Below, piece by piece: positions 1 to 64,000 of a stretch of DNA of 64,000 nt. How positions within the stretch are numbered: position 1 is the first letter of the stretch; each line of letters opens with the position of its first letter. The translations under genes were made by a program, and so were the position numbers. Below the pieces are notes generated by a model. The model searched no databases, was not told the DNA's origin, and was given only the letters and a program-made list of their open reading frames with translations. The DNA lies in the NCBI RefSeq assembly GCF_014640315.1, contig NZ_BMGS01000010.1, positions 124,001 through 188,000 of the forward strand, in the 5' to 3' direction. The DNA comes from Hymenobacter glacieicola. GTDB lineage: Bacteria > Bacteroidota > Bacteroidia > Cytophagales > Hymenobacteraceae.

Positions 1-845
1 AAACGCTCCGAGAGATGACGCTCGGCGCGCTTGAGCTCCGCCGGCGGAACTACCGGGGCCGCTGGTTGAGTAGGTTTCTTTTCCGCGTCGGTGGGGGCGC
101 CGGCGCCGGTTCGCACCAGTTGCTCCACGCGGCGCACGGAAAGGTCCTCGTCCACAATGCGGCGGAATAGGCTGAGCTGCTGCTCAGTATCCTCCACGTT
201 AACCAGCGCCCGGGCGTGGCCCATGCTGATAACGTTGTCGCGCAGGCCAATCTGGATGTCGGGGGGCAGCTTCAGCAGACGCAGGTAGTTGGTAACGGTC
301 GAGCGGTTTTTGCCCACCCGGTCGCCCAGCTCTTCCTGCTTCAGGTTGCACTCGCTTACCAAGCGTTGGTAGCTTAGGGCTATTTCAATAGCATTGAGGT
401 TCTCGCGCTGGATGTTCTCAATCAGGGCCATTTCCAGCATCTGCTGGTCATCGGCCTTGCGGATGTAAGCCGGAATGGCATCGAGGCCGGCCAGCTTGGA
501 GGCCTGCAGGCGCCGTTCCCCCGAAATAAGCTGGTAGGCGTTGGTACCGGTCTGGCGCACCGTAACGGGCTGGATAATGCCTTGCAGCTTGATGCTCTCG
601 GCTAGTTCCTGCAGGGCCGCCTGGTCGAAGTGGGTGCGGGGCTGGTAAGGGTTGGCCTCAATCTGGTTCACGGCAATCAGGCCCACCGAGTTCACCGGGT
701 GCGGAACCAGACCCAGCCGCTCACTTTTCTTCTCGTAGCTGCCCTCAATCAGGGCGTTCAGTCCCCGGCCCAAACCGCCAACTTTGCGCTTAACGGCGGC
801 GGAAGCCGCGGCCGGCGTATTCTTCTCTTCGTTTTTCTCTGACAT
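1..845 (-). CDS. parB: Chromosome-partitioning protein ParB (3' end outside window)
   Basis: ParB/Spo0J-family DNA-binding CTPase that loads at parS sites and works with ParA in origin segregation. The visible 281 codons begin with MSEKNEEKNT. They contain the KVGGLGRGLNALI leader typical of the family, a ParB N-terminal domain with NPYQPR and the GERRLQA motif (about residues 55-145), then a helix-turn-helix region around EELGDRVGKNRSTVTNYLRLL. The C-terminal dimerisation domain lies beyond position 1, so the gene is partial. It is preceded on the same strand by parA with a 276-base gap that holds a hairpin and parS-like half-sites. Identification is firm. Confidence 0.95.
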   Translation of the reverse strand, partial: MSEKNEEKNTPAAASAAVKRKVGGLGRGLNALIEGSYEKKSERLGLVPHPVNSVGLIAVNQIEANPYQPRTHFDQAALQELAESIKLQGIIQPVTVRQTGTNAYQLISGERRLQASKLAGLDAIPAYIRKADDQQMLEMALIENIQRENLNAIEIALSYQRLVSECNLKQEELGDRVGKNRSTVTNYLRLLKLPPDIQIGLRDNVISMGHARALVNVEDTEQQLSLFRRIVDEDLSVRRVEQLVRTGAGAPTDAEKKPTQPAAPVVPPAELKRAERHLSER

Positions 846-927
846 ACCTGCAAGCAGCCCTCGCCCAATAGCACGGAGCGAAAGCGGGATCCAAAAATAC
901 ACAAACGCCCGGGATGGCGGGGAAATT

Positions 928-957
928 TGTTCCACGACTTGAAAAATTCGTGAAACA
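928..957. promoter_or_regulatory. parS-like inverted half-sites upstream of parB
   Basis: TGTTCCACG (928-936) and CGTGAAACA (949-957) face each other across 12 bases. Together they resemble the two halves of the canonical parS palindrome TGTTTCACGTGAAACA; the left half has one mismatch and the right half is exact. An intact parS has no spacer, so this may be a degenerate site, a regulatory half-site pair, or chance. Confidence 0.25.
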
Positions 958-1032
958 CTACGTATCAGATTGCTACCTCCCGCGTCAGCGGGGTAGCCTG
1001 GTGGGAGAGAACGAAGCTCCAGAAGCTAAAAC

Positions 1033-1084
1033 CCCCGCGGGGCAGCGCCCGCCGTCGTTAAACGAATGGTGCTGCCCCGCGGGG
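1033..1084 (-). terminator. Hairpin between parA and parB
   Basis: A perfect 14-bp inverted repeat (CCCCGCGGGGCAGC at 1033-1046 against 1071-1084, 24-base loop) lies 37 bases past the parA stop. On the minus strand it is followed by GGTTTTAGC, so it can act as a weak intrinsic terminator or attenuator between parA and parB. Confidence 0.5.
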
Positions 1085-1121
1085 ATTCTTTCGAGCGGTA
1101 CGAATAAGGCCGCCGGTAGCG

Positions 1122-1937
1122 CTACGCCGCAGTATCCTCGGCGGCTTGCTCCTGCTCGGGGTCAGCCGAAACCACGTTCTTTTCCACGATTTCGCGGGCC
1201 AGATTAAGGTAGCTGATGCTGCCCTTGCTCTCGGCATCGTGCAGAATAACGGGAATACCGAAGCTCGGCGACTCCGACAATTTCACGTTGCGCGGAATGA
1301 TGGTGTCGAACACGAGCTGCTGGAAGTGCAGCTTTACTTCTTCTACTACCTGGTTGGAAAGGCGCAACCGCACATCGTACATCGTGAGCAGAATGCCCTC
1401 AATTTCCAGTTCCTCGTTCAGGCGACTCTGAATGATTTTGATGGTATTCAGCAGCTTGCCCAGGCCTTCCAGGGCGAAATATTCGCACTGCACCGGCACA
1501 ATTACGGAGTGCGCGGCCGTGAGGGCGTTTACCGTAATCAGGCCCAGGGAAGGCGAGCAGTCGATGATAATAAAGTCGTACTGATCGGCCAGGGGGCGCA
1601 GGGCCTCCTTCATTTTCTCTTCCCGGTTGGGTAGGTTGATCATCTCCACCTCGGCCCCTACCAGGTCGATATGGGAGGGAATCAGGTCGAGGTGGGGCAG
1701 CAGGGTGGTCTGCAGGATGATGTCCTGCACGTTAATCCCGTCTACCATGCACTCGTAAATGCTGTTCTGAATGTCCTTCGGGTCGAAGCCGACGCCGGAA
1801 GTGGCATTGGCCTGGGGGTCGGCATCCACGAGCAGGGTCCGATATTCCAGCGCCGCCAGCGAGGCCGCGAGGTTGATCGAGGAGGTGGTTTTACCGACCC
1901 CGCCCTTTTGGTTGGCTACCGCAATGATTTTGCCCAT
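1122..1937 (-). CDS. parA: Chromosome-partitioning ATPase ParA (Soj type)
   Basis: ParA/MinD-superfamily ATPase of 271 residues that moves ParB-bound origins by binding the nucleoid in its ATP form. The N-terminus reads [18 protein letters not shown], with the deviant Walker A box KGGVGKTT. It continues with DADPQANAT (Walker A' region) and [11 protein letters not shown] (Walker B). Length fits the small chromosomal Soj type without an N-terminal regulatory HTH, and the acidic, alanine-rich tail ([13 protein letters not shown]) is ordinary. It sits directly upstream of parB on the same strand, the usual arrangement. Confidence 0.96.
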
Positions 1938-2039
1938 GTGGTTGAAAGCTGGTGGCTATCAGCGGTGAGCTGTTAGCTTGTCTCGGGTAATGCAAGAAAT
2001 GAAAAAGCGGCTAGCTAACAGACGTAAGCGGTGCGCTTC

Positions 2040-2720
2040 TTACAGGGTAATCGTTTCTCCAATGTGCAGCAGCACCAGTTCTTTGCCGGCCTGCTGAGCC
2101 TGGGTTTTGGCTTCTTCGTGGTTGATGACCAGGGGCGGGAACGTATCGTAGTGCATGCCGATAATCTTGGGAGCCCCGGTCCAGTCGGCCGCAATCAGGG
2201 CATCTTCCACGCCCATGGTGTAGTGGCCGCCGATGGGTAGAATGGCAAAGTCGAGCGTGTGCCGCTCCCCAATGATTTTCATGTCGTAGGTCAGGGCCGT
2301 GTCGCCGGCGAAGTAGAAGGTTTTTCCTTCCGTTTCGATAACAAAACCGGCCGCTAGCCCGCCGTACGAGCCGTCGGGCAGGGAGCTGGAGTGCGCGGCG
2401 GCTACCATCTTCACCAAGCCGAAAGGCAGCTTTACGGTGCCGCCCAGGTTCATGGAGTAGGTGGCTTTCAGGCCTTTCTGCTCAAACCAGCCCAGCACTT
2501 CCACCATTCCAAGCAGGTCGGCGCCGGTGCGCTGTCCAATTTCCTCCGCGTCGCCGACATGGTCGCCGTGGCCGTGACTGAGCAGGATGAAATCTGCCTC
2601 AATTTTATCCACGTCCACGTTCTTGGCCAGCGGGTTGTGGCGGATGAACGGGTCAAAAAGCACTTTGCTGCCACCGGCTTCGAGCAGGAAGCAAGCGTGG
2701 CCGTAGTAGGTCAGGTTCAT
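2040..2720 (-). CDS. Metal-dependent hydrolase, UPF0173/UlaG-like metallo-beta-lactamase fold
   Basis: A 226-residue protein of the small metallo-beta-lactamase-fold hydrolases (UPF0173). It begins MNLTYYGHACFLLE, where the early histidine is typical of the family. Visible metal-ligand motifs are SHGHGDHVGDAEEI (HxHxDH, residues about 49-56), AAAHSSS near 109, FAGDTAL near 139 and GMHYDTFP near 188. No signal peptide, so cytoplasmic. The substrate is not known for this family. Upstream on the minus strand is the divergent peptide-binding lipoprotein gene; downstream is parA after about 100 bases containing the inverted pair CTGTTAGCT/AGCTAACAG (1970-2021). Family assignment is firm, reaction unknown. 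Confidence 0.88.
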   Translation of the reverse strand: MNLTYYGHACFLLEAGGSKVLFDPFIRHNPLAKNVDVDKIEADFILLSHGHGDHVGDAEEIGQRTGADLLGMVEVLGWFEQKGLKATYSMNLGGTVKLPFGLVKMVAAAHSSSLPDGSYGGLAAGFVIETEGKTFYFAGDTALTYDMKIIGERHTLDFAILPIGGHYTMGVEDALIAADWTGAPKIIGMHYDTFPPLVINHEEAKTQAQQAGKELVLLHIGETITL

Positions 2721-2772
2721 AAAGAAAGGCTAGGTAGGCGCCGCAGGTGGGCCGCAAACCCCGGATGTGGGA

Positions 2773-2780
2773 TACCTTTG
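2773..2780 (+). promoter_or_regulatory. Bacteroidota -7 element (TACCTTTG)
   Basis: TACCTTTG matches the TAnnTTTG -7 consensus of the Bacteroidota primary sigma factor and lies 26 bases before the ATG at 2807. No clear -33 TTG is seen at the usual distance. It favours the ATG at 2807 over the upstream in-frame start at 2747. Confidence 0.45.
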
Positions 2781-2806
2781 CAAATATACACTGTTTCGCC
2801 GTTCCC

Positions 2807-4480
2807 ATGCTCCCGTTTTCGCGCTGCGCCGCTGGTTCCGCTTTGCTCCTGACCGCCCTGCTGGCCGCCTGCTCGGGCCCTACCACTACCACCGATGCGC
2901 GCCGGGTGTTTCGCTACAACCAACCCGAGGGCCTTACTTCCCTCGACCCCGCCTTTGCCCGCAACCAGGCCAACACCTGGGCCGTGACCCAGCTCTACAA
3001 CGGCCTGGTAGAGCTGAATGACAGCCTCAAGCCCGGCCCTTCCCTGGCCCGCCGCTACGACATCAGCCCCGACGGCCGACGCTACACCTTCACCCTGCGG
3101 CCCAACGCGTTTTTCCACGATTCCGAAGTGTTTGCGGGCGGCAAGGGGCGGCGCGTAACGGCTCAGGACTTTGTGTATAGCTTCAAACGGCTGCTGGACG
3201 GGGGCACGGCCAGCCCCGGCGGCTGGATTTTCCGGGGTAAGGTGCTGGAAAACAGCCAGGGCGAGCCGTCGGATACCTGCTTTGTGGCCGTGAATGATTC
3301 CACGCTGCGCATTCATCTGCAGGAGCCATTCATTCCGTTTCTGGGCATCCTGACCATGCCCTACGCCTACGTCGTGCCGCGGGAGGCCGTGCAGAAATAC
3401 GGCAAGGACTTCCGGGAGCATCCGGTGGGGACGGGGCCGTTTCGGTTCAAGGAGTGGGACGAGGGCAATGCCATTATCTACCACCGCAACTCCACCTACT
3501 GGAAAAAGGACGCGCGAGGCCGGCAATTGCCCTACCTCGATGCTGTGCAGATCAGCTTTATCCAGGACCGCAAATCGGAGTTCCTGACCTTTATGCAAGG
3601 CAAGCTCGACTTCGTGAGCGGCATCCGGAGCGGCTCCCGCGACTTGATTCTGTACCCCGATGGTACCGTGCGGGAAGACTTCCGGGGCAAGTTTCGCTTC
3701 CAGAAAGTGCCCTACCTCAACACCGAGTACCTGGGCATGCAGCAGGACCCCGCTAACCTGCGCGGCGACAACGCCGCAACTGGCCGCGCCCTGCAGGACA
3801 AGCGCGTACGCCAGGCCCTGAACTACGCCCTCAACAAGCCCGAGTTTCTGGCTTACTTCCTGAACAACGTGGGCAAGCCCGGCAACTCGGGCTTCGTGCC
3901 GGCTTCCCTGCCTTCCTTTAGCGCCTCCCTGGTTCCCGGCTACACCTACCAGCCCGACAAGGCCCGGCAGTTGCTGAAGGCGGCGGGCTACGGCCCCGGC
4001 AAACCGCTGCGCCTACGCCTGAGTACCGTGGCCGAAACCAAGGAATACTGCGAGTACTACCAGAAAAAGTGGGCCGAAGTAGGCGTGCAGGTAGACATTG
4101 ACGTAAACCAGGCGGCCGCTCACGGGGAGCTGATCGACAACGGCCGCGCCGCTTTCTTCACCCGCAGCTGGCTCGGCGACTACCCCGACGCGGAAAACTA
4201 CTTGGCCCTGTTCTACAGCAAGAACTTCGCCCCGGCCGGCCCCAACAAAACCCACTTCAAAAGCCCTGCCTACGATAAACTGTATCAGCAGGCCAAACTG
4301 GAGCAGAACACCGAAAAGCGCTACGCCCTCTACCAGCAAATGGACCGGCTGGTGGTGGAAGAAAGCCCCGTTATTGCCGTGTACTACGATGAGGTAGTGC
4401 GTCTGACCCAAAACAACGTGCAGGGCCTCACGCCCAACCCCATGAACCAGCTGGTGCTGGAGCGAGTACAAAAGCAGTAA
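2807..4480 (+). CDS. ABC transporter substrate-binding lipoprotein, oligopeptide type (SBP_bac_5)
   Basis: Extracytoplasmic solute-binding protein of the DppA/OppA family (557 residues), which would present peptides or similar ligands to an ABC permease. The chosen start gives a lipoprotein signal peptide, hydrophobic LLLTALLAACSG with the lipobox cysteine near residue 22. The mature part shows SLDPAFARNQ near the N-terminus, RYTFTLRPNAFFHD, a VGTGPF segment typical of the family, KRVRQALNYALNKPEF and a C-terminal Tyr-rich block (ALYQQMDRLVVEESPVI). No permease or ATPase genes lie beside it, so it works with partners encoded elsewhere. It is divergent from the metallo-hydrolase gene. Confidence 0.9.
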   Translation: MLPFSRCAAGSALLLTALLAACSGPTTTTDARRVFRYNQPEGLTSLDPAFARNQANTWAVTQLYNGLVELNDSLKPGPSLARRYDISPDGRRYTFTLRPNAFFHDSEVFAGGKGRRVTAQDFVYSFKRLLDGGTASPGGWIFRGKVLENSQGEPSDTCFVAVNDSTLRIHLQEPFIPFLGILTMPYAYVVPREAVQKYGKDFREHPVGTGPFRFKEWDEGNAIIYHRNSTYWKKDARGRQLPYLDAVQISFIQDRKSEFLTFMQGKLDFVSGIRSGSRDLILYPDGTVREDFRGKFRFQKVPYLNTEYLGMQQDPANLRGDNAATGRALQDKRVRQALNYALNKPEFLAYFLNNVGKPGNSGFVPASLPSFSASLVPGYTYQPDKARQLLKAAGYGPGKPLRLRLSTVAETKEYCEYYQKKWAEVGVQVDIDVNQAAAHGELIDNGRAAFFTRSWLGDYPDAENYLALFYSKNFAPAGPNKTHFKSPAYDKLYQQAKLEQNTEKRYALYQQMDRLVVEESPVIAVYYDEVVRLTQNNVQGLTPNPMNQLVLERVQKQ

Positions 4481-4507
4481 GCCTGGCAGTAGTGGAGCAC
4501 CTTCGCT

Positions 4508-4583
4508 GTCATTCCGAGCCCAGTGAGGAATCTGGGTTAGTCTCTGGAGACTAACCCAGATTCCTCACTGGGCTCGGAATGAC
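4508..4583. repeat. Perfect 37-bp palindrome, family A (GTCATTCCGAG ends)
   Basis: Left arm 4508-4544 and right arm 4547-4583 are exact reverse complements with a 2-base loop. The element starts GTCATTCCGAGCCCAG and ends with its complement. A degraded relative with the same GTCATTCCGAG start lies at 51942-52013. It is placed between the convergent peptide-binding and yidC genes. Confidence 0.85.
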
Positions 4584-4616
4584 AGGAGGGAGGAACTGCT
4601 AACGTCAACTCAAAAG

Positions 4617-4800
4617 CCGTCATGCAGGGCGGAGCGAAGCATCTCGTGTGCTGCTGTTGCCAAAGTATTGTCATGTGAGGCGGAGCCGAAGCATCTCGCT
4701 CGGTTGATGTATAAGTTACTACCACAGCGTCAGCCGAGCGAGATGCTTCGCTCCGCTCTGCATGACGGCCTTGTGTAATCCATGAGCCCTGACTGTTCAC
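4617..4800. repeat. Palindromic repeat family B, copy 2, plus half-copy and edge tag
   Basis: An imperfect inverted repeat spans 4670-4766, with arms built from GAAGCATCTCGCTCGG and its complement and ends GTCATG/CATGAC. A lone arm precedes it at about 4617-4648. At 4788-4800 the sequence CCTGACTGTTCAC is the complement of a 13-base tag, GTGAACAGTCAGG, which also borders family B sequence at 26291 and 28681. Together with the family A palindrome this accounts for most of the 496-base gap before yidC; no gene is seen there. Confidence 0.8.
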
Positions 4801-4910
4801 TCGGCCTAGTTGACCTAAGCTAGTTCGCCTGAACTAGACAGGTTGCTACAAGACAAAACAACAAGCGCTACAGAGAGGTAGGGCGCTACCTCACTCAGCA
4901 TCTAAACCAC

Positions 4911-4962
4911 GTAAAACCCCAACGCCCTGCTGCCGGAAAGCAACAGGGCGTTGGGGTTTTAC
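4911..4962. terminator. Long perfect terminator after yidC
   Basis: Arms 4911-4929 (GTAAAACCCCAACGCCCTG) and 4944-4962 are exact complements over 19 bp with a 14-base loop. The GGGGTTTTAC end gives a T-run on either strand. It lies 15 bases beyond the yidC stop and would end both yidC transcripts and read-through from the left. Confidence 0.8.
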
Positions 4963-4976
4963 GCTACGGCTCTGAA

Positions 4977-6857
4977 TTACGAGCGGCGCGTTTTGCGGGG
5001 GCGCTTGGGCGAAATATCCGAGGCGCCGGTGCCGGGCTCCACGTCCGAATCGTCGGTGTCATTGGCGGCGGTAGTGTTGCGGCCGGCCTGGCGAGTCTGG
5101 GCTTCTTTCTCCTGGGCGGCTTTCATGGCATCGGCGAGGCGGGCACCCAGGCCGGAGGGCTTCTTGTCCTTGTTTTTGATCTTGTTGGCTTCCAGCTTGG
5201 CGCGCACCTTGGTGTCATCGACGAAGCGGCGGGTAAGGGCCTGCTGGCCCAGGGTTACCAGGTTCGAAACGAGGTAGTACCAGGTCAGACCGGCAGCGAA
5301 GTCGTTGAGTACGAAGAAGAACACCAGCGGCATGAGGTAGCTGTAGAACTTCATCGGGCCCTGCATGGCTGCCGGGTTGGCCTGGTTGCTCTGGTAGGTC
5401 ATGGCCAGGGTCGAAATCGTCATCAGCAAAGTAAACAGGCTGATGTGGTTACCCAGGAAAGGCACGTTGAAGGGCAGCTTAATCAGGTCGTCGTAGGTGC
5501 TCAGGTCCTTGGCCCACAGGAAATGCTCCTGCCGCAGCTCAATGGCGTTGGGGAAGAACTGGAACATGGCAAACAGAATCGGAATCGTCAGTAGCGTAGG
5601 AATACAGCCGCCGAGCGGGTTCACGCCCATACTCTGGTTCAGCTTCATCGTTTCCTGCTGCTGCTTCATCTGGTCATCGGGGTACTTCTCCTTGATGGCG
5701 TCCAGCTCGGGCTTCAGCACCTTCATCTTGGCCTGCGACTCGTAGGTTTTGTAGGTCAGGGGCCAGGTCACCAGCTTAATCAGCACCACCAGCAGGGCGA
5801 TGATGATGCCGTAGTTGCTGATGAATTTCTCCAGCACGTGGAACACGGGCAGAATCACGAACTGGTTAACCCAGCGGAACAAGCCCCAGCCCAGGTACAC
5901 GTTCCGGTCGAAGCCCGGCGTAACTTCCTTCAGAATGTTGTAGGCGTTCGGTCCGAAGTAGAAGCGGAAGTTGGCCTTGCCCTGCTGCACGTCGGCGGCC
6001 GGAATGGTCAGGGTAGAGCTCAGGGTTTTGAGGTAGGTCGTGTCCTCCAGATTTACCGTGGAGTTAAACTGCCCGTTGCTGAACTGGTTATCGGCAATGA
6101 TGCCGGCCACGAAGAAGTCGTGCTTGTGAGCGGCCCACTTCACGGGCTCCGTTATCTTTATTTCCTCCGGATTCTCGCTGGTCTCGGACAGGCTACCCGG
6201 GTCGTCGCTGGCCAGGTAGTGGTTGATGGTGGTGTGGTTGCGGTTCTGCTTGGCCACCTGCTCGGTCTGGCGCACCCGGTCGAGGAAGGTAAACGTCACC
6301 GGCTCCTGGGCCAGGGTGGCCGTCAGGTTGTTGAAGCGCAGCTTGTAGCCGACCTCAAAACTGTTAGCGGGCAACGTATATAGCTGCTCAATCTGGCCGC
6401 CGGCCACCTCGGCCACGAAGCGCAGCTCGTTGCTACCCCGGGGCTCAGCACGGAAGTACAGGTCGGAGAGCTTGATCTGGCGGCCGTCGGTAGTGCGGAA
6501 GCGCGTATCCAGCTGGGCGCTCTGGGCATCAAGCAAATCCAGGGGCTGGCCCCGGAAGGTCTTGTACTTGTTCAGACGCACGGCCTGGATCCGGCCTCCC
6601 TTTGACGAGAACGTAATGGTCAGGTTCTCGTTCTGCAGCTGCGTGGTTTGGGCCGTGCCCTGGGCGGCGGCGGCAAACGAGCCAAGCTGCTGCGCCAGTG
6701 CGGCCGAATCGGGGGCCGCTGGGGTAGTGCCCGGAGCAGCCGCGGCGGTTTTGGCGGGCTGCAGGGCAGGCTCAGGCTTCGGCTTGGGCGCGAACTGCAA
6801 GTAAATCAGAAGCAAGGCAGCCATCAGGAAGATGCCTATTGCTGAATTTCGGTCCAT
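4977..6857 (-). CDS. yidC: Membrane protein insertase YidC
   Basis: YidC/Oxa1-family insertase (626 residues) that inserts inner-membrane proteins alone or with SecYEG. The N-terminus MDRNSAIGIFLMAALLLIYLQF is the first membrane segment. A Pro/Ala linker and a periplasmic beta domain follow (about residues 75-340). The conserved C-terminal core then begins near LGWGLFRWVNQFVILPVFHVLEKFISN. It contains the cytoplasmic loop KMKVLKPELDAIKEKYPDDQ, the Gly/Pro-rich NPLGGCIPTLLTIPILFAMF and two later membrane helices. The tail after about residue 560 is basic and disordered (KNKDKKPSG ... SPKRPRKTRRS). Length fits the Gram-negative long form. pyrG is upstream on the same strand, as is common in Bacteroidota. 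Confidence 0.96.
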   Translation of the reverse strand: MDRNSAIGIFLMAALLLIYLQFAPKPKPEPALQPAKTAAAAPGTTPAAPDSAALAQQLGSFAAAAQGTAQTTQLQNENLTITFSSKGGRIQAVRLNKYKTFRGQPLDLLDAQSAQLDTRFRTTDGRQIKLSDLYFRAEPRGSNELRFVAEVAGGQIEQLYTLPANSFEVGYKLRFNNLTATLAQEPVTFTFLDRVRQTEQVAKQNRNHTTINHYLASDDPGSLSETSENPEEIKITEPVKWAAHKHDFFVAGIIADNQFSNGQFNSTVNLEDTTYLKTLSSTLTIPAADVQQGKANFRFYFGPNAYNILKEVTPGFDRNVYLGWGLFRWVNQFVILPVFHVLEKFISNYGIIIALLVVLIKLVTWPLTYKTYESQAKMKVLKPELDAIKEKYPDDQMKQQQETMKLNQSMGVNPLGGCIPTLLTIPILFAMFQFFPNAIELRQEHFLWAKDLSTYDDLIKLPFNVPFLGNHISLFTLLMTISTLAMTYQSNQANPAAMQGPMKFYSYLMPLVFFFVLNDFAAGLTWYYLVSNLVTLGQQALTRRFVDDTKVRAKLEANKIKNKDKKPSGLGARLADAMKAAQEKEAQTRQAGRNTTAANDTDDSDVEPGTGASDISPKRPRKTRRS

Positions 6858-7048
6858 TCAAGTAATGGTGAAGGCAAATAAAAGAGAGACGGGGCAGCGC
6901 CAGCAAAAACCGACGCTGCCGCCGCAAAGGTCGGATTTGTCAGGCGAATATTTTTCGCGGCGGCACTTTTGTCAGGTGGAAAGGTGAGATTGTGAGGTGG
7001 GGCAGAAGGAATATGAGTTAAGCGACAGCCAGAAAACGCCAAAAGAAG

Positions 7049-7147
7049 GTCATGCAGAGGCGCAGCCGAAGCATCTCGCTCGGCTGACATTGTAGGTACT
7101 ACCTCACATCAGCCGAGCGAGATGCTTCGGCTGCGCCTCTGCATGAC
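7049..7147. repeat. Palindromic repeat family B, copy 1 (perfect 39-bp arms)
   Basis: Arms 7049-7087 and 7109-7147 are exact reverse complements with a 21-base loop containing GGTACTACC. The element starts GTCATGCAGAGGCGCAGCCG. It occupies most of the 338-base gap between the yidC start and the pyrG stop; nothing else recognisable is seen there. It resembles the copies at 4670 and 26324. Confidence 0.88.
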
Positions 7148-7195
7148 AAACAAGCGGTGAGTTGGTGAGATACTGTTCTCACCAACTCACCGCTG

Positions 7196-8914
<1,719 letters not shown>

Positions 8915-8996
8915 CTACTAACGGCTATCATATTAAATGCAACAATGTTTCATATATTCGTGCCGAATTTATGCCCTTTCCTTTATTTCGGCTCCT

Positions 8997-9905
8997 ATGA
9001 AAACGGACCTTGTTGCGGACGTACTGATTGTGGGGGGTAGCACGGCGGGATTGAGCGCAGCCCTGGCCCTGGGCCGTGCCTTGCGCAACGTAGTGGTACT
9101 GGATGCCGGCCGGCCCTGCAACCGCCAAACGCCGCACTCGCACAACTTTTTCACCCGCGACGGCGAAACGCCAGCCCAACTACTCGCTTTAGGTCGCGCC
9201 CAAGTGCAAGCCTACCCAACCGTGCAAGTGCTGGCTCGTACCGTGACCCAAGCTGCTCACGCAAACGGCCTGTTTCAGCTTTCAACTGCGGAAGGGGAGG
9301 TGTTTCAGGGGAAGCGGGTGCTGCTGGCTACCGGTGTTCAGGACGAGCTGCCGCCCATACCTGGCCTGGCCGAAAGCTGGGGAATATCGGTGCTGCACTG
9401 CCCCTACTGCCACGGCTACGAGGTGCGCGGGCAGGCGCTGGGGGTGCTCGGCAACGGGGACGCGGGCTTTGAGTTTGCCCGCCTCATTCGGCACTGGACG
9501 CCCAACTTGCAGCTGTTCACAGACGGCCCGTCCACGCTGTCAACGGCTCAGACCGGCCAGCTGCTGGCTCACGGCATTCAACTTATAGAAGCGCCCCTGG
9601 TTGCAATTGAGCATGACAGGGGCCAACTGCACCACCTTCAATTGGCCGATGGGCAGCGCCGACGGCTTGCGGCCCTGTACGCCCGCGTTCCGTTCGTGTT
9701 ACCCGGCACACTGGCCCAGCAGCTAGGCTGCGAGCTGACCGCCCAAGGACTGATTCAGGTAAACGAATTTGGGCAAACCTCCGTGCCGGGCGTGATGGCG
9801 GCCGGCGACAACAGCTCACCCATGCGTCAGCTGGCACAGGCCGCTGCCAATGGCTCCAAGGCCGGCGCATTTCTCAACAATGAGCTGATTGCAGCAGAAT
9901 TTTAG
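8997..9905 (+). CDS. Thioredoxin-reductase-like FAD/NAD(P) oxidoreductase
   Basis: A 302-residue pyridine-nucleotide-disulfide oxidoreductase of the thioredoxin reductase class. The start MKTDLVADVLIVGGSTAGLSAALALGRA gives the FAD-binding glycine motif. ATGVQDELP follows, then the redox-active CPYCHGYEV near residue 135 and a second nucleotide-binding motif GVLGNGDAGFE. The end carries the FAD-contacting VPGVMAAGDN. The CPYCHGYE type is found in a subgroup that often does not act on thioredoxin, so the substrate is open. The ATG at 8997 fits the domain start better than the longer frame from 8937. It ends 95 bases before a convergent oxidoreductase. Confidence 0.87.
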   Translation: MKTDLVADVLIVGGSTAGLSAALALGRALRNVVVLDAGRPCNRQTPHSHNFFTRDGETPAQLLALGRAQVQAYPTVQVLARTVTQAAHANGLFQLSTAEGEVFQGKRVLLATGVQDELPPIPGLAESWGISVLHCPYCHGYEVRGQALGVLGNGDAGFEFARLIRHWTPNLQLFTDGPSTLSTAQTGQLLAHGIQLIEAPLVAIEHDRGQLHHLQLADGQRRRLAALYARVPFVLPGTLAQQLGCELTAQGLIQVNEFGQTSVPGVMAAGDNSSPMRQLAQAAANGSKAGAFLNNELIAAEF

Positions 9906-9921
9906 GTAGCTGGTAAGCAAG

Positions 9922-9977
9922 AAGCGGCGGTACGGCCCTACCAGAATCATTGGTCTGGTAAGGTCGTACCGCCGCTT
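9922..9977. terminator. Terminator hairpin between convergent genes
   Basis: Arms 9922-9945 and 9954-9977 pair over 24 positions with two mismatches and an 8-base loop. The two mismatches become G-U pairs in minus-strand RNA. The hairpin sits between the stops of two convergent genes and can serve both. Confidence 0.65.
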
Positions 9978-10000
9978 GATATAAAACTCAAACAAGCAGC

Positions 10001-11437
10001 TTAAGCCTGTTTGGGCTCGGGTCCGCGGAAGGCGTCGGTGCCCTGCACTGGCTGAAGCTTCACGGGGCGGCCTTCGCGCGCCGATTGGTAGATGGCCTCC
10101 ATGATGCGCTGGTCCTGCAGGCCTTCCTCGCCGGGCGTGTGGGGCTCTTTGTTTTCCAGTACGCATTCCGAAAAGTGGTCCATTTCAGCGGCAAACTGGT
10201 TTTTCTCGCTTAGCACCACCTGCGTTTTCATCTTGGCCGGACCCTCGGCGTGGGAGGTTTGGAGCTGCTGACCGGTGTAGGCGTAGGCGTTATCCAGGTG
10301 CAGCCAGCCCCGCTCGGTGTTCACCCGGTAGAAGCGCGAGTCGTGGGTGTTGTAGTGGGTAATGCAGTTGACGATGACGCCCTCCGGAAAGCGCATCTGC
10401 CACGACATGGCTTCTTCCACCTCTTTGAACAAGGGGTTGCCGGGAGTGCTGTGGGAGTAGGCAAACACCTCGGTAGGCTCGGTGCCCAGCACAAAGCGGC
10501 TGGTGTTTAGGCAGTACAAACCGATATCGGGGAGGGCCCCGCCGCCCGCCAAATCCTTTTTGTGGCGCCAGTGGTCGGGGTTGGCGGAGCTCTGGCTGTT
10601 CTGGGCTTCGATGTACTTGGGCTTGCCGAACTTGTTGCCCCGCACCATCTCCTTTACCTGTCGGTTATAGGGCTCGTACTGGATGCGGTAGGCAATCATC
10701 AGCTTTTTGTTGGCCTTTTTGCAGGCTGCAATCATGGCTTCACACTCGGCCGCGGAGTTGGCCATGGGCTTCTCGCAGAGAATGTGCTTGCCGGCCTGCG
10801 CCCCCCGGATGGTGTATTCGGCGTGCATGGAGTTAGGCAGCACAATGTAAATTACCTGCACCTCGGGGTTGTCCTTGAGCTTGTCGTAGTCCTGGTAGCT
10901 GTAGCAGCTGTCGGGCTTGATGCCATACTGCTGGGCTACTTTCTTAAGTTTTTCTGGCGAGCCACTGACCAGGGCCACGGGCTTCGACTTCTTGCATTCC
11001 CCGAAAGCGGGTAGTAGTTCTTCCAGGGTCAGGTGGCCCAGGCCCACCAGGGCGTAGCCCACCCGCTTATCCGGGGGTAGGGGGGTAGGCACCGGACCCG
11101 ACTGCGGGTCCACGTCGGACTTCCATGCTTCCAGTTCAATGGGCTTGCTCAGGTCGGCGGGTACCTTGGCCGGGGGCGACGCGGCCTCGGAAGAAGGTAC
11201 TTGCAGGCCGCCCGGTGCGGTGTATATCGTCGAACCGTCGACCTGCGAAGCGGGCGTACCGGTAGTAGGCGTAGTCGCAGCTGAAGCGGCGGACGATTTA
11301 TCCTGGCAGCTAGCCAGTGTGCTAGTTGCCACGCCCACGGCCAAGCCGCGCCCGGCCAGGCTTAGAAACTCCTTGCGCGATACCTCCTGGCTGGCGTGGC
11401 GTAACACAGTATTGAACAGTTCATTGGTGATGGACAT
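10001..11437 (-). CDS. Exported Gfo/Idh/MocA family oxidoreductase
   Basis: NAD(P)-dependent sugar or polyol dehydrogenase-like protein of 478 residues. The N-terminus carries SRKEFLSLAGRGLAVGVATSTLASCQD, which resembles a twin-arginine or lipoprotein type export signal (one Arg, then a Cys after LAS). A Ser/Thr/Pro-rich linker runs to about residue 110. The Rossmann domain begins VGYALVGLGHLTLEELLPAF, has VIYIVLPNSMHAEY and the family EKP motif (HILCEKPMANSAAE). The C-terminal GFO_IDH_MocA domain includes AGGGALPDIGLYCLNTSRF, where the Asp and Tyr match the usual DxGxY catalytic region. Export of such enzymes with bound cofactor is common in Bacteroidota. The exact substrate cannot be told. 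Confidence 0.88.
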   Translation of the reverse strand: MSITNELFNTVLRHASQEVSRKEFLSLAGRGLAVGVATSTLASCQDKSSAASAATTPTTGTPASQVDGSTIYTAPGGLQVPSSEAASPPAKVPADLSKPIELEAWKSDVDPQSGPVPTPLPPDKRVGYALVGLGHLTLEELLPAFGECKKSKPVALVSGSPEKLKKVAQQYGIKPDSCYSYQDYDKLKDNPEVQVIYIVLPNSMHAEYTIRGAQAGKHILCEKPMANSAAECEAMIAACKKANKKLMIAYRIQYEPYNRQVKEMVRGNKFGKPKYIEAQNSQSSANPDHWRHKKDLAGGGALPDIGLYCLNTSRFVLGTEPTEVFAYSHSTPGNPLFKEVEEAMSWQMRFPEGVIVNCITHYNTHDSRFYRVNTERGWLHLDNAYAYTGQQLQTSHAEGPAKMKTQVVLSEKNQFAAEMDHFSECVLENKEPHTPGEEGLQDQRIMEAIYQSAREGRPVKLQPVQGTDAFRGPEPKQA

Positions 11438-11639
11438 AGAACGCAGGCTGTAGGTGATAGATATACTATGGCATACTCTCAGACCCTAAGGAGGTTGCCT
11501 TTATCCGTTCAGCATCTCGAAGGAAATTATGGCTTTGCGAAGGCGTCGGCGCTGAAAAAAGGCCAGACCCAGTAGGATAGTTGAAAACCGCCGCAGTTTT
11601 ACCCAAGTTGCGGGCGTTTTGTCTGTAGTTTCTGCCTTG

Positions 11640-13001
11640 ATGTTGCTTTTTCGCCTGTGGCAACGCGCCTTGCTGGTACTTCTGTGCCTACAGCTTGGGG
11701 CTCCTGTTGTTGCTCAATCCCTGCCCGCTGCTACCCCTGCACCAGCTTCCAATCTGCCCTGGCTGGAACAACTGCTTGCCAGCTCCCCGATATTGCGGCG
11801 GCACCACGTGGGCGTGAGCTTAACCGATGTAGCCACCGGCCAGCAGTTGTTCGGCCTCAACGACGACCGGTATTTCACCCCGGCCAGCACCATGAAGCTG
11901 TTCAGCCTCTACGCCGGCCTGCGCCTGCTCCCCGATTCCTTGCCCAGCCTGCATTATGTAGTGCGCCCCGACAGCCTCGTGTTCTGGGGCACCGGCGACC
12001 CTACCTTGCTCCACGGCGACGTACCCTCCGCCCGTGCCCTGACGTTCCTGCAAAACCGGCCTGAAAAGCTGTTTTACGCCGAGGTGCCCACGGTTGCGGC
12101 CTTCGGTCCCGGCTGGAGCTGGGACGATTACAATTACTACTTCCAGCCGGAGCGGGGCGCTTTCCCGGTCTACGGGCACACGGTGCGTTTCTACGGCAAA
12201 GCAGGCCAGCCACTGCCCCGCGTGTATCCGCGCTTCTTTCGGCCGCTTACGGAGCTAGCCCCGGCCGGAGCCGCCAACCCGGCCGAGGACCACGTGCGCC
12301 GTACGCCGCTGGAAAACCGCTTCACCGTTTTTCCAACCACGAAAAACTGGGTCGATGAAACCCCATTCCGCACCAGTTCGGCGCTTCTGTTGCAGCTCTT
12401 GCAGGATACTTTGCGCCGGCCGGTGCTACCTACGCCGTTTCGGCTGCGGCCCCAGGATGCGGTGTACACCCTGCGCGGGCTGCCCGTCGATTCGCTCTAC
12501 CGCCGCATGCTGCGGGTCAGCGACAACTTCCTGGCCGAGCAGCTCCTGCTGATGTGCTCCTCCTCGCTCCGCCTCGACTCCTTGAACACCGCCCGCGCCA
12601 TTCAGGTGGTGCAGCAGCGCTACCTTCAAGGTTTGCCCGACCACCCTACCTGGGTCGATGGCTCCGGCCTTTCGCGCCTCAACCTCGTGACGCCCCGCAC
12701 GCTCACGGCGTTGCTGCTACGCCTGCACCAGGAAGTAGAGGAACCGCGCCTGCTGAGCCTGCTGGCGGCTGGCGGCGGACAGGGCACGTTGCGCCGCCGC
12801 TACCGCCCCGTGGCCGGCAAACCCTGGCTGTGGGGCAAAACCGGCACGCTCACCAACAACCACAACCTGGTCGGCTATGTGCGCACGAAATCCGGCCGGC
12901 TGCTGGCCTTCAGCTTCCTGAACAACAACCTGCCCGGCGACGACGCCCCCGTACGAGCCGAGATGGAGCGCATCCTGACCCAGGTGCGGGAGCGGCTGTA
13001 G
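11640..13001 (+). CDS. dacB: D-alanyl-D-alanine carboxypeptidase/endopeptidase, PBP4 type
   Basis: Penicillin-binding protein of the DacB (peptidase S13) family, 453 residues from the ATG at 11640. A signal peptide ends near APVVAQ. Catalytic motifs are visible in order: SxxK as STMKLF (about residue 83), SxN as SDNFLAEQ and KTG as GKTGTLTNN. It would trim or cut D-Ala cross-links in periplasmic peptidoglycan. A longer frame begins at a TTG at 11619, but the ATG gives a better signal peptide and follows a TAGTTTCT element by 6 bases. The next gene, on the other strand, ends 3 bases beyond. Confidence 0.92.
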   Translation: MLLFRLWQRALLVLLCLQLGAPVVAQSLPAATPAPASNLPWLEQLLASSPILRRHHVGVSLTDVATGQQLFGLNDDRYFTPASTMKLFSLYAGLRLLPDSLPSLHYVVRPDSLVFWGTGDPTLLHGDVPSARALTFLQNRPEKLFYAEVPTVAAFGPGWSWDDYNYYFQPERGAFPVYGHTVRFYGKAGQPLPRVYPRFFRPLTELAPAGAANPAEDHVRRTPLENRFTVFPTTKNWVDETPFRTSSALLLQLLQDTLRRPVLPTPFRLRPQDAVYTLRGLPVDSLYRRMLRVSDNFLAEQLLLMCSSSLRLDSLNTARAIQVVQQRYLQGLPDHPTWVDGSGLSRLNLVTPRTLTALLLRLHQEVEEPRLLSLLAAGGGQGTLRRRYRPVAGKPWLWGKTGTLTNNHNLVGYVRTKSGRLLAFSFLNNNLPGDDAPVRAEMERILTQVRERL

Positions 13002-13004
13002 TTT

Positions 13005-13596
13005 CTATAGCGGGTTAGCAGTCCACTGCTTATCGACCTGAGTGAAATATTTACCAAGTAAAGTATAAGCGGCTTGCGTTCTGAATAACTCGTGCTGCAG
13101 TTGCATAGAGCTATCTACCACGGGATGGTGATGATTGAGCAGTCTGCACACATTGCGCTTGAGGCTTTGCGGCTCAAACGGCCCTTGCATGGCTTCTATA
13201 ACATCCACACAAGCTAGCATTGCTTCACCCGGGTCAATGCATCGCAGCATAAGGTCCACGAAGAAGCCCAGGTGCTTGGTGCAGTCGTACTTGGCACAGG
13301 GCCAGATCAGGGTCGAGCTGTACTGCTCGTTGACTGGCGCTATAGCCGCCTTCATCAAAGGCTTTAACACTTTCTCGTCCTTCGCATAAGCGAAAGCATC
13401 GGCAACGAAATGTTGAACGTCCCGGTCGGTATCATCCTCCAGAAAATGCGCGAAAGAAAGGAAGAAAGCTACTACCCTGTTTCCAACAGTTCAGAAGCGC
13501 CGCTAACGCATCGTAACGCTCTGTATGGCCATCATTAGCAGCTTGTTTGGTGCTGTTGCGGAGTTCAGCCAGATGAGCCTTCTTCGAAAGGTTCAT
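13005..13596 (-). pseudogene. Frameshifted HEAT-repeat-like gene, about 195 residues when repaired
   Basis: The minus-strand reading frame starts MNLSKKAHLAELRNSTKQAA at 13596 and runs to LLNCWKQG before stopping. One extra G in the CAGGG run (CCC at 13475-13477 on the plus strand) puts the rest in another frame: VVAFFLSFAHFLEDD, then DRDVQHFVADAFAYAKDEKV and on to TQVDKQWTANPL at 13005. Joined, the product is a helical protein with a repeated two-helix look (TKHLGFFVDLMLRC, EAMLACVDVIEAM), like HEAT-type immunity or scaffold proteins. It begins 11 bases after the stop of the serine-synthesis fusion gene. A sequencing error cannot be excluded. Function unknown. Confidence 0.6.
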
Positions 13597-13607
13597 ATAC
13601 TCTTGGT

Positions 13608-15509
13608 CTAATACAGCACCCGAAACTTAATGGTGTGCTCCACCTTGCGCAGCTCGCCGATGACCTCCGGCTCGTATTGCTTGTCAATGTCGGTAATCAC
13701 GTAGCCGATGTGCTCGTTGGTTTTCAGGTACTGGCCCAGGATGTTGACGTGGTGCTGGGCCAGCACGTTGTTGATGCGGGCCAGCACGCCGGGCACGTTG
13801 TGGTGAATGTGAATGAGGCGGTGGGCCTGCTGCTCGGGCAGCTGAATGTTGGGGAAATTGACGCTCTGCTGGGTGTTGCCGGTATTCACGTACTGCATAA
13901 TCCGCTCGGGCACGAACTCGGCAATGTTGCGCTGGGCCTCGGCCGTGCTACCCCCCACGTGGGGCGTAAGCAGCACGTTGGGCAGGCCGCGCAGCTCGCT
14001 CTCGAAGCTTTCGTGGTTGGTTTTGGGCTCGTAAGGAAACACGTCCACGGCCGCCCCGCCCAGGTGGCCGGAGCGCAGCACGGCGGCCAGCGCGGGTACA
14101 TCCACCACGTGGCCGCGGCTGTTGTTGAGCAGCAGGGCGCCGGGCTTCATCATGGCCAGCTCGGCCGCCCCGATGAGGTTGGTGTTGGCCGGGCGACCAT
14201 CCACGTGCAGGGTCACGATGTCGGACTGGCGCAGGAGCTCCTCCAGGGTGCGGCACTTGACGGCGTTGCCCAGCTGCAGCTTCTCGGCTACGTCGTAGTA
14301 AAGCACCTGCATGCCCACGGCCTCGGCCACCACCGAAAGCTGGGAGCCAATGTTGCCGTAGCCGACGATGCCCAGCTTCTTGCCCCGGATTTCAAACGAG
14401 CCCTTGGCCGACTTATCCCACTCACCCTGGTGCATTTTGGGGCTTTTCTCCGGAATGCGGCGAGCCAGCATAATGATTTCGCCCAGGGCCAGCTCCACTA
14501 CCGAGCGGGTGTTGCTGAAGGGGGCGTTGAACACGGCCACGCCCTTTTTCATGCAGCCCGTGAGGTCAATCTGGTTGGTGCCGATGCAGAACGCCCCGAT
14601 GCTGATAAGGCGGTTGGCGGCATCCAGCACCCGTTGCGTTACCTGGGTTTTGCTCCGGATGCCCAGAATGCTCACGCCCTCAATCTGCTGCACCAACTCG
14701 TCCTCGTCGAGGCCGCCCGGCACGGTGTCTACCTGGTAGCCTTCCTGGCGGAACAGCTCGGCGGCGCGCGGATCGGGGTTTTCGAGCAGCAGGACTTTGA
14801 TGCGGTTTTTGGGGTAGGAGAGGGTCATCGGGAGCTTGTTCTGGTAGAGAAATTCGTCGAAGGAAGGCAGCACCTCGTCGGCGCGGGCCACTACGGCCGC
14901 GCGGTGCACGTTTTCGGTGAAGGCGTAGAAACGGTTGGCCAGCCCGGCTTCCCGAATCTGATAGTCGGTGTACCCGTCGCCGAGGGCGTACACGTCGCCG
15001 TTGAGGTCGAGCTGGCGCAGCTGCAGAATCTTGCCGCCGTCGCGGCTGAGCACGTTTTCGGGGTCAAAGCCGGTAATGCGACCCTCGGCATCGAAGGTGA
15101 AGGTGTTGGCCAGCACGTGGTCGGCGTCAATGCCAAACTCGGCCACCACCGGCTCAATAAACTCCCGGAAGCCGCTACTGACAATGTAAATTCTACCCTG
15201 AAATTTCTCGAAAAAGCCCCGGTTGCGCTGGATGCTTTCCGACACTTTGCCGCGCAGGCGCTCTACCAGCAACGGCAGGTGCTCGCGCCGGGCCGGCAGC
15301 AGGGCTAGCCGCTGCCGCAGCGACTCCGAGAAGTTCAGCTCCCCGCTCATACCCCGGTCGGTGAGGGCCCGGATGGCGTTTACTACCTCCTCCCGGTTGG
15401 GCTGACCTTGCAGGGCAATGTCGGCCAGTTCATCGAGGCCTTCTACTTGGGTGAAGGTGCTGTCGAAGTCGATAATGAGGTAGGGGAGTGGTTGCGGCTG
15501 ATCGGGCAT
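13608..15509 (-). CDS. serA: Bifunctional HAD phosphatase / D-3-phosphoglycerate dehydrogenase (SerB-like/SerA fusion)
   Basis: A 633-residue fusion. Residues 1-215 are a HAD phosphatase of the phosphoserine-phosphatase type: YLIIDFDSTFTQVEGLDEL carries motif I (DxDxT), IYIVSSGFREF motif II, and ALGDGYTDYQ the final Asp pair. Residues from about 225 are a full D-3-phosphoglycerate dehydrogenase: NAD-binding GIVGYGNIGSQ, the catalytic Arg in NNSRGHVVDV and His in LTPHVGGSTAEAQ. A C-terminal ACT-like domain follows (IHIHHNVPGVLARINNVL). This would join the first and last steps of serine synthesis in one chain, lacking only the SerC aminotransferase. An in-frame ATG ten codons upstream (15539) is possible. 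Confidence 0.9.
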   Translation of the reverse strand: MPDQPQPLPYLIIDFDSTFTQVEGLDELADIALQGQPNREEVVNAIRALTDRGMSGELNFSESLRQRLALLPARREHLPLLVERLRGKVSESIQRNRGFFEKFQGRIYIVSSGFREFIEPVVAEFGIDADHVLANTFTFDAEGRITGFDPENVLSRDGGKILQLRQLDLNGDVYALGDGYTDYQIREAGLANRFYAFTENVHRAAVVARADEVLPSFDEFLYQNKLPMTLSYPKNRIKVLLLENPDPRAAELFRQEGYQVDTVPGGLDEDELVQQIEGVSILGIRSKTQVTQRVLDAANRLISIGAFCIGTNQIDLTGCMKKGVAVFNAPFSNTRSVVELALGEIIMLARRIPEKSPKMHQGEWDKSAKGSFEIRGKKLGIVGYGNIGSQLSVVAEAVGMQVLYYDVAEKLQLGNAVKCRTLEELLRQSDIVTLHVDGRPANTNLIGAAELAMMKPGALLLNNSRGHVVDVPALAAVLRSGHLGGAAVDVFPYEPKTNHESFESELRGLPNVLLTPHVGGSTAEAQRNIAEFVPERIMQYVNTGNTQQSVNFPNIQLPEQQAHRLIHIHHNVPGVLARINNVLAQHHVNILGQYLKTNEHIGYVITDIDKQYEPEVIGELRKVEHTIKFRVLY

Positions 15510-15971
15510 AGTAGGGCCAAGGTAGAACGGAACGGGCAATAGGCGGCAAAGCGGCCGAAGCGCGCTACGATTTCTAACGGGAAAGCAGAGCGGTTTCGTA
15601 AACGGCTACCTCCTGCTTTCAGATACACTCAGGCTTTTGGTTCAGGCTGTTTTAAGGATGTTAGCCCTGCTGTTTTAGGAGAAAGGAGCAGTAAGCGGGC
15701 CGGCCGGTACTATGAGGCTCCACTTCGTGACCATTGTACGACCATCATTTGTACGACCATTATTCCGGCGGCGCGGCAGTCAGCAACGGCGCGAGGTGGA
15801 ACTGCGCGGTACTGGCCGGCAGAGCAACGGCTGGGGGAACAAGTCGCGTAAAAAGCCGCATACCATGTAAGTCCGTTCGGTAGCCTTGAGCGGCTGGATG
15901 GACGCCCCAACGCCCTGGCTCCTGAGCCAAGGCGTTATTTTTTGGCCACCTATCCTCTGAATTTTAGTCAA
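15510..15971. other. Gap with a possible unannotated plus-strand transcript
   Basis: No recognisable gene in 462 bases. A small plus-strand frame, 15712-15870 (52 codons, starts MRLHFVTIVRPS, basic), contains the direct repeat TTGTACGACCAT near 15731-15760. It is followed by a plus-strand terminator-like hairpin at 15909-15943, although no known plus-strand gene lies upstream. A small RNA or small ORF is possible but unproven. Confidence 0.3.
15909..15943 (+). terminator. Orphan plus-strand terminator
   Basis: AACGCC (15909-15914) pairs with GGCGTT (15931-15936), enclosing a TGGCTC/GAGCCA inner stem with one mismatch. ATTTTTT follows at once, the form of an intrinsic terminator on the plus strand. 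Confidence 0.6.
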
Positions 15972-16361
15972 TCATTCCTCATAGAACTCTAGCGGCAGCC
16001 CGTCGGGGTCCTGGATGAAGGTAAAGCGCCGGCCAGTAAACTCATCGACCCGTAGGGGCTCCGCGGCTACCCCGTGGCTGCTGAGGTGATGCACGGTGGC
16101 TTCTATATCCGAGACGGCAAAGGCCAAGTGGCGCAGGCCGGTGGCCTCCGGGTGGGAGAGGCGGGCCGGTGGTGCCGGAAACGAAAACAGCTCAATGATG
16201 TACTGCTCACCCAGGGCCAAATCCAGCTTCCAGGACTCCCGCTCGGCCCGGTGCACCTCCCGAATAATGCGCAGCCCGAGCACTTCCGTGTAAAACCGTT
16301 TGGATGCAGCGTAATCGGCGCAAATAATAGCAATGTGATGAACGCGAAGCAGAGGTAGCAT
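15972..16361 (-). CDS. VOC family protein (YaeR/glyoxalase-like)
   Basis: A 129-residue vicinal-oxygen-chelate protein. It begins LRVHHIAIICADYAASKRFY (first metal-ligand His region), with GEQYIIELFSFP supplying a second ligand. The second beta-alpha-beta-beta-beta unit holds HLAFAVSDIEAT and the C-terminal DPDGLPLEFYE ligand Glu. It most resembles the YaeR-type group with strings such as YTEVLGLRIIREVHRAERESWKLDLAL. The true substrate of that group is unknown. It is divergent from the alpha/beta hydrolase. Confidence 0.86.
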   Translation of the reverse strand: MLPLLRVHHIAIICADYAASKRFYTEVLGLRIIREVHRAERESWKLDLALGEQYIIELFSFPAPPARLSHPEATGLRHLAFAVSDIEATVHHLSSHGVAAEPLRVDEFTGRRFTFIQDPDGLPLEFYEE

Positions 16362-16500
16362 TCGGCAACGAGGTAAGAAGAGGGGAATGGTGCAAAGCTA
16401 CACGACACGCGGGCCGGGGGGGCTCTACCAACCACCTCGGCCGCATCAATTTCCGCTGGGAGCAGTACACGTCGTTGAATATCAACCAAGTGGCGCAATC

Positions 16501-17202
16501 ATGGCAAAGCAGCAACAACCGCAGGAGTATGCATTGGAAGCCGTAACGGTAGAGCGGCACGCGGCAGGAATGGAAGAACTCACGCTGCACACGAATGCTG
16601 GCCCCATGCCTGCTCGCCTGCACCCGGCCACCCCCGGAGCGGCCGCCGTAGTGTGGGTAGGCGGTTCAGGCGGGGGCCTCGACGGCCCTGCCTGGGGAAT
16701 GTATCCGCGACTGGCAGGACAGCTGGCGGGGCAGGGCATTGCCTCCCTGCGCCTGCATTACCGCAAGCCCAACTACTTGGAGGAGTGCGTGGTGGATGCG
16801 CTGCTGGCCGTGCAGTATCTGGTGGAGCAGCGCGGCTACGGGCATGTTGCTTTAGTGGGGCACTCGTTTGGGGGCGCCGTGGTGATTAGCGCGGGCGCCC
16901 TGAGCCCGGAGGTAGTGGCGGTGGTGGCCATGAGCAGCCAAACCTACGGCACCGACCTAACGGCGCAGGTAAGCCCACGGCCCCTGCTGGTGTTGCACGG
17001 CACCGACGATGAAATACTACCCCACCGGTGCTCGGAGAATATTTATGAGCGGGCGCGTCAGCCCAAAGAGTTGCTGCTTTATCCCGGTTGCCGGCACGGG
17101 CTGGACGAGTGCCGCGACCAGGTAGACGCGGATGTGGTACGGTGGCTGCTTACCCATCTACGTGCCACGGCTCCGTTAGCGCAGGAGTTAAGTAAGTCGT
17201 AA
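16501..17202 (+). CDS. Alpha/beta hydrolase (dienelactone-hydrolase/acyl-thioesterase-like)
   Basis: A cytoplasmic alpha/beta-fold hydrolase of 233 residues. VWVGGSGGGLDGP provides an oxyanion-hole type glycine loop. The nucleophile elbow is VALVGHSFGGAV (Ser near residue 123), the acid is in HGTDDEILP, and the catalytic His is in CRHGLDEC near the C-terminus. The start MAKQQQPQEYALEAVTVER at 16501 is preferred over the low-quality extension from 16387. Substrate unknown. Its C-terminus faces the DUF421 gene 35 bases away. Confidence 0.82.
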   Translation: MAKQQQPQEYALEAVTVERHAAGMEELTLHTNAGPMPARLHPATPGAAAVVWVGGSGGGLDGPAWGMYPRLAGQLAGQGIASLRLHYRKPNYLEECVVDALLAVQYLVEQRGYGHVALVGHSFGGAVVISAGALSPEVVAVVAMSSQTYGTDLTAQVSPRPLLVLHGTDDEILPHRCSENIYERARQPKELLLYPGCRHGLDECRDQVDADVVRWLLTHLRATAPLAQELSKS

Positions 17203-17237
17203 GCCCCTTTCTTCGCTACTGGCTGGCCCGCAGTGGC

Positions 17238-17951
17238 TTACTGCACCCGCTTATCGGCGCAGGTGGGCACCCAGACGTCTTGGTGGCATACGGCGCAGTG
17301 GGCTACCCCACCGCGGGGTAGCTGCTGCACGTGACCGCAACTGGCGCAGGCATACTCGCCGGCCTGCTCGACCCGGCGCTGGGCTTGTTTGATGCGCTCG
17401 GGCCAGATAGGCAGGCCGGGCCGTACGTCGGCGTCCTCAAAAAAGTAGATGCTCACGTTGCCGGTAGCCTCAATGTAGGCGCGGCGCACCTGCCCCAAAT
17501 GCTCTACCTGGTACTGGCGCAGTTCTCCAAATAGCTCTTTCTGAGTCAGGTTTTGTTTTTTCAGGGCATCAAACTTGATTTCGCCTTCCTCAATCAGCAG
17601 AATAGGCGCCCCTTCCAGCCAGTCGGAGAAACGGGGGTACTGTTCAGTTAGCCAGTTGAACAGTAAATACAAGCCGGAAATCAGCACGAACACCACCGCC
17701 ACGTGCGCTAGGGGCACGTCGTCGTAGAACATGGCGTCGCCGGCGGCCGAGCCCAGGGCCAGAATGATGCTCAGCTCGAAGATGGACAGTTGGCGTACTC
17801 CGCGGCGGCCCGTTACGCGCAACGCCCCCAACACCAGCAGATACGTGACTACGCAGCGAAGGGCAATTTCCAGCAGAAACAGCGGGGGCGCGTTGTCCGA
17901 AATAAGAATACGTTTCCAGTCGAAGGGCTGAATATCGGCGGCAAGTAGCAT
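17238..17951 (-). CDS. DUF421 membrane protein with C-terminal zinc-ribbon
   Basis: A YetF-like inner-membrane protein of 237 residues. Two or three membrane helices (FLLEIALRCVVTYLLVLGAL; AHVAVVFVLISGLYLLF) surround the family motif GRRGVRQLSIFELSIILALGSAAGD. The cytoplasmic DUF421 domain follows, with PILLIEEGEI, FGELRQYQVEHLGQVRRAYIE and a GNVSIYFF strand. After about residue 198 the chain has an added CASCGH...CAVCHQ pair (CxxC-13-CxxC), a small zinc-ribbon or rubredoxin-like tail. The ATG at 17951 is preferred over a TTG two codons upstream. Function of the family is unclear. Confidence 0.85.
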   Translation of the reverse strand: MLLAADIQPFDWKRILISDNAPPLFLLEIALRCVVTYLLVLGALRVTGRRGVRQLSIFELSIILALGSAAGDAMFYDDVPLAHVAVVFVLISGLYLLFNWLTEQYPRFSDWLEGAPILLIEEGEIKFDALKKQNLTQKELFGELRQYQVEHLGQVRRAYIEATGNVSIYFFEDADVRPGLPIWPERIKQAQRRVEQAGEYACASCGHVQQLPRGGVAHCAVCHQDVWVPTCADKRVQ

Positions 17952-18057
17952 ACACAACGGAGTAGCAATCCGGCCGATGTGGCCGGATTGGGTCTAACGC
18001 AGGTAATAACTGAACAGTTAATTAAATCGGTATTAACAGCCCGGTTGGGTTGCCTCT

Positions 18058-18537
18058 CTACTGGACGGGCGGCGTCAAGGGCAAGACGAAATGGTAGGTA
18101 GAAGGCGCAAAGCCCAATGCCGTCCAGAACTGAACGCCGGCGGGGTTGGCCACGGCCACCTGTAGCTCCAGGTGGTCGGCGCCTTGGCGGGTAAGCCACT
18201 CCTTGGCCGTCTCGAACAGCAGCCGGCCCAGGCCGTTGCGCCGGTACTGGGGGCGCACAATGGTTTCGGCAATGTAGCCGCGCCGGCTGAAGTGCATGCC
18301 GTTGTTGCCAATCTGGTACATGGCCACGAGCAGCCCCATCAGCCCCTCGGCGTTTTCTACCACAAAAAAACGCGTATACGGCTCCTGCAGACGCTGGAGC
18401 AGCACGCGTCTCAGCTCCGGCTCAGCCTGACGGTAGTAGCCGAAAACAGGGTGGTAGGCCTCGTGGGAGTCCATTAGCTCGCACCACATGGAGTACAAAG
18501 CGTCAAGGTCGGGCCGGGTAGCGGTGCGGATGGTCAT
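18058..18537 (-). CDS. GNAT family N-acetyltransferase
   Basis: A 159-residue Gcn5-type acetyltransferase. It begins MTIRTATRPDLDALYSMWCE. Motif A, the acetyl-CoA pyrophosphate loop, is visible as ETIVRPQYRRNGLGRLLFETA (Q/RxxGxG/A as RRNGLG), and motif B as ANPAGVQFWTALGFAPSTYHF. The acceptor molecule cannot be told. The ATG at 18537 starts the domain; the open frame extends upstream to 18633 without domain sequence. It lies upstream of the DUF421 gene on the same strand with a 106-base gap. Confidence 0.87.
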   Translation of the reverse strand: MTIRTATRPDLDALYSMWCELMDSHEAYHPVFGYYRQAEPELRRVLLQRLQEPYTRFFVVENAEGLMGLLVAMYQIGNNGMHFSRRGYIAETIVRPQYRRNGLGRLLFETAKEWLTRQGADHLELQVAVANPAGVQFWTALGFAPSTYHFVLPLTPPVQ

Positions 18538-18721
18538 AAGCAAAAGCCGGGAAGCTAGCGCAAAAGTTGCAGAAGGATGGCCATAAACCAATAGCTTTCC
18601 AGCGTCGGTTGTCAGTGAGCTAGCCATGAACACGGGGCTGCCACGCTTTTTTAAGCTGACAAAAACCGGGAGCTATTGCCTCGGGGGGACTACCTCGCGG
18701 CAGGTCTGAACCGAAAGCCGC

Positions 18722-18780
18722 AAAACCGGCTGGGCCACGGATCCGGTAGCAGCTACCGGATCCGTGGCCCAGCCGGTTTT
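18722..18780. terminator. 29-bp perfect palindromic terminator
   Basis: Arms 18722-18750 and 18752-18780 are exact complements around a single central base. Both ends carry AAAA/TTTT. It lies 11 bases past the stop of the minus-strand aldo/keto reductase. Confidence 0.75.
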
Positions 18781-18790
18781 ACAAACAAGA

Positions 18791-19741
18791 TTAGGCGCTG
18801 GCCTCGTTCAGGGCTTGTACATCGTTGGGGGGGAGCTGCAGCTCGGTGGCTTTGAGCAGTTCGGTTACCTGCTCGGGGCTGGTGGCGCTGGCAATGGGCG
18901 CTGTAAGGCCGGGTTGAGCAAGTATCCAGGCCAAGGCTACCTGGGCGGGCGTGGCCTGCTGGCGGGCTGCCACGGCATCCAGGGCGCCGAGGATGCGCAG
19001 GCCTTTCTCGTTTAAATATTTCTGGCCTACCCCGCCCCCGCGGGCGCTTTTCTGCAGGTCGGCCGCGGTGCGGTACTTGCCCGTGAGGAAGCCCGCCGCC
19101 AGCCCGTAGTACGGAATCACGCCAATGTTGTGCTCCTGCACCAGGGGTAGGAGCTGCTGCTCGAACTCGGCCCGGTCGTAGAGGTTGTAGAGCGGCTGCA
19201 GCGACTCGTAGCGCGGGAAACCCAGGCGGGCACTGGCTTCCACCGACTCCCGGAGGCGGGCCGCATCAAAGTTCGAGGCCCCAATGACGCGCACCTTGCC
19301 CTGCTGCACTAGTTGGGCGTAGGCCTCCAGCGTTTCTTCCACGGGCGTGGTGGGGTCGTCTTTGTGGGACTGGTAGAGGTCAATGTAGTCGGTTTGCATG
19401 CGGCGCAGGGAGCCTTCCACGGCGCGCAGGATGTAGTCTTTCTTGAGGCCCTTGTTTTCGGGGTTGACTTCCCAGCCAACTTTGGTGGCAAGTACCACGT
19501 CGTCGCGGCGGCCGCGCTGGCGCAGCCACTTGCCGATGATGGTTTCCGACTCGCCGCCCACGTGGCCCGGCACCCACACCGAGTAGCCGTCGGCGGTGTC
19601 AATGGCGTTGCCGCCCCCGGCCACAAAAGCGTCCAGAATCCGGAAGGAAGTAGCTTGGTCGGCGGTCCAGCCGAAGACGTTGCCGCCCAGCACGAGCGGG
19701 GCAATGTGCAGGCCGGAGCGGCCCAGTTCACGGTGTTGCAT
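18791..19741 (-). CDS. Aldo/keto reductase
   Basis: NADPH-dependent TIM-barrel reductase of 316 residues. MQHRELGRSGLHIAPLVLGGNVFGW is the usual start. The catalytic region is visible: Asp and Tyr in NAIDTADGYSVW, Lys in VVLATKVGWEV and His in DLYQSHKDDP (the usual LxxxHxxD). The cofactor region holds VRVIGASNFDAARL and, near the C-terminus, PIASATSPEQVTELLKA. It resembles the YajO/IolS-type general aldo/keto reductases, so the substrate remains open. It is divergent from the YdeI gene 92 bases away. Confidence 0.92.
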   Translation of the reverse strand: MQHRELGRSGLHIAPLVLGGNVFGWTADQATSFRILDAFVAGGGNAIDTADGYSVWVPGHVGGESETIIGKWLRQRGRRDDVVLATKVGWEVNPENKGLKKDYILRAVEGSLRRMQTDYIDLYQSHKDDPTTPVEETLEAYAQLVQQGKVRVIGASNFDAARLRESVEASARLGFPRYESLQPLYNLYDRAEFEQQLLPLVQEHNIGVIPYYGLAAGFLTGKYRTAADLQKSARGGGVGQKYLNEKGLRILGALDAVAARQQATPAQVALAWILAQPGLTAPIASATSPEQVTELLKATELQLPPNDVQALNEASA

Positions 19742-19833
19742 AACTTAGGTACGTAAGGAAAGGAAACGGTAAGGTAAACCGGCGGGGCGCCCGGAGGTTA
19801 GGACCCGGGCACGCCACCTCGTATTTTTCCCCG

Positions 19834-20412
19834 ATGGCTACCAAACTCGATACCCTGGAAATTGTAGATGCTCCCAGCCGGGCGGCGTGGCGAGCGTGGC
19901 TGGCTGCTCATCATACCCGGCCGGTCGGTATCTGGCTGGTACTCTACAAGAAAGGTAGCGGCCCGCGCCGCCTCACCTACGCCGAGGCCGTGGAGGAAGC
20001 CCTGTGCTTCGGCTGGATTGACTCGCTGCCCCGCAAGGTCGATGACAGCCGATTTCACCTGTACTTTTCGCCCCGGAAAAAAGGCAGCGTGTGGTCGGCA
20101 GTCAATAAAAAGCGAATTGCGCAACTGGGCGCCGCCGGCTTGCTCATGCCGGCCGGACAGGCCAAAATAGCCGCCGCGCAACAAGACGGTAGCTGGACCG
20201 CCCTAGATGAAGTCGACGCCCTGCTGGTGCCGCCCGATCTGGCCGCGGCCCTCGCCGCTACCCCCGGCGCGGAACAGCGTTTTTCCCGTTTAGCTCCCAG
20301 TACCCGCAAGCAGCACTTGCAGCAGTTGGCTGCCGCACGCCGGCCCGAAACGCGGCAGCGACGCATTGCGCGCCTGGTAGACCAGCTTATTGCGCCGCAG
20401 CCACCCCGATAG
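19834..20412 (+). CDS. YdeI/OmpD-associated family protein
   Basis: A 192-residue YdeI-like protein. Typical strings are SRAAWRAWLAAHH, GIWLVLYKKGSGPRRLTYAEAVEEALCFGWIDS and FSPRKKGSVWSAVNKKRIAQL. The C-terminal basic helix block (STRKQHLQQLAAARRPETRQRRIARLVDQL) is the OmdA/bacteriocin-protection region. The precise role of the family is unknown; some members are linked to resistance to antimicrobial peptides. A TATTTTTC element ends 4 bases before the ATG. A second protein with the same C-terminal type is encoded at 42506. Confidence 0.87.
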   Translation: MATKLDTLEIVDAPSRAAWRAWLAAHHTRPVGIWLVLYKKGSGPRRLTYAEAVEEALCFGWIDSLPRKVDDSRFHLYFSPRKKGSVWSAVNKKRIAQLGAAGLLMPAGQAKIAAAQQDGSWTALDEVDALLVPPDLAAALAATPGAEQRFSRLAPSTRKQHLQQLAAARRPETRQRRIARLVDQLIAPQPPR

Positions 20413-20472
20413 ATAAGGGGAAAGTGCGGCTGCCCGTGCGCTAGGCTGCGGGCACCTCCTATCTTCGCGGCT

Positions 20473-21291
20473 ATGCTACGGACTTGCTACCTGCTGCTGA
20501 GCCTCAGTTGCGTGCTGCTACTTGGTGCTGCTCCCGCGCCCCGCGTTACGGAGCGCAACCTGCAGCGTCACTTCGACCAGTACGGGGTGCGCGGCTCGTT
20601 TCTGCTCTACGAAACTGCCACCGGCCGCTTTACCGCCTACCAGGAAAAGCGCTGCCGTCGGGGCTTCCTGCCGGCCTCTACCTTTAAAATCCCGAATACC
20701 CTTATTGGCCTGCAAACCGGCGCCCTGCCCGATACGGCTACCCTCTGCCGCTGGGACGGCGTGAAGCGCGACTTTCCGCAGTGGAACCAGGACATGCCCT
20801 ATGCCCGTGCCTTGCGCGTTTCCTGCGTGCCCTGCTACCAGCAGTTGGCTCGTAAAGTGGGCGTGAAACCGTACCAGCAGTGGCTGCGGAAGCTGCACTA
20901 CCCTGGTATCGTTGTCACGCCCGGCACCCTCGATACGTTTTGGCTGGATGGCAAGTCCCAGATCAGTCAGTTTGAGCAGGTAGATTTCCTGCGGCGTCTG
21001 CAGGCCGAAACCCTGCCGGTGGCCGTGCGCCACCAGCGGGCCGTCAAGCAGCTGCTGATCTTGCAGAAAACGCCCACGCACACGCTGTACGGCAAAACCG
21101 GCTGGCGTTTCTATTCCGCTACCAACCCCGACAATGGCTGGTTTGTGGGTTGGGTCGAGCGCGCCGATGGCCGCACGGCCATCTTCGCCCTCAACGTGGA
21201 ACCCCAGCCCGGCCCCAAAGCCGATGAGCGGTTTCTAACCGGCCGCCGCGCCCTCACGGAAGCTATTTTGCGGGAAATGCAGTGGCTGTAG
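20473..21291 (+). CDS. Class D (OXA-like) beta-lactamase
   Basis: Exported serine beta-lactamase-like protein of 272 residues with signal peptide MLRTCYLLLSLSCVLLLGAAPA. Class D motifs are in order: STFK in LPASTFKIPNTLIGL, whose Lys would be the carboxylated base; SxV in RVSCVPCYQQLARKVG; FWLDGKSQIS in the omega-loop region; KTG in LYGKTGWR, followed by GWFVGWVER. The usual YGN motif is replaced by YPG in KLHYPGIVV, so activity may differ. TATCTTCG ends 5 bases before the ATG. The neighbours (D-aminoacylase-like, YdeI) suit a peptidoglycan or antibiotic theme. Confidence 0.88.
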   Translation: MLRTCYLLLSLSCVLLLGAAPAPRVTERNLQRHFDQYGVRGSFLLYETATGRFTAYQEKRCRRGFLPASTFKIPNTLIGLQTGALPDTATLCRWDGVKRDFPQWNQDMPYARALRVSCVPCYQQLARKVGVKPYQQWLRKLHYPGIVVTPGTLDTFWLDGKSQISQFEQVDFLRRLQAETLPVAVRHQRAVKQLLILQKTPTHTLYGKTGWRFYSATNPDNGWFVGWVERADGRTAIFALNVEPQPGPKADERFLTGRRALTEAILREMQWL

Positions 21292-21429
21292 AAGAAAGAA
21301 TGCCGTGCCACGTCAAGCAGTAGCGCTTCCGTAAATAACCGCGCAACAAAGCAGGGCTGGTCTGCCTTGCCTATACTAGCTTCTCGCCGATTCGAAAAGT
21401 AGCCCGCTGCGGCGCTACCTTACGTTTCT

Positions 21430-23010
21430 ATGCGCTACTACCTGCTGATTTTCCTGTCGCTGCTTACCCGCCTGGCCGTGGCCCAAACGCCGCGGGCGGA
21501 CCTGCTGATTCGTAACGGCCGCCTCTACGATGGCACCGGCAACGCCTGGGTGCTCGGCGACGTGGCGGTGCGGGCCGGCCGCATCGTGGCCGTAGGACGG
21601 CTGCCCGCCACTTACCCCGCCGATACCGTGCTTGACGCCCAGGGCCTGGCCGTAGCGCCGGGTTTCATCGACGTGCACACCCATATCGAGGACGACGAAG
21701 TACGCCAGCCTACGGCCGATAACTTTCTCTACGACGGCGTCACGACCGTGGTAACCGGCAATTGCGGCTCGTCCCGCCCTAACCTGGGCCGTTACTTCCG
21801 CACCCTCGACAGCCTGCATTTATCCGTGAATACGGCCTCCCTGATTGGTCACGGCACCGTGCGCAAAGCCGTGATGGGCCGGGCCCAGCGCCCGCCTACC
21901 CCGGGTGAGCTAAGCCAGATGGAAAGCCTGGTGGATCAGGCCATGCGGGCCGGCGCCGTGGGGTTGTCGTCGGGGCTGATTTACGTGCCGGGCACCTACT
22001 CCCGCACGCCTGAGCTGATACAGTTAGCGAGGGCAGCGGCCCGCTACCGCGGCCTCTATGCCACCCACATGCGCAACGAAAGCGACAGTGTGCTGCTGGC
22101 CATGCAGGAAGCCTTGCGAGTAGGCCGGGAGGCCGGGCTGCCGCTCCAGATTTCCCACCTCAAACTGGGTGGCCAGCAGAACTGGGGCCGCACCGCCGAA
22201 ATGTTGGCTTTGCTCGACCAAGCCCGCCACAATGGTCAGCAGGTCACCATCGACCAGTACCCGTACACGGCCAGCTCCACCTCCTTGAGCACCCTGCTAC
22301 CCGATGCCGTGCAGGCCGACGGCCGCGACTCTCTGCGCCAGCGCCTGGCCCGTCCGGCCGTGCGCCGGGCCGTGGAAGCCAGCATGCTCGAGCGACTACG
22401 GGCGCGCAAAATGAAGCACTTCAGCTACGCCGTGGTGGCCAGCTTCCCGCCCGATACCAGCTACCAGGGCCAGAGTATCGAAGAAATAAACCGTCGCCGG
22501 GGGCGCCCGCACAAGGCCCGCGCCGAGGCCGCCACTATTCTGGAGCTGGTGCTCCAGTATGATGCGGGCATGGTGTTTCACGGCATGAGCGAAACCGACG
22601 TGCAACGCATCCTGCGCTACCCCCAGAACATGGTAGCTTCCGACGCCAGCATCCGGGTGTGGCGGGAAGGTGCGCCCCACCCGCGCGGCTACGGTTCCAA
22701 CGCCCGGGTACTGGGCCGCTACGTGCGTGAATTGCGCGTGATTACGCTGGAAGAAGCCATCCGTCGCATGACCAGTCTGCCGGCCCAAACCTTCGGCTTC
22801 CCGGACCGTGGCCTGCTGCGCCCCGGTTTCGCCGCCGATGTGGTCATCTTCGACCCCGCTACCGTGCAGGACCGCTCCACCTTTGCGCAACCCCACCAGT
22901 ATTCCACCGGCATGAAGTACGTGCTGGTGAACGGCCGCCTCACTGTCCGCAATGGCCAGCACACCGGCCAGCGCGCCGGACAGGTGCTCTACGGGCCCGG
23001 CAAGCAGTAA
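21430..23010 (+). CDS. Exported N-acyl-D-amino-acid deacylase-like amidohydrolase
   Basis: Metal-dependent amidohydrolase of 526 residues, D-aminoacylase/dihydroorotase superfamily. The signal peptide MRYYLLIFLSLLTRLAVAQ is followed by DLLIRNGRLYDGTGNAW. Metal-binding and family motifs are FIDVHTHIEDDE (HxH), VVTGNCGSSRPN, GLSSGLIYVPGTYS, THMRNES, LQISHLKLGG and the catalytic-Asp region MVASDASIRVW. NGRLTV near the C-terminus is also typical. It would release D-amino acids from N-acyl forms in the periplasm; the exact substrate is inferred. It follows the class D beta-lactamase by 138 bases on the same strand. Confidence 0.87.
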   Translation: MRYYLLIFLSLLTRLAVAQTPRADLLIRNGRLYDGTGNAWVLGDVAVRAGRIVAVGRLPATYPADTVLDAQGLAVAPGFIDVHTHIEDDEVRQPTADNFLYDGVTTVVTGNCGSSRPNLGRYFRTLDSLHLSVNTASLIGHGTVRKAVMGRAQRPPTPGELSQMESLVDQAMRAGAVGLSSGLIYVPGTYSRTPELIQLARAAARYRGLYATHMRNESDSVLLAMQEALRVGREAGLPLQISHLKLGGQQNWGRTAEMLALLDQARHNGQQVTIDQYPYTASSTSLSTLLPDAVQADGRDSLRQRLARPAVRRAVEASMLERLRARKMKHFSYAVVASFPPDTSYQGQSIEEINRRRGRPHKARAEAATILELVLQYDAGMVFHGMSETDVQRILRYPQNMVASDASIRVWREGAPHPRGYGSNARVLGRYVRELRVITLEEAIRRMTSLPAQTFGFPDRGLLRPGFAADVVIFDPATVQDRSTFAQPHQYSTGMKYVLVNGRLTVRNGQHTGQRAGQVLYGPGKQ

Positions 23011-23182
23011 GCTGCCAGCGTGGTTGCCTGGTGTATTTGCCACCTCGCTTTCTGCCCGTCGCCTCCCGAATTCTCCATTTACCGGCTTTTTACCTCTTCT
23101 CAAATCTCTCGATCTGCCGGCCCGTCTCTCACCTCATGGGCTTGTTCTAGGCGAATGCGGAGAGGATGCCAGGGCTTATTTC

Positions 23183-24529
23183 CTACTGTTTTTCCAGCAC
23201 CCGCCAGCCCTGGGGCGGCAACACCAGTTCTTCGCCTGCCCGGAATATGAGCTGTTCGCCGCTGAACGCGTCCAGCCAGGTGCCGGCGGCCTCGGCGGGC
23301 AGTTGAAGCAGGCGAGGTTCGGGGCTGGTGTTAACGGCCGTGAGTACGGCCGCCAGCCCCTTGGCACGCAGAAAGCAGTACGTGTCGGCGGGGCCGGGGA
23401 GGCGCTGGAAGAGGCTGAGCGGGTCGCCGTTCCGCAGGGCAAAGTGGCGGCGCTTGAGTTGGAGCAGGCGGGTATAAAAATCCTGCAGGGGGTAGTCTTG
23501 CCAGTCGACGGGGTCTTTGTCGAAGAAGGCCAAGCGCTTGTTGAGGGCCGCTTCCTGCCCGGTGTACACCAGGGGCATGCCCGGCAGCAACACCGTAAGT
23601 ACGGCAAAGGGGAGGGCCAGCGGGCCCAGGCGCTCATACTCGGTGCCGTCCCAGCTGTTTACATCATGGTTACTGGTGAAGTGCATCAGGTACACCGAGG
23701 GCGGGTATTTGGCCCGCTCGGCGGCCAGGTACTCGTCAATGTCGGCAAGCGGCTGCTTGCCCTCCGCAATGTGGTCGAGCAGGTAGTGCAGGCGCAGGCC
23801 AAAGGTCATGTTGAAGGCCTTTTCCAGCAGCTTGGTGTCGGAATTGAATTGCTCCCAGGTCAGGCCACCTGAGGGGTAAAGCTCGTCCCACTCGGCCAGC
23901 ATAAACAAGGGCTTCACGGCGTCCAGCTCCCGCCGGGCCTCGTCCCAGAAGTCGGTGGGCACGAGCCCGGCCACGTCGCAGCGGTACCCGTCAATGCCGG
24001 CCTCGCGCACCCAGTACAGCAGGGCATCGGTCATGTAGCGGCGCAGGGCGGGGTGGGCATAGTCAAAGGCTACCACGTCGGTCCAGTCGGGGACGGGCGG
24101 CACCAGGTGGCCCTGGGCGTCGTGCTGGTACCACTCGGGGTGCTGCTGCACCAGCGGGTTGTCCCAGCTGGTGTGGTTGGCTACCCAATCGAGCAGCACG
24201 CGCAAACCCAGGTGGTGAGCCGTCTGCACGAGGTGGCGCAACTCGTCGAGGGTGCCAAACTCCGGGTTCACTCCCAAATAGTCGCGCACGGCGTACTGGC
24301 TGCCCAGCGTGCCCTTGCGCTCCACTTCCCCAATCGGGTGGATCGGCATCAGCCACACTATGCTCACGCCCATGGAAGCCAGCCGGGGCAAGTGGGCCTC
24401 AAAGGCCCGGAACGTGCCCTCCGGCGTAAATTGGCGCAGGTTGACTTCGTAGATGGTGGCGTTGGCGGCCCAGTCGGGGTGGCGCACCTGAAACAGGTGC
24501 GCATCGGGGTGGGAGAGGAGTTCAGACAT
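23183..24529 (-). CDS. GH13 alpha-amylase family protein, cytoplasmic paralog
   Basis: A 448-residue alpha-glucan-active enzyme. The TIM barrel begins ATIYEVNLRQFTPEGTFRAF and shows region I (LLDWVANHTSWD), region II with the nucleophile Asp (DGYRCDVAGLV), region III with the acid/base Glu (FMLAEWDELY) and region IV (TSNHDVNSWDGTEYERL). A short beta domain closes the chain. No signal peptide follows the ATG at 24529, so it is probably cytoplasmic. It is closely similar over its whole length to the next gene upstream (24739-26178), pointing to tandem duplication. An upstream in-frame extension to 24661 lacks domain sequence. Confidence 0.9.
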   Translation of the reverse strand: MSELLSHPDAHLFQVRHPDWAANATIYEVNLRQFTPEGTFRAFEAHLPRLASMGVSIVWLMPIHPIGEVERKGTLGSQYAVRDYLGVNPEFGTLDELRHLVQTAHHLGLRVLLDWVANHTSWDNPLVQQHPEWYQHDAQGHLVPPVPDWTDVVAFDYAHPALRRYMTDALLYWVREAGIDGYRCDVAGLVPTDFWDEARRELDAVKPLFMLAEWDELYPSGGLTWEQFNSDTKLLEKAFNMTFGLRLHYLLDHIAEGKQPLADIDEYLAAERAKYPPSVYLMHFTSNHDVNSWDGTEYERLGPLALPFAVLTVLLPGMPLVYTGQEAALNKRLAFFDKDPVDWQDYPLQDFYTRLLQLKRRHFALRNGDPLSLFQRLPGPADTYCFLRAKGLAAVLTAVNTSPEPRLLQLPAEAAGTWLDAFSGEQLIFRAGEELVLPPQGWRVLEKQ

Positions 24530-24738
24530 AAGCGGCGGGGTAGGAGCTAGCCCGTTCAACGACAAGCCGCCGCCGTAGTTACGCGGCTTCTCGCGCGCGG
24601 TAGGCGGCGCGGCCGGCGAGGCATCTGCCGCCAGGGCACGCACAAGCCATGCATAGGTCATGCGCAGCCCGAGACTACAGGAAACTGTAATTGCTTTTGG
24701 CTGAGGCTATTCTGGCTGCTACGATAAAACTTGGCGGC

Positions 24739-26178
24739 TTAAAACCAGCTGGTGTCCGGGTTCGGGAGCTGCTCATACACCTGGTAGCTGTGCGGGGTCA
24801 GCAGCAGGCGGGAGCCCGAGCCCAGGCTGAGCACCTTGCCCGTGAACACCTCCCGGTACACGCCCGGACCCAACCCGCTCAGGAGCAACTCGTGGGGTTG
24901 CTGGCCCAGGTTCACGGCCGTCAGGACGCCTGCGGGGCCCTTGCGGCGCACGAAGGCGTAGGTGTCGGGGCTGGCCGTGGGGGCCATGCGCGTAAACTCG
25001 CTGCACGGGTCGCCGTTGCGCAGGGCGGGGTGGCGCTTCTTGAGCTGAAGCAAGGTGGTATAAAAGTCCTGCAAGGGGTAGTCCTGCCACGGAATTGTGT
25101 CCTTGTCGAAGAAGCGCAGCCGCTTTTTCAGGGCCGCTTCCTGGCCGCTATATACCATCGGGATGCCGGGCAGCAGGGCCGCTAGCACGGCCTGGGGCAG
25201 GGCATCCTTGCCCAGACGCTCATACTCCGTGCCGTCCCAGCTGTTGATGTCGTGGCTGGTGGTGAAGTACATGAGGTAGGCCGAGGCGGGGTAGCGGCTG
25301 CGCTCTACCTCCCGATACGCATCGAGGGCCGTGAGGGGCTGCTGGCGCCGACTGATGCTGTCGAGCAGGTAGCGCATGCGCAGGGCGTAGGTGGCATCGA
25401 AGGCCTGTTCCAGCATGCCGGTGTTGGGGTTGAACTCGCCTTTGTTGAGGAAGGGCGGGCTGTGCAGCTCGTCCCATTCGGCCAGCATAAACACGGGCTT
25501 CACCTTTTCCAGCATAGGGCGGGTCTGGTTCCAGAAACCCATGGGCACGAGGCCGGCCACGTCGCAGCGGAACCCATCGAAGCCCACGTCGCGCAGCCAG
25601 TACACCATGGTTTGCTGCATGTACTGGCGCAGCTCGGGCTTGCTGTAATCCAGGTCGATGACGTCCTGCCAGTCGGCCACGGGCGGTACCAACTGGCCCT
25701 GGGCATTGCGCGTAAACCACTCGGGGTGCTGTTGCAGCAGCTGGCTGTCCCAGCTGGTGTGGTTGGCCACCCAGTCCAGAATGACGTGCATGCCCAGCTG
25801 ATGCGCCGTCCGGATCAGGTGGCGCAACTCGTCGAGGGAGCCAAACTCCGGGTTTACGGCCCGGTAGTCCCGGATGGAATACTGGCTGCCCAGCCTGCCT
25901 TTGCGGTTGAGCTGGCCGATGGGCTGCACCGGCATCAGCCACAGAATGCCCACGCCCATTTTCTGGAGGCGGGGCAGGTGGGCTTCAAAGGCCCGGAACG
26001 TGCCCTCGGGCGTGTACTGCCGGATATTAACCTCGTAAATACTGGCGGAATCGGCCCACCGGGGGTGGCGAACGGTGTACGCTTCGGGAGCCTCGGGGGC
26101 GCAGGTTATGGCGGGCTCCTGGCGGCAGGCGCCGAGCAGCAGCAAGCCAAGGAGCAGGGAAAGAAAAGCACGGGACAT
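24739..26178 (-). CDS. GH13 alpha-amylase family lipoprotein
   Basis: A 479-residue GH13 protein with a lipoprotein signal, MSRAFLSLLLGLLLLGACRQ, so it should be anchored outside the cytoplasm. Catalytic regions match those of its downstream paralog: LDWVANHTSWD, DGFRCDVAGLVPM (nucleophile Asp), FMLAEWDELH (Glu) and TSHDINSWDGTEYERL. The acidic segment SGQEAALKKRLRFFDKD is shared almost word for word with the paralog. Together they suggest outer-face cutting of alpha-glucans and internal processing of the products. The gap between the two is 209 bases. The in-frame extension upstream to 26268 is unlikely to be coding. Confidence 0.9.
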   Translation of the reverse strand: MSRAFLSLLLGLLLLGACRQEPAITCAPEAPEAYTVRHPRWADSASIYEVNIRQYTPEGTFRAFEAHLPRLQKMGVGILWLMPVQPIGQLNRKGRLGSQYSIRDYRAVNPEFGSLDELRHLIRTAHQLGMHVILDWVANHTSWDSQLLQQHPEWFTRNAQGQLVPPVADWQDVIDLDYSKPELRQYMQQTMVYWLRDVGFDGFRCDVAGLVPMGFWNQTRPMLEKVKPVFMLAEWDELHSPPFLNKGEFNPNTGMLEQAFDATYALRMRYLLDSISRRQQPLTALDAYREVERSRYPASAYLMYFTTSHDINSWDGTEYERLGKDALPQAVLAALLPGIPMVYSGQEAALKKRLRFFDKDTIPWQDYPLQDFYTTLLQLKKRHPALRNGDPCSEFTRMAPTASPDTYAFVRRKGPAGVLTAVNLGQQPHELLLSGLGPGVYREVFTGKVLSLGSGSRLLLTPHSYQVYEQLPNPDTSWF

Positions 26179-26290
26179 GGCGAAACTTACCGCTTTTCCC
26201 GCATTTGCCGGGGCAAGAACTAGTACGATAGATGCAGCCCGGCGTAAACTAAGCAGCGCAATCAGCAACGCAGGGCCAAGACTGGATCGG

Positions 26291-26419
26291 GTGAACAGTC
26301 AGGGCTTGTGAATTGCATTAGCCCGTTGTGCCGAGCGCCGCGAAGCATCTCGCGGGCCGACTTCTAAGTTACTACCCAACGATTCGAGCGAGATGCTTCG
26401 GCTACGCCTCTGCAGGACG
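26291..26419. repeat. Palindromic repeat family B, copy 3, with edge tag
   Basis: The tag GTGAACAGTCAGG (26291-26303) is followed after about 20 bases by an imperfect inverted repeat, about 26324-26419. Its arms contain GCGAAGCATCTCGCG and GAGCGAGATGCTTCGGC and it has the common centre AAGTTACTACC. It fills most of the 313-base gap upstream of the GH13 lipoprotein gene. Confidence 0.7.
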
Positions 26420-26491
26420 ACCATTTTCATTACTGACCAGTACCCTCAGAGGCTGTTTGAGTTAGCGCAGAAGGGCGCTGCCCCGTGCCGT

Positions 26492-26914
26492 TTAGTTGCT
26501 CAAGTAGCTTGAAACAGCTTCTTGGCGGGTTTTCGGCCGCCGGTGGCGGTACGTGATGCCGCCAAACCAGTACAGCATCAGGGTGCGGGAGTAGCGCAGG
26601 CTGAGCGGGGTCAGGAGCACGGCTACCACGGCTACGCTCGTCACGTACACCCACACGGCCGGGTCGTGGAACAGGAAGTACACCAGCAACCCCGTTATCA
26701 GCATAATGGCCGTGGAAAAGGCGTAGCTGATGAACATGGCACCCCAGTAAAAGCCCGGCTCCGGCTCGTAGGCCTGCCCGCACACGGGGCAGTGCTCGGG
26801 CATTTCGGCAAAGTGCACGGGGTTGAGCGCCGAGTGCGTAAACAAGGGACTTTCGTGGCAACGGGGGCAGCGCTGTTGCAGCATGGCCAGGGCCGTCGAA
26901 TGTAGCTTCGTCAT
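26492..26914 (-). CDS. DUF983 membrane protein
   Basis: A 140-residue DUF983 protein. The N-terminus has two zinc-ribbon-like pairs, QRCPRCHESPLF and EHCPVCGQAYE (CxxC twice). After EPEPGFYWGAMFISYAF come two membrane helices (AIMLITGLLVYFLF; VWVYVTSVAVVAVLLTPLSL) and the conserved end SRTLMLYWFGGITY. The family occurs widely in Bacteroidota and Alphaproteobacteria, often near respiratory genes; its role is unknown. No such genes are seen here. Confidence 0.9.
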   Translation of the reverse strand: MTKLHSTALAMLQQRCPRCHESPLFTHSALNPVHFAEMPEHCPVCGQAYEPEPGFYWGAMFISYAFSTAIMLITGLLVYFLFHDPAVWVYVTSVAVVAVLLTPLSLRYSRTLMLYWFGGITYRHRRPKTRQEAVSSYLSN

Positions 26915-27005
26915 GATTTCTTAGCGGGTTGGTGAAATCGTATGACAAAGATAAAATGCCGCCTACGCGCCCGTAAGAGCTATTTCCGGGTTTGTCCGGT
27001 ACAAA

Positions 27006-27917
27006 TCAACGCGGGCCAACCGGGGTTTTGCTGCCTTCCGGCTCCTCTCGCTCCTCCCGAAACGCCTCGGGCGTAAGGCCGGCGTGCTTGCGGAAGTAGC
27101 GGCTGAAGTACGACGCATCATCGAAGCCCAGGGAGTCGGCTACCTGCGCAACGGTAGCGGGCGTGTGGCGCAGCAGGCGGCGGGCTTCCACCAGAACCCG
27201 CTCCTGAATCAGGGCGCTGGCGGTTTTGCCAAGGTGGCGCCGGCACAGGGCGTTGAGGTGGTTGGGCGACACGTGCAGCAAATCGGCGTAGAGCTGCACC
27301 TCGCGTTGGGTGCGGAAGTGCTGGTTGATAAGGGCCCCGAATTCGCGCAGCTGCTGTTGGGCGTGGCGGGGCTCTCCGGCCGCCGCGGGCGGGCCCGCGC
27401 CCGCGGGGTAGTGCCGGGCGGCCAGCTCTAGGCAAATGTGCAGGTAGGAGCGAAACACCTCGTCCTGCTCCGGGGCGGGGGCCAGGTGCTCCTGCCACAT
27501 CCGCTCGAACAGCGGCAGCAGCTCGGTGTCGGCGGGGCCCAGCTGCAGCACCGGTGGGTGGGCGTGCTGGAAGAAGGGGTAGGCAAACAGCCGAGAGCCG
27601 GGGTAGCGAAACAGGTAGAAATCAGCCTCGAACAAGACTACGTAGCCCTGGGCATCCGGGGAAAGCTGCCAATGGTGAACCTGCCCGGGCGTCATGAAAA
27701 ACAGGCTGCCCGGCCCCAGCTCGTAGCTGACTAAATCAATGGTGTGGGTGCCGTGGCCGCTGGTGACGTAGAGCAGCAGGTAAAAATCGTGGGCGTGGGG
27801 CTGGCTGACCCCGGGGAAGTTAGCCACGTGGCGGGCCAGCTGCTCCAGGTACCAGGGCCGGGGCCGTCCCTGCGGAAAGGACTCCAGGGTGAGAACGGGC
27901 AGGCCGGGCGGATTCAT
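27006..27917 (-). CDS. AraC-family transcriptional regulator
   Basis: A 303-residue regulator. The N-terminal cupin-like sensor domain (HAHDFYLLLYVTSGHGTHTID, PGSLFFMTPGQVHHWQL) suits ligand binding. The C-terminal domain has two helix-turn-helix units: VQLYADLLHVSPNHLNALCRRHLGKTAS and ATVAQVADSLGFDDASYFSRYFRKHAGLTPEAFR, the second being the family signature. A proline-rich loop lies between them (about residues 170-185). The ATG at 27917 is preferred over the TTG/ATG region further up. The target is not evident; the small membrane protein gene upstream lies 54 bases away on the same strand. Confidence 0.92.
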   Translation of the reverse strand: MNPPGLPVLTLESFPQGRPRPWYLEQLARHVANFPGVSQPHAHDFYLLLYVTSGHGTHTIDLVSYELGPGSLFFMTPGQVHHWQLSPDAQGYVVLFEADFYLFRYPGSRLFAYPFFQHAHPPVLQLGPADTELLPLFERMWQEHLAPAPEQDEVFRSYLHICLELAARHYPAGAGPPAAAGEPRHAQQQLREFGALINQHFRTQREVQLYADLLHVSPNHLNALCRRHLGKTASALIQERVLVEARRLLRHTPATVAQVADSLGFDDASYFSRYFRKHAGLTPEAFREEREEPEGSKTPVGPR

Positions 27918-27971
27918 GGGAGCGGGGTAGGGTAGGAAAGTCAAGGACGGAAGCTACAACATGCCCGGCGG

Positions 27972-28433
27972 TTAGTCGCCGAAGTTACGCAGGCGTTTCT
28001 TGCTGAGTTCGTAGCTGATGATGGCCGGAACGTAGAAGGTCACGTCGGCCGCGAACTTGGCCAGCAGCACCCCGCCCACCCGGCTGCCGGTCCAGCGCGG
28101 CAGCCAGTACAGCAGGGCCGGCCGAATCAGCAGGCTGTCCAGCACCTCGGCCGGACCAAATTCCACTACCAGGGCCCGCACGTTGCGCCCGAACGTGTGC
28201 CTGGTGTAGGGGCGGCCCTGGGCCCGCAGGCTACGGCGGGCCAGGAGCATATCCTGCCCCAGCAGCCAGCCAAAGTAGGCCACATTGCCGGCCCAGGTGC
28301 CCGCCAGCGCCGCCCGCAACTCCTGCCCCGGGGCTAGGTACCACACCAGGCCCGCCCCAGCCAGGGTGGCCCCTACGGATAGCACCTCGGCCAGCAGGTA
28401 ACGGCGCAGCCACTCGCGGATTTTCTGTCTCAT
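27972..28433 (-). CDS. Small integral membrane protein of unknown function
   Basis: A 153-residue protein beginning MRQKIREWLRRYLLAEVLSVGATLAGAGLVWYL, with a basic cytoplasmic start and a first membrane helix. A second hydrophobic stretch is ALAGTWAGNVAYFGWLLGQDML. The C-terminal half has FGPAEVLDSLLIRPALLYWLP, then VGGVLLAKFAADVTFYVPAIISYEL and the basic end SKKRLRNFGD. I do not recognise a named family. It precedes the AraC gene on the same strand and could be its co-transcribed partner. Confidence 0.72.
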   Translation of the reverse strand: MRQKIREWLRRYLLAEVLSVGATLAGAGLVWYLAPGQELRAALAGTWAGNVAYFGWLLGQDMLLARRSLRAQGRPYTRHTFGRNVRALVVEFGPAEVLDSLLIRPALLYWLPRWTGSRVGGVLLAKFAADVTFYVPAIISYELSKKRLRNFGD

Positions 28434-29243
28434 AGGCGGCCACCGGAACCCGCTAACGCAAGGAGCCCCGGGGGTTCTGCCAAAAATAGCTTGCCGGAGC
28501 AGATGAGCAGGCACGCAGACTGCCCTTCACCACAGAGCCAGACTTTTTTGGTCAGACTAACAGTCAAGCCAGGCTGTGTAGCCACTGTCTACAAAGGGTG
28601 CTTTCAACGCAAACAGACTGTACGGCGCAGACGCTAAATCAAGCCGTTTTCCTGATTAGGGCCCACGCGGCTGAGCTCAGGTGAACAGTCAGGAATGATG
28701 AAGTGAATCAGCCCGCGAGATGCTGCGGCTTCGGTTCGGCATAACGGCCTTCACCCCAACCGTTAACAGCTCCGATAGACACTGCCGCCGCTAAGAAGCA
28801 AATTGGTAAGCTGCCGGTCCGGAGGTACTACGGGAACTGGATAGGGCAAGTGAAGAGGTACTTGCGAAGCTTGTCGAGGAAAATAATAACGGCCTCAATA
28901 AAAAAAATTGAGCCTCGGAGGCTACAAGTTCATCCCAAATTGAAACCATAGGTAAAGTACAAAAAATGCAGGTGTTCTACGCCTGAGTTCAGGTGGTTTC
29001 ATAATTGGACATAAGCATTGATGTATGTTTCAATCTGGGATACAATTCCAATTAATAGAATTTACTTTAAGCAATTGAATATTAAATAGTTATAGTGAAT
29101 TAGTAATCTAATATTCCTTATAAGCGCTAGAAGTTCAACTTAATAAGTAATTGAACTTTATAAGGTAGATGGTAGTAAATTTGGTCTTGCTTGCGGGGGC
29201 GGGCTTGTCGTGGATGCCCTCAGATACACCTATTCATTTCTGC
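28434..29243. other. AT-rich 810-base gap before the giant surface-protein gene
   Basis: No gene is seen. A lone arm of repeat family B with its edge tag GTGAACAGTCAGG lies at 28681-28747. From about 28880 to 29190 the sequence is markedly AT-rich compared with the rest of the window, with no open frame of note. The promoter and nested inverted repeat at 29116-29183 lie at its end. Confidence 0.7.
29116..29183 (+). promoter_or_regulatory. Promoter with nested inverted repeat upstream of the giant T9SS gene
   Basis: TAAATTTG at 29176-29183 matches the Bacteroidota -7 consensus. A TTG at 29151-29153 lies 22 bases upstream as a possible -33. That TTG is inside the inverted repeat AAGTTCAA (29131-29138)/TTGAACTT (29151-29158), itself framed by CCTTATAA (29116-29123) and TTATAAGG (29158-29165). 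The arrangement looks like an operator over the -33 region. It implies transcription starting near 29190, which rules out the in-frame ATG at 29169. Confidence 0.5.
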
Positions 29244-32200
29244 ATGAAGACACCTTTACGCTACTGGGCCCCTTTAGGGCTCGTTTTGGGGGTAGGACTT
29301 TGGAATCAGGTGGCGGCCCAATGCGCGGCCACCACTACGCTCGCTTTTTCCAGTGACGCCGCCAGTGGGGAGTGGAAAGCCCGTACGCCCCAGGGGGTAC
29401 CGGCCGGCTCCCCCCTTACTACAATTGGTAGTGAAGGCTACTACTCCGGGGCTACGGGTACCAGCGCAGTGCTGCGGACCCAGGCCGTTAACGGCGCCAC
29501 CATGCTGGCTTGGTCAAATGACTACCCCGATAACTCGGCTGCCAGTGAGCGGTACTCTACCATCACCTTTACCTTTAACCGGCCCGTTGCCAACCTGACC
29601 ATTCGGCTCCAGGACGTGGATATGGCCGCTGGCTTTACTGACCAGGTAACGGTTGCTGGCAGCAACAGCGGGGCACCCGTAACGCCTGTCCTCACGAAGC
29701 CATCCACCAGCTCAACCGCAATATCAGGCACTACGGCCACCGGTACCCAGAACGTGGACAATAACACGGGCGGTACCGTGACGGCCAGCTTTACTGGCAA
29801 TATTACTCGCCTAACGCTGACCTACCGCAATACCACTAGCGGAACTCCTGACAACCACATGGTTGGCATTGAGCAGATTACTTGGTGCCGTACCGCGCCG
29901 GTAGCTGGCAACATAACCAATGCGGCTGCCTTGGCCAACTCCCTAGGCCAAACCGATATCGACTCGCCCACGGCCCAGGCCGAAGGCACCATTACGGGGT
30001 ACACCGTAACGCAGCTGCCGCCGGCCAATGAAGGGGTGCTCTATTACAATGCGCCCGTTCTGCTCGGCATCCCCAACTACATTGCGCTGCCGGCCGGCAC
30101 CACTATTTCGCCCGATCAGGCGGCTGGCCTGCGCTTCGACCCGGCCCCAACCTTTGCCGGCGGCACTTCTACGTTCCGGTACACCGCTACCGATAACGTC
30201 GGCCTGGTATCTGCTCCCGCCACCTTCAGCATCCCGATTCAGGCCATTGCTGGCCCGGCGGGCTGCTCGGCATCCTATTTTGACAACACGAACTCCTACG
30301 GCGGCCTGACCGCCGAATACTACGCGGGCTACTTCGCCGATAACCTGACGTTCTTTAGCAGCCGCACGCCCAGCCTGCGCCGCGTAGATGCCCAGGTGAA
30401 CTTCCCGGAAACCAGCAGCTTCGGCAGCGACCTGACCGGCACGAATACTGCTACCGGCACCGCAGCCAATCCCGACCTGTTCAGTGCCCACCTGCGGGGT
30501 AGCATTTACGTGCCCGTTTCGGGTAGCTACACTTTCTATATTTCCTCTGACGATGCCGCTTACCTGTGGCTCGATGCGGCAGCCGTAGCTGCTACCCCCA
30601 CCGCGGCCACGGCTACCGTTGATAACGGAACGGCCCACACCGTGCGCGAGCGGCAAGCTACCGTGACCCTCTCGGCGGGCCTGCACAACTTGCTGCTGAT
30701 GTACGGCGACAACGATGGCGAGAATAGCCTGGTATTCTCCTACTCCAGCGCGATTCCGGGCGCTACCATCTCCAAGCAGCCAGTCCCGACCTCGGCTTTG
30801 TGCGCGGGCCCCAGCAACCTGCCGCCGGTAGCCAACAACGTCACGGCTACGCTACCCACCTTCGGCTACGCCCTGGCCCCGCTCAGCGGCACCGACTCGG
30901 ATGGCAGCATTGCTAGCTACACTATTGAATCCCTGCCCGCTAACGGCCGCCTACAGCTCGGCAACGCGGCCGTAACGGTTGGCCAGGTAATTTTGGCGGC
31001 TAATGCTGGTAACCTGACTTTCGTGCCGAACGCGGGCTTTGTGGGTACGACCACCTTTACGTACACGGCTACCGACAACGCCGGGCTGCGCTCCAACCTG
31101 GCCGCCACCTACACCGTGAATGCCCCGAACCGTCCGCCCGTGGTGGCCGGCGACTCCCGCGACGTACCCCTGAACACGGCCGTGAACGGCAACGTGGTGC
31201 TGAACGACTACGACCAGGAGCAGAACGGCTTCACCGTGACGCTGGCCACCGCGCCCACCCACGGCACGCTCGTGCTTAACGCAAACGGTACCTACACTTA
31301 CACGCCCGTTACCGGCTACACTGGCCCCGACAGCTTCACCTACACCGCCTGCGACAACGCCGCCACGCCCTTGTGCTCGGGCAGCGCCACGGTAAGCCTG
31401 CGCGTATTCAGCACGAACACGGCCTGCACTTCCGCCACAGGCTCCAACCTGCTGGCTAACCCAGCCTTCACTAGCGGCAACACTGGCTTCGCAACCAACT
31501 ACAGCTACGTGGCCTCAGCCTACACTGCGGGCAACACCAGCACCGGTATTTACCCCGAGGGCACCTACACGGTGGGCACCAACGCCAGCACCTACCACCC
31601 CAACTTCCAGGGAACCGGTCACACGGGCGGCACTACGGATAACTTCCTGATGGTAAACGGCGCCGCTTCCATCCGGACGCTCTACGCCCAGACCGTAACC
31701 GTGCAGCCCAACCGCTACTACACCTTCTCGGCCTTCTTCAACAACCTGCTGGCTCCCAACAGCGGCCAGGGCATTCCGGAGCTGGGCTTCGTTATCAATG
31801 GTGAGTCCGTGTCGGGTACGATTCAGCTGAACGAGTCGCCCGACCAGTGGGTGCAGTTCTCCGACGTGTGGTACTCGGGCAACAACACCTCGGCCACCTT
31901 CGAGATTCGCAACGTGAGCACTGCCACCGGCGGCAACGACCTGGGCGTGGACGACGTGTACTTCGGCTCCTGTAACCTGGCCCCCACGGCCGTAGCCGAC
32001 GTGGCTTCTACTACCGCGGGCGCCAGCACCCGCCTGAACGTGCTGACCAACGACATCGACCCCGAGAATTCGTTTAACGTGGCTACCGTTGACCTGAACC
32101 CGGGCCTGGCCAACCGCCAGCTCAGCGTGACTACCGCCGAGGGCACCTTCACGGTGGACAACAGTGGGGTAGTAACCTTCGCGCCGGTAGCGGGCTTCGT

Positions 32201-35200
32201 GGGTACGGCCACGGCTCCTTACACCGTGCAGGACGCGGCCGGGGCGCCCACCAACCAAGCCAATATTGTGGTGATGGTGCAGCAGCCTACGGCTGATGTG
32301 GTGGTAGCCCTGACCGCGCCGGCCAACAACACTACCGCTCCGGCTGGGCAGCCGATTACCTTCACGGTGCAGGCTACCAACAACGGCTCGGTTACGGCCA
32401 GCAACGTGGCGCCTACCCTGCAACTGCCCGCCAGCCTTCTCGGCCCCGGCCCGAACGGCGCCCTTACGTTTAGCAATGGCGGCACCTACAACAGCAGCAC
32501 CGGCCTGGTAACTTTCCCGGCCGCCAGCATTGCAGGCGGTGCCAACGCACTTTACAGCGTCACCTTCCTGGTGCCCGGCTCCGGCCCCTTCGTGGGCACG
32601 GCCAGCGCCACTTCCGCCACGGTGGCTGACCTGACTACCGGCAACAACACGGCCAGCGCCACGGTGAACGTAACGCCCGCCTTCGACCTGACGACTACTC
32701 TGCAGGCGCCCGCCAACGCGGCGGTGGGGACTACCCTCACGTACACGGTCGTAACCCGCAACAACGGCCCCTCCCTGGCAACCGACGTGGTGGAAACCGT
32801 GTCGTTGCCCGGCAACCTGACGGGCCTGTTCGTGTCGGGCAACGGCAGCTACGCCTACAACGCGGCCACGAACTCAACGGACGTTACCTTCCCCGTCATC
32901 AGCGCCCTGCCCGCCGGCCAGACGGTGAGCAACACCATCAGTTTGCCGGCTCCGGCTACGGTGGGCACGTTCACGGCTACGGCCAGCGTGAAAGCCAACG
33001 GCGAGACGGTACCCGGCAACAACTCCCTCACGACCTCTACAACCCTGGTAGCCAACCCCGACGCTCCGGCTAACGTCTACACTTCCCTGGCCCTGACCAG
33101 CAACGGCACAGCCGTTAGCGCGGCCGCTCCCGGCGCTCCGCTGACCCTGACGGCAATAGTAACCAACGCCGGCCCCGGCACGGCGGCGGGCGTAGTGCAG
33201 GAGCTTACCGTTCCGGCCGACCTGCCGGCCAGTGCCCTTACCATTTCCGGCAACGGCACCTACAATGCCAGCACCGGCGTGGTGGCCTGGCCCGCTACCA
33301 GCCTGGTAAGTGGCACCAAGCAAACCTTTACCGTGCAGCTGAATACGCCGGCCTACGGCCCGGTGCTCTTCAACTCCCACGTAAGCACGACCACCACCGA
33401 CCCGGTTCCCGCCGACAACGTGACGGCCCTCATGCTCACGGTTCGGCCGGCGGCGGATGTGGTAACCACCCTGGTAGGCCCCACGGCCGTGACGGCTGGC
33501 CAGCGTGTGACCTACACCCTGACGACGACCAACAATGGCTCCGTGGCGGCCGCCAACGTGCAGCAGTTCCTGCGCCTGCCCCCGGCTGTTGCCAACCTGA
33601 CCTACTCCAGCAACCTGCCGGCCGGCACCACCGGCACCGTGGATGTGCAGCCCAACCAGGCCCTGCTGGCCTATCCGGTTATCAGCAGCCTGGCCCCCGG
33701 CCAGACGGTAACCAACACGGTATCATTTGATGCCCCGACGGGTTCGTTCACTAACACGGCCTTCGTAACCAGCACTACTCCCGACAACGCCACGGCCACT
33801 AACACCAGCACCCTGGCCGTGACGGCCAGCCGCGCCTCCGATGTGGTAGCCACCATTTCGGGTCCGGATGTGGTAGTGAACGGCACGCCGGTTGTCCTGA
33901 CGGTGCGCACCCTGAACACCGGCACTTCGCCGGCCGCCGGGGTAACCACCACGGTGCAGCTGCCCGTAGGCCTGACGGACGTAACCGTGCGCAACGCCGC
34001 CGGCACCCCCATCAGCGGTGCTTACAACGCCACCACGGGCCGCGTAACCTTCCCCGCCCAGACGGAGGTAGTAGCTGGCCTGGCCGGTTCCGTAACGAAC
34101 ACCATTACCTTCAATGCCCCCGACGTGGCCGCCATCAGCGCCACGGCCATTGCCACCGCCAGCACGGCAACCAACGACGTGAACGGCAGCAACAACGCCA
34201 CCACGTTCACGACCAGCGTACTGCGGCCCACCCTGACGGCGGCCGATGTGGTAATGGGGCTCAGCGTAAGCGCAACCAGCCAGACGGCCGGTCAGCCGGT
34301 AGTCTTCACGGTAACGGCGACCAACAACGGCACGGCCCCGGCTACCAACGTAGTGCAGCGCGTGGCCCTGCCCGCCGGCCTCGACCCGGCCAGCCTGAGC
34401 ATCACCAACGGCGGCACCTACGACCCGGCCTCGGGCCAGGTGACCTTCCCGGCCCTGACCCTGCAAGCCAGCGGCACGGCCGGTAACGCGCAAACCAGCA
34501 CCATCACGGTGGTAACGCCGGGCGTGGGCCCCCTGACGGGCGTAGCCAGCGTAAGCTCGGCCTTCAGCGACGGTACCCCGACCAACAACACGGCCGTGGC
34601 CAGCGTGGCGGTGAACTCGCTCAGCAACGTACGCGCCATTGTGCGCGGCCCCAGCGCCCAGACCTCGGCCCAGGCCGGCACGGTTCTGCCCAGTCAGCCG
34701 GCTACCTACCTGGTACGGGTGCTGAATGACGGGCCTTCGGCGGCTACCGGCGTAAGCATTTCGGCGCAGATTCCGGCCAACCTGAACCCGGCCGATGTGG
34801 TGATTACGGGCGGCGGCACCTACGCTCCCGGCACGGGCACGGTCACGTTCCCGGCCGTGGGCACCCTGGCCGCTGGTCAGGCCGCTTCGGTAGGCTACAC
34901 CATCACCTTCCCGGTGCCGGCTACCGCTGCCTCGTTCCCGGTATCGGCCACGGTAGGCGCGTCCTCGGCGCAAACCACTACCGCCGACGACACCCAGACC
35001 TACACGACTACCCTGGCCAACCAGGTAGCCGTGGCCAACCAAGTGGTAAACAACCTGACGGCTCCCGACGGCAACACCGCCGCAGTGGCCCTGGCGTTGT
35101 CGCCGCTCAGCGCTTCCGATGCTGATGGCTCCATCACGGGCTACGCCATTACTTCCCTGCCCGATGCGGGCACCCAAGGCACGCTGTTCTACGCCGCCGA

Positions 35201-36287
35201 CGGAACCAACTTCGCGCCGGTAACCCTGAGCAACGGCCGCTTCCCGCTACCGGCTACCGCGGCCGGCAACCTGCGCTTCGACCCGGTAAGCTCCTTCGTG
35301 GGCAATGCTTACTTTACCTTTACGGCCCTTGATAACAGCAACGCCGAGTCGGCGCCGGTGCTCTACACCATTCCCGTAGGCCAGGATAACACAACGGTTT
35401 ACACGGCGGCTACTGTAAAAGGCGGCAGCAATGGAGCCTACCAGAACGGCGACGTAATTACGAGTGCCTTCGATGCCAACGGCGGCGAGTACAGCTTCAG
35501 CTCGGTTACTAACCTGAACACGGTAACTGACACCGGCATCCGAACGGCTACCACCGATGCCGCCGGCACGGCCCAGCTTGCTAGCCTTGGCCTGACGCTG
35601 GACGCGGCCACGGGCCGCGTAACGGTTGCCAACCGCACCCTACTGCGCACCGGCAGCTACAACCTGACCGTAACCACCACCGACGAGTTTGGGGGCACGA
35701 GCAGCCAGCTGGTGGCCTTCAGCATTGGCGGGGCCCCGCTGCCCGTGCAGCTGATAAGCTTCACGGCCCAGGGTCAGGGCGCTAATGCCCTGCTGAACTG
35801 GGCTACGGCTCAGGAGCTGAACAACGCCCGTTTCGAGGTGGAGCGCTCCGTAGATGGCAAAACCTTCGAGAAAATCGGGCAGGTAGCCGGTCACGGCACC
35901 ACCTCCGCAGCCCAGCAGTACCGCTTCCAGGATGCCGGCGCCAGCCGCCACGGGGCAGTCGTGTACTACCGCCTCAAGCAAGTAGACACGGATGGCCAAG
36001 CCCACCTGACGGAAGTGCAGCTCGTGCGCTTCGTGCTAAGCGCCGAGCCGGAGCTGGTACTGTTTCCCAACCCCGCTACCGATGTGCTGCACGTGCGTCT
36101 GTCGGCCAAAGCCAGCCAGGCCACCATCACGGTGTACAGCGCCACCGGCGCCCAGGTACTGCAAACCCAGCTGGATGCGGCCCTGAGCACCACGCTTCCG
36201 GTAAGCAACCTGCCGGCCGGTACCTACCTCGTGAAAGTGCAGACCCCGAACGGCATTCCCCTGGTACGTCGCTTCGTGAAAGAATAG
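29244..36287 (+). CDS. Giant T9SS-exported surface protein with PA14 and DUF11 repeats
   Basis: A 2347-residue exported protein. The signal peptide MKTPLRYWAPLGLVLGVGLW ends near VAAQ. An N-terminal domain closes at GIEQITWCR (about 225) and a cadherin-like unit follows. A PA14 domain spans about 339-515 (GLTAEYYAGYF, YTFYISSDDAAYLWLD). Two more Ig/cadherin-like units and a carbohydrate-binding-like domain (about 750-920) come next. Seven DUF11-like repeats of about 125 residues begin near 1016, 1146, 1276, 1403, 1531, 1665 and 1792, each opening ADVV/SDVV or similar. The end has NWATAQELNNARFEVERS and a type A sorting domain from LFPNPATDVLHV to LVRRFVKE. Probably a cell-surface adhesin or glycan-binding protein. 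Confidence 0.92.
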   Translation: MKTPLRYWAPLGLVLGVGLWNQVAAQCAATTTLAFSSDAASGEWKARTPQGVPAGSPLTTIGSEGYYSGATGTSAVLRTQAVNGATMLAWSNDYPDNSAASERYSTITFTFNRPVANLTIRLQDVDMAAGFTDQVTVAGSNSGAPVTPVLTKPSTSSTAISGTTATGTQNVDNNTGGTVTASFTGNITRLTLTYRNTTSGTPDNHMVGIEQITWCRTAPVAGNITNAAALANSLGQTDIDSPTAQAEGTITGYTVTQLPPANEGVLYYNAPVLLGIPNYIALPAGTTISPDQAAGLRFDPAPTFAGGTSTFRYTATDNVGLVSAPATFSIPIQAIAGPAGCSASYFDNTNSYGGLTAEYYAGYFADNLTFFSSRTPSLRRVDAQVNFPETSSFGSDLTGTNTATGTAANPDLFSAHLRGSIYVPVSGSYTFYISSDDAAYLWLDAAAVAATPTAATATVDNGTAHTVRERQATVTLSAGLHNLLLMYGDNDGENSLVFSYSSAIPGATISKQPVPTSALCAGPSNLPPVANNVTATLPTFGYALAPLSGTDSDGSIASYTIESLPANGRLQLGNAAVTVGQVILAANAGNLTFVPNAGFVGTTTFTYTATDNAGLRSNLAATYTVNAPNRPPVVAGDSRDVPLNTAVNGNVVLNDYDQEQNGFTVTLATAPTHGTLVLNANGTYTYTPVTGYTGPDSFTYTACDNAATPLCSGSATVSLRVFSTNTACTSATGSNLLANPAFTSGNTGFATNYSYVASAYTAGNTSTGIYPEGTYTVGTNASTYHPNFQGTGHTGGTTDNFLMVNGAASIRTLYAQTVTVQPNRYYTFSAFFNNLLAPNSGQGIPELGFVINGESVSGTIQLNESPDQWVQFSDVWYSGNNTSATFEIRNVSTATGGNDLGVDDVYFGSCNLAPTAVADVASTTAGASTRLNVLTNDIDPENSFNVATVDLNPGLANRQLSVTTAEGTFTVDNSGVVTFAPVAGFVGTATAPYTVQDAAGAPTNQANIVVMVQQPTADVVVALTAPANNTTAPAGQPITFTVQATNNGSVTASNVAPTLQLPASLLGPGPNGALTFSNGGTYNSSTGLVTFPAASIAGGANALYSVTFLVPGSGPFVGTASATSATVADLTTGNNTASATVNVTPAFDLTTTLQAPANAAVGTTLTYTVVTRNNGPSLATDVVETVSLPGNLTGLFVSGNGSYAYNAATNSTDVTFPVISALPAGQTVSNTISLPAPATVGTFTATASVKANGETVPGNNSLTTSTTLVANPDAPANVYTSLALTSNGTAVSAAAPGAPLTLTAIVTNAGPGTAAGVVQELTVPADLPASALTISGNGTYNASTGVVAWPATSLVSGTKQTFTVQLNTPAYGPVLFNSHVSTTTTDPVPADNVTALMLTVRPAADVVTTLVGPTAVTAGQRVTYTLTTTNNGSVAAANVQQFLRLPPAVANLTYSSNLPAGTTGTVDVQPNQALLAYPVISSLAPGQTVTNTVSFDAPTGSFTNTAFVTSTTPDNATATNTSTLAVTASRASDVVATISGPDVVVNGTPVVLTVRTLNTGTSPAAGVTTTVQLPVGLTDVTVRNAAGTPISGAYNATTGRVTFPAQTEVVAGLAGSVTNTITFNAPDVAAISATAIATASTATNDVNGSNNATTFTTSVLRPTLTAADVVMGLSVSATSQTAGQPVVFTVTATNNGTAPATNVVQRVALPAGLDPASLSITNGGTYDPASGQVTFPALTLQASGTAGNAQTSTITVVTPGVGPLTGVASVSSAFSDGTPTNNTAVASVAVNSLSNVRAIVRGPSAQTSAQAGTVLPSQPATYLVRVLNDGPSAATGVSISAQIPANLNPADVVITGGGTYAPGTGTVTFPAVGTLAAGQAASVGYTITFPVPATAASFPVSATVGASSAQTTTADDTQTYTTTLANQVAVANQVVNNLTAPDGNTAAVALALSPLSASDADGSITGYAITSLPDAGTQGTLFYAADGTNFAPVTLSNGRFPLPATAAGNLRFDPVSSFVGNAYFTFTALDNSNAESAPVLYTIPVGQDNTTVYTAATVKGGSNGAYQNGDVITSAFDANGGEYSFSSVTNLNTVTDTGIRTATTDAAGTAQLASLGLTLDAATGRVTVANRTLLRTGSYNLTVTTTDEFGGTSSQLVAFSIGGAPLPVQLISFTAQGQGANALLNWATAQELNNARFEVERSVDGKTFEKIGQVAGHGTTSAAQQYRFQDAGASRHGAVVYYRLKQVDTDGQAHLTEVQLVRFVLSAEPELVLFPNPATDVLHVRLSAKASQATITVYSATGAQVLQTQLDAALSTTLPVSNLPAGTYLVKVQTPNGIPLVRRFVKE

Positions 36288-36307
36288 GGTAGCTTCCTGT
36301 AAGGCCT

Positions 36308-36343
36308 AAAAAAGCCGCGGCCCAGAGGGCCGCGGCTTTTTTT
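36308..36343. terminator. Terminator after the giant surface-protein gene
   Basis: AAAAAAGCCGCGGCCC (36308-36323) pairs with GGGCCGCGGCTTTTTT around AGA. It is 20 bases past the stop and can work in both directions. Confidence 0.88.
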
Positions 36344-36842
36344 CTGTGCTCTACTACGGTGTAGAAGGTACGCACAAGGAGCAGTTCTTAGCCAGCTTGT
36401 TGTCAAGGCAAAAGCCGTGTCATCCTGAGCTGAGCCTGAGCCAAGGGCCTCTACTGTTTCTATGGGGTAGTAGATTCAGTTTGTCAGGCTCCCCCTCTCC
36501 CGCGGAGAGGGGGCCGGGGGGTGAGGCGCCTTCCAGAACGATGCCGCAGAAAACCGACACCGAGGAAGCAGGAAGTTTTTTTTGCGCGCTCTAAGCTACT
36601 TGAAAGACTAGGGGTGCCAGCTGCCGAATGGGCATGAACACCTCATTTCTGCGGGACTGAACCCGGCTGTTCCCCCAGGTTGACAAACGCCGTGCAGCGT
36701 TCAGTAAACAGATAACCAGCTGCCGCCCCCAAACGGGCCACCGCCGCGCTGATTTCCTGCTGCCTGCGGCCTAAGGCAACGCCTGAGCCGCCGCTGGCGT
36801 ACAGTTCTACTACCTCTTCATCCTTCCCCAACTTCCCGCGTT
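36344..36842. other. Gene-free stretch with a C/G-rich hairpin
   Basis: No convincing gene. A perfect 10-bp hairpin, CCCCCTCTCC (36491-36500) with GGAGAGGGGG (36504-36513), is followed by CCGGGGGGTGAGG. TCATCCTGAGC at about 36420 recalls the arms of the palindrome at 54204. The last 250 bases lead into the first of three small helical-protein genes. Confidence 0.5.
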
Positions 36843-37184
36843 ATGAATCACGCCGACCGCATCGAAGAAACTATTGAGGGCATCTACCATGCCCTGGAGC
36901 AGCACAGCAACCATCCCGTGGATGCCGGGCTAGCCCATATTGACAACTGGATTCAGGCCCTGGACGGTCTCGGCGGCTCCGCCCTAACCGGGCTGCAAAG
37001 TGAGTTGCGCAACTTGCGCACCCTTGTGGAGCGCGACGACCGGCCCGCCATGGCGGCCTCCTTGCAGCACCTGGGCCAGCAAACGTCCCTGATTGCCCGC
37101 GACATGCACGATGGGGTAGGGGACCACCTGCGCCACCTGGGCCAGACGCTCATTGCCGCCGCTGGCAACCTGAAAGTTTCCTAA
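36843..37184 (+). CDS. Small helical protein, first of three tandem paralogs
   Basis: A 113-residue acidic helical protein of unknown family. It starts MNHADRIEETIEGIYHALEQ, has HIDNWIQALDGLGGSALTGLQSELRNL, then LQHLGQQTSLIARDMHDGVGDHLRHLGQTL. No signal peptide, membrane segment or cysteines are seen. The pattern of a short helix, a W(I/M)xxL segment, xxLxxELxxL and two later helices returns in the next two genes, so these are diverged tandem duplicates. It has its own terminator (37215-37246). A three- or four-helix bundle is likely; the function is unknown. Confidence 0.75.
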   Translation: MNHADRIEETIEGIYHALEQHSNHPVDAGLAHIDNWIQALDGLGGSALTGLQSELRNLRTLVERDDRPAMAASLQHLGQQTSLIARDMHDGVGDHLRHLGQTLIAAAGNLKVS

Positions 37185-37214
37185 GCTGACTAGCCCGTAG
37201 GCGCATCACTGCCG

Positions 37215-37246
37215 CAGCCTTGCCTACTGGGCGAGGCTGTTTTTTT
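37215..37246 (+). terminator. Intrinsic terminator after the first helical-protein gene
   Basis: CAGCCTTGCC (37215-37224) pairs with the segment ending GAGGCTG at 37239, one G-T pair within, and is followed by seven T. It lies 30 bases past the stop. Confidence 0.8.
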
Positions 37247-37309
37247 ACTGAGCAAGCCGACTGCATTCTGGTCGGCTACTGAATTTTCGTCACTCACATT
37301 ACTTGCTAT

Positions 37310-37690
37310 ATGAGCACCTCCCCTAACTCCGGCACCGGCCATACCCCCGGTTCCGTGCTGGCCGGCAGCCAGACCCACCTCGAAGCCACCCTGCACGCCC
37401 TGCAAACCGACCAGCTACCCCACCTACTCCCGGCCGCCGGCGACAACCTCTACCGCTGGATGAATCTGCTCCAGACCGTAGAGGGTGACCGGTTTGCGCC
37501 TCTGATTGAGGAACTGCAGAACCTTTACAACGCCATCGACCACGGCAACCCCAACGGCGCCCAGGTAAAACAGTGCCTGCACAACTTGGCCAACCTGACT
37601 ACCCAAGCCGCCGCCAGCGCCGATGCTCAGTCGCAGCTCAAGCTGCAGCAGCTAAGTGAGGCCCTCCAAAACGCCGCCGCCACTTTATAA
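37310..37690 (+). CDS. Small helical protein, second of three tandem paralogs
   Basis: A 126-residue protein starting MSTSPNSGTGHTPGSVLAGS, a flexible leader not seen in its paralogs. The core THLEATLHALQTDQLPHLLP, then NLYRWMNLLQ, LIEELQNLYNAID and CLHNLANLTTQAAASADAQS matches the pattern of the neighbours, closest to the third gene (DQLEATLRILRSEDV). No signal peptide. Its own terminator follows at 37721-37750, so each of the three genes may be transcribed separately. Function unknown. Confidence 0.75.
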   Translation: MSTSPNSGTGHTPGSVLAGSQTHLEATLHALQTDQLPHLLPAAGDNLYRWMNLLQTVEGDRFAPLIEELQNLYNAIDHGNPNGAQVKQCLHNLANLTTQAAASADAQSQLKLQQLSEALQNAAATL

Positions 37691-37720
37691 CCTCCTTTTT
37701 CCTGCGCCCTCATCGAAGTC

Positions 37721-37750
37721 GGCCTACTTCCTAAGAGGTAGGCCGCTTTT
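37721..37750 (+). terminator. Terminator after the second helical-protein gene
   Basis: GGCCTAC (37721-37727) pairs with GTAGGCC (37738-37744), followed by GCTTTT. It lies 30 bases after the stop. Confidence 0.65.
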
Positions 37751-37778
37751 GTGGAAGAAGGGATACAGAGCGCAACGC

Positions 37779-37811
37779 AGCCGCGCTGGCGTGTTTAGGC
37801 CAGCGCGGCTG
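37779..37811. repeat. 13-bp inverted repeat between the second and third helical-protein genes
   Basis: CAGCCGCGCTGGC and its complement GCCAGCGCGGCTG face each other across GTGTTTAG. No T-run follows, so it is not a standard terminator. The rest of the 308-base gap holds nothing recognisable. Confidence 0.6.
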
Positions 37812-37998
37812 ATGGAACAAGTGAGGTGAGGCTGCCGGGGAGGGGTGAAAGGCAATTTACCTGCCTTCGAAGCGGGTGCAGCGCACGCAACGAAGCTGAA
37901 CTACAAGCCAAATATTGTACCCTGGTTGCTACCAACCCTGAGAGTAAGGAAGTAGTACACAGGCTAGTGTCTCTGTGTTTCACTCAACCTCCTTTCCT

Positions 37999-38364
37999 AT
38001 GTCTATTTCGCATTCTGCCAGCGCCGACCAACTGGAGGCAACCCTCCGCATCCTTCGCAGTGAAGACGTAACGCAAGTGGTAGCCCGGGCTACGGAGAAC
38101 ATCGACGGCTGGATTCAGATGCTGCGTTCCTCCGGCGAAACCGCCCACGCTACCCTCGCCGCCGACCTGGTAAAGCTCAAAGGCTTCTTTAACGGCACAG
38201 ACCCCAACCCCATCAGCGACGTGCTGCAAACGCTGGCCGAGCACATCAACAGTTTCGTGGACAATGCCAACCCGCGCTACATTGAATCCCTGGACCAACT
38301 TTCCAAGCAGCTCACCGAGGTAGCCCGCAACCTGCAAACCGCCCGCGACGCCCAGCAGCAGTAA
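37999..38364 (+). CDS. Small helical protein, third of three tandem paralogs
   Basis: A 121-residue protein from the ATG at 37999: MSISHSASADQLEATLRILRS. It contains ATENIDGWIQMLRSSGETAH, LAADLVKLKGFFNG, ISDVLQTLAEHINSFVDNA and a long C-terminal helix (LDQLSKQLTEVARNLQTARD). It aligns with both preceding small proteins along its length, with the conserved Trp in GWIQML matching DNWIQAL and YRWMNLL. No export signal is seen. The product is probably a soluble helix bundle with no assigned function. Confidence 0.75.
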   Translation: MSISHSASADQLEATLRILRSEDVTQVVARATENIDGWIQMLRSSGETAHATLAADLVKLKGFFNGTDPNPISDVLQTLAEHINSFVDNANPRYIESLDQLSKQLTEVARNLQTARDAQQQ

Positions 38365-38385
38365 GCAATCCACTTCCGGCCCTAA

Positions 38386-38434
38386 CTCAAAACCCACCTA
38401 GCCTTGCAGTATGCAAAGCCGGGTGGGTTTTGAG
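38386..38434. terminator. Bidirectional terminator between helical-protein gene 3 and ggt
   Basis: CTCAAAACCCACC (38386-38398) pairs exactly with 38422-38434, giving a T-run in both directions. It separates the convergent stops of the third helical gene and the gamma-glutamyltransferase gene. Confidence 0.8.
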
Positions 38435-38460
38435 CTGATGGATGGTAGACCAACAGCCGC

Positions 38461-40191
38461 TTAGTATCCGGCCGCAGCGTCGTCGCCGCGGGGGTCGGCG
38501 CCGCCTTCCAACTTGCCGCCGGGCAGCACCCGAATCACTTCTACCCGGCCCCAGGGCGCACGGGGGTTCAGGAGGTAGCCGCGGGCCCGGAGCGTGTCCT
38601 GGGCGGCGGGTAGCAGGGCGCCGGCTTCCACGTCAATCTGGTCGGGGAGCCACTGGTGGTGCAGGCGGGGCGCGGCCACGGCTTGCTGAGCGTTCAGGCC
38701 GTAATCCAAGGTGTTTAGGATGGCCTGCATGACGCTGGTAATGATGGTGCTACCGCCGGGCGTGCCCACTACCAGGGCCAGCTTCTTGTTTTTGGTGAGA
38801 ATGGCAGGCGTCATCGAGGACAGCATCCGCTTGCCGGGAGCTATGGCATTGGCCGCGCCGCCCACCAGCCCGTAGGCGTTGGGCGTGCCGGGTTTGCTGC
38901 TGAAGTCGTCCATTTCGTTGTTAAGCAGAAAACCCGCGCCGGCTACTACCACTTTGCTGCCGTAGGCTCCATTAAGGGTAGTGGTGCAGCTTACGGCATT
39001 GCCCTGCGCGTCCACAATGTTGTAGTGCGTGGTCTGGTCCGACTCGTAGCCGGGCAGTCCCGCGCCGGCCGTTACCTGCGCGCTCGGGGTGGCCCGGTAG
39101 GGTAGGGTAGAAGCCATGCGCCGCTTGTTATAGGGCTTTTCGAGCAACTGCGCCACCGGCACCCGCCCAAAGTCTGGGTCACCGAGGTAGGTAGCGCGGT
39201 CGGCGTACACGCGGCGTTCGGCCTCCGTAATCCAGTGCGTGGCCTGGGGCGAATGCCAACCAGCCTTACCTAGGTTGTAGGGCTCCAGCATCTGTAGCAT
39301 TTGCAGCAGGGCTACCCCGCCGGAGCTGGGCGGCGGAAACGTCAGCACCTCGTAACCCCGGTACTTGCCATGCAGGGGCGTGCGCCACTTGGGCTGGTAA
39401 TTGAGCAAGTCCTGCTTGCTGATGATGCCCTTGCCGCGCTGCATTTCGGCTGCAATTAGGTCGGCAGTAGGGCCCTCATAAAAGCCGGCGCGCCCTTGGT
39501 CGCGGATGCGCTCCAGCGTGTGGGCTAGCTCGGCCTGCACGAATTTTTCATCGGCTTTCCACTCGCCCTGAGAGCGAATAAAGGCGGCGCTCTGATTAAC
39601 CTTCAGGAACGTATCACGCTGACGGTTCAGGCCGGCCGCCTCCTTTTCTGTCAGCACCACGCCCTGAGCAGCCAGGTCTACGGCGGGCTGCACCACGTCT
39701 TTCCAGGGCAGCTTGCCTAGCTTTTGGTGCAGCTCCACCATGCCGGCCACGGTGCCCGGCACGCCGGCCGCCAAATGGCCCAGGGTACTCAGGTCGGGAA
39801 TAACGTTGCCCTGCTGGTCCAGGTACATGTCGCGGGTAGCGGCGGCGGGGGCCGTTTCGCGGAAATCCAGGGCGCCTTCCCGGCCGTCGGCCCCGCGGTA
39901 GAGCAGAAAGCCGCCGCCCCCAAGGTTGCCGGCCACCGGAAACACCACGGCCAGGGCAAACTGCACCGCCACGGCCGCGTCGTAGGCATTGCCCCCCTTG
40001 CGCAGAATTTCAACCCCCACGCGCGTGGCCTCCGGGTGGGCCGATACGACCATGGCCTTATCCGTGACGACGGGCGTGGCGGCGGGCACTGGCGACGCCA
40101 GGGTAGCGGCCGGGCCGGGCGCCGTAGTATGCTGCGGGGCTGAGCAGGCCACCAGTACGGCCAGGGCCAACGGGGAGAAAAAGCGTTTCAT
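38461..40191 (-). CDS. ggt: Gamma-glutamyltransferase
   Basis: Self-cleaving Ntn-hydrolase of 576 residues that breaks gamma-glutamyl bonds such as that of glutathione. A lipoprotein-like signal MKRFFSPLALAVLVACSAP starts it. The large-subunit part has GGNAYDAAVAVQFALAVVFP, GNLGGGGFLLYR and ETAP. The nucleophile Thr of the small subunit is in DQTTHYNIVD, matching TTHYS in the family, and GGSTIITSVMQ and PRLHHQWLPD are conserved downstream. TAGCTTTA (minus strand, 40204-40197) stands 5 bases ahead of the start codon. It likely works in the periplasm in thiol or amino-acid recovery. Confidence 0.95.
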   Translation of the reverse strand: MKRFFSPLALAVLVACSAPQHTTAPGPAATLASPVPAATPVVTDKAMVVSAHPEATRVGVEILRKGGNAYDAAVAVQFALAVVFPVAGNLGGGGFLLYRGADGREGALDFRETAPAAATRDMYLDQQGNVIPDLSTLGHLAAGVPGTVAGMVELHQKLGKLPWKDVVQPAVDLAAQGVVLTEKEAAGLNRQRDTFLKVNQSAAFIRSQGEWKADEKFVQAELAHTLERIRDQGRAGFYEGPTADLIAAEMQRGKGIISKQDLLNYQPKWRTPLHGKYRGYEVLTFPPPSSGGVALLQMLQMLEPYNLGKAGWHSPQATHWITEAERRVYADRATYLGDPDFGRVPVAQLLEKPYNKRRMASTLPYRATPSAQVTAGAGLPGYESDQTTHYNIVDAQGNAVSCTTTLNGAYGSKVVVAGAGFLLNNEMDDFSSKPGTPNAYGLVGGAANAIAPGKRMLSSMTPAILTKNKKLALVVGTPGGSTIITSVMQAILNTLDYGLNAQQAVAAPRLHHQWLPDQIDVEAGALLPAAQDTLRARGYLLNPRAPWGRVEVIRVLPGGKLEGGADPRGDDAAAGY

Positions 40192-40329
40192 ATCCGTAAA
40201 GCTACGCGAAGTTCAGAAGCCCCCGCCGCGGGCGGGTTTCACCGGTTCCGCTGAAATCCGCCGGGGAGGTCGGATGTTACGTATGAGCTCCGTGGCCTAG
40301 GTGTCCTATCGAGACTTGCTCGAATCCTG

Positions 40330-40337
40330 TAGCTTTG
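40330..40337 (+). promoter_or_regulatory. -7 element (TAGCTTTG) for the branching-enzyme gene
   Basis: TAGCTTTG fits TAnnTTTG and lies 26 bases before the ATG at 40364. This is the same distance as in the peptide-binding protein gene at 2773, and it supports the downstream start. Confidence 0.45.
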
Positions 40338-40363
40338 GGCCGGACCTGACTTGTACCTGCGCT

Positions 40364-42418
40364 ATGACTCCCGACCTGCCTACTGCCCCCGGTGCTACCG
40401 AAATTGCCCCCGCGCTGCCCCTGGTGCAGCACGACCCCTGGCTGGCGCCCTACGAGCCCGTACTCCGCCGCCGTCAGCAGCGGCTACAGCAGCGCCTCTC
40501 GGAAATTACGGCCCAGTGCGGCTCGCTCACCAAGTTTGCCCAGGCTCACCAGCGCCTCGGCCTTAATTACGACGCCCGCCGCCGGGGCTACTGGTTTCGG
40601 GAGTGGGCCCCGGCCGCCGAAGCCCTGTTTCTGGTGGGCGACTTCAACGGCTGGGACCGGCAGGCCACGCCCCTGACCCGGGGCCCGGAGGGCGTGTGGG
40701 AAGTATTCCTGGCCGATAAAGACTACCAGGACCGGCTAACCCACCACTCGCTCTACAAGGTGCACGTGGTGACCCGCAAGGGCGGCAAAGACCGGCTGCC
40801 CGCTACCCTGCGCCGCGCCGTGCAACACCCCGAAACCAAGGATTTCGCCGCCCAGGTCTGGAAGCCGGAAACGCCCTTCCCCTGGACCGATCAGAAGTTT
40901 CGGGTGCCTAATTTCGTGCGTGAGCCCCTGATTTACGAGGCCCACGTGGGCATGGCCCTGGAGGCCGACCGGGTGGGCTCCTACCTCGAGTTTGCCGAGC
41001 AGATTCTGCCCCGCATTCAGGCCGCCGGCTACAATTGCCTGCAGCTGATGGCCGTGATGGAGCACCCGTATTACGGCTCCTTTGGCTACCACGTGGCCAA
41101 TTTCTTTGCGGTATCCTCACGCTTTGGCACCCCCGAGGAGCTGAAGCACCTCATCAACGAGGCCCATAACCGTGGCATTGCCGTGCTGCTCGACGTGGTG
41201 CACTCCCACGCCGTAAAAAACGAGGCCGAAGGACTGGCCGACTTTGATGGCTCCGGCGGGCAGTATTTCCACGAAGGCGCCCGCGGCAACCACCCCGGTT
41301 GGGACTCCAAGCTCTTCGACTATGGCAAGCCTGAGGTGCAGCAGTTTCTGCTCAGCAACCTGCGCTACTGGCTGGAGGAGTTTCACTTCGATGGATTCCG
41401 CTTCGACGGCATCACCAGCATGCTCTACCACCACCACGGCGAAGGCGTGAGCTTTGGCTCCTACGACCAGTATTTCGGCCCGGAGGTAGACGAGGACGCC
41501 ATTCTGTACCTGCAGCTGGCCGCTACCCTGGTGCGGGAGTGCAAGCGCAGCGCCCTGCTCATTGCCGAGGACATGAGCGGCATGCCCGGCCTCTGCCGGC
41601 CGATTTCGGAGGGCGGTATCGGCTTTGATTTTCGCTTGGCCATGGGCATACCGGACTACTGGATCAAGCTGCTCAAGCACACCCGCGACGAGGACTGGAA
41701 CCTGCACGACCTCTGGTATACCCTCACCAACCGCCGCCTCGGCGAGAAAACCGTGGCCTACGCCGAAAGCCACGACCAAGCCCTGGTGGGCGACAAAACC
41801 CTGGCCCACTGGCTGCTGGACAAGGCCATTTATGAGCACATGCACAAGGACGATGCTGACCCCATCACGGCCCGCGGCATTGCCTTGCACAAGCTTATCC
41901 GGCTGGCTACCCTGAGTTTGGGCGGCGAGGCTTACCTCAACTTTATCGGTAATGAATTCGGCCACCCGGAGTGGGTGGATTTTCCCCGGGAAGGCAACAA
42001 CTGGAGCCACCACTTCGCCCGCCGCCAGTGGAGCCTAGCCAACAACCCCGACCTGAAGTACCAGTACCTGCTCAACTTCGACCGAGCCATGATTGGGCTG
42101 GCGAAATCCTCGCGGGTGTTGGCCGGCGGTCCGGCTCACGAGCTCAACATCGACAGCCACAACCAAGTCCTGATTTTCGAGCGCGGCAACCTGCTTTTTG
42201 TGTTCAGCTTCCACGTCGACCGGAGCGTGCCCGACTACCGCTTCTACGTGCCCCAACCCGGCCGCTACCGCATCCTGCTCAACTCCGACGATGCTGACTT
42301 CGGCGGCTTCCAGCGCATTGACACTGCCCTGACCTACGAAACGTTCGAGGAGGACGGCGTCAATAAGCTCAGCCTCTACGTTACCAGCCGCACGGCCCTG
42401 GTGCTGGCGCGGGTGTAG
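40364..42418 (+). CDS. 1,4-alpha-glucan branching enzyme, eukaryote-like GH13 type
   Basis: Glycogen branching enzyme of 684 residues, closer to the eukaryotic (GH13_8) form than to E. coli GlgB. An N-terminal CBM48 is visible (REWAPAAEALFLVGDFNGWDR). The barrel contains EAHVGMALEADRVGSYLEF, MEHPYYGSFGYHV, LLDVVHSHAVKNE (region I), DGFRFDGITSMLYHHHGEG with the nucleophile Asp (region II), LIAEDMSGMPG with the Glu (region III) and YAESHDQALVGDKT (region IV). The all-beta C-terminal domain follows (LLNSDDADFGGFQR). It would make alpha-1,6 branches in storage glucan. GH31 and a GT-B half-protein in the same locus support glucan metabolism. Confidence 0.93.
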   Translation: MTPDLPTAPGATEIAPALPLVQHDPWLAPYEPVLRRRQQRLQQRLSEITAQCGSLTKFAQAHQRLGLNYDARRRGYWFREWAPAAEALFLVGDFNGWDRQATPLTRGPEGVWEVFLADKDYQDRLTHHSLYKVHVVTRKGGKDRLPATLRRAVQHPETKDFAAQVWKPETPFPWTDQKFRVPNFVREPLIYEAHVGMALEADRVGSYLEFAEQILPRIQAAGYNCLQLMAVMEHPYYGSFGYHVANFFAVSSRFGTPEELKHLINEAHNRGIAVLLDVVHSHAVKNEAEGLADFDGSGGQYFHEGARGNHPGWDSKLFDYGKPEVQQFLLSNLRYWLEEFHFDGFRFDGITSMLYHHHGEGVSFGSYDQYFGPEVDEDAILYLQLAATLVRECKRSALLIAEDMSGMPGLCRPISEGGIGFDFRLAMGIPDYWIKLLKHTRDEDWNLHDLWYTLTNRRLGEKTVAYAESHDQALVGDKTLAHWLLDKAIYEHMHKDDADPITARGIALHKLIRLATLSLGGEAYLNFIGNEFGHPEWVDFPREGNNWSHHFARRQWSLANNPDLKYQYLLNFDRAMIGLAKSSRVLAGGPAHELNIDSHNQVLIFERGNLLFVFSFHVDRSVPDYRFYVPQPGRYRILLNSDDADFGGFQRIDTALTYETFEEDGVNKLSLYVTSRTALVLARV

Positions 42419-42438
42419 CCATAACTACGTTATAGGTG

Positions 42439-42488
42439 CAACAAGCCAGCGGCTTCTTTCCCGTGGGAGAGAAGCCGCTGGCTTGTTG
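42439..42488. terminator. 19-bp perfect terminator
   Basis: CAACAAGCCAGCGGCTTCT (42439-42457) and 42470-42488 are exact complements around 12 bases, between the convergent branching-enzyme and DUF1905 genes. Confidence 0.7.
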
Positions 42489-42505
42489 AGTAGTGCTGAA
42501 AACCG

Positions 42506-42988
42506 CTAGTGCCGGGTTTTGCGGCCAGACTGGGCCTGCTCCAGAGCATCCTCGATGCGCTGGGCGCGGGCCTCGGGCTTTTTGGTGCGGGCCACGCGCT
42601 GGGCCAGTTCCTTGCGCTGGGTGTAGGGTAGGGCATCGAAGCCGACTTGCAGGCCGGCCCGCTCCAGGGCGTATTTCAGGTCGTCGGGCAGCTCAAGGCC
42701 GGTGGAGTCGTTGTCGCGCTCCAGCACCACGTGCACCGTGTCAGTCCAGGTTTTGTTGATGGCGTTGCGCACTTCTTTGCGGATGCTGATCATGTGCTGG
42801 CCGTCGCCCATGGGCACCAGGTTCAGCCGGATGGGGAAGCCATCCACGGTGCCGCGCACCGGCAGGGGGCCTTTGGTGCCGTACACCTCGGGCACGCTGA
42901 AGGGAACTACCAGGAAAACGCCGCTGTCGGCGCCATCCATTTCCATGGGGGCCTCAAATTCGTGGCGGATGGGCGGGTCGGTACTCAT
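42506..42988 (-). CDS. DUF1905/YdeI-like protein
   Basis: A 160-residue protein. The first part (GVFLVVPFSVPEVYGTKGPLPVRGTVDGFPIRLNL) is a DUF1905 beta domain, with GQHMISIRKEVRNAINKTWTDTVHVVLERD. The end (LPYTQRKELAQRVARTKKPEARAQRIEDALEQA) is the helical bacteriocin-protection (YdeI/OmdA) segment, also found in the protein at 19834. Its start codon overlaps the stop of the upstream GT-B half-protein by 4 bases, which suggests translational coupling. Role unknown. Confidence 0.85.
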   Translation of the reverse strand: MSTDPPIRHEFEAPMEMDGADSGVFLVVPFSVPEVYGTKGPLPVRGTVDGFPIRLNLVPMGDGQHMISIRKEVRNAINKTWTDTVHVVLERDNDSTGLELPDDLKYALERAGLQVGFDALPYTQRKELAQRVARTKKPEARAQRIEDALEQAQSGRKTRH

Positions 42989-44127
42989 GCAGTAGGGGGG
43001 AAGAAGGGTGCGGAAAGCTGGCGGACGGGCAGGCCGTTTTCCAGCTGGCGCAGGGTGGTGGTAAGCGTTTCGGTATCCGTGGGGTCCAGGACCAGCAGGC
43101 GGCTAACCACGGCCGGGTAGCGCGTCCGGAGCAGGTCGGCTACCTGCTCGGTAGCGGCCAGCACCACGTCGGCCCGTCGCAACGTCAGGCGCTCCAGTTC
43201 CAGCGCCCAACCCCGGTCGGCGGGGGTCGCGCGCTCCTGGGCCAGGCTGTGCACGTGCAACACCAGGGGCCGGCCGGTTTGCTGGCGAATTTCCAGGGCC
43301 GCCAGCCAGGTAGGCCAGTCGGAGGCGTAAATCACGGAAAAGTTTTCCAGCAGGGCCCGGCGCGTGGCAAAACGGGCGTACTGAATCACCTGAAAATTAA
43401 AGTCGGCGGGGGCGGCCGAGTCGGAGCCTAGGGCGGCCAAGGCTTCCGGTAGTGAGGCCAGCTGCGGCAGGGCCAGAGTTGCCGGCTGCGCCGCTGCTTC
43501 GGGCACCAGATCATCGGCCGGTTGACTAAGGTCGGCAGCTTCGGCGCCGTCGGGCTCGGCGGCTTCGCCCGCAAAATCGTCTTGGTTTAGCAGCAGCTCT
43601 TCCTGCGAAAACTCGGATACTTCGGCGGAGGTAGGCGGGGTAGGCGTGCCAGAGGAAGCCGGGCTGTGCTGCTGCTGCGGATTGGGCTCAATGTCCGGCA
43701 GCACGGCAATGGTGGTGGAAGCCAAGGCTGCTGCCAGCGCCTGGGCAGTGGCCGGGGTGGCTCCCTGGTACGGCGCGGCGGGTGCCTGCCAAGAGCCATC
43801 GGCCGCGCCTAGAAAAGAGGTTGCCGCCCCCGGCGTTTCGCTGGTCCCGAGGTAGGGGGCGGCCGGCCGCTGCCAAGCACCGGGGCGCTGATCGGGCCGA
43901 GGGCGCGGGGCGCGGGCCTCGGCCTCCGTCAGGTTGGCCAGGCCCGTGACGCGGGTGGCGGCGGGGGTAGCCAGCGGCGGGTGGGGCAGGCGGGGCAGCA
44001 TCACCGAGAGCGGCAGGCGGGCCGAGAGCCCTTGCACGAGGGCCCGCACACCGGCCGCGGGAAGCCCGTCCGCCGTGGGCGCCTCGTTCCAGCCAAGCAA
44101 CAACACGGAAAATGGAGCAGAAATCAT
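42985..44127 (-). CDS. GT-B glycosyltransferase N-terminal half with low-complexity insert
   Basis: A 380-residue protein. The start MISAPFSVLLLGWNEAPTADGLPAA resembles the N-terminal Rossmann domain of glycogen-synthase-type GT-B enzymes. VIYASDWPTWLAALEIRQQ and LVLHVHSLAQER match the strings of that domain, and RRADVVLAATEQVADLLR its last helices. Between them lies an Ala/Pro/Glu-rich stretch (about residues 70-250), which looks disordered. The chain ends soon after, without the C-terminal nucleotide-sugar-binding domain. It may therefore be a regulatory or degenerate member. The gene overlaps the next by 4 bases and lies in a glucan locus. Confidence 0.6.
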   Translation of the reverse strand: MISAPFSVLLLGWNEAPTADGLPAAGVRALVQGLSARLPLSVMLPRLPHPPLATPAATRVTGLANLTEAEARAPRPRPDQRPGAWQRPAAPYLGTSETPGAATSFLGAADGSWQAPAAPYQGATPATAQALAAALASTTIAVLPDIEPNPQQQHSPASSGTPTPPTSAEVSEFSQEELLLNQDDFAGEAAEPDGAEAADLSQPADDLVPEAAAQPATLALPQLASLPEALAALGSDSAAPADFNFQVIQYARFATRRALLENFSVIYASDWPTWLAALEIRQQTGRPLVLHVHSLAQERATPADRGWALELERLTLRRADVVLAATEQVADLLRTRYPAVVSRLLVLDPTDTETLTTTLRQLENGLPVRQLSAPFFPPTA

Positions 44128-44346
44128 AAGGCGGGTAAATGAGCAGCTGGCACGGATGAGGTATGGCAAGGTAGAGAAAAATGTGCCTGCTGCCGCTCCT
44201 ATTGGCAGTTTCTCAAAAAGTAGCCCCTAAGCTGCTCCGTTGTAGGCCGAATCAGTTTTACCTTGCGGGCTACTACAGGGCACTTCCGACTCAGCCGGAG
44301 TTTTTCTGCCTTCTTTACCTCTGACTACCCTCGACACCTCCCCGCA

Positions 44347-46779
44347 ATGGCCGACAATATCCAGGAAAACAACTACATGGTCAATGACCTGGCCGCCCAA
44401 TCCAAACAGGAGTTCTACCCCGGCCGGGTAGTACAGGGCGAACGGCAGGGCACTGATTTTATCTTCCGCTGCGACAACGGCGTGCAGCTTAACCTTCAGG
44501 TAATCACCGACAAGGTGCTGCGCTTCCGCTACGCCACGGAGGCTGGCTTTGGGCCCGATTTCAGCTACGCCTTCCCCCAAGGCGTACCCGCCCGCCAGGA
44601 TCTGGAGTTTCTGGAGTTTCGGGAGAAGCCCGACCACTACCGCATTACCACCGACCGCCTCATTTGCGTCGTGGATAAGGAAAACCTGCGCACCCGGGTG
44701 CTCAACCGCTCCGGCCTGGTGCTAAGCGAGGACGAAAAGGGCTTTCACTGGGAGTACGAGTACGAAACCGGCAACGACATCGTGAAGATGAGCAAGCTGG
44801 TGCAAAGCGGGGCCCACTACTACGGCCTCGGCGACAAGCCCGACAACATGAACCTGCGCGGCAAGCAGTTCACCAACTGGGGCACCGACACCTACGGCTA
44901 CCAGAAGGGCTCCGATCCGCTCTACAAAAACATTCCCTTTTTCCTGGGGCTGCACCAGAAAATTGCCCACGGCATCTTCTTCGACAACTCCTTTAAGGCC
45001 GGGTTCGATTTTGCCGCCGAGCGGGCCGACGTGTCCTCGTTCTGGGCCCAGGGCGGCGAGATGAACTACTACTTCATCTACGGCCCCAGCCTGCTGGAAG
45101 TAACCCAGGAGTACACCCGCCTGACCAGTCCGCCCGAGCTGCCCCCGCTCTGGGCCCTGGGCTACCACCAGTGCAAGTGGAGCTACTTTCCCGAAAGCAA
45201 CGTGAAGGCCATTGCCCAGGGCTTCCGCGACCGGCAGATTCCCTGCGACGCCCTGTACCTGGACATCGACTACATGGACGGCTACCGGTGCTTTACCTGG
45301 AGCCCCACCCACTTCCCGGAGCCCCAGCGCATGGTGCGGGAGCTGGCCGAAGACGGCTTCAAAACCATCGTCATTATTGACCCCGGCATCAAGATTGACC
45401 CCGACTATAGCGTGTACCAGGAGGGGCTGAAAAACGACTACTTCTGCCGCCGCGCCGACGGCCCCCTGATGAAAGGCTCCGTATGGCCCGGCCTCTGCAA
45501 CTTCCCCGACTACACCCGCCCCGAGGTGCGCGAGTGGTGGGCCGGCCTGTTCAAGGGTCTGATTCAGGAAACCGGCGTGAAGGGCGTGTGGAACGACATG
45601 AACGAGCCGGCCGTGTTTGAGAAGGGCACTTTCCCGGATGACGTGCGCTTTGGCTACGAAGGCTACCCCGCCTCCCACCGCAAGGCCCACAACATCTACG
45701 GCATGCAAATGGCCCGCGCCACCAACGACGGCGTCAAGCAGTTTGCTTACCCCAACCGGCCCTTTACCATCACGCGCAGCACCTACGCCGGCGGGCAGCG
45801 CTACTCCTCCGGCTGGACCGGCGACAACATTGCGTCCTGGGAGCACCTGTGGCTGGCTAATATTCAGTGCCAGCGCCTGAGCATTTCGGGCTTCTCGTTT
45901 GTGGGCTCCGATATTGGGGGCTTTATTGATACGCCCGACGGCGAGCTGTACGTGCGCTGGGTGGCGCTAGGGGCCTTTCATCCCTTCTTCCGCACCCACA
46001 GCTCCGGCGACCACGGCGACCAGGAGCCCTGGTCGTTTGGGGAAAACTTTGCCGAGCTGGCCAAGGGCTTCATCGAGCTGCGCTACCGCCTGCTGCCCTA
46101 CATGTACACCACGTTCTGGCAGTACAACCAGCAGGGCACGCCCATGCTGCGCCCCCTGGCCTTCCTCGACCAGGCCGACACCGACACCTACCTGCGCATG
46201 GCTGAGTTCAGCCTCGGCGACCACCTGCTGGTGTGCCCCATCACCCAGCCCGGTGCCGATGGCCGCTGGATGTACTTGCCCCGCGGCAACTGGTTTTATT
46301 ACTGGACCGACGAAGCCAAAACGGGCGGCGCCGAGGTGTGGGCCGCCGCCGACCTCACCCGCATTCCGCTCTTCATCAAGGCCGGTGCCGTGGTGCCCAT
46401 GTACCCGCTGATGCAGTACGTCGGCGAGAAAACGGTGGAAGAAGTAACCCTGCACGTGTACTACAAGCAGGGCTCGGAAACCAGCGTGTTGTACGAAGAT
46501 GGGGGCGAAGGCTACGGCTACGAGCAAGGCCAGAGCACTACCCGCCGCTTCACCGTAACCGGCACCGAAACCGGCCTGTTGGTTCAGCAGCAGACGGAAG
46601 GCGACTTCCAACCCACCTGGACCACGTACCGCGTAGTGCTGCACGGACTGCCCTTCGCCGCCGCCGCCCTGAGCACCGACGGCCAGCCCGCCGAAGCCAC
46701 CGAAGTAACCACCGAAACCGGCCTGACCTTACCCGCAGTGGTAGTAGGCGCCGATTTCACGGAGCTGGTAATCGGGTAG
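44347..46779 (+). CDS. GH31 family alpha-glucosidase
   Basis: Retaining alpha-glucosidase of 810 residues without a signal peptide. It has the N-terminal beta-sandwich (VVDKENLRTRVLNRSGLVLS), then the barrel strings LPPLWALGYHQCKWSYFPE, LYLDIDYMDGYRCFTW and IVIIDPGIKIDPDYSVY. The GH31 signature with the nucleophile Asp is WNDMNEPAVF; the acid/base Asp is in WTGDNIASWEHL. FRTHSSGDHGDQEPWSFG and the C-terminal beta domains complete the usual fold. It would release glucose from alpha-glucans or maltooligosaccharides inside the cell. The ATG at 44347 suits the family start; an upstream frame to 44263 has none. Confidence 0.94.
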   Translation: MADNIQENNYMVNDLAAQSKQEFYPGRVVQGERQGTDFIFRCDNGVQLNLQVITDKVLRFRYATEAGFGPDFSYAFPQGVPARQDLEFLEFREKPDHYRITTDRLICVVDKENLRTRVLNRSGLVLSEDEKGFHWEYEYETGNDIVKMSKLVQSGAHYYGLGDKPDNMNLRGKQFTNWGTDTYGYQKGSDPLYKNIPFFLGLHQKIAHGIFFDNSFKAGFDFAAERADVSSFWAQGGEMNYYFIYGPSLLEVTQEYTRLTSPPELPPLWALGYHQCKWSYFPESNVKAIAQGFRDRQIPCDALYLDIDYMDGYRCFTWSPTHFPEPQRMVRELAEDGFKTIVIIDPGIKIDPDYSVYQEGLKNDYFCRRADGPLMKGSVWPGLCNFPDYTRPEVREWWAGLFKGLIQETGVKGVWNDMNEPAVFEKGTFPDDVRFGYEGYPASHRKAHNIYGMQMARATNDGVKQFAYPNRPFTITRSTYAGGQRYSSGWTGDNIASWEHLWLANIQCQRLSISGFSFVGSDIGGFIDTPDGELYVRWVALGAFHPFFRTHSSGDHGDQEPWSFGENFAELAKGFIELRYRLLPYMYTTFWQYNQQGTPMLRPLAFLDQADTDTYLRMAEFSLGDHLLVCPITQPGADGRWMYLPRGNWFYYWTDEAKTGGAEVWAAADLTRIPLFIKAGAVVPMYPLMQYVGEKTVEEVTLHVYYKQGSETSVLYEDGGEGYGYEQGQSTTRRFTVTGTETGLLVQQQTEGDFQPTWTTYRVVLHGLPFAAAALSTDGQPAEATEVTTETGLTLPAVVVGADFTELVIG

Positions 46780-46893
46780 GGAATGTACAACCACGTGATG
46801 CTAATTGTCTGGTGGAGCAGGCAGCTTGAAATCAGGTTATGGTCCGCAGTTGTTTCAGCTTTTTCCTAAGCACATAAAAGCTGCCCCTATAAT

Positions 46894-46977
46894 GTAACGC
46901 GAAGCTCCGCTTCGCGACCCGCTTGAACGGCCCTCGGGTGTTGCTCAGGTCGGTCGCGAAGTGGAGCTTCGCGTTAC
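46894..46977. repeat. Palindromic repeat family C (GTAACGCGAAGCTCC arms)
   Basis: Arms 46894-46919 and 46952-46977 pair over 26 positions with one mismatch and a 32-base loop. It occupies much of the gap between the convergent GH31 and hydrolase genes, where no gene is seen. One clear copy in this window. Confidence 0.78.
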
Positions 46978-47050
46978 GGCTATAGCATTCGTGTGAGCTG
47001 ACTGAGTAAAACGACTTGGCGTCCAGCTCCTCTCTTCAGCGGAAGTGAGC

Positions 47051-48202
47051 CTACCCGATATTCTCCCTGATGTACGCATACACCTCCGGATTGCTAAGCA
47101 GGGTGCCGTGGTGCAGGCGCGGATACACGCGGGTAGTAATGAGCAAATCAGGCGGTGCGGCCGGGTCCCGGAAGATGCGGCCGCGGGCACTGCCAGCTCC
47201 TACCAAACCGTCGCCAAAGTACTCGTGTAGGGCGGAGTCAACCGTTTTCAGCAGGGAGCCGACCAGCACGTGGTAGCGCACGCCGGGCAGGGGCGGCACC
47301 ACCGTGCGGGGAGGAAACAGGTCGTCGGCGTGTGCATTCTGCCAGTCCTCATCGGTTAGGCGGGCAAAGCGCAGGTCCTTGATGCCGTTGCTGCGCTTGT
47401 CCAGTAGCCCGCTGATGGCCCGGGTGGGCCAGATGTTGATTTTCCGCAGAATCAGGGCCGTCAGGTGGCTGTTTTGCTCCAGGAAAGAGCCGTCGTTGGG
47501 CACACCCAGCAGAAACACGTCGCGCAGAGAAGGCAGCCAGCGTAAGGCCGGTTCGGGGGTGTTGTCGGCCGGACCAGAAGCTACGGGGGCTTCGGAAAAT
47601 AACTGCTCCTGTGCGGCGTAGTAGCCCGCTGAGCGAATAACCAGGCCCCCCATGCTGTGGCCAACCAATACCAGCTCGCCAACCGCGGCGGGAAACGTCT
47701 GGACTAACTCGGTGAGAAGCTGGTGGAGGCGGCGGCCGTTTTCAGAAATGTGCAGGCCGGAGTTGTAACGCACGTACAGGCAGTTTACGCCCAGCTCCCG
47801 CTGCAGACGGGGGCCAAAACGCACATCTTCCGGGCCGGCGCCGGTTTGCCAGATGATTTCGTCGCCCATCAGTCCGTGCAGGAAAACCACCGTTTTGCGA
47901 ACCTGTCCCTCCGGGGGCGGTTGCAGCCGTAGCTCGGCCACGCTTACATCAGCCTCGTAGCGACGGAAGCTCATCTGAATGGCCCGACGGTCGTGGCGGG
48001 CCGCCAGCTGGTCGCCGAACGCCCCGTTGAGCACCGGCAGCGTAAAATGCAGGTTCTCCTGACCAATGCGGTAGAGCAGGCCCGCCCCGTTAAACGGAGC
48101 CCGCGCGGCACGGCCCACGGCCGCCGCCGCCCGCCGCCAGCGCGAGCCCGGCTTGTCGGCGGGGCCTTCGGGGAGTTCGGCTGGGTCCTCAGGTTCAGTC
48201 AT
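47051..48202 (-). CDS. Alpha/beta hydrolase, lipase/PGAP1-like
   Basis: A 383-residue esterase or lipase-like protein. The start MTEPEDPAELPEG is followed by a basic, Ala/Arg-rich segment with no clear signal. The hydrolase domain has KTVVFLHGLMGDEIIWQ (oxyanion loop) and the nucleophile elbow LVLVGHSMGGLVIRSAGYYA. DVFLLGVPNDGS follows, and the candidate catalytic His is in VYPRLHHGTLLSNPEVYAYI at the C-terminus. It resembles bacterial proteins annotated as permease/PGAP1-like hydrolases. Substrate unknown. Confidence 0.8.
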   Translation of the reverse strand: MTEPEDPAELPEGPADKPGSRWRRAAAAVGRAARAPFNGAGLLYRIGQENLHFTLPVLNGAFGDQLAARHDRRAIQMSFRRYEADVSVAELRLQPPPEGQVRKTVVFLHGLMGDEIIWQTGAGPEDVRFGPRLQRELGVNCLYVRYNSGLHISENGRRLHQLLTELVQTFPAAVGELVLVGHSMGGLVIRSAGYYAAQEQLFSEAPVASGPADNTPEPALRWLPSLRDVFLLGVPNDGSFLEQNSHLTALILRKINIWPTRAISGLLDKRSNGIKDLRFARLTDEDWQNAHADDLFPPRTVVPPLPGVRYHVLVGSLLKTVDSALHEYFGDGLVGAGSARGRIFRDPAAPPDLLITTRVYPRLHHGTLLSNPEVYAYIRENIG

Positions 48203-48295
48203 GGGGGCAAAGGTAGGCCGCCCCGAAAACGTGGGGCGCCGCGGGAAGGTGCAAAAGTTTGCCGGTCCTTGGCGAGGTAGGCGCTTCGGCCCAAT

Positions 48296-48330
48296 AAAAA
48301 GCCCCACCCGGCGCAAAGCCAGGGCGGGGC
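48296..48330 (-). terminator. Terminator after the small T9SS-protein gene
   Basis: In minus-strand RNA, GCCCCGCCC pairs with GGGTGGGGC (one G-U) and is followed by TTTTTATT, the complement of 48296-48300 and beyond. It lies 25 bases past the stop at 48356. Confidence 0.75.
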
Positions 48331-48355
48331 CGTATGCGTGCTAGGCCAAAATGTG

Positions 48356-49288
48356 CTACTGCACCACCAGTTTACGCGAAATCAGACCGTCGGGGGTTTC
48401 CAGCTGCAGCAGGTACACGCCGCTGCGCTGCTCCCGCAAATCAACCAGGCGGCCGCGCGCGGCGCTCAGTGGGGCCTTACCCTGGCGCAGCACCACGCGG
48501 CCCGTTGCGTCGGTAACCGTGAAGGGCGCCGTGGACAGGGCCGCATCCGTCAGAGAGGCCAGGGAGAACTCGCCGGTAGAACTGGGGTTGGGGTACACCT
48601 GCAGCGCCGCTTCGGTGACCGGGTTGCGGGTGGCCGTAATGCTGCCCGTGAACTGAATATCGTCAACGAGCAGGACGGTGCCCTCGTGCAGGTTCTCGGC
48701 AATACCAGAATCGATTTCTATCAGCATCGAGTCGGGCGAGACACCAAGCGGCGTGTACTCAAAGGGCTGACTTACCAACGTGTAGGTAGCTGTGGGCGCC
48801 AGAATCAAGTCGCTCTGGGCAATTAACTGGGTGGTGCCGTTGATGTTACGGGTCAGCACAGCCCCGGCAAAGGCGGAATCGGCCCTGGCATCGGGGCCCG
48901 TGAGGCGGTACCAGAACTGCAGGCGGGCGGGCCGCGAGGTGTACGGCGTGCCCAGGCCCGTTGGGGAGCCCGTAACCAGCACCCCAGGCACGATCAACGG
49001 CCTGGTGTTGCCTATGTCAATGTTCGTTAGCTCGGCGGCAAACGGGCCCTGGCGCACCGTTGTAGATTTTTCGACAAAGCCAATATTAGGCAGTTCCTGC
49101 TGAACCAACGGTTCCAGAATGTCTTCGGTGGTAATCCAGCTCCGGGGCACTTCCCGCTGCAAGGTGTTGCGGATTTCCCAGGTATCGAGGTTGCCGTTGG
49201 GAACCGGGGTGGGCGTTTGGGCCAGCGCTGCCGTGCTGGCGGCCAGCACGCTTATTCCGGCCAAAAAAGAGCGTAGCAGATGGCGCAT
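48356..49288 (-). CDS. Exported protein with T9SS type A sorting domain
   Basis: A 310-residue secreted protein. Signal peptide MRHLLRSFLAGISVLAASTAALAQ is followed by a carbohydrate-binding-like beta domain (NGNLDTWEIRNTLQREVPRSW, PARLQFWYRL, EGTVLLVDDIQF). The C-terminal sorting domain runs from LQVYPNPSSTGEFSL to GVYLLQLETPDGLISRKLVVQ, as used by the type IX secretion system. The middle domain resembles PCMD-like or carbohydrate-binding extracellular modules. The start at 49288 follows the signal peptide; the frame extends further without purpose. Confidence 0.85.
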   Translation of the reverse strand: MRHLLRSFLAGISVLAASTAALAQTPTPVPNGNLDTWEIRNTLQREVPRSWITTEDILEPLVQQELPNIGFVEKSTTVRQGPFAAELTNIDIGNTRPLIVPGVLVTGSPTGLGTPYTSRPARLQFWYRLTGPDARADSAFAGAVLTRNINGTTQLIAQSDLILAPTATYTLVSQPFEYTPLGVSPDSMLIEIDSGIAENLHEGTVLLVDDIQFTGSITATRNPVTEAALQVYPNPSSTGEFSLASLTDAALSTAPFTVTDATGRVVLRQGKAPLSAARGRLVDLREQRSGVYLLQLETPDGLISRKLVVQ

Positions 49289-49381
49289 AACGTCAAAAAA
49301 AGAAGTGAGTGAAATGGAATGCAGGCAATTTAAAAGATTCAATAGGATAGTAGCGGGCTGGGCTGGGCTAATTTCAAAACG

Positions 49382-50227
49382 CTACCCCACATTCTGCCGG
49401 GCAGAGGCGGGCGGGGCGGCGAGCAGACCCAGTAAACTGCCGGTGAGCAGACCGCCCACGTGGGCAGCATTATCGGTGGTATGAGCTTGCAGGCCGCCGG
49501 CTAAGCTGCTGGCCAGCAAATAGAACACGAACAACAACATGGTATAGCGCCCGGTCCGGGTAAAGGTTGCGGGCCGCCGCACCAGGGTAGCCAGCAGTAA
49601 GCCGTACCACCCGAAAATAGCGCCGGAGGCTCCCACCGAATTCAGGCCCTGGGTGTGCCAGTACCAGCTCAGCAAGCTACCGCCCACCCCGCTCAGCACA
49701 TAGCCCACCAGCAGCCGCCGCCCACCCACGAAGCCCTCGGCCAGCAGCCCCAGAAACACCAGGGAAGCCATGTTCAGCACCAAGTGGGCCGCGCCGCCGT
49801 GCACGAAGCAGCTAGTGAGCAGGCGCCAGGGCTGGGTAGGCGTCAGGGGCGAAAAGTTGGAGCCCCACTGCACCAGGTCGGTGCCGGCTGGCTGCCAGGC
49901 ATTCACGCCCGTGGCCACCATAGCCAGGTACACCAGCACGTTCAGCCAGAGCAGCAGGGGCGTTACCCGGTAGCCGGGCCGGGGCCAGCTCACACCCCGC
50001 AGGGCCCGCCAGGCCAGGGTACCCGCGCCAGGCTCGGGACCGGGCGCTTCAGTAGGGTGCGGCGCGGGGCCAGCGGGCAATTCGGCCGGAATCAGACCGC
50101 GCCGCTGCAGTTCGCGCACGGCGGCCTGGCCCACCGCCGCCGGGTACTGGTGGGCGTGCTGAGCCAGGTAAAGCAGCTCAGCATCCGTTTTCTGGGCAAA
50201 TAGGGCGGCGGGGTCGGGGGCAGACAT
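49382..50227 (-). CDS. Rhomboid family intramembrane serine protease with N-terminal extension
   Basis: A 281-residue membrane protease. Six membrane segments follow a cytoplasmic extension of about 80 residues. The catalytic Ser is in SVGASGAIFGWYG, the His in NAAHVGGLLTG, and the conserved HGGAAHLVLNMASL motif is present. The first 45 residues (APDPAALFAQKTDAELLYLA, then QHAHQYPAAVGQAAVRELQR and RG) are similar to the start of the protein encoded just upstream (50339-51187), so the two share a small helical module. It would cut membrane-anchored substrates; no substrate is known. Confidence 0.9.
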   Translation of the reverse strand: MSAPDPAALFAQKTDAELLYLAQHAHQYPAAVGQAAVRELQRRGLIPAELPAGPAPHPTEAPGPEPGAGTLAWRALRGVSWPRPGYRVTPLLLWLNVLVYLAMVATGVNAWQPAGTDLVQWGSNFSPLTPTQPWRLLTSCFVHGGAAHLVLNMASLVFLGLLAEGFVGGRRLLVGYVLSGVGGSLLSWYWHTQGLNSVGASGAIFGWYGLLLATLVRRPATFTRTGRYTMLLFVFYLLASSLAGGLQAHTTDNAAHVGGLLTGSLLGLLAAPPASARQNVG

Positions 50228-50338
50228 ACGCAGGAAATACAACGGGGGCGCCCCGGCTACGAAACGCCGGCGCGGCCCCGTGGGCGCGTCATAAACCCTG
50301 CCAGCCCCCGCCTACCTGACAGGATTGCGCTCCTCGGG

Positions 50339-51187
50339 CTACAGCTCCGTAATGTTGCCGCGCAGGGGCTGCTTGCGCTGGTAGTGGCCGCGCAGTTCCT
50401 CGGCCAGGCCGGTGGCTTCCTGGTGCAGCTTCTCCTCCTGCGGGTCCATCAGCTGCATCTGGGCCTCGTAGCGCGACTTGAACACCTGCAGGGAGCTGCG
50501 GCGCAGCTTCAGGCCCTGTTGCATCAGGTTCAGGCGCTCTTCCATGGTGGCGGTTAGGTGCTGGTTGTAGGCCTTGGCCCGCATAAACCAGGCAATGCGC
50601 TCCTGGGTCAGGTCAACCTGGCCGGGAAATACGGCCGTTACGGCGCCGGTGCGGGCCTGGCTGGTGAGGTGGGCTGCCGCGTTTTCCGCCAGCCAGTAGC
50701 GCCGGGCCATGCGCAGGTAGCGGCCCGTGGCGGTGGTATCGGCGCGGTCGGCGGCCGGGAGCAGTCGGCGCAACTCGGCCACCTGGGCGGCGGTTTTGGC
50801 CTCGAAATCGGGCAGGCGTTCAGTTTTTACGGCTTCCAGCACAATGGGCTCGGCCTTTTTGGCGGCTACCGGGGCCGATGTGGCGGCGGGGGCGGTGGGG
50901 GAGTGCAGGCCCCACCAGCCCAACCCGAGCACCGCGGCGGCCAGCACCCCGGCCGGCCACCACCGGGCCATGCCGGCAGCTGCGGGCTCCGGCTCGTGGT
51001 AGACGGGTTCCGGCGTGGCGGCGGGCCCTGGGGCAGGGGTAGGGGGCAGGCTAGTCCCGCGGCGGCGCAGCTCGCGGCCAGCTTCGGCTACCACGGAAGG
51101 ATGGTATAACTCCGGGTGCTGCACCAGAAAAAGCAGTTCCTCGGTTGGTTTTTGCAGGAAAGAGTCGGGAGCAGATGAGGCGGCCAT
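50339..51187 (-). CDS. Single-pass membrane protein sharing the rhomboid N-terminal module
   Basis: A 282-residue protein of unknown family. The start (SAPDSFLQKPTEELLFLVQH, then PELYHPSVVAEAGRELRRRG) matches the N-terminal module of the rhomboid protease encoded 111 bases downstream. A Pro/Ala linker leads to one membrane segment (WWPAGVLAAAVLGLGWWGL, about 80-98). The rest is a long soluble helical region with AAQVAELRRLLPAADRADTT, then LTATMEERLNLMQQGLKLRR and an acidic-basic end. It looks like a single-pass inner-membrane protein, and could be a substrate or adapter of the protease. Confidence 0.72.
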   Translation of the reverse strand: MAASSAPDSFLQKPTEELLFLVQHPELYHPSVVAEAGRELRRRGTSLPPTPAPGPAATPEPVYHEPEPAAAGMARWWPAGVLAAAVLGLGWWGLHSPTAPAATSAPVAAKKAEPIVLEAVKTERLPDFEAKTAAQVAELRRLLPAADRADTTATGRYLRMARRYWLAENAAAHLTSQARTGAVTAVFPGQVDLTQERIAWFMRAKAYNQHLTATMEERLNLMQQGLKLRRSSLQVFKSRYEAQMQLMDPQEEKLHQEATGLAEELRGHYQRKQPLRGNITEL

Positions 51188-51343
51188 GCCGAAGTAATAA
51201 ACGGATACGGGTGTAAAATCTCCCCAAATTGGTAAAAAACACTCGGACTACCTCGACCTGCTTCCCAACGCCGCCGCGGGGCTTGCGTATAGCCAAAGCC
51301 GGGCCCCACCCGCCCGTTTCTTTCACCGTTAAGCTCCTTGCTC

Positions 51344-51649
51344 ATGGATACTCCTCGCGAAGAACCCCTGGACGCCAGCACCCTGCCAAACCGGCCCGAT
51401 GCCCTCTCCGACGATACTCAGCCCGAAGGCCGCATCTTTCCTGGCAGCCACGACACCGGCCTTAACGCCGATGACAACTCTGGCAGCGGCGGCACCGAAG
51501 GCGGCCAGGCTATCAGCGGCGCCCGGGTACGCTCCGGTGCTCCCAACTACGACGCGCCCGGCAATGCCCAGGACGGCGACGTAGGCGGTAACACAGCCAG
51601 CGCCGGTACCGGCGTATCGGGCGGCGAAACCGGTAAAGTAAACCTCTAA
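51344..51649 (+). CDS. Disordered Gly/Asp-rich small protein
   Basis: A 101-residue hydrophilic protein: MDTPREEPLDASTLPNRPD, then IFPGSHDTGLNADDNSGSGG and a Gly/Ala/Asp-rich end. It has no hydrophobic core, cysteines or signal peptide, so it is likely intrinsically disordered. It is 28 bases from a second gene of the same style, suggesting an operon. Such pairs may relate to desiccation or stress, but nothing in the sequence proves it. Confidence 0.65.
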   Translation: MDTPREEPLDASTLPNRPDALSDDTQPEGRIFPGSHDTGLNADDNSGSGGTEGGQAISGARVRSGAPNYDAPGNAQDGDVGGNTASAGTGVSGGETGKVNL

Positions 51650-51677
51650 CCTTAGCTTCCACCCTACTTTTTCCATC

Positions 51678-51899
51678 ATGGCTAACGACCAAAACACGCC
51701 CCAGCCGGACCAGCAAGGCGGCAACTCCGCTACCCCTACTACCCCCAAGCAACCCGCTACTACCCAAGAAGAACTGTTGAACGACAGCGGCGCCGGTATC
51801 CGGGGCGGCTACGGCGACAGTGACCAGACCAATGGCCTGGAAGGTGGCGGCCAAACCAAGTCAGACCGCTCCGATATCCAGCAGTCGGCCCAGGAATAG
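51678..51899 (+). CDS. Disordered Gln/Gly-rich small protein
   Basis: A 73-residue hydrophilic protein, MANDQNTPQPDQQGGNSATP, with ELLNDSGAGIRGGYGDSDQT as its most structured-looking segment. No known domain. It follows the gene at 51344 closely and shares its low-complexity, acidic character, so the two are probably co-expressed. Function unknown. Confidence 0.62.
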   Translation: MANDQNTPQPDQQGGNSATPTTPKQPATTQEELLNDSGAGIRGGYGDSDQTNGLEGGGQTKSDRSDIQQSAQE

Positions 51900-51941
51900 T
51901 CTGCGCCAGGCAGCGTCTGGAAAGCCGAAAGCTGCTGCTTG

Positions 51942-52013
51942 TCATTCCGAGTGAAATGAGGAAGGTGGGGTAGGCTCCGGAGCCTGCCTCACCTTCCTCG
52001 TTTCTGCTTGATG
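51942..52013. repeat. Degraded palindromic repeat, family A
   Basis: It begins GTCATTCCGAG like the perfect palindrome at 4508. The inner arms 51959-51979 and 51980-52000 pair over 21 positions with two mismatches and no loop; the outer parts no longer match well. No gene is seen in 51900-52179. Confidence 0.65.
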
Positions 52014-52179
52014 CCCAGTATAACGGCCCAAACCGCACGTGTCAGGCCCTACTCAACACCCCGGCTTAACCCCTAGTTGACCTGTTTCAAGCGTTACTAG
52101 CCCTTACGAGGCGGGCCGCTTCGGAAAGGGCACCTGGGGGTTGCCCTGTTGTTGGGGTTTGCGGTGTACTTTGCTGTTG

Positions 52180-53391
52180 ATGAGAAAAAAACTCTGCTGG
52201 TTGCTGGGCTGCCTGCTGCTACCCCTGGCCCACGGGCAGGCCCAAAACCCCTTGCGCCGGCTGCTGCAATCTGATTCCGTGTTGGCGCCTGTGCTCCAGG
52301 AAGCGGCCGCCCACCGGGTCCAGATCTTGTACACCCAAATCCGCCGCGACTCCCAAGGTCGGCCGCACTTTCGCAGCTACGGCTACCGGCTGCGCCCGCG
52401 GGAGTACTTCTATCCGGCCAGCACCATCAAGCTCCCGACTGCCGTACTGGCCCTGGAAAAACTGCACGCCCTCAGGTTGCAGGTGCCGGGTCTGAGCAGC
52501 GAATCGCCCCTGCGCATCGACTCGGCCGCCCGGGGGCAAACGCGGGTTGTGCGCGACGCCAGCAGCCCCACCGGGCGGGCCAGCGTAGCCCACTACGTGC
52601 GCAAGGTGCTGCTTGTAAGTGACAATGATGCTTTTAACCGGCTCTATGAATTTGTGGGGCCGGCTGGGCTGGTGGCCGGGCTGCGGCGCCACGGCCTGCG
52701 CCACACGCTGGTGCGCCACCGCCTTTCCGTCGGCGACCAGGACTCCACGGCCCGGCAAACCAATCCGCTGGCTTTTTTCGCTGATACCAGCCTTACCCGC
52801 CCCCTGTACCTGCAACCCGCCGCTACCTATTCTGGGCCCTGGCCCCGGCAGGCGCGGCGGGGCTGGGGGGTAGGTCGGGCCCACCTGCAGGGTGCTGTGC
52901 GGGTAGAGGCGCCCCTCGATTTTCACCCCAAGAACACTACTTCCCTGCCCGACTTGCAGCGCACCCTGCGGGCCGTACTTTTCCCCGAAACGGAGCCCGC
53001 GCGGCGGCGCTTCCAGCTGGCCCCCGCCGACTACGCCCTGCTGCGCGACTACCTGCACCGGCTGCCCCGCGAAAGTGACGCGCCCCGCTACCCGGCAACT
53101 GAGTACCCGGACAACTACGCCAAATTTCTGCTGGCGGGCGGACCCGCGGGCCCGCTCCCGCCCGGTGTGCAGATCTACAACAAAATAGGCCAGGCCTACG
53201 GCTTCCTGATTGATAACGCCTACATCACCGACCCGGCGCACGGGGTAGAGTTTCTGCTGAGCGCCGTGGTGTACGTAAACCAGGACGGGGTGCTCACCGA
53301 CGACCAGTACGAGTACGATACGGTGGGCCTGCCCTTCCTACGGCGCCTGGGCCAGCGGGTATACCAGCACGAGGTGCAGCGCCGCAAATAA
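52180..53391 (+). CDS. Exported serine hydrolase of the class A beta-lactamase type
   Basis: A 403-residue protein with signal peptide MRKKLCWLLGCLLLPLAHGQAQ. The fold motifs are SxxK in YPASTIKLPTAVLALEKL and SDN in VLLVSDNDAFNRLYEFVG. The third motif, normally K(S/T)G, reads KIG in YNKIGQAYGFLIDNAY. Length is greater than a usual class A enzyme because of an extended middle region. It may be a penicillin-binding-like or esterase-type relative rather than a true beta-lactamase. It stands 83 bases before a D,D-dipeptidase gene on the same strand, so both may act on peptidoglycan stems. Confidence 0.8.
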   Translation: MRKKLCWLLGCLLLPLAHGQAQNPLRRLLQSDSVLAPVLQEAAAHRVQILYTQIRRDSQGRPHFRSYGYRLRPREYFYPASTIKLPTAVLALEKLHALRLQVPGLSSESPLRIDSAARGQTRVVRDASSPTGRASVAHYVRKVLLVSDNDAFNRLYEFVGPAGLVAGLRRHGLRHTLVRHRLSVGDQDSTARQTNPLAFFADTSLTRPLYLQPAATYSGPWPRQARRGWGVGRAHLQGAVRVEAPLDFHPKNTTSLPDLQRTLRAVLFPETEPARRRFQLAPADYALLRDYLHRLPRESDAPRYPATEYPDNYAKFLLAGGPAGPLPPGVQIYNKIGQAYGFLIDNAYITDPAHGVEFLLSAVVYVNQDGVLTDDQYEYDTVGLPFLRRLGQRVYQHEVQRRK

Positions 53392-53474
53392 GCCGAAAAG
53401 GTAACGGTAGCCCGTCGTTGAGCGTAAGAGCGTCCATTATTCCTGTCCAGGTACGGCTCCGGGCCCTTGTTATA

Positions 53475-54107
53475 ATGTCTGTTAATCCGTTTGGACTCGT
53501 TCTTATTAGCTGCCCCGATCAGTACCACCAGCAAGTAGCTTCGGATGCGGAGCAGCAGCTCGTGAATCTAGTGGATCTGATTCCGGATCTGGTGCTTGAT
53601 ATTCGCTACGCTACCCCCCGCAACTTGCTGGGCGAGGCGGTGTACCCCGCGGCCAAGGCGTATGTGCGGCGGCCCGTGGCCGAGGCCCTGCAGCGGGTGC
53701 AACTGGCCCTGGCGCGGCACGGCTTGGGTTTATGCGTGTACGATGCCTACCGCCCCTACAGCGTGACGGTGCGCTTCTACGAGCACCTGCGCGACGAAAA
53801 CTTCGCCGCTCCTCCCTGGCGCGGCTCCCGGCACAACCGCGGCTGCTCCGTGGATGTGGGTCTGGTGGAGCAAGCCACCGGCCGGCCCGTGCCGCTGCCC
53901 ACCGATTTTGATGAGCTGACCCCAGCCTCGCACACGAACTTCAGCGAGTTGCCCAACTACGTCCTCATGAACCGCATCATTCTGCTGGCCGCCATGAAGG
54001 GCCAGGGGTTTATCAACTACGCCAAGGAGTGGTGGCACTTTGACTTCCACCGCTGGGCCGAGTTCGACCTACTGGACTTACCTTTCGAGGCCCTGGACAG
54101 GCGGTGA
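53475..54107 (+). CDS. D-alanyl-D-alanine dipeptidase (VanX/DdpX type)
   Basis: Zinc D,D-dipeptidase of 210 residues (peptidase M15D). The conserved motifs are VYDAYRPYSV, SRHNRGCSVDVGLV (SxHxxGxxxD, with zinc-ligand His and Asp) and EWWHFDFHRW (catalytic Glu and third zinc His). It hydrolyses D-Ala-D-Ala, either for recycling or to deny substrate to glycopeptides. The ATG at 53475 is chosen because the frame before it lacks domain sequence. No signal peptide is certain. No vanH/vanA genes are near, so a housekeeping dipeptide role is likelier. Confidence 0.92.
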   Translation: MSVNPFGLVLISCPDQYHQQVASDAEQQLVNLVDLIPDLVLDIRYATPRNLLGEAVYPAAKAYVRRPVAEALQRVQLALARHGLGLCVYDAYRPYSVTVRFYEHLRDENFAAPPWRGSRHNRGCSVDVGLVEQATGRPVPLPTDFDELTPASHTNFSELPNYVLMNRIILLAAMKGQGFINYAKEWWHFDFHRWAEFDLLDLPFEALDRR

Positions 54108-54629
54108 GTTAGCCATTCAGGGAGTCGGGGCCCGATTTGGTAGGTAGAGTTGGGTTAGGGCGTAGGGCTGAACTGACGAACAAAACGTACTGAACCCCCA
54201 AATAAACCGCCCCTCATCCTGAGCTTGCAAAGGACCTTATCACGCCCCAAAAGTCGTTGCTACGATACTTGTGCAGACGTGGCAAGGTCCTTTGCAAGCT
54301 CAGGATGAGGGGCGGTTTGACAATGGTCCGCCTTACGTGCCATCCTGAAGCTGTGAACAGTTGAATAAAAGTCGCTCATGCTGAGTGATTTGCGCTTCAA
54401 GCAGAGGTAAAGCAACTCCCTCGAATCATTGAGTTAGCGTAGCAATGTCAGGTAAATGAACTGCTTCGGCTCCGCTTCAGGCACAGCATGCTCGGCATGC
54501 TGAGTCTGTGTAGCGCATAAGCCCTGCCGGTTCACACGACCGAGCTAACTCACTGAATGACCGAATCAGCACCGCACTAAATCATCAAATCACTGAATCA
54601 CTAATTCACCGCCTCGTAACTTCGCGGGG
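54108..54629. other. Repeat-rich gap before the GHL10 gene
   Basis: The gap contains the palindrome at 54204-54318, then assorted short repeats: TGTGAACAGTTGA at about 54353 (near the family B edge tag), CATGCTGAG variants and GGCATGCTGAG at about 54492. No gene is seen. Confidence 0.6.
54204..54318. repeat. Palindromic repeat family D (perfect 35-bp arms)
   Basis: Arms 54204-54238 and 54284-54318 are exact complements with a 45-base spacer. The arm starts AAACCGCCCCTCATCCTGAG. It is 115 bases long, with no coding capacity. Confidence 0.85.
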
Positions 54630-56405
54630 ATGTTTCGATTACTTGCCGCCGGCCGTTTCCTGTTTGCCCTAGTTCTGAGTGTGTATTGCCTGGTAGCCAG
54701 CCAGCCGGCTGGTGCCGCCGATGGGCCGCCCAAGCGCGAGCTGCGTGGGGTCTGGATTGCCACGGTGGAGAATATTGACTGGCCCAGCTCCCGCAGCCTC
54801 ACCCCGGAGCAGCAGCGCCGCGAGTACCGCCGCATGCTCGATGACCACCAGCGCAGTGGCATCAATGCCTTGTTTGTGCAGGTGCGCCCCGCCTCCGATG
54901 CCTTTTATCAGAGCAGCCTGGAGCCCTGGAGCAAGTGGCTGACGGGCCAGCAGGGCAAGGCGCCCACGCCCTACTATGACCCCTTGCCCTTTCTGATTGA
55001 AGAGGCCCACAACCGGGGCATGGAATTTCACGCCTGGTTTAACCCCTACCGCGCCACCATGGATACCGTGACGCGGCGGCTGGCGCCCACCCACCCCTAC
55101 CGCCAGCACCCCGAGTGGTTTCTGCGCTACTCCGGCAAGCTGCTCTACAACCCCGGCCTGCCCGAAGTGCGCCAGTATATCAGCGAGGTGATTCTGGACG
55201 TAGTGCGCCGCTACGACATCGACGGAGTGCACTTCGACGACTACTTCTATCCTTACCCCGAGGCGGGGCAGGTAATTCACGATGAGGACGCTTTTGCCCG
55301 CTTCAACCCCGATAACCTCAAGCTAGCCGACTGGCGCCGCCAGAACGTAAACACCCTGATTCAGGAGTTGCACGGCACCATTCACCAGACCAAGCGCTGG
55401 GTCAAATTCGGCATTTCGCCCTTCGGAGTGTGGCGCAACCAAAGCACCGACCCCAACGGCTCGGCCACCAAAGCCTTCCAGGGCTACGATGGCCTGTATG
55501 CCGACGCGCTGGAGTGGCTGCGTCAGGGTTGGGTTGATTACGTGCTGCCCCAGCTCTACTGGAGCACCGGCTTCCGGGTGGCGCAGTACCCCGTGCTGGT
55601 GGAGTGGTGGGCCCGCAACGGCAACGGCCGCCACCTCTACATCGGGCACGGGGCCTACCGCATGTCGGAAAGCACGAAGTCGGATACGGTGTGGCGCAAC
55701 CCGCGCGAGCTGCCCCGGCAAGTGCGCCTGAACCGCACCTTCCCCACGGAGGTCAGCGGCAGCGTGTTCTTTAGCTCGAAGTCGCTCATGGCCAACGTGC
55801 TGCACACGACCGATTCGCTGCGCCAGCACGAGTTTCGCTACCCCGCTCTGGTGCCCACCATGCCCTGGCTCGATGCCGTGCCCCCACGCCCCGCCCAGAA
55901 CCTGACCGTTACCACGGAGGCGGGCGCCAACACCCTGGCCTGGCAGCCCGGCCCCGTAGCCGCCGATGGCGACCAGGCCGCGTACTACGCCCTCTACCGC
56001 TTCGCCGACGACCAGACGCCTACCCCCGACGACCCCCGCAACCTGCTTACCGTATTTCGGCCCCAGTCCGGCCGCAGGCTGGCTTTCACGGATACCACCG
56101 CCCGACCCGGGCGCGCCTACGCCTACTACCTCACCGCCTTCGACCGCCTGCACAATGAAAGCCGGCCAATCTCGGTGCGCACCACCGGCCGCGCCGCCGA
56201 GGTAGTAGTTGCCCAAACGGCCCCGCCGGAGTCCGTGCCCTCGCCTAACACGACTCCTGCCCCAAGCCCCGCCCCGCCGGCTCGGCCTACGCCCCGCCCG
56301 CCAGTGTCGCGCCCAACTACCACGGTCAACACCCCAACCAAGGTCAAAGTCAAAACCAAGCCTAGGCGCCGCGGCCTGTTAGAACGCATATTCGGCCGGC
56401 GGTAA
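54630..56405 (+). CDS. GHL10 family glycosidase with fibronectin-type III domain
   Basis: An exported protein of 591 residues. Signal peptide ends near PAGAADG. The glycosyl-hydrolase-like 10 domain (YngK type) begins RELRGVWIATVENIDWPSS, with NALFVQVRPASDAFYQS, GMEFHAWFNPYRA, YDIDGVHFDDYFYPYP (candidate acidic residues) and VDYVLPQLYWSTG. A fibronectin-like domain follows at about 415-515 (RPAQNLTVTTEAGANTLAWQ). The last 70 residues are Pro/Thr-rich and very basic at the end (KVKVKTKPRRRGLLERIFGRR). It probably acts on peptidoglycan or another glycan in the envelope. TAACTTCG ends 5 bases before the ATG. Confidence 0.88.
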   Translation: MFRLLAAGRFLFALVLSVYCLVASQPAGAADGPPKRELRGVWIATVENIDWPSSRSLTPEQQRREYRRMLDDHQRSGINALFVQVRPASDAFYQSSLEPWSKWLTGQQGKAPTPYYDPLPFLIEEAHNRGMEFHAWFNPYRATMDTVTRRLAPTHPYRQHPEWFLRYSGKLLYNPGLPEVRQYISEVILDVVRRYDIDGVHFDDYFYPYPEAGQVIHDEDAFARFNPDNLKLADWRRQNVNTLIQELHGTIHQTKRWVKFGISPFGVWRNQSTDPNGSATKAFQGYDGLYADALEWLRQGWVDYVLPQLYWSTGFRVAQYPVLVEWWARNGNGRHLYIGHGAYRMSESTKSDTVWRNPRELPRQVRLNRTFPTEVSGSVFFSSKSLMANVLHTTDSLRQHEFRYPALVPTMPWLDAVPPRPAQNLTVTTEAGANTLAWQPGPVAADGDQAAYYALYRFADDQTPTPDDPRNLLTVFRPQSGRRLAFTDTTARPGRAYAYYLTAFDRLHNESRPISVRTTGRAAEVVVAQTAPPESVPSPNTTPAPSPAPPARPTPRPPVSRPTTTVNTPTKVKVKTKPRRRGLLERIFGRR

Positions 56406-56484
56406 GTAACGCCCCAATTACCGGCAAGCTGCTTGCGGGAGAAACCCAGCGGGTAAGATCCAGCGAGTAAAAAGCGGGTAAAGT

Positions 56485-56515
56485 AAAAGGGAGGCCCGCA
56501 CAGGCCTCCCTTTTT
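56485..56515. terminator. Bidirectional terminator between the GHL10 gene and the Sus operon
   Basis: AAAAGGGAGGCC (56485-56496) pairs with GGCCTCCCTTTT around CGCACA, with a T-run both ways. It lies between convergent stops at 56405 and 56539. Confidence 0.9.
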
Positions 56516-56538
56516 GTTGGGTAAATACGCCGGAAGAT

Positions 56539-57804
56539 TTACAGCGTGCGGTACTCGAACTTCACGCGGCCCGTGGAGCCGGCGGAGCTGGGTTTCACGC
56601 CCGTAATGCGCAAGAGCATGACTTCGCCGGTGCCCCGCACGCGCACGGCGTACACGTCGTTGACGGCTACCGTGCCCAGGTCGGCGAGGTTGGCGGTGGC
56701 GTTCTGATAAAGCAGGTTGCCTACCGCGTTGGCGGTGGCCGTGGTATAGAAGCCCGTGGCTAGGGTAGCGGCGGGCACCTTGTAGTAGCGGGTGCCGTTA
56801 GCGGCGCTCAAGGACACCGAGCCTCCCGAAATACCACTGACCAGTAAGTCCTTGGCCGTAGCGGGGTTAGCCGCCGGCTCGTTGAGGGCAGTTCTCAGAT
56901 TAAACGCCAACGAATCAGGGGTAGAGCTGGGGCCGAAGCTGACGCGGCCGGTTTTCAGGCTGGCAAACGCAGTAGGCTGCGCCACGGTAAGCGGAGCTGA
57001 AACGATGGTTGCAAACTGAGTTTGAGCAAAGGCAGTGAAATAGAAGTTAATAGCTGCGCCGGCCGTACCCTTTGGTACCACCACATCCACAGTGCGGTTG
57101 GTCGCTGCCCCGTTGGATGGAGCCGCTACCACGCCCAGCCGGAAGCTCTGACCCGCGGCGTTGCGGTAGCCATAGGCCAGGCTGTCCACGTTTTTAAAGA
57201 GGGTAGCCGTAGACGTGGCGGGCGGCGTAGGCAGCACCCCGATTCCGCCTTCGTTGATAACCAGAGCATAGCCAATAATGTCGCCTTCAGCCTGAGCCGT
57301 AGCGGCTAGCCCGTTGCGGTAGGTGGCAGGGGTAGTACCGAACCGCAGGGTAGGCGTAGCGCCCACGACGTAGGTAAAGCGCCGCATGCGCTTGCCGCCG
57401 TTGGCGAAGTTCATGGTTACATCTACGCGCACGGGCGTTTTGTTGGCCAGGGTTGTCGGCACTACATAAGGCACCACTTGGGTAAAGGTCTTGGTAGATT
57501 GGTTGAGCTGCCCGTTGGCCGGGTAGGTGCCTACCACCGCCGAGTCCTGCCGGTTGACCACCTGAAACACGGTAATGTCTTTCAGATTATCCGAGGGGTT
57601 GTAGGCTACGCTCAGCGGCACCGTTTCGCCGGGGGCGTATTTAGTAGCAAGGGTATTAATCGTCGTGAAGCCTGGCTCGGCCGCTACTTGGTAGTGGTCA
57701 TCAAAAGGTTCCTTTTCGCAGCTGGCGGTTACTAGCCCTGCCAGGGCCAGGAAAGCGCCCGGCAGCAGGCGCCGCCAGGCGGTGAAAGCAGAAAATATCG
57801 TCAT
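56539..57804 (-). CDS. Exported lipoprotein, third gene of the Sus-type operon
   Basis: A 421-residue protein. MTIFSAFTAWRRLLPGAFLALAGLVTASCEKE is a lipoprotein signal. The mature part is beta-rich and low in catalytic-looking motifs: FTTINTLATKYAPGETVPLS, then RVDVTMNFANGGKRMRRFTY and DLLVSGISGGSVSLSAANGT. It starts 31 bases after susD and would be placed on the outer surface, as SusE/SusF-like glycan-binding proteins are. I do not recognise a domain family, so its binding role is inferred from position. Confidence 0.7.
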   Translation of the reverse strand: MTIFSAFTAWRRLLPGAFLALAGLVTASCEKEPFDDHYQVAAEPGFTTINTLATKYAPGETVPLSVAYNPSDNLKDITVFQVVNRQDSAVVGTYPANGQLNQSTKTFTQVVPYVVPTTLANKTPVRVDVTMNFANGGKRMRRFTYVVGATPTLRFGTTPATYRNGLAATAQAEGDIIGYALVINEGGIGVLPTPPATSTATLFKNVDSLAYGYRNAAGQSFRLGVVAAPSNGAATNRTVDVVVPKGTAGAAINFYFTAFAQTQFATIVSAPLTVAQPTAFASLKTGRVSFGPSSTPDSLAFNLRTALNEPAANPATAKDLLVSGISGGSVSLSAANGTRYYKVPAATLATGFYTTATANAVGNLLYQNATANLADLGTVAVNDVYAVRVRGTGEVMLLRITGVKPSSAGSTGRVKFEYRTL

Positions 57805-57835
57805 CAGAAAGAGAAGTACAGAGGAAGGAAAGGGA

Positions 57836-59401
57836 TTAGGGACGGTCCCACCACAGGGGCTTGCTCACGTAATCGTCGTTGGAAGTGGCCTGCACATCGG
57901 CAAACAGCTTGGCTACGGCCTGCGGATTGTAGAGTACCTCCGTGGCGCCGGGCAGCATGCGGCGGGGCCACCGGTCCTTGTAGTCGGCCTTACCGGCAAG
58001 GGTAGCGTTGGCGTTGTTGGGGTAGCGCAGGTTCACGTAAATCGTGGGGTCGAAATCAAGGCGGCGCAAATCCGACCACGACTCCGGGTTCAGGAACATG
58101 GCAATGTACTTCTGCTCCATGATGCGCTTTAAATCCAGCTGGGCCTCCGTTTGGGCCACGGCCGGGCTGGCCAGGTAGGCGTCAATCTGGGCCTGGGTGA
58201 TGAGCGGGAAGGTCACGGCCGGGTTGCCGTTCGAGCCGCCTACCCCAATCTTCTGCATGTGGGCCCGGATGCCCGCGCGGTACGCGTTAAGGGCCCGGCC
58301 TTTGTCGCCGGCCCGAAACGCGGCTTCGGCCTCAATGAACTTCAGCTCGTGGAAGGTCATCACCTCGAAATAGCCTAGGTCGCGGGCGTACCAGGAGCTA
58401 TAGAAGTCGGTGAAGCCGTTCACGATGTTGGCCGTGCTGGCCTGGGCTACGCCGGGGTCATTGCCGGTGCTGGTAGCCGTGGCCATAATGGGCAGGCGTG
58501 GATCGATGACGCCGGGGTAGGCCGCCCCGCCCACGTTGCCGTTCAGGTACTTGATAATGTTGGTGGAGAAGGTAGCCGTAGCGTAGTTATTTCGCGTGGT
58601 CCCGAAAATGTTGGTCGTGCCCGTGAGCGGGGCCACAGCCTGGATAAACTGAATCTGGGCGTCGTCGGCCGAGCCGGTCATGCTCTTGCTTACCAAGTCC
58701 AGAATCTGCTGAGGGTTGTAAGAGCTTTTCTTCACCAGGTGGTTAAGCTGGCGGGCCTTCAAGCCGTTGGCAAACTTAATCCACTTCTGCGTGTCGCCCC
58801 GGAACAGGATGTCGCCGGAGATGCTGGGCGAGGTCACATACAGGGGGCGGAAGTTTTCCGAGGCCGGCTTCTGCATCAGGGCAATACCCTCGTCGCAAAG
58901 CGTCAGAATGGTCTGGTAAATCCGCTCCTGGGGGTCGTACTGCGGGGTGTAGTTCTGGGCCCCTTTGAACGCCTCCGTGTAGGGAATGTCGCCGAGCATG
59001 TCGGTGGCATGGGCCAGGTCCATGGCCAGCATAATCTTACCCGCCCCAATGTAGTAGGGCGAGCCTTCCTGCTCGGCTGCCGTCGTCATCGTCGGGATGG
59101 TACCGGCCGAGTAGAAGTAGGTGTAGTTGAAAGTGTTGGTGCTGTTGGCGTTGCTGAGCGTAAACTGGTCGGTGCTGCTAGCCGGCGTTTTGCGCACCGT
59201 GTACTGGGTAATGTAAGAGGTTGTCAGGGAGGTGAACATCTGCGTCTGGAAGCCCTGTGAAATAATGCTGGGCAGCAGGAAGTTCGGGGTCGACGTAATG
59301 GGGTTGTTGGGGTCGGTATTCACGTCCAGGAAACTTTCGCAGGAAGTGAGGCCCAGGCCTCCACCCAGCGCCAGGCCCAGCAAGAGAAGATATTTTTTCA
59401 T
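57836..59401 (-). CDS. SusD/RagB-like outer-membrane lipoprotein
   Basis: A 521-residue nutrient-binding lipoprotein of the SusD/RagB class (SusD-like_2 type). The lipobox is GLTSCESFLDVN. Typical strings are DLAHATDMLGDIPYTEAFKG, YQTILTLCDEGIALMQ, WIKFANGLKARQLNHL, and FHELKFIEAEAAFRAGDKGRALNAYRAGI, the TPR helices. MEQKYIAMFLNPESWSDLRRLDF is the usual late segment. It caps the SusC channel encoded 105 bases upstream and binds the substrate outside the cell. The ligand is not evident. Confidence 0.93.
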   Translation of the reverse strand: MKKYLLLLGLALGGGLGLTSCESFLDVNTDPNNPITSTPNFLLPSIISQGFQTQMFTSLTTSYITQYTVRKTPASSTDQFTLSNANSTNTFNYTYFYSAGTIPTMTTAAEQEGSPYYIGAGKIMLAMDLAHATDMLGDIPYTEAFKGAQNYTPQYDPQERIYQTILTLCDEGIALMQKPASENFRPLYVTSPSISGDILFRGDTQKWIKFANGLKARQLNHLVKKSSYNPQQILDLVSKSMTGSADDAQIQFIQAVAPLTGTTNIFGTTRNNYATATFSTNIIKYLNGNVGGAAYPGVIDPRLPIMATATSTGNDPGVAQASTANIVNGFTDFYSSWYARDLGYFEVMTFHELKFIEAEAAFRAGDKGRALNAYRAGIRAHMQKIGVGGSNGNPAVTFPLITQAQIDAYLASPAVAQTEAQLDLKRIMEQKYIAMFLNPESWSDLRRLDFDPTIYVNLRYPNNANATLAGKADYKDRWPRRMLPGATEVLYNPQAVAKLFADVQATSNDDYVSKPLWWDRP

Positions 59402-59506
59402 TGAGTTGAGTTGTTGAGGTAGGGTAGCGTAGGATCGGAAACCAGCCCGGCCGTTCGATCAGCAGGCTGCTAAGCTCCGCTTTCCGGTACTAAGCGCCAC
59501 GAGCCA

Positions 59507-62500
59507 CTAAAAATTCACGCGCACGCTCATGTCCACGCCGCGGGTGCCGGGAATGCTGCCGTAGTCGAAGCCCCCGGAGCCGCCGCCGCGCACACCTGCC
59601 CCGGCCGAAGCCGTTTCCGGATCAACGCCGCGGTACTTGGTGAAGAGCAGCAGGTTGCGGCCCGTCACGGACAGTTCCACGCCACGCACCGAGGTAGAGT
59701 TGGTAAACAGGGTGGTAGGCAGGCGGTACGTCAGCGTAGCATAACGTAGGCGCGTCCAGGAGCCATCCTCCACGAAGGGCGTGCCGATAACTCCCAGAAT
59801 GGTCTGGTAATAGGTTTGGTTAAGCTCCACCTGCCGCGTATTTGGGGTGTACGTGGTGCTGCCATCAGCGGCTCTGCCGGCCACCACGCCATCAAACACG
59901 GCGGTTTTGTAGCGGTCCAGGGTCCGCTCGCTCAGGCCGGTGCGGGTGGCAAACCAGTCGTTACCATTTACGACCACGCCACCTTGGCGGAAGTCCCACA
60001 GGAAGGACAGCGAAAGGTCTTTGTAAGTGAGGGTGTTCGTGACCTGCACGGTATAGTCAGGGGCCCGGTCGCCGGCATACACAAAGGTGCTGGTGTTTAC
60101 CAGGGGGTAGCCTGTGGTAGGGCTGATGAGGATGCGGCCATCCGGGGCGCGCTGGTAGTCCAGGGCGCTAACCGAGGAGATGGGCTTGCCGGGGAAGGCG
60201 CCGCCGCGGGCTACGTCAATCACCCAGGAGTCCGACTGGTACACTTCGGTCAGGAAGCCGGGCAGCTTGTTGGCTTTGTTACGGTTGGCGTAGAAGTTGG
60301 CCACCACATCCCAGGTAAAGCCCTCCTTCTGAACGGGCGTGCCGCGCAGGGCTACTTCCAGGCCCTTGTTTTCCACGGTGCCGCCGTTGATGTACTGCAG
60401 AATAAAGCCCGTGGCTTGGCTCACGCGCGGGGCAATCAGCTGGTCGCGGGTAATTTGCTGGTAGATGTTGGCTTCCAGACCCAGGCGGTTCTGCAGAAAT
60501 TGCAGGTCCAGGCCCACTTCGTAAGCGCGGGTGCGCTCAGGTATCAGCTCCCGGTTCGAGCCGTAGAAGCCGTTGCGGAAGCCGCCCCCGATGTAGGTGG
60601 CCTGGGCCAGGGGCGAGTCAACGCGGTAGGGGCCGGTATCTTTGCCCACTTCCGAAATCGAGCCCCGAATTTTGCCGTAGTTCAGCCAGGGGTTCTGGTC
60701 GAGGCCCAGCAGCTTGGTGAACTGCCAGCCCGCCGAAACCGAGCCGTAGCCGAAGAGACGGCCGAAATTCTTGCCCTCCTCGAACCGGGGTAAGGTCGAG
60801 GACTGATCAATCCGCCCATTCATCTCCAGGTTTACCTGCTGAAACAGGTTGATGTTCAGGCGGGCAAAGTTGCCGATCAGCCGCCGCTCCGTGTTCGTGA
60901 TAAGCGTGTTACGGTTGACGGTGTTGTTGATGGAAGGCACTACCGGGTTGGGGTTCTGGAAAATCAGACCCAGGTTGTCGGTGGCCTCGTTGCGGCTCAT
61001 TTCCACGGTGTTGCCCAGCACCAAGAAGCCCCCAAGGTTCTCGGAGAAATCGTGCTTGAGCGTGACCAGGAAGTTGGAGTTGAGCAGGCGGTTGAGGGTA
61101 GTGGTTTCGGCAATGCCGCCGTCCTGGTTGCCCGTCAGGGACGTGCCCACGGCCCGCACCGAGCGGTCCTTCTGCACGTAGAAGTCGGTGCCAATGTTGT
61201 AGCTCACGCCCAGCCACTTCAGCAAGTCCAGGTTGGCCTGCACGTTGCCGATAAAGCGGTTGGTGCGGGTAGTCTGGGGGTTGCGGTAAATGGTGAAGTA
61301 GGGGTTGTCGGCGTCGGTGGCGGCGGTAGCGGAGCCCAGCAGGCGGCGGCGGGAGCCATCGGGGTTGAGGTACACCCGGGCGTCATCGTTGCGGGGCCAG
61401 TTCAGCAAGCTGACCAGATAGCCCCCGCTACCCCCGAACAGGCCAGGACCCTGCACCGGGTTGCGCCCGCCGGCATTGAGGTACTGCGCCGAGCCCGTAA
61501 TGGACAGCTTCTCCGTCATTTTAGACGTGCCAGCCAAACGCAGGGTGGTTTTGTCGTAGAGGCTGGTGGGGGCCACCCCGCTTACATCGGTGCGCGAGCC
61601 CGAAAACAGGAAGGTGCTGCGGTCTGTGCCGCCCGAAACAGTGAGGTAGTGCTGCCAGCTCTTGCCCTTCTGGAAAAAGTCGCCGAGGTTGTCGTACACC
61701 GTTTCGCCGGGCTGGAAAGCCGGGCCCCAGGAGCCGCGGGTGCCAGCGTCAAACAAGCCCAGGTTGCCCTGCTTGTAGCGGTCCTGGAGCTTGGGCAGGC
61801 GGCTTACCTCATCCACCGAAAACTGCGTGCGGTAGTTGATGGTAGCGCGGCCCGACGTGCCTTTCTTGGTGGTAATGATAACGGCCCCGTTGGCGGCGCG
61901 CAGCCCGTAGATGGCAGCGGCGGCCGGGCCCTTCAGCACCGTCATCGAGGCAATATCCTCGGGGTTTAGGTCGCCGGCGCGGTTCTGGTTGGCCTGGGAG
62001 CGGCCCAGCACCCCGTTGAAGCCTGAGCCCCCACCGGGCGCCGTGCTTTCCGTGAACGACGAGTTATCCATGATGATGCCGTCAATCACGAACAGGGGCT
62101 GGTTGTTGCCATCCAGGGAGTTGCCGCCCCGAATCACGATGGCTGCGCCCTCGCCCGGGGCCCCACCCGAAGACGTGATGCTGACCCCCGCTACTTTGCC
62201 CTGCAAGGCATTCACGATGTTGGTCTGGCGGGTTTCTACCAGTTCCGAGCCCTTTACCTGCGGCGCGCTGTAGTTCAGCTCGGCTCGCTCCTGCTTGATG
62301 CCGTAGGCCGTCACGACTACCTCGTTCAGGCTCTTGGAGTCCGGGGCCAGGGTAATATTGGCCGTGGTGCCGGCGCCTACCTTGTATTCTTGGCTGTTGT
62401 AGCCAATGAAGCTAAAGACCAGGGTGCTGCCGGTTGGCACGTTGGGCAGGGAAAAGCGGCCATTTACATCGGTTTGGGTCCCGATGGCGGTACCCTTCAC

Positions 62501-62647
62501 CAGCACGTTCACGCCGGGCAGGGGCTGTTGGTCGTTGCTGGCCGTAACGGTGCCTTGCATGGTCACGGTGGCCTGCTGGGCCCACGCCGCGGGCGCGGTC
62601 AGCATCAACCCCACAGCCAATGGGGCGGACCATAAACGTCTTTTCAT
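59507..62647 (-). CDS. SusC/RagA family TonB-linked outer-membrane transporter
   Basis: A 1046-residue TonB-dependent channel. After signal peptide MKRRLWSAPLAVGLMLTAPAAWAQ comes a carboxypeptidase-like regulatory domain (VTASNDQQPLPGVNVLVKGT, GRFSLPNVPTGSTLVFSFIG) and the TonB-box region SLNEVVVTAYG. The plug has NIVNALQGKVAGVSITSSGG and VIRGGNSLDGNNQPLFVIDG. The barrel ends with RGVDMSVRVNF. It forms a pair with SusD next door; together they import an oligosaccharide or peptide by TonB energy. There is no hybrid two-component regulator or sigma/anti-sigma pair beside it. The chosen ATG leaves 17 upstream codons out. Confidence 0.94.
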   Translation of the reverse strand: MKRRLWSAPLAVGLMLTAPAAWAQQATVTMQGTVTASNDQQPLPGVNVLVKGTAIGTQTDVNGRFSLPNVPTGSTLVFSFIGYNSQEYKVGAGTTANITLAPDSKSLNEVVVTAYGIKQERAELNYSAPQVKGSELVETRQTNIVNALQGKVAGVSITSSGGAPGEGAAIVIRGGNSLDGNNQPLFVIDGIIMDNSSFTESTAPGGGSGFNGVLGRSQANQNRAGDLNPEDIASMTVLKGPAAAAIYGLRAANGAVIITTKKGTSGRATINYRTQFSVDEVSRLPKLQDRYKQGNLGLFDAGTRGSWGPAFQPGETVYDNLGDFFQKGKSWQHYLTVSGGTDRSTFLFSGSRTDVSGVAPTSLYDKTTLRLAGTSKMTEKLSITGSAQYLNAGGRNPVQGPGLFGGSGGYLVSLLNWPRNDDARVYLNPDGSRRRLLGSATAATDADNPYFTIYRNPQTTRTNRFIGNVQANLDLLKWLGVSYNIGTDFYVQKDRSVRAVGTSLTGNQDGGIAETTTLNRLLNSNFLVTLKHDFSENLGGFLVLGNTVEMSRNEATDNLGLIFQNPNPVVPSINNTVNRNTLITNTERRLIGNFARLNINLFQQVNLEMNGRIDQSSTLPRFEEGKNFGRLFGYGSVSAGWQFTKLLGLDQNPWLNYGKIRGSISEVGKDTGPYRVDSPLAQATYIGGGFRNGFYGSNRELIPERTRAYEVGLDLQFLQNRLGLEANIYQQITRDQLIAPRVSQATGFILQYINGGTVENKGLEVALRGTPVQKEGFTWDVVANFYANRNKANKLPGFLTEVYQSDSWVIDVARGGAFPGKPISSVSALDYQRAPDGRILISPTTGYPLVNTSTFVYAGDRAPDYTVQVTNTLTYKDLSLSFLWDFRQGGVVVNGNDWFATRTGLSERTLDRYKTAVFDGVVAGRAADGSTTYTPNTRQVELNQTYYQTILGVIGTPFVEDGSWTRLRYATLTYRLPTTLFTNSTSVRGVELSVTGRNLLLFTKYRGVDPETASAGAGVRGGGSGGFDYGSIPGTRGVDMSVRVNF

Positions 62648-62873
62648 ACGCAGTGCAAAAGAAGGTGAGAAAGTGAGAGAAACAGAACGAAACGGCACTC
62701 GACACGCAGCCGGGTTGCAGTTGGATTATGACCGGATTACGGGAGTGTTATGCCGGAAAAAAGGAAGAAAATCCGGCGGGCCAGAGTCTGGCCGGGCAGC
62801 ACAAAAAGGGTGGGTAGGAGAGGCGGGCGGCGGAAATGCGTACGAAAGTGGGGGCCAACGTAAGCACGAGAGC

Positions 62874-62904
62874 TAAAACTACGGGATGCAACGTAGTGAA
62901 GCAA
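62874..62904 (-). promoter_or_regulatory. Candidate promoter for the Sus operon
   Basis: On the minus strand TTG (62904-62902) is followed after 20 bases by TAGTTTTA (62881-62874), near the Bacteroidota pattern of TTG and TAnnTTTG. The untranslated leader would be about 220 bases. It sits in the 392-base gap shared with the divergent gene at 63040, where I see nothing else. Confidence 0.4.
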
Positions 62905-63039
62905 CTATATATGGTATTTTTTGAAGGAGCAATTTGGTTTTGAATCCCGGTGGCAAAGCGCCAACTTTCCTGGCCTTGCCCCGCCCCAATTCTCACTCCT
63001 TATTCCGGGCGCTTTTCCCACTTCTTCCTGATCCTGCCT

Positions 63040-64000
63040 ATGCAAACTACTACCCAGGCCGCCACCCAGACCACCGGCGCCTTGCCCTTGGCTGAGGCCT
63101 CCCAGCCCGGCCGCCTCGTCAGCCTCGACGTGTTTCGGGGTCTGACGGTCATGGCCATGATTCTGGTGAACAACCCCGGCGACTGGGGCCACATTTACGC
63201 CCCGCTGGAGCACGCCCACTGGCACGGCTGCACCCCCACCGACCTTATTTTTCCCTTCTTTCTGTTCATTGTCGGAGTTAGCATTGTGTACGCCCTGGAC
63301 GGGGCCCGGCGCCAGCCGGAAACGCACGGCCGCACCCTGGCGCGCATTTTCAAGCGGGCAGCCATTCTGTTCGGGCTGGGGCTGTTTTCGGCCCTGTTTC
63401 CGAAGTTCGATTTTAGCACCGTGCGTATTCCGGGCGTGCTGGCCCGCATTGCGGTGGTGTTTCTGGTCTGCGGCATCCTGTTCCTGAAAACTTCCCGCCG
63501 CCAGCAAATCGGGCTCCTGGCCTTCGTGCTCATCTTCTACAATGTGCTGCTGCAACTGGTGCCCGTGCCGGGCTACGGTCCGGCCAATCTGGAAGCGGGC
63601 ACCAACCTGGGCGCCTGGCTTGATAGAACGGTGCTCGGGGAGGCTCACCTCTGGAAGCAAAGCCGTACCTGGGACCCGGAAGGGCTGCTGAGCACCTTGC
63701 CTGCTATTGGCACGGGTTTGCTGGGGGTACTGGCCGGACAGTGGTTGCGCCGCCGCGAGGTAGAGCCCGCCACCAAAGTAGCCTGGTTGTTTGTGGTGGG
63801 CGGGGCCTGCACGGTGCTGGGGCTGGTCTGGAACGGCTGGTTCCCCATCAATAAAAGCCTCTGGACTAGCTCCTACGTGCTGTACACCGGCGGCTTGGCC
63901 CTAGCCGTGCTGGCCGGCCTGTACTGGCTGACCGATGTGCAGGGCTACCGCCGCTGGATCAAGGCCCCGCTGGTGTACGGCGTGAATGCTATTACCGTGT
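63040..64000 (+). CDS. Heparan-alpha-glucosaminide N-acetyltransferase-like (NagX/DUF5009) membrane protein, partial
   Basis: A multi-pass membrane acyltransferase relative that runs off the right edge after 320 codons. It starts MQTTTQAATQTTGALPLAEA, followed by the family signature RLVSLDVFRGLTVMAMILVNNPGDWG. HAHWHGCTPTDLIFPFFLFIVG contains the conserved His/Asp region, followed by many membrane helices. Members acetylate glucosamine ends of glycans, or are carried in sugar-use loci. Its place divergent from SusCD hints at a role in amino-sugar use. The C-terminus is not seen. Confidence 0.85.
   Translation, partial: MQTTTQAATQTTGALPLAEASQPGRLVSLDVFRGLTVMAMILVNNPGDWGHIYAPLEHAHWHGCTPTDLIFPFFLFIVGVSIVYALDGARRQPETHGRTLARIFKRAAILFGLGLFSALFPKFDFSTVRIPGVLARIAVVFLVCGILFLKTSRRQQIGLLAFVLIFYNVLLQLVPVPGYGPANLEAGTNLGAWLDRTVLGEAHLWKQSRTWDPEGLLSTLPAIGTGLLGVLAGQWLRRREVEPATKVAWLFVVGGACTVLGLVWNGWFPINKSLWTSSYVLYTGGLALAVLAGLYWLTDVQGYRRWIKAPLVYGVNAITV

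What the first reader, a model, noticed from the sequence alone, without database searches (positions are those of the whole stretch)
49382..51187. Rhomboid protease and its neighbour share an N-terminal module
The first 45 residues of the rhomboid protease and of the adjacent single-pass membrane protein are clearly alike: QKTDAELLYLAQH against QKPTEELLFLVQH, and AVRELQRRG against AGRELRRRG. The neighbour has one membrane helix and a long soluble helical domain, the layout of a rhomboid substrate. A shared cytoplasmic docking module next to a membrane protease suggests a protease-substrate or protease-adapter pair.
Basis: partly seen in the sequence, partly recalled or inferred. Interest (0 to 1): 0.72.

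Follow-up and report, generated by a model that had tools for sequence, protein, structure and literature searches.

The report
Rhomboid and neighbour share recurrent hairpin
A membrane-cutting enzyme and the gene beside it in Hymenobacter bacteria really do share a small front-end module and nearly always travel together, but the same module also sits on several unrelated kinds of membrane protein, so it does not mark the neighbour as the enzyme's target.

Summary
The first ~45 residues of the rhomboid (window 49382-50227, -) and of its neighbour (50339-51187, -) are homologous: 22 of 43 identical, local score 93 against at most 48 in 2000 shuffles. Similarity stops there. Both models fold the module as the same helix hairpin. 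The pair is real: 65 of the 66 Hymenobacter genomes listed have a neighbour match, and it precedes the rhomboid on the same strand in 59 of 61 named loci. The rhomboid is GlpG-like with its catalytic motifs in 58 of 58 copies.

The module also opens unrelated Bacteroidota membrane proteins (RDD family, a 3-4-TM family, 8-TM, 2-TM); no rhomboid core was found in ~1.5 kb flanks of 40 loci with a module match. The window's genome has four copies. In two genomes the neighbour is unlinked and lacks the module, though the rhomboid keeps its own. Eight sister-genus genomes have module-rhomboids but no neighbour match beyond the module. Best reading: a genus-specific rhomboid-partner pair with an unnamed accessory hairpin; substrate status is unproven.

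The parts
49382..50227 (-). GlpG-like rhomboid intramembrane serine protease with an N-terminal hairpin module; the listed ORF starts at an upstream TTG (50242)
   Evidence: Pfam Rhomboid 1e-28; GASG and AHxGG motifs in 58 of 58 homologues of the named loci; AlphaFold2 pLDDT 88.9; Foldseek to GlpG, best E 1.3e-4
50086..50215 (-). N-terminal hairpin module of the rhomboid (helices at model residues 14-22 and 29-41; the model lacks the initial Met)
50339..51187 (-). Neighbour: single-pass membrane protein with the same N-terminal module and a C-terminal helical bundle; no Pfam or NCBIfam match at E 1
51042..51169 (-). N-terminal hairpin module of the neighbour (helices at residues 15-23 and 30-42)
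50906..50959 (-). Predicted single membrane helix of the neighbour (residues 77-94)
50393..50803 (-). Helical bundle of the neighbour (residues 129-265); its side of the membrane is uncertain, periplasmic favoured
   Evidence: orientation
50228..50338 (-). Gap of 111 bp between neighbour stop and rhomboid ATG; the median over 56 homologous pairs is also 111 bp
51338..51649 (+). Divergent small acidic protein; a similar gene flanks the module-rhomboid in four sister-genus loci that lack the neighbour (similarity seen by eye)

Best explanation
The two genes form a conserved, probably co-transcribed pair: an intact GlpG-like rhomboid protease and a single-pass membrane protein with a helical-bundle domain. 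Both begin with the same ~45-residue helix hairpin. That hairpin is not a rhomboid-specific docking tag. It is a recurrent, so far uncatalogued (in Pfam) accessory module of Bacteroidota membrane proteins, probably a small cytoplasmic handle for protein contacts (inferred). The rhomboid had it before Hymenobacter split from its sister genus. The neighbour family got its module once, most simply at this site in the Hymenobacter ancestor by copying the 5' end of the rhomboid gene or recruiting another module gene. Most likely mechanism (inferred, not shown): the neighbour is an accessory partner of the rhomboid that presents or senses envelope proteins with its bundle, rather than a classical substrate. 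The module helps co-localise the two but can be dispensed with.
For: Homology of the module and the same hairpin in both models. Neighbour upstream of the rhomboid on the same strand in 59 of 61 loci, two of them cut by contig ends; gap under 250 bp in 52 of 56 measured pairs. A neighbour match in 65 of 66 Hymenobacter genomes listed, against module-region matches only in the 8 sister-genus genomes (my count of its rows), although those rhomboids carry the module and 4 of 4 sister loci inspected keep the same flanks. Module on RDD proteins (3 of 10 scanned) and on 3-4-TM, 8-TM and 2-TM proteins; 26 of 296 phylum genomes match, including genomes whose rows built the profile. Module tree: neighbour 59 of 59 in one clade (support 0.98), rhomboid 57 of 58 (0.84), sister rhomboids 8 of 8, 3-4-TM family 9 of 9; mean identity of neighbour modules is 0.46 to sister rhomboids, 0.42 to Hymenobacter rhomboids, 0.32 to the 3-4-TM family.
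Against: Contact between the two proteins was not tested. No own-partner signal: module identity between neighbour and rhomboid is 45.6% within a genome and 45.9% between genomes (56 pairs). At DNA level the 5' ends are only weakly alike (7 and 10 of 300 shuffles reach the score), so a tandem copy is not proved. The cytoplasmic side of the neighbour's module is not settled by charge: in 15-residue flanks the C side has more K/R in 29 of 58 and fewer in 9, which leans against it. G064 has the rhomboid and no neighbour match beyond the module. The 59 of 61 is biased: the scan used one peptide pattern from the module, so module-less or diverged neighbours could not enter it.
Confidence: 0.5

Rival explanations
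1. Protease and substrate: the rhomboid binds the neighbour through paired cytoplasmic modules and cuts its membrane helix.
For: Conserved pairing; intact catalytic motifs; the neighbour has one predicted membrane helix; 15-residue charge flanks lean to the N-out/C-in orientation that rhomboids prefer (29 of 58 against 9), though then the modules could not meet.
Against: Module present on unrelated proteins and on sister rhomboids without a neighbour. Two genomes keep an unlinked neighbour without the module. With both modules in the cytoplasm the neighbour is N-in/C-out, opposite to the preferred rhomboid substrate (PMC7232013, passages).
Confidence: 0.17
2. Shared by descent only: the module was copied between neighbouring genes, or both drew on a common module, and the two proteins have no functional link; adjacency is inherited.
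For: Single-origin neighbour modules; no own-partner signal; unlinking of the neighbour is tolerated in G021 and G546, and G064 has no neighbour match.
Against: The pair stays together in loci where no match to the window's two downstream genes was seen at E 1e-3 (for example L169, L171, L173-L176), which points to selection for linkage, though those genes might only have diverged.
Confidence: 0.25
3. The module is a targeting or stability element (for example for membrane insertion or turnover) and says nothing about partners.
For: It sits at the N-terminus of very different membrane proteins (17 of 18 shown; more).
Against: One copy in the window's genome is C-terminal (L138), hard to square with an insertion signal; the neighbour gene persists without it in two genomes.
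Confidence: 0.15

Closest known systems
GlpG-type bacterial rhomboid proteases
   Same: Six-helix rhomboid core, serine and histidine motifs, best structural match to E. coli GlpG (TM-score 0.77 normalised by the target)
   Different: The N-terminal part is a short helix hairpin that matches no Pfam model; far below the NCBIfam GlpG cut-off (39.2 of 250 bits)
YqgP of Bacillus subtilis (rhomboid with a cytosolic N-terminal domain, substrate MgtE, FtsH adaptor)
   Same: A rhomboid with an extra cytosolic N-terminal part that serves in partner handling there and may do so here (PMC7231995, passages including part of the abstract)
   Different: YqgP's domain is a larger globular metal-binding domain; here it is a hairpin of about 30 residues shared with other membrane proteins
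SHOCT-like short accessory domains (recalled; seen in no call)
   Same: A very short helical element added to ends of unrelated proteins
   Different: The Pfam scans of module-bearing proteins gave no such match
Periplasmic four-helix-bundle sensor domains (Tar, Tsr, PcaY_PP, Adeh_2942)
   Same: Similar arrangement of the neighbour's bundle (VIA Z 9.3, 113 residues, rmsd 3.1 to 6s18)
   Different: No Foldseek match better than E 0.63; designed and spectrin/talin bundles score alike, so this is a common arrangement only

Membership tests
Active rhomboid protease | Rhomboid Pfam domain PF01694 | tested here: met
   E 1e-28, 100.8 bits against cut-off 22.6
Active rhomboid protease | GxSG serine and partner histidine | tested here: met
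   GASG and AHxGG in 58 of 58 rhomboids of the loci; both residues invariant in alignments of 26 and 48
Active rhomboid protease | GlpG fold | tested here: met
   AlphaFold2 pLDDT 88.9; Foldseek probability 1.00 to GlpG entries
Active rhomboid protease | Proteolytic activity | not testable with these tools
   needs a cleavage assay
GlpG equivalog | NCBIfam TIGR04239 score of 250 bits | tested here: not met
   39.2 bits
Rhombosortase | NCBIfam TIGR03902 score of 84 bits | tested here: not met
   46.5 bits
Rhomboid substrate (neighbour) | Single membrane helix with N-out/C-in orientation | tested here: inconclusive
   One helix in the model. K/R counts of 15-residue flanks lean to C-in (29 of 58 against 9), those of 8 residues to N-in (21 against 14); the two module-less copies have 3 K/R before and 0 after the helix, N-in
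Rhomboid substrate (neighbour) | Cleavage that depends on the rhomboid | not testable with these tools
   needs an experiment
Rhomboid-specific docking module | Module restricted to rhomboids and their partners | tested here: not met
   On RDD and other membrane proteins; 0 of 40 loci with a module match have a rhomboid core in ~1.5 kb flanks, positive control 58 of 61. The core profile comes from this rhomboid family, so a very distant rhomboid could be missed
Catalogued Pfam domain (module) | Match of the module to a Pfam model | tested here: not met
   No model over the module at its cut-off in the proteins; one MarR_2 overlap at E 0.072, 13.7 bits against 27
Periplasmic four-helix-bundle sensor domain (neighbour) | Homology or clear fold match | tested here: inconclusive
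   VIA Z 9.6 and below, close to unrelated and designed bundles

The most novel reading that the evidence does not exclude
The hairpin is a general homotypic or common-partner handle by which Bacteroidota membrane proteins of unrelated families are gathered; in Hymenobacter a rhomboid and a dedicated bundle protein both use it, making the neighbour a rhomboid adaptor with a type II topology, a kind of rhomboid regulation that I do not recall being described in bacteria.
Probability: 0.2. Interest if true: 0.6.

Novelty: new variant of a known kind. Interest (0 to 1): 0.36.

Why it matters
The roles and partners of most bacterial rhomboids are unknown. A gene that has stayed beside an active-looking rhomboid through nearly a whole genus is a testable lead for a partner. 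Separately, an uncatalogued hairpin that recurs on unrelated membrane proteins of a major phylum deserves a family model and a binding test.

Tried and rejected
Rejected: chance similarity. Rejected: module exclusive to the pair. Rejected: ongoing gene conversion between the two modules (identity 45.6% within, 45.9% between genomes; separate clades). Weak and without a null: partial correlation 0.27 between module distances. Not established: tandem copying of the rhomboid 5' end.

Led nowhere: NCBIfam for the neighbour; viral contigs (one pattern match, no relative); PDB by sequence with module or neighbour profile (best E 0.23 and 0.7); Foldseek of the neighbour; Rfam over 46800-53500 (none). 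A C-terminal extension that resembles a TonB plug by eye occurs in 4 of 58 neighbour rows by regular expression; Pfam gives E 0.16 in 1 of 4 long homologues scanned, below the cut-off. The first rhomboid check of the module loci used a profile that included the module and matched the module itself; it was repeated with the core only. Paper searches: rhomboids in Hymenobacter (one unrelated paper, listing and start of abstract); rhomboids in Bacteroidetes (listings, nothing on point); topology (listing). I make no claim of absence from print beyond these four searches.

Limits of the counts: A6 left out L178 (split frame), L180, L186 (uncertain starts) and L199 (no neighbour) of 61 loci; A8 used 47 of 58 rhomboid rows. 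In several genome searches only the best candidates were scored, and one search's row list was cut, so its counts are lower bounds. Narrower profiles found fewer genomes: 17 of 118 in the order, 10 of 247 in the phylum; the module is recurrent, not ubiquitous. One search searched with one module-derived pattern. Some of the 40 loci rest on weak module matches (for example L224 and L225), and several are from one genus.

Full report
WHAT IS THERE. Two genes lie head to tail on the minus strand: the neighbour (50339-51187) and, after a gap of 111 bp, the rhomboid (ATG at 50227, end 49382). The rhomboid matches Pfam Rhomboid at 1e-28; the neighbour matches nothing in Pfam or NCBIfam at E 1. Their first ~45 residues are homologous: 22 of 43 identities, E 8e-7, and a local score of 93 against at most 48 in 2000 shuffles. 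Past residue 47 the similarity ends (75 of 1000 shuffles reach the observed score).

STRUCTURE. AlphaFold2 with alignments of 58 and 48 sequences gives mean pLDDT 85.1 for the neighbour and 88.9 for the rhomboid. The module is a two-helix hairpin in both (residues 15-23 and 30-42; 14-22 and 29-41). The neighbour then has a low-confidence linker, one helix at 77-94, and a helical bundle at 129-265. The rhomboid model has six long helices after the linker and matches GlpG by Foldseek (best E 1.3e-4, probability 1.00). Its GASG and AHxGG motifs are present in 58 of 58 homologues. The neighbour's bundle has no clear fold relative: Foldseek gives nothing better than E 0.63, and VIA lists sensor domains, designed proteins and cytoskeletal bundles at similar Z.

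A REAL PAIR. In 25 genomes of the window's genus (own plus 24), all have the module-rhomboid (in G010 as two overlapping frames) and 24 have a neighbour match shortly upstream of it (in G017 in two frames); G021 matches only through the rhomboid's module. Over 61 loci from named records, all titled Hymenobacter, 59 have the neighbour upstream of the rhomboid on the same strand, two of them cut by contig ends. The exceptions are L193 and L199. That scan used a pattern from the module, so it could not find module-less neighbours. Gaps were measured in 56 pairs: median 111 bp, 52 under 250 bp, one of 516 and three of about 1.15 kb. In a draw of 150 family genomes, a neighbour match reaches beyond the module in 65 of the 66 Hymenobacter listed, one of them (G546) without the module; in the 8 genomes of the sister genus (g19) the listed matches cover only the module region (my count of its rows). 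In some Hymenobacter loci no match to the window's two downstream genes was seen while the pair stayed together.

NOT A RHOMBOID TAG. A profile of 27 modules finds a third copy in the window's own genome, on a protein with several membrane segments (E 2.5e-6; protein). A wider profile finds four copies in this genome; the fourth is at the C-terminus of a 3-TM protein. Elsewhere in Bacteroidota the module opens RDD-family proteins (L112, L114, L119), a family with 3-4 membrane segments (L099-L102, L113, L131, L132), an 8-segment protein (L135), a 4-segment protein (L136) and small 2-segment proteins (L115, L134, L210, L211, L213). Of 18 such proteins shown, 17 have a hydrophobic segment and 17 carry the module at the N-terminus. 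With a wide profile, 26 of 296 phylum genomes match at E 0.001 or better, 3 of them Hymenobacter and several the genomes whose rows made the profile; narrower profiles found 17 of 118 order and 10 of 247 phylum genomes. A rhomboid-core profile finds no rhomboid in the flanks of 40 loci with a module match, while it finds one in 58 of the 61 pair loci.

HISTORY. Sister-genus rhomboids carry the module (8 of 8) and, in the 4 loci inspected, keep a secreted-protein gene downstream and a divergent acidic gene upstream, with no neighbour between (similarity by eye). Neighbour modules form one clade (59 of 59, support 0.98), as do sister rhomboids (8 of 8), the 3-4-TM family (9 of 9) and 57 of 58 Hymenobacter rhomboids (0.84). 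The neighbour thus seems to have got its module once. It is nearer to rhomboid modules (identity 0.42-0.46) than to the 3-4-TM module (0.32), which fits copying from the adjacent rhomboid gene, but the short length and weak DNA similarity leave this open. Loss of the neighbour in the sister genus is the alternative.

A NATURAL TEST. In G021 and G546 the rhomboid keeps its module but follows a gene that looks by eye like a LytTR-type regulator, while the neighbour lies on another contig beside a gene that I recognise as murQ-like from a motif, and starts with a different N-terminus, without the module. A MAG contig titled Hymenobacter sp. (L193) has two neighbour copies on the same contig as a murQ-like gene and no rhomboid found there; the complete copy has the module, the other is cut by the contig end. 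The shared settings of G021 and G546 suggest one relocation, so this counts as a single event. It shows that the neighbour gene can persist without both the module and adjacency. The module-less copies have three K/R before and none after the helix, favouring N-in/C-out. G064 has the rhomboid but no neighbour match beyond the module.

MECHANISM. Shown: homology, hairpin prediction, conserved pairing, recurrence of the module on other proteins, intact catalytic motifs. Inferred: co-transcription, cytoplasmic side of the neighbour's module, any contact. [quoted passage not shown] If the two modules meet in the cytoplasm, the neighbour has the opposite orientation; if the neighbour is N-out, the modules cannot meet. 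Charge counts are mixed: 8-residue flanks lean to N-in (21 against 14 of 58), 15-residue flanks to C-in (29 against 9). I therefore favour an accessory partner over a substrate, at moderate confidence. The nearest published idea known to me is YqgP, whose cytosolic N-terminal domain assists MgtE cleavage and FtsH hand-over (PMC7231995, passages including part of the abstract).

VERDICT. The sequence observation is confirmed. The pair deserves attention as a rhomboid-partner candidate, but the shared module is a recurrent accessory element and gives little support for a protease-substrate relation.

Noticed in passing
L234 2109-2810; L237 around 3028-3696; L193 2-475 and 570-1418: In a few Hymenobacter the neighbour lies near a murQ-like gene instead; two copies lack the module, and one contig has two neighbour copies in tandem.
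   Followed up: partly
L142 4998-6122; also L002, L004, L010: Some neighbour homologues carry a C-terminal extension that looks by eye like a TonB-plug piece; Pfam support is weak (E 0.16 for L142).
   Followed up: partly
L138 1489-2067 (-), own genome contig C7: The hairpin module sits at the C-terminus of a 3-TM protein instead of the N-terminus.
   Followed up: no
window 52141-56405: Three neighbouring genes of hydrolase families: a beta-lactamase-family protein, a D-Ala-D-Ala dipeptidase-family protein and a GHL10 glycosyl hydrolase-like protein.
   Followed up: no
L178 4851-6079: The neighbour is split over two frames in Hymenobacter persicinus (G017 likewise); a frameshift or an assembly error.
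   Followed up: no
L157, L159, L161 about 5850-7040: About 1.15 kb separates neighbour and rhomboid in these three species; the contents were not identified.
   Followed up: no
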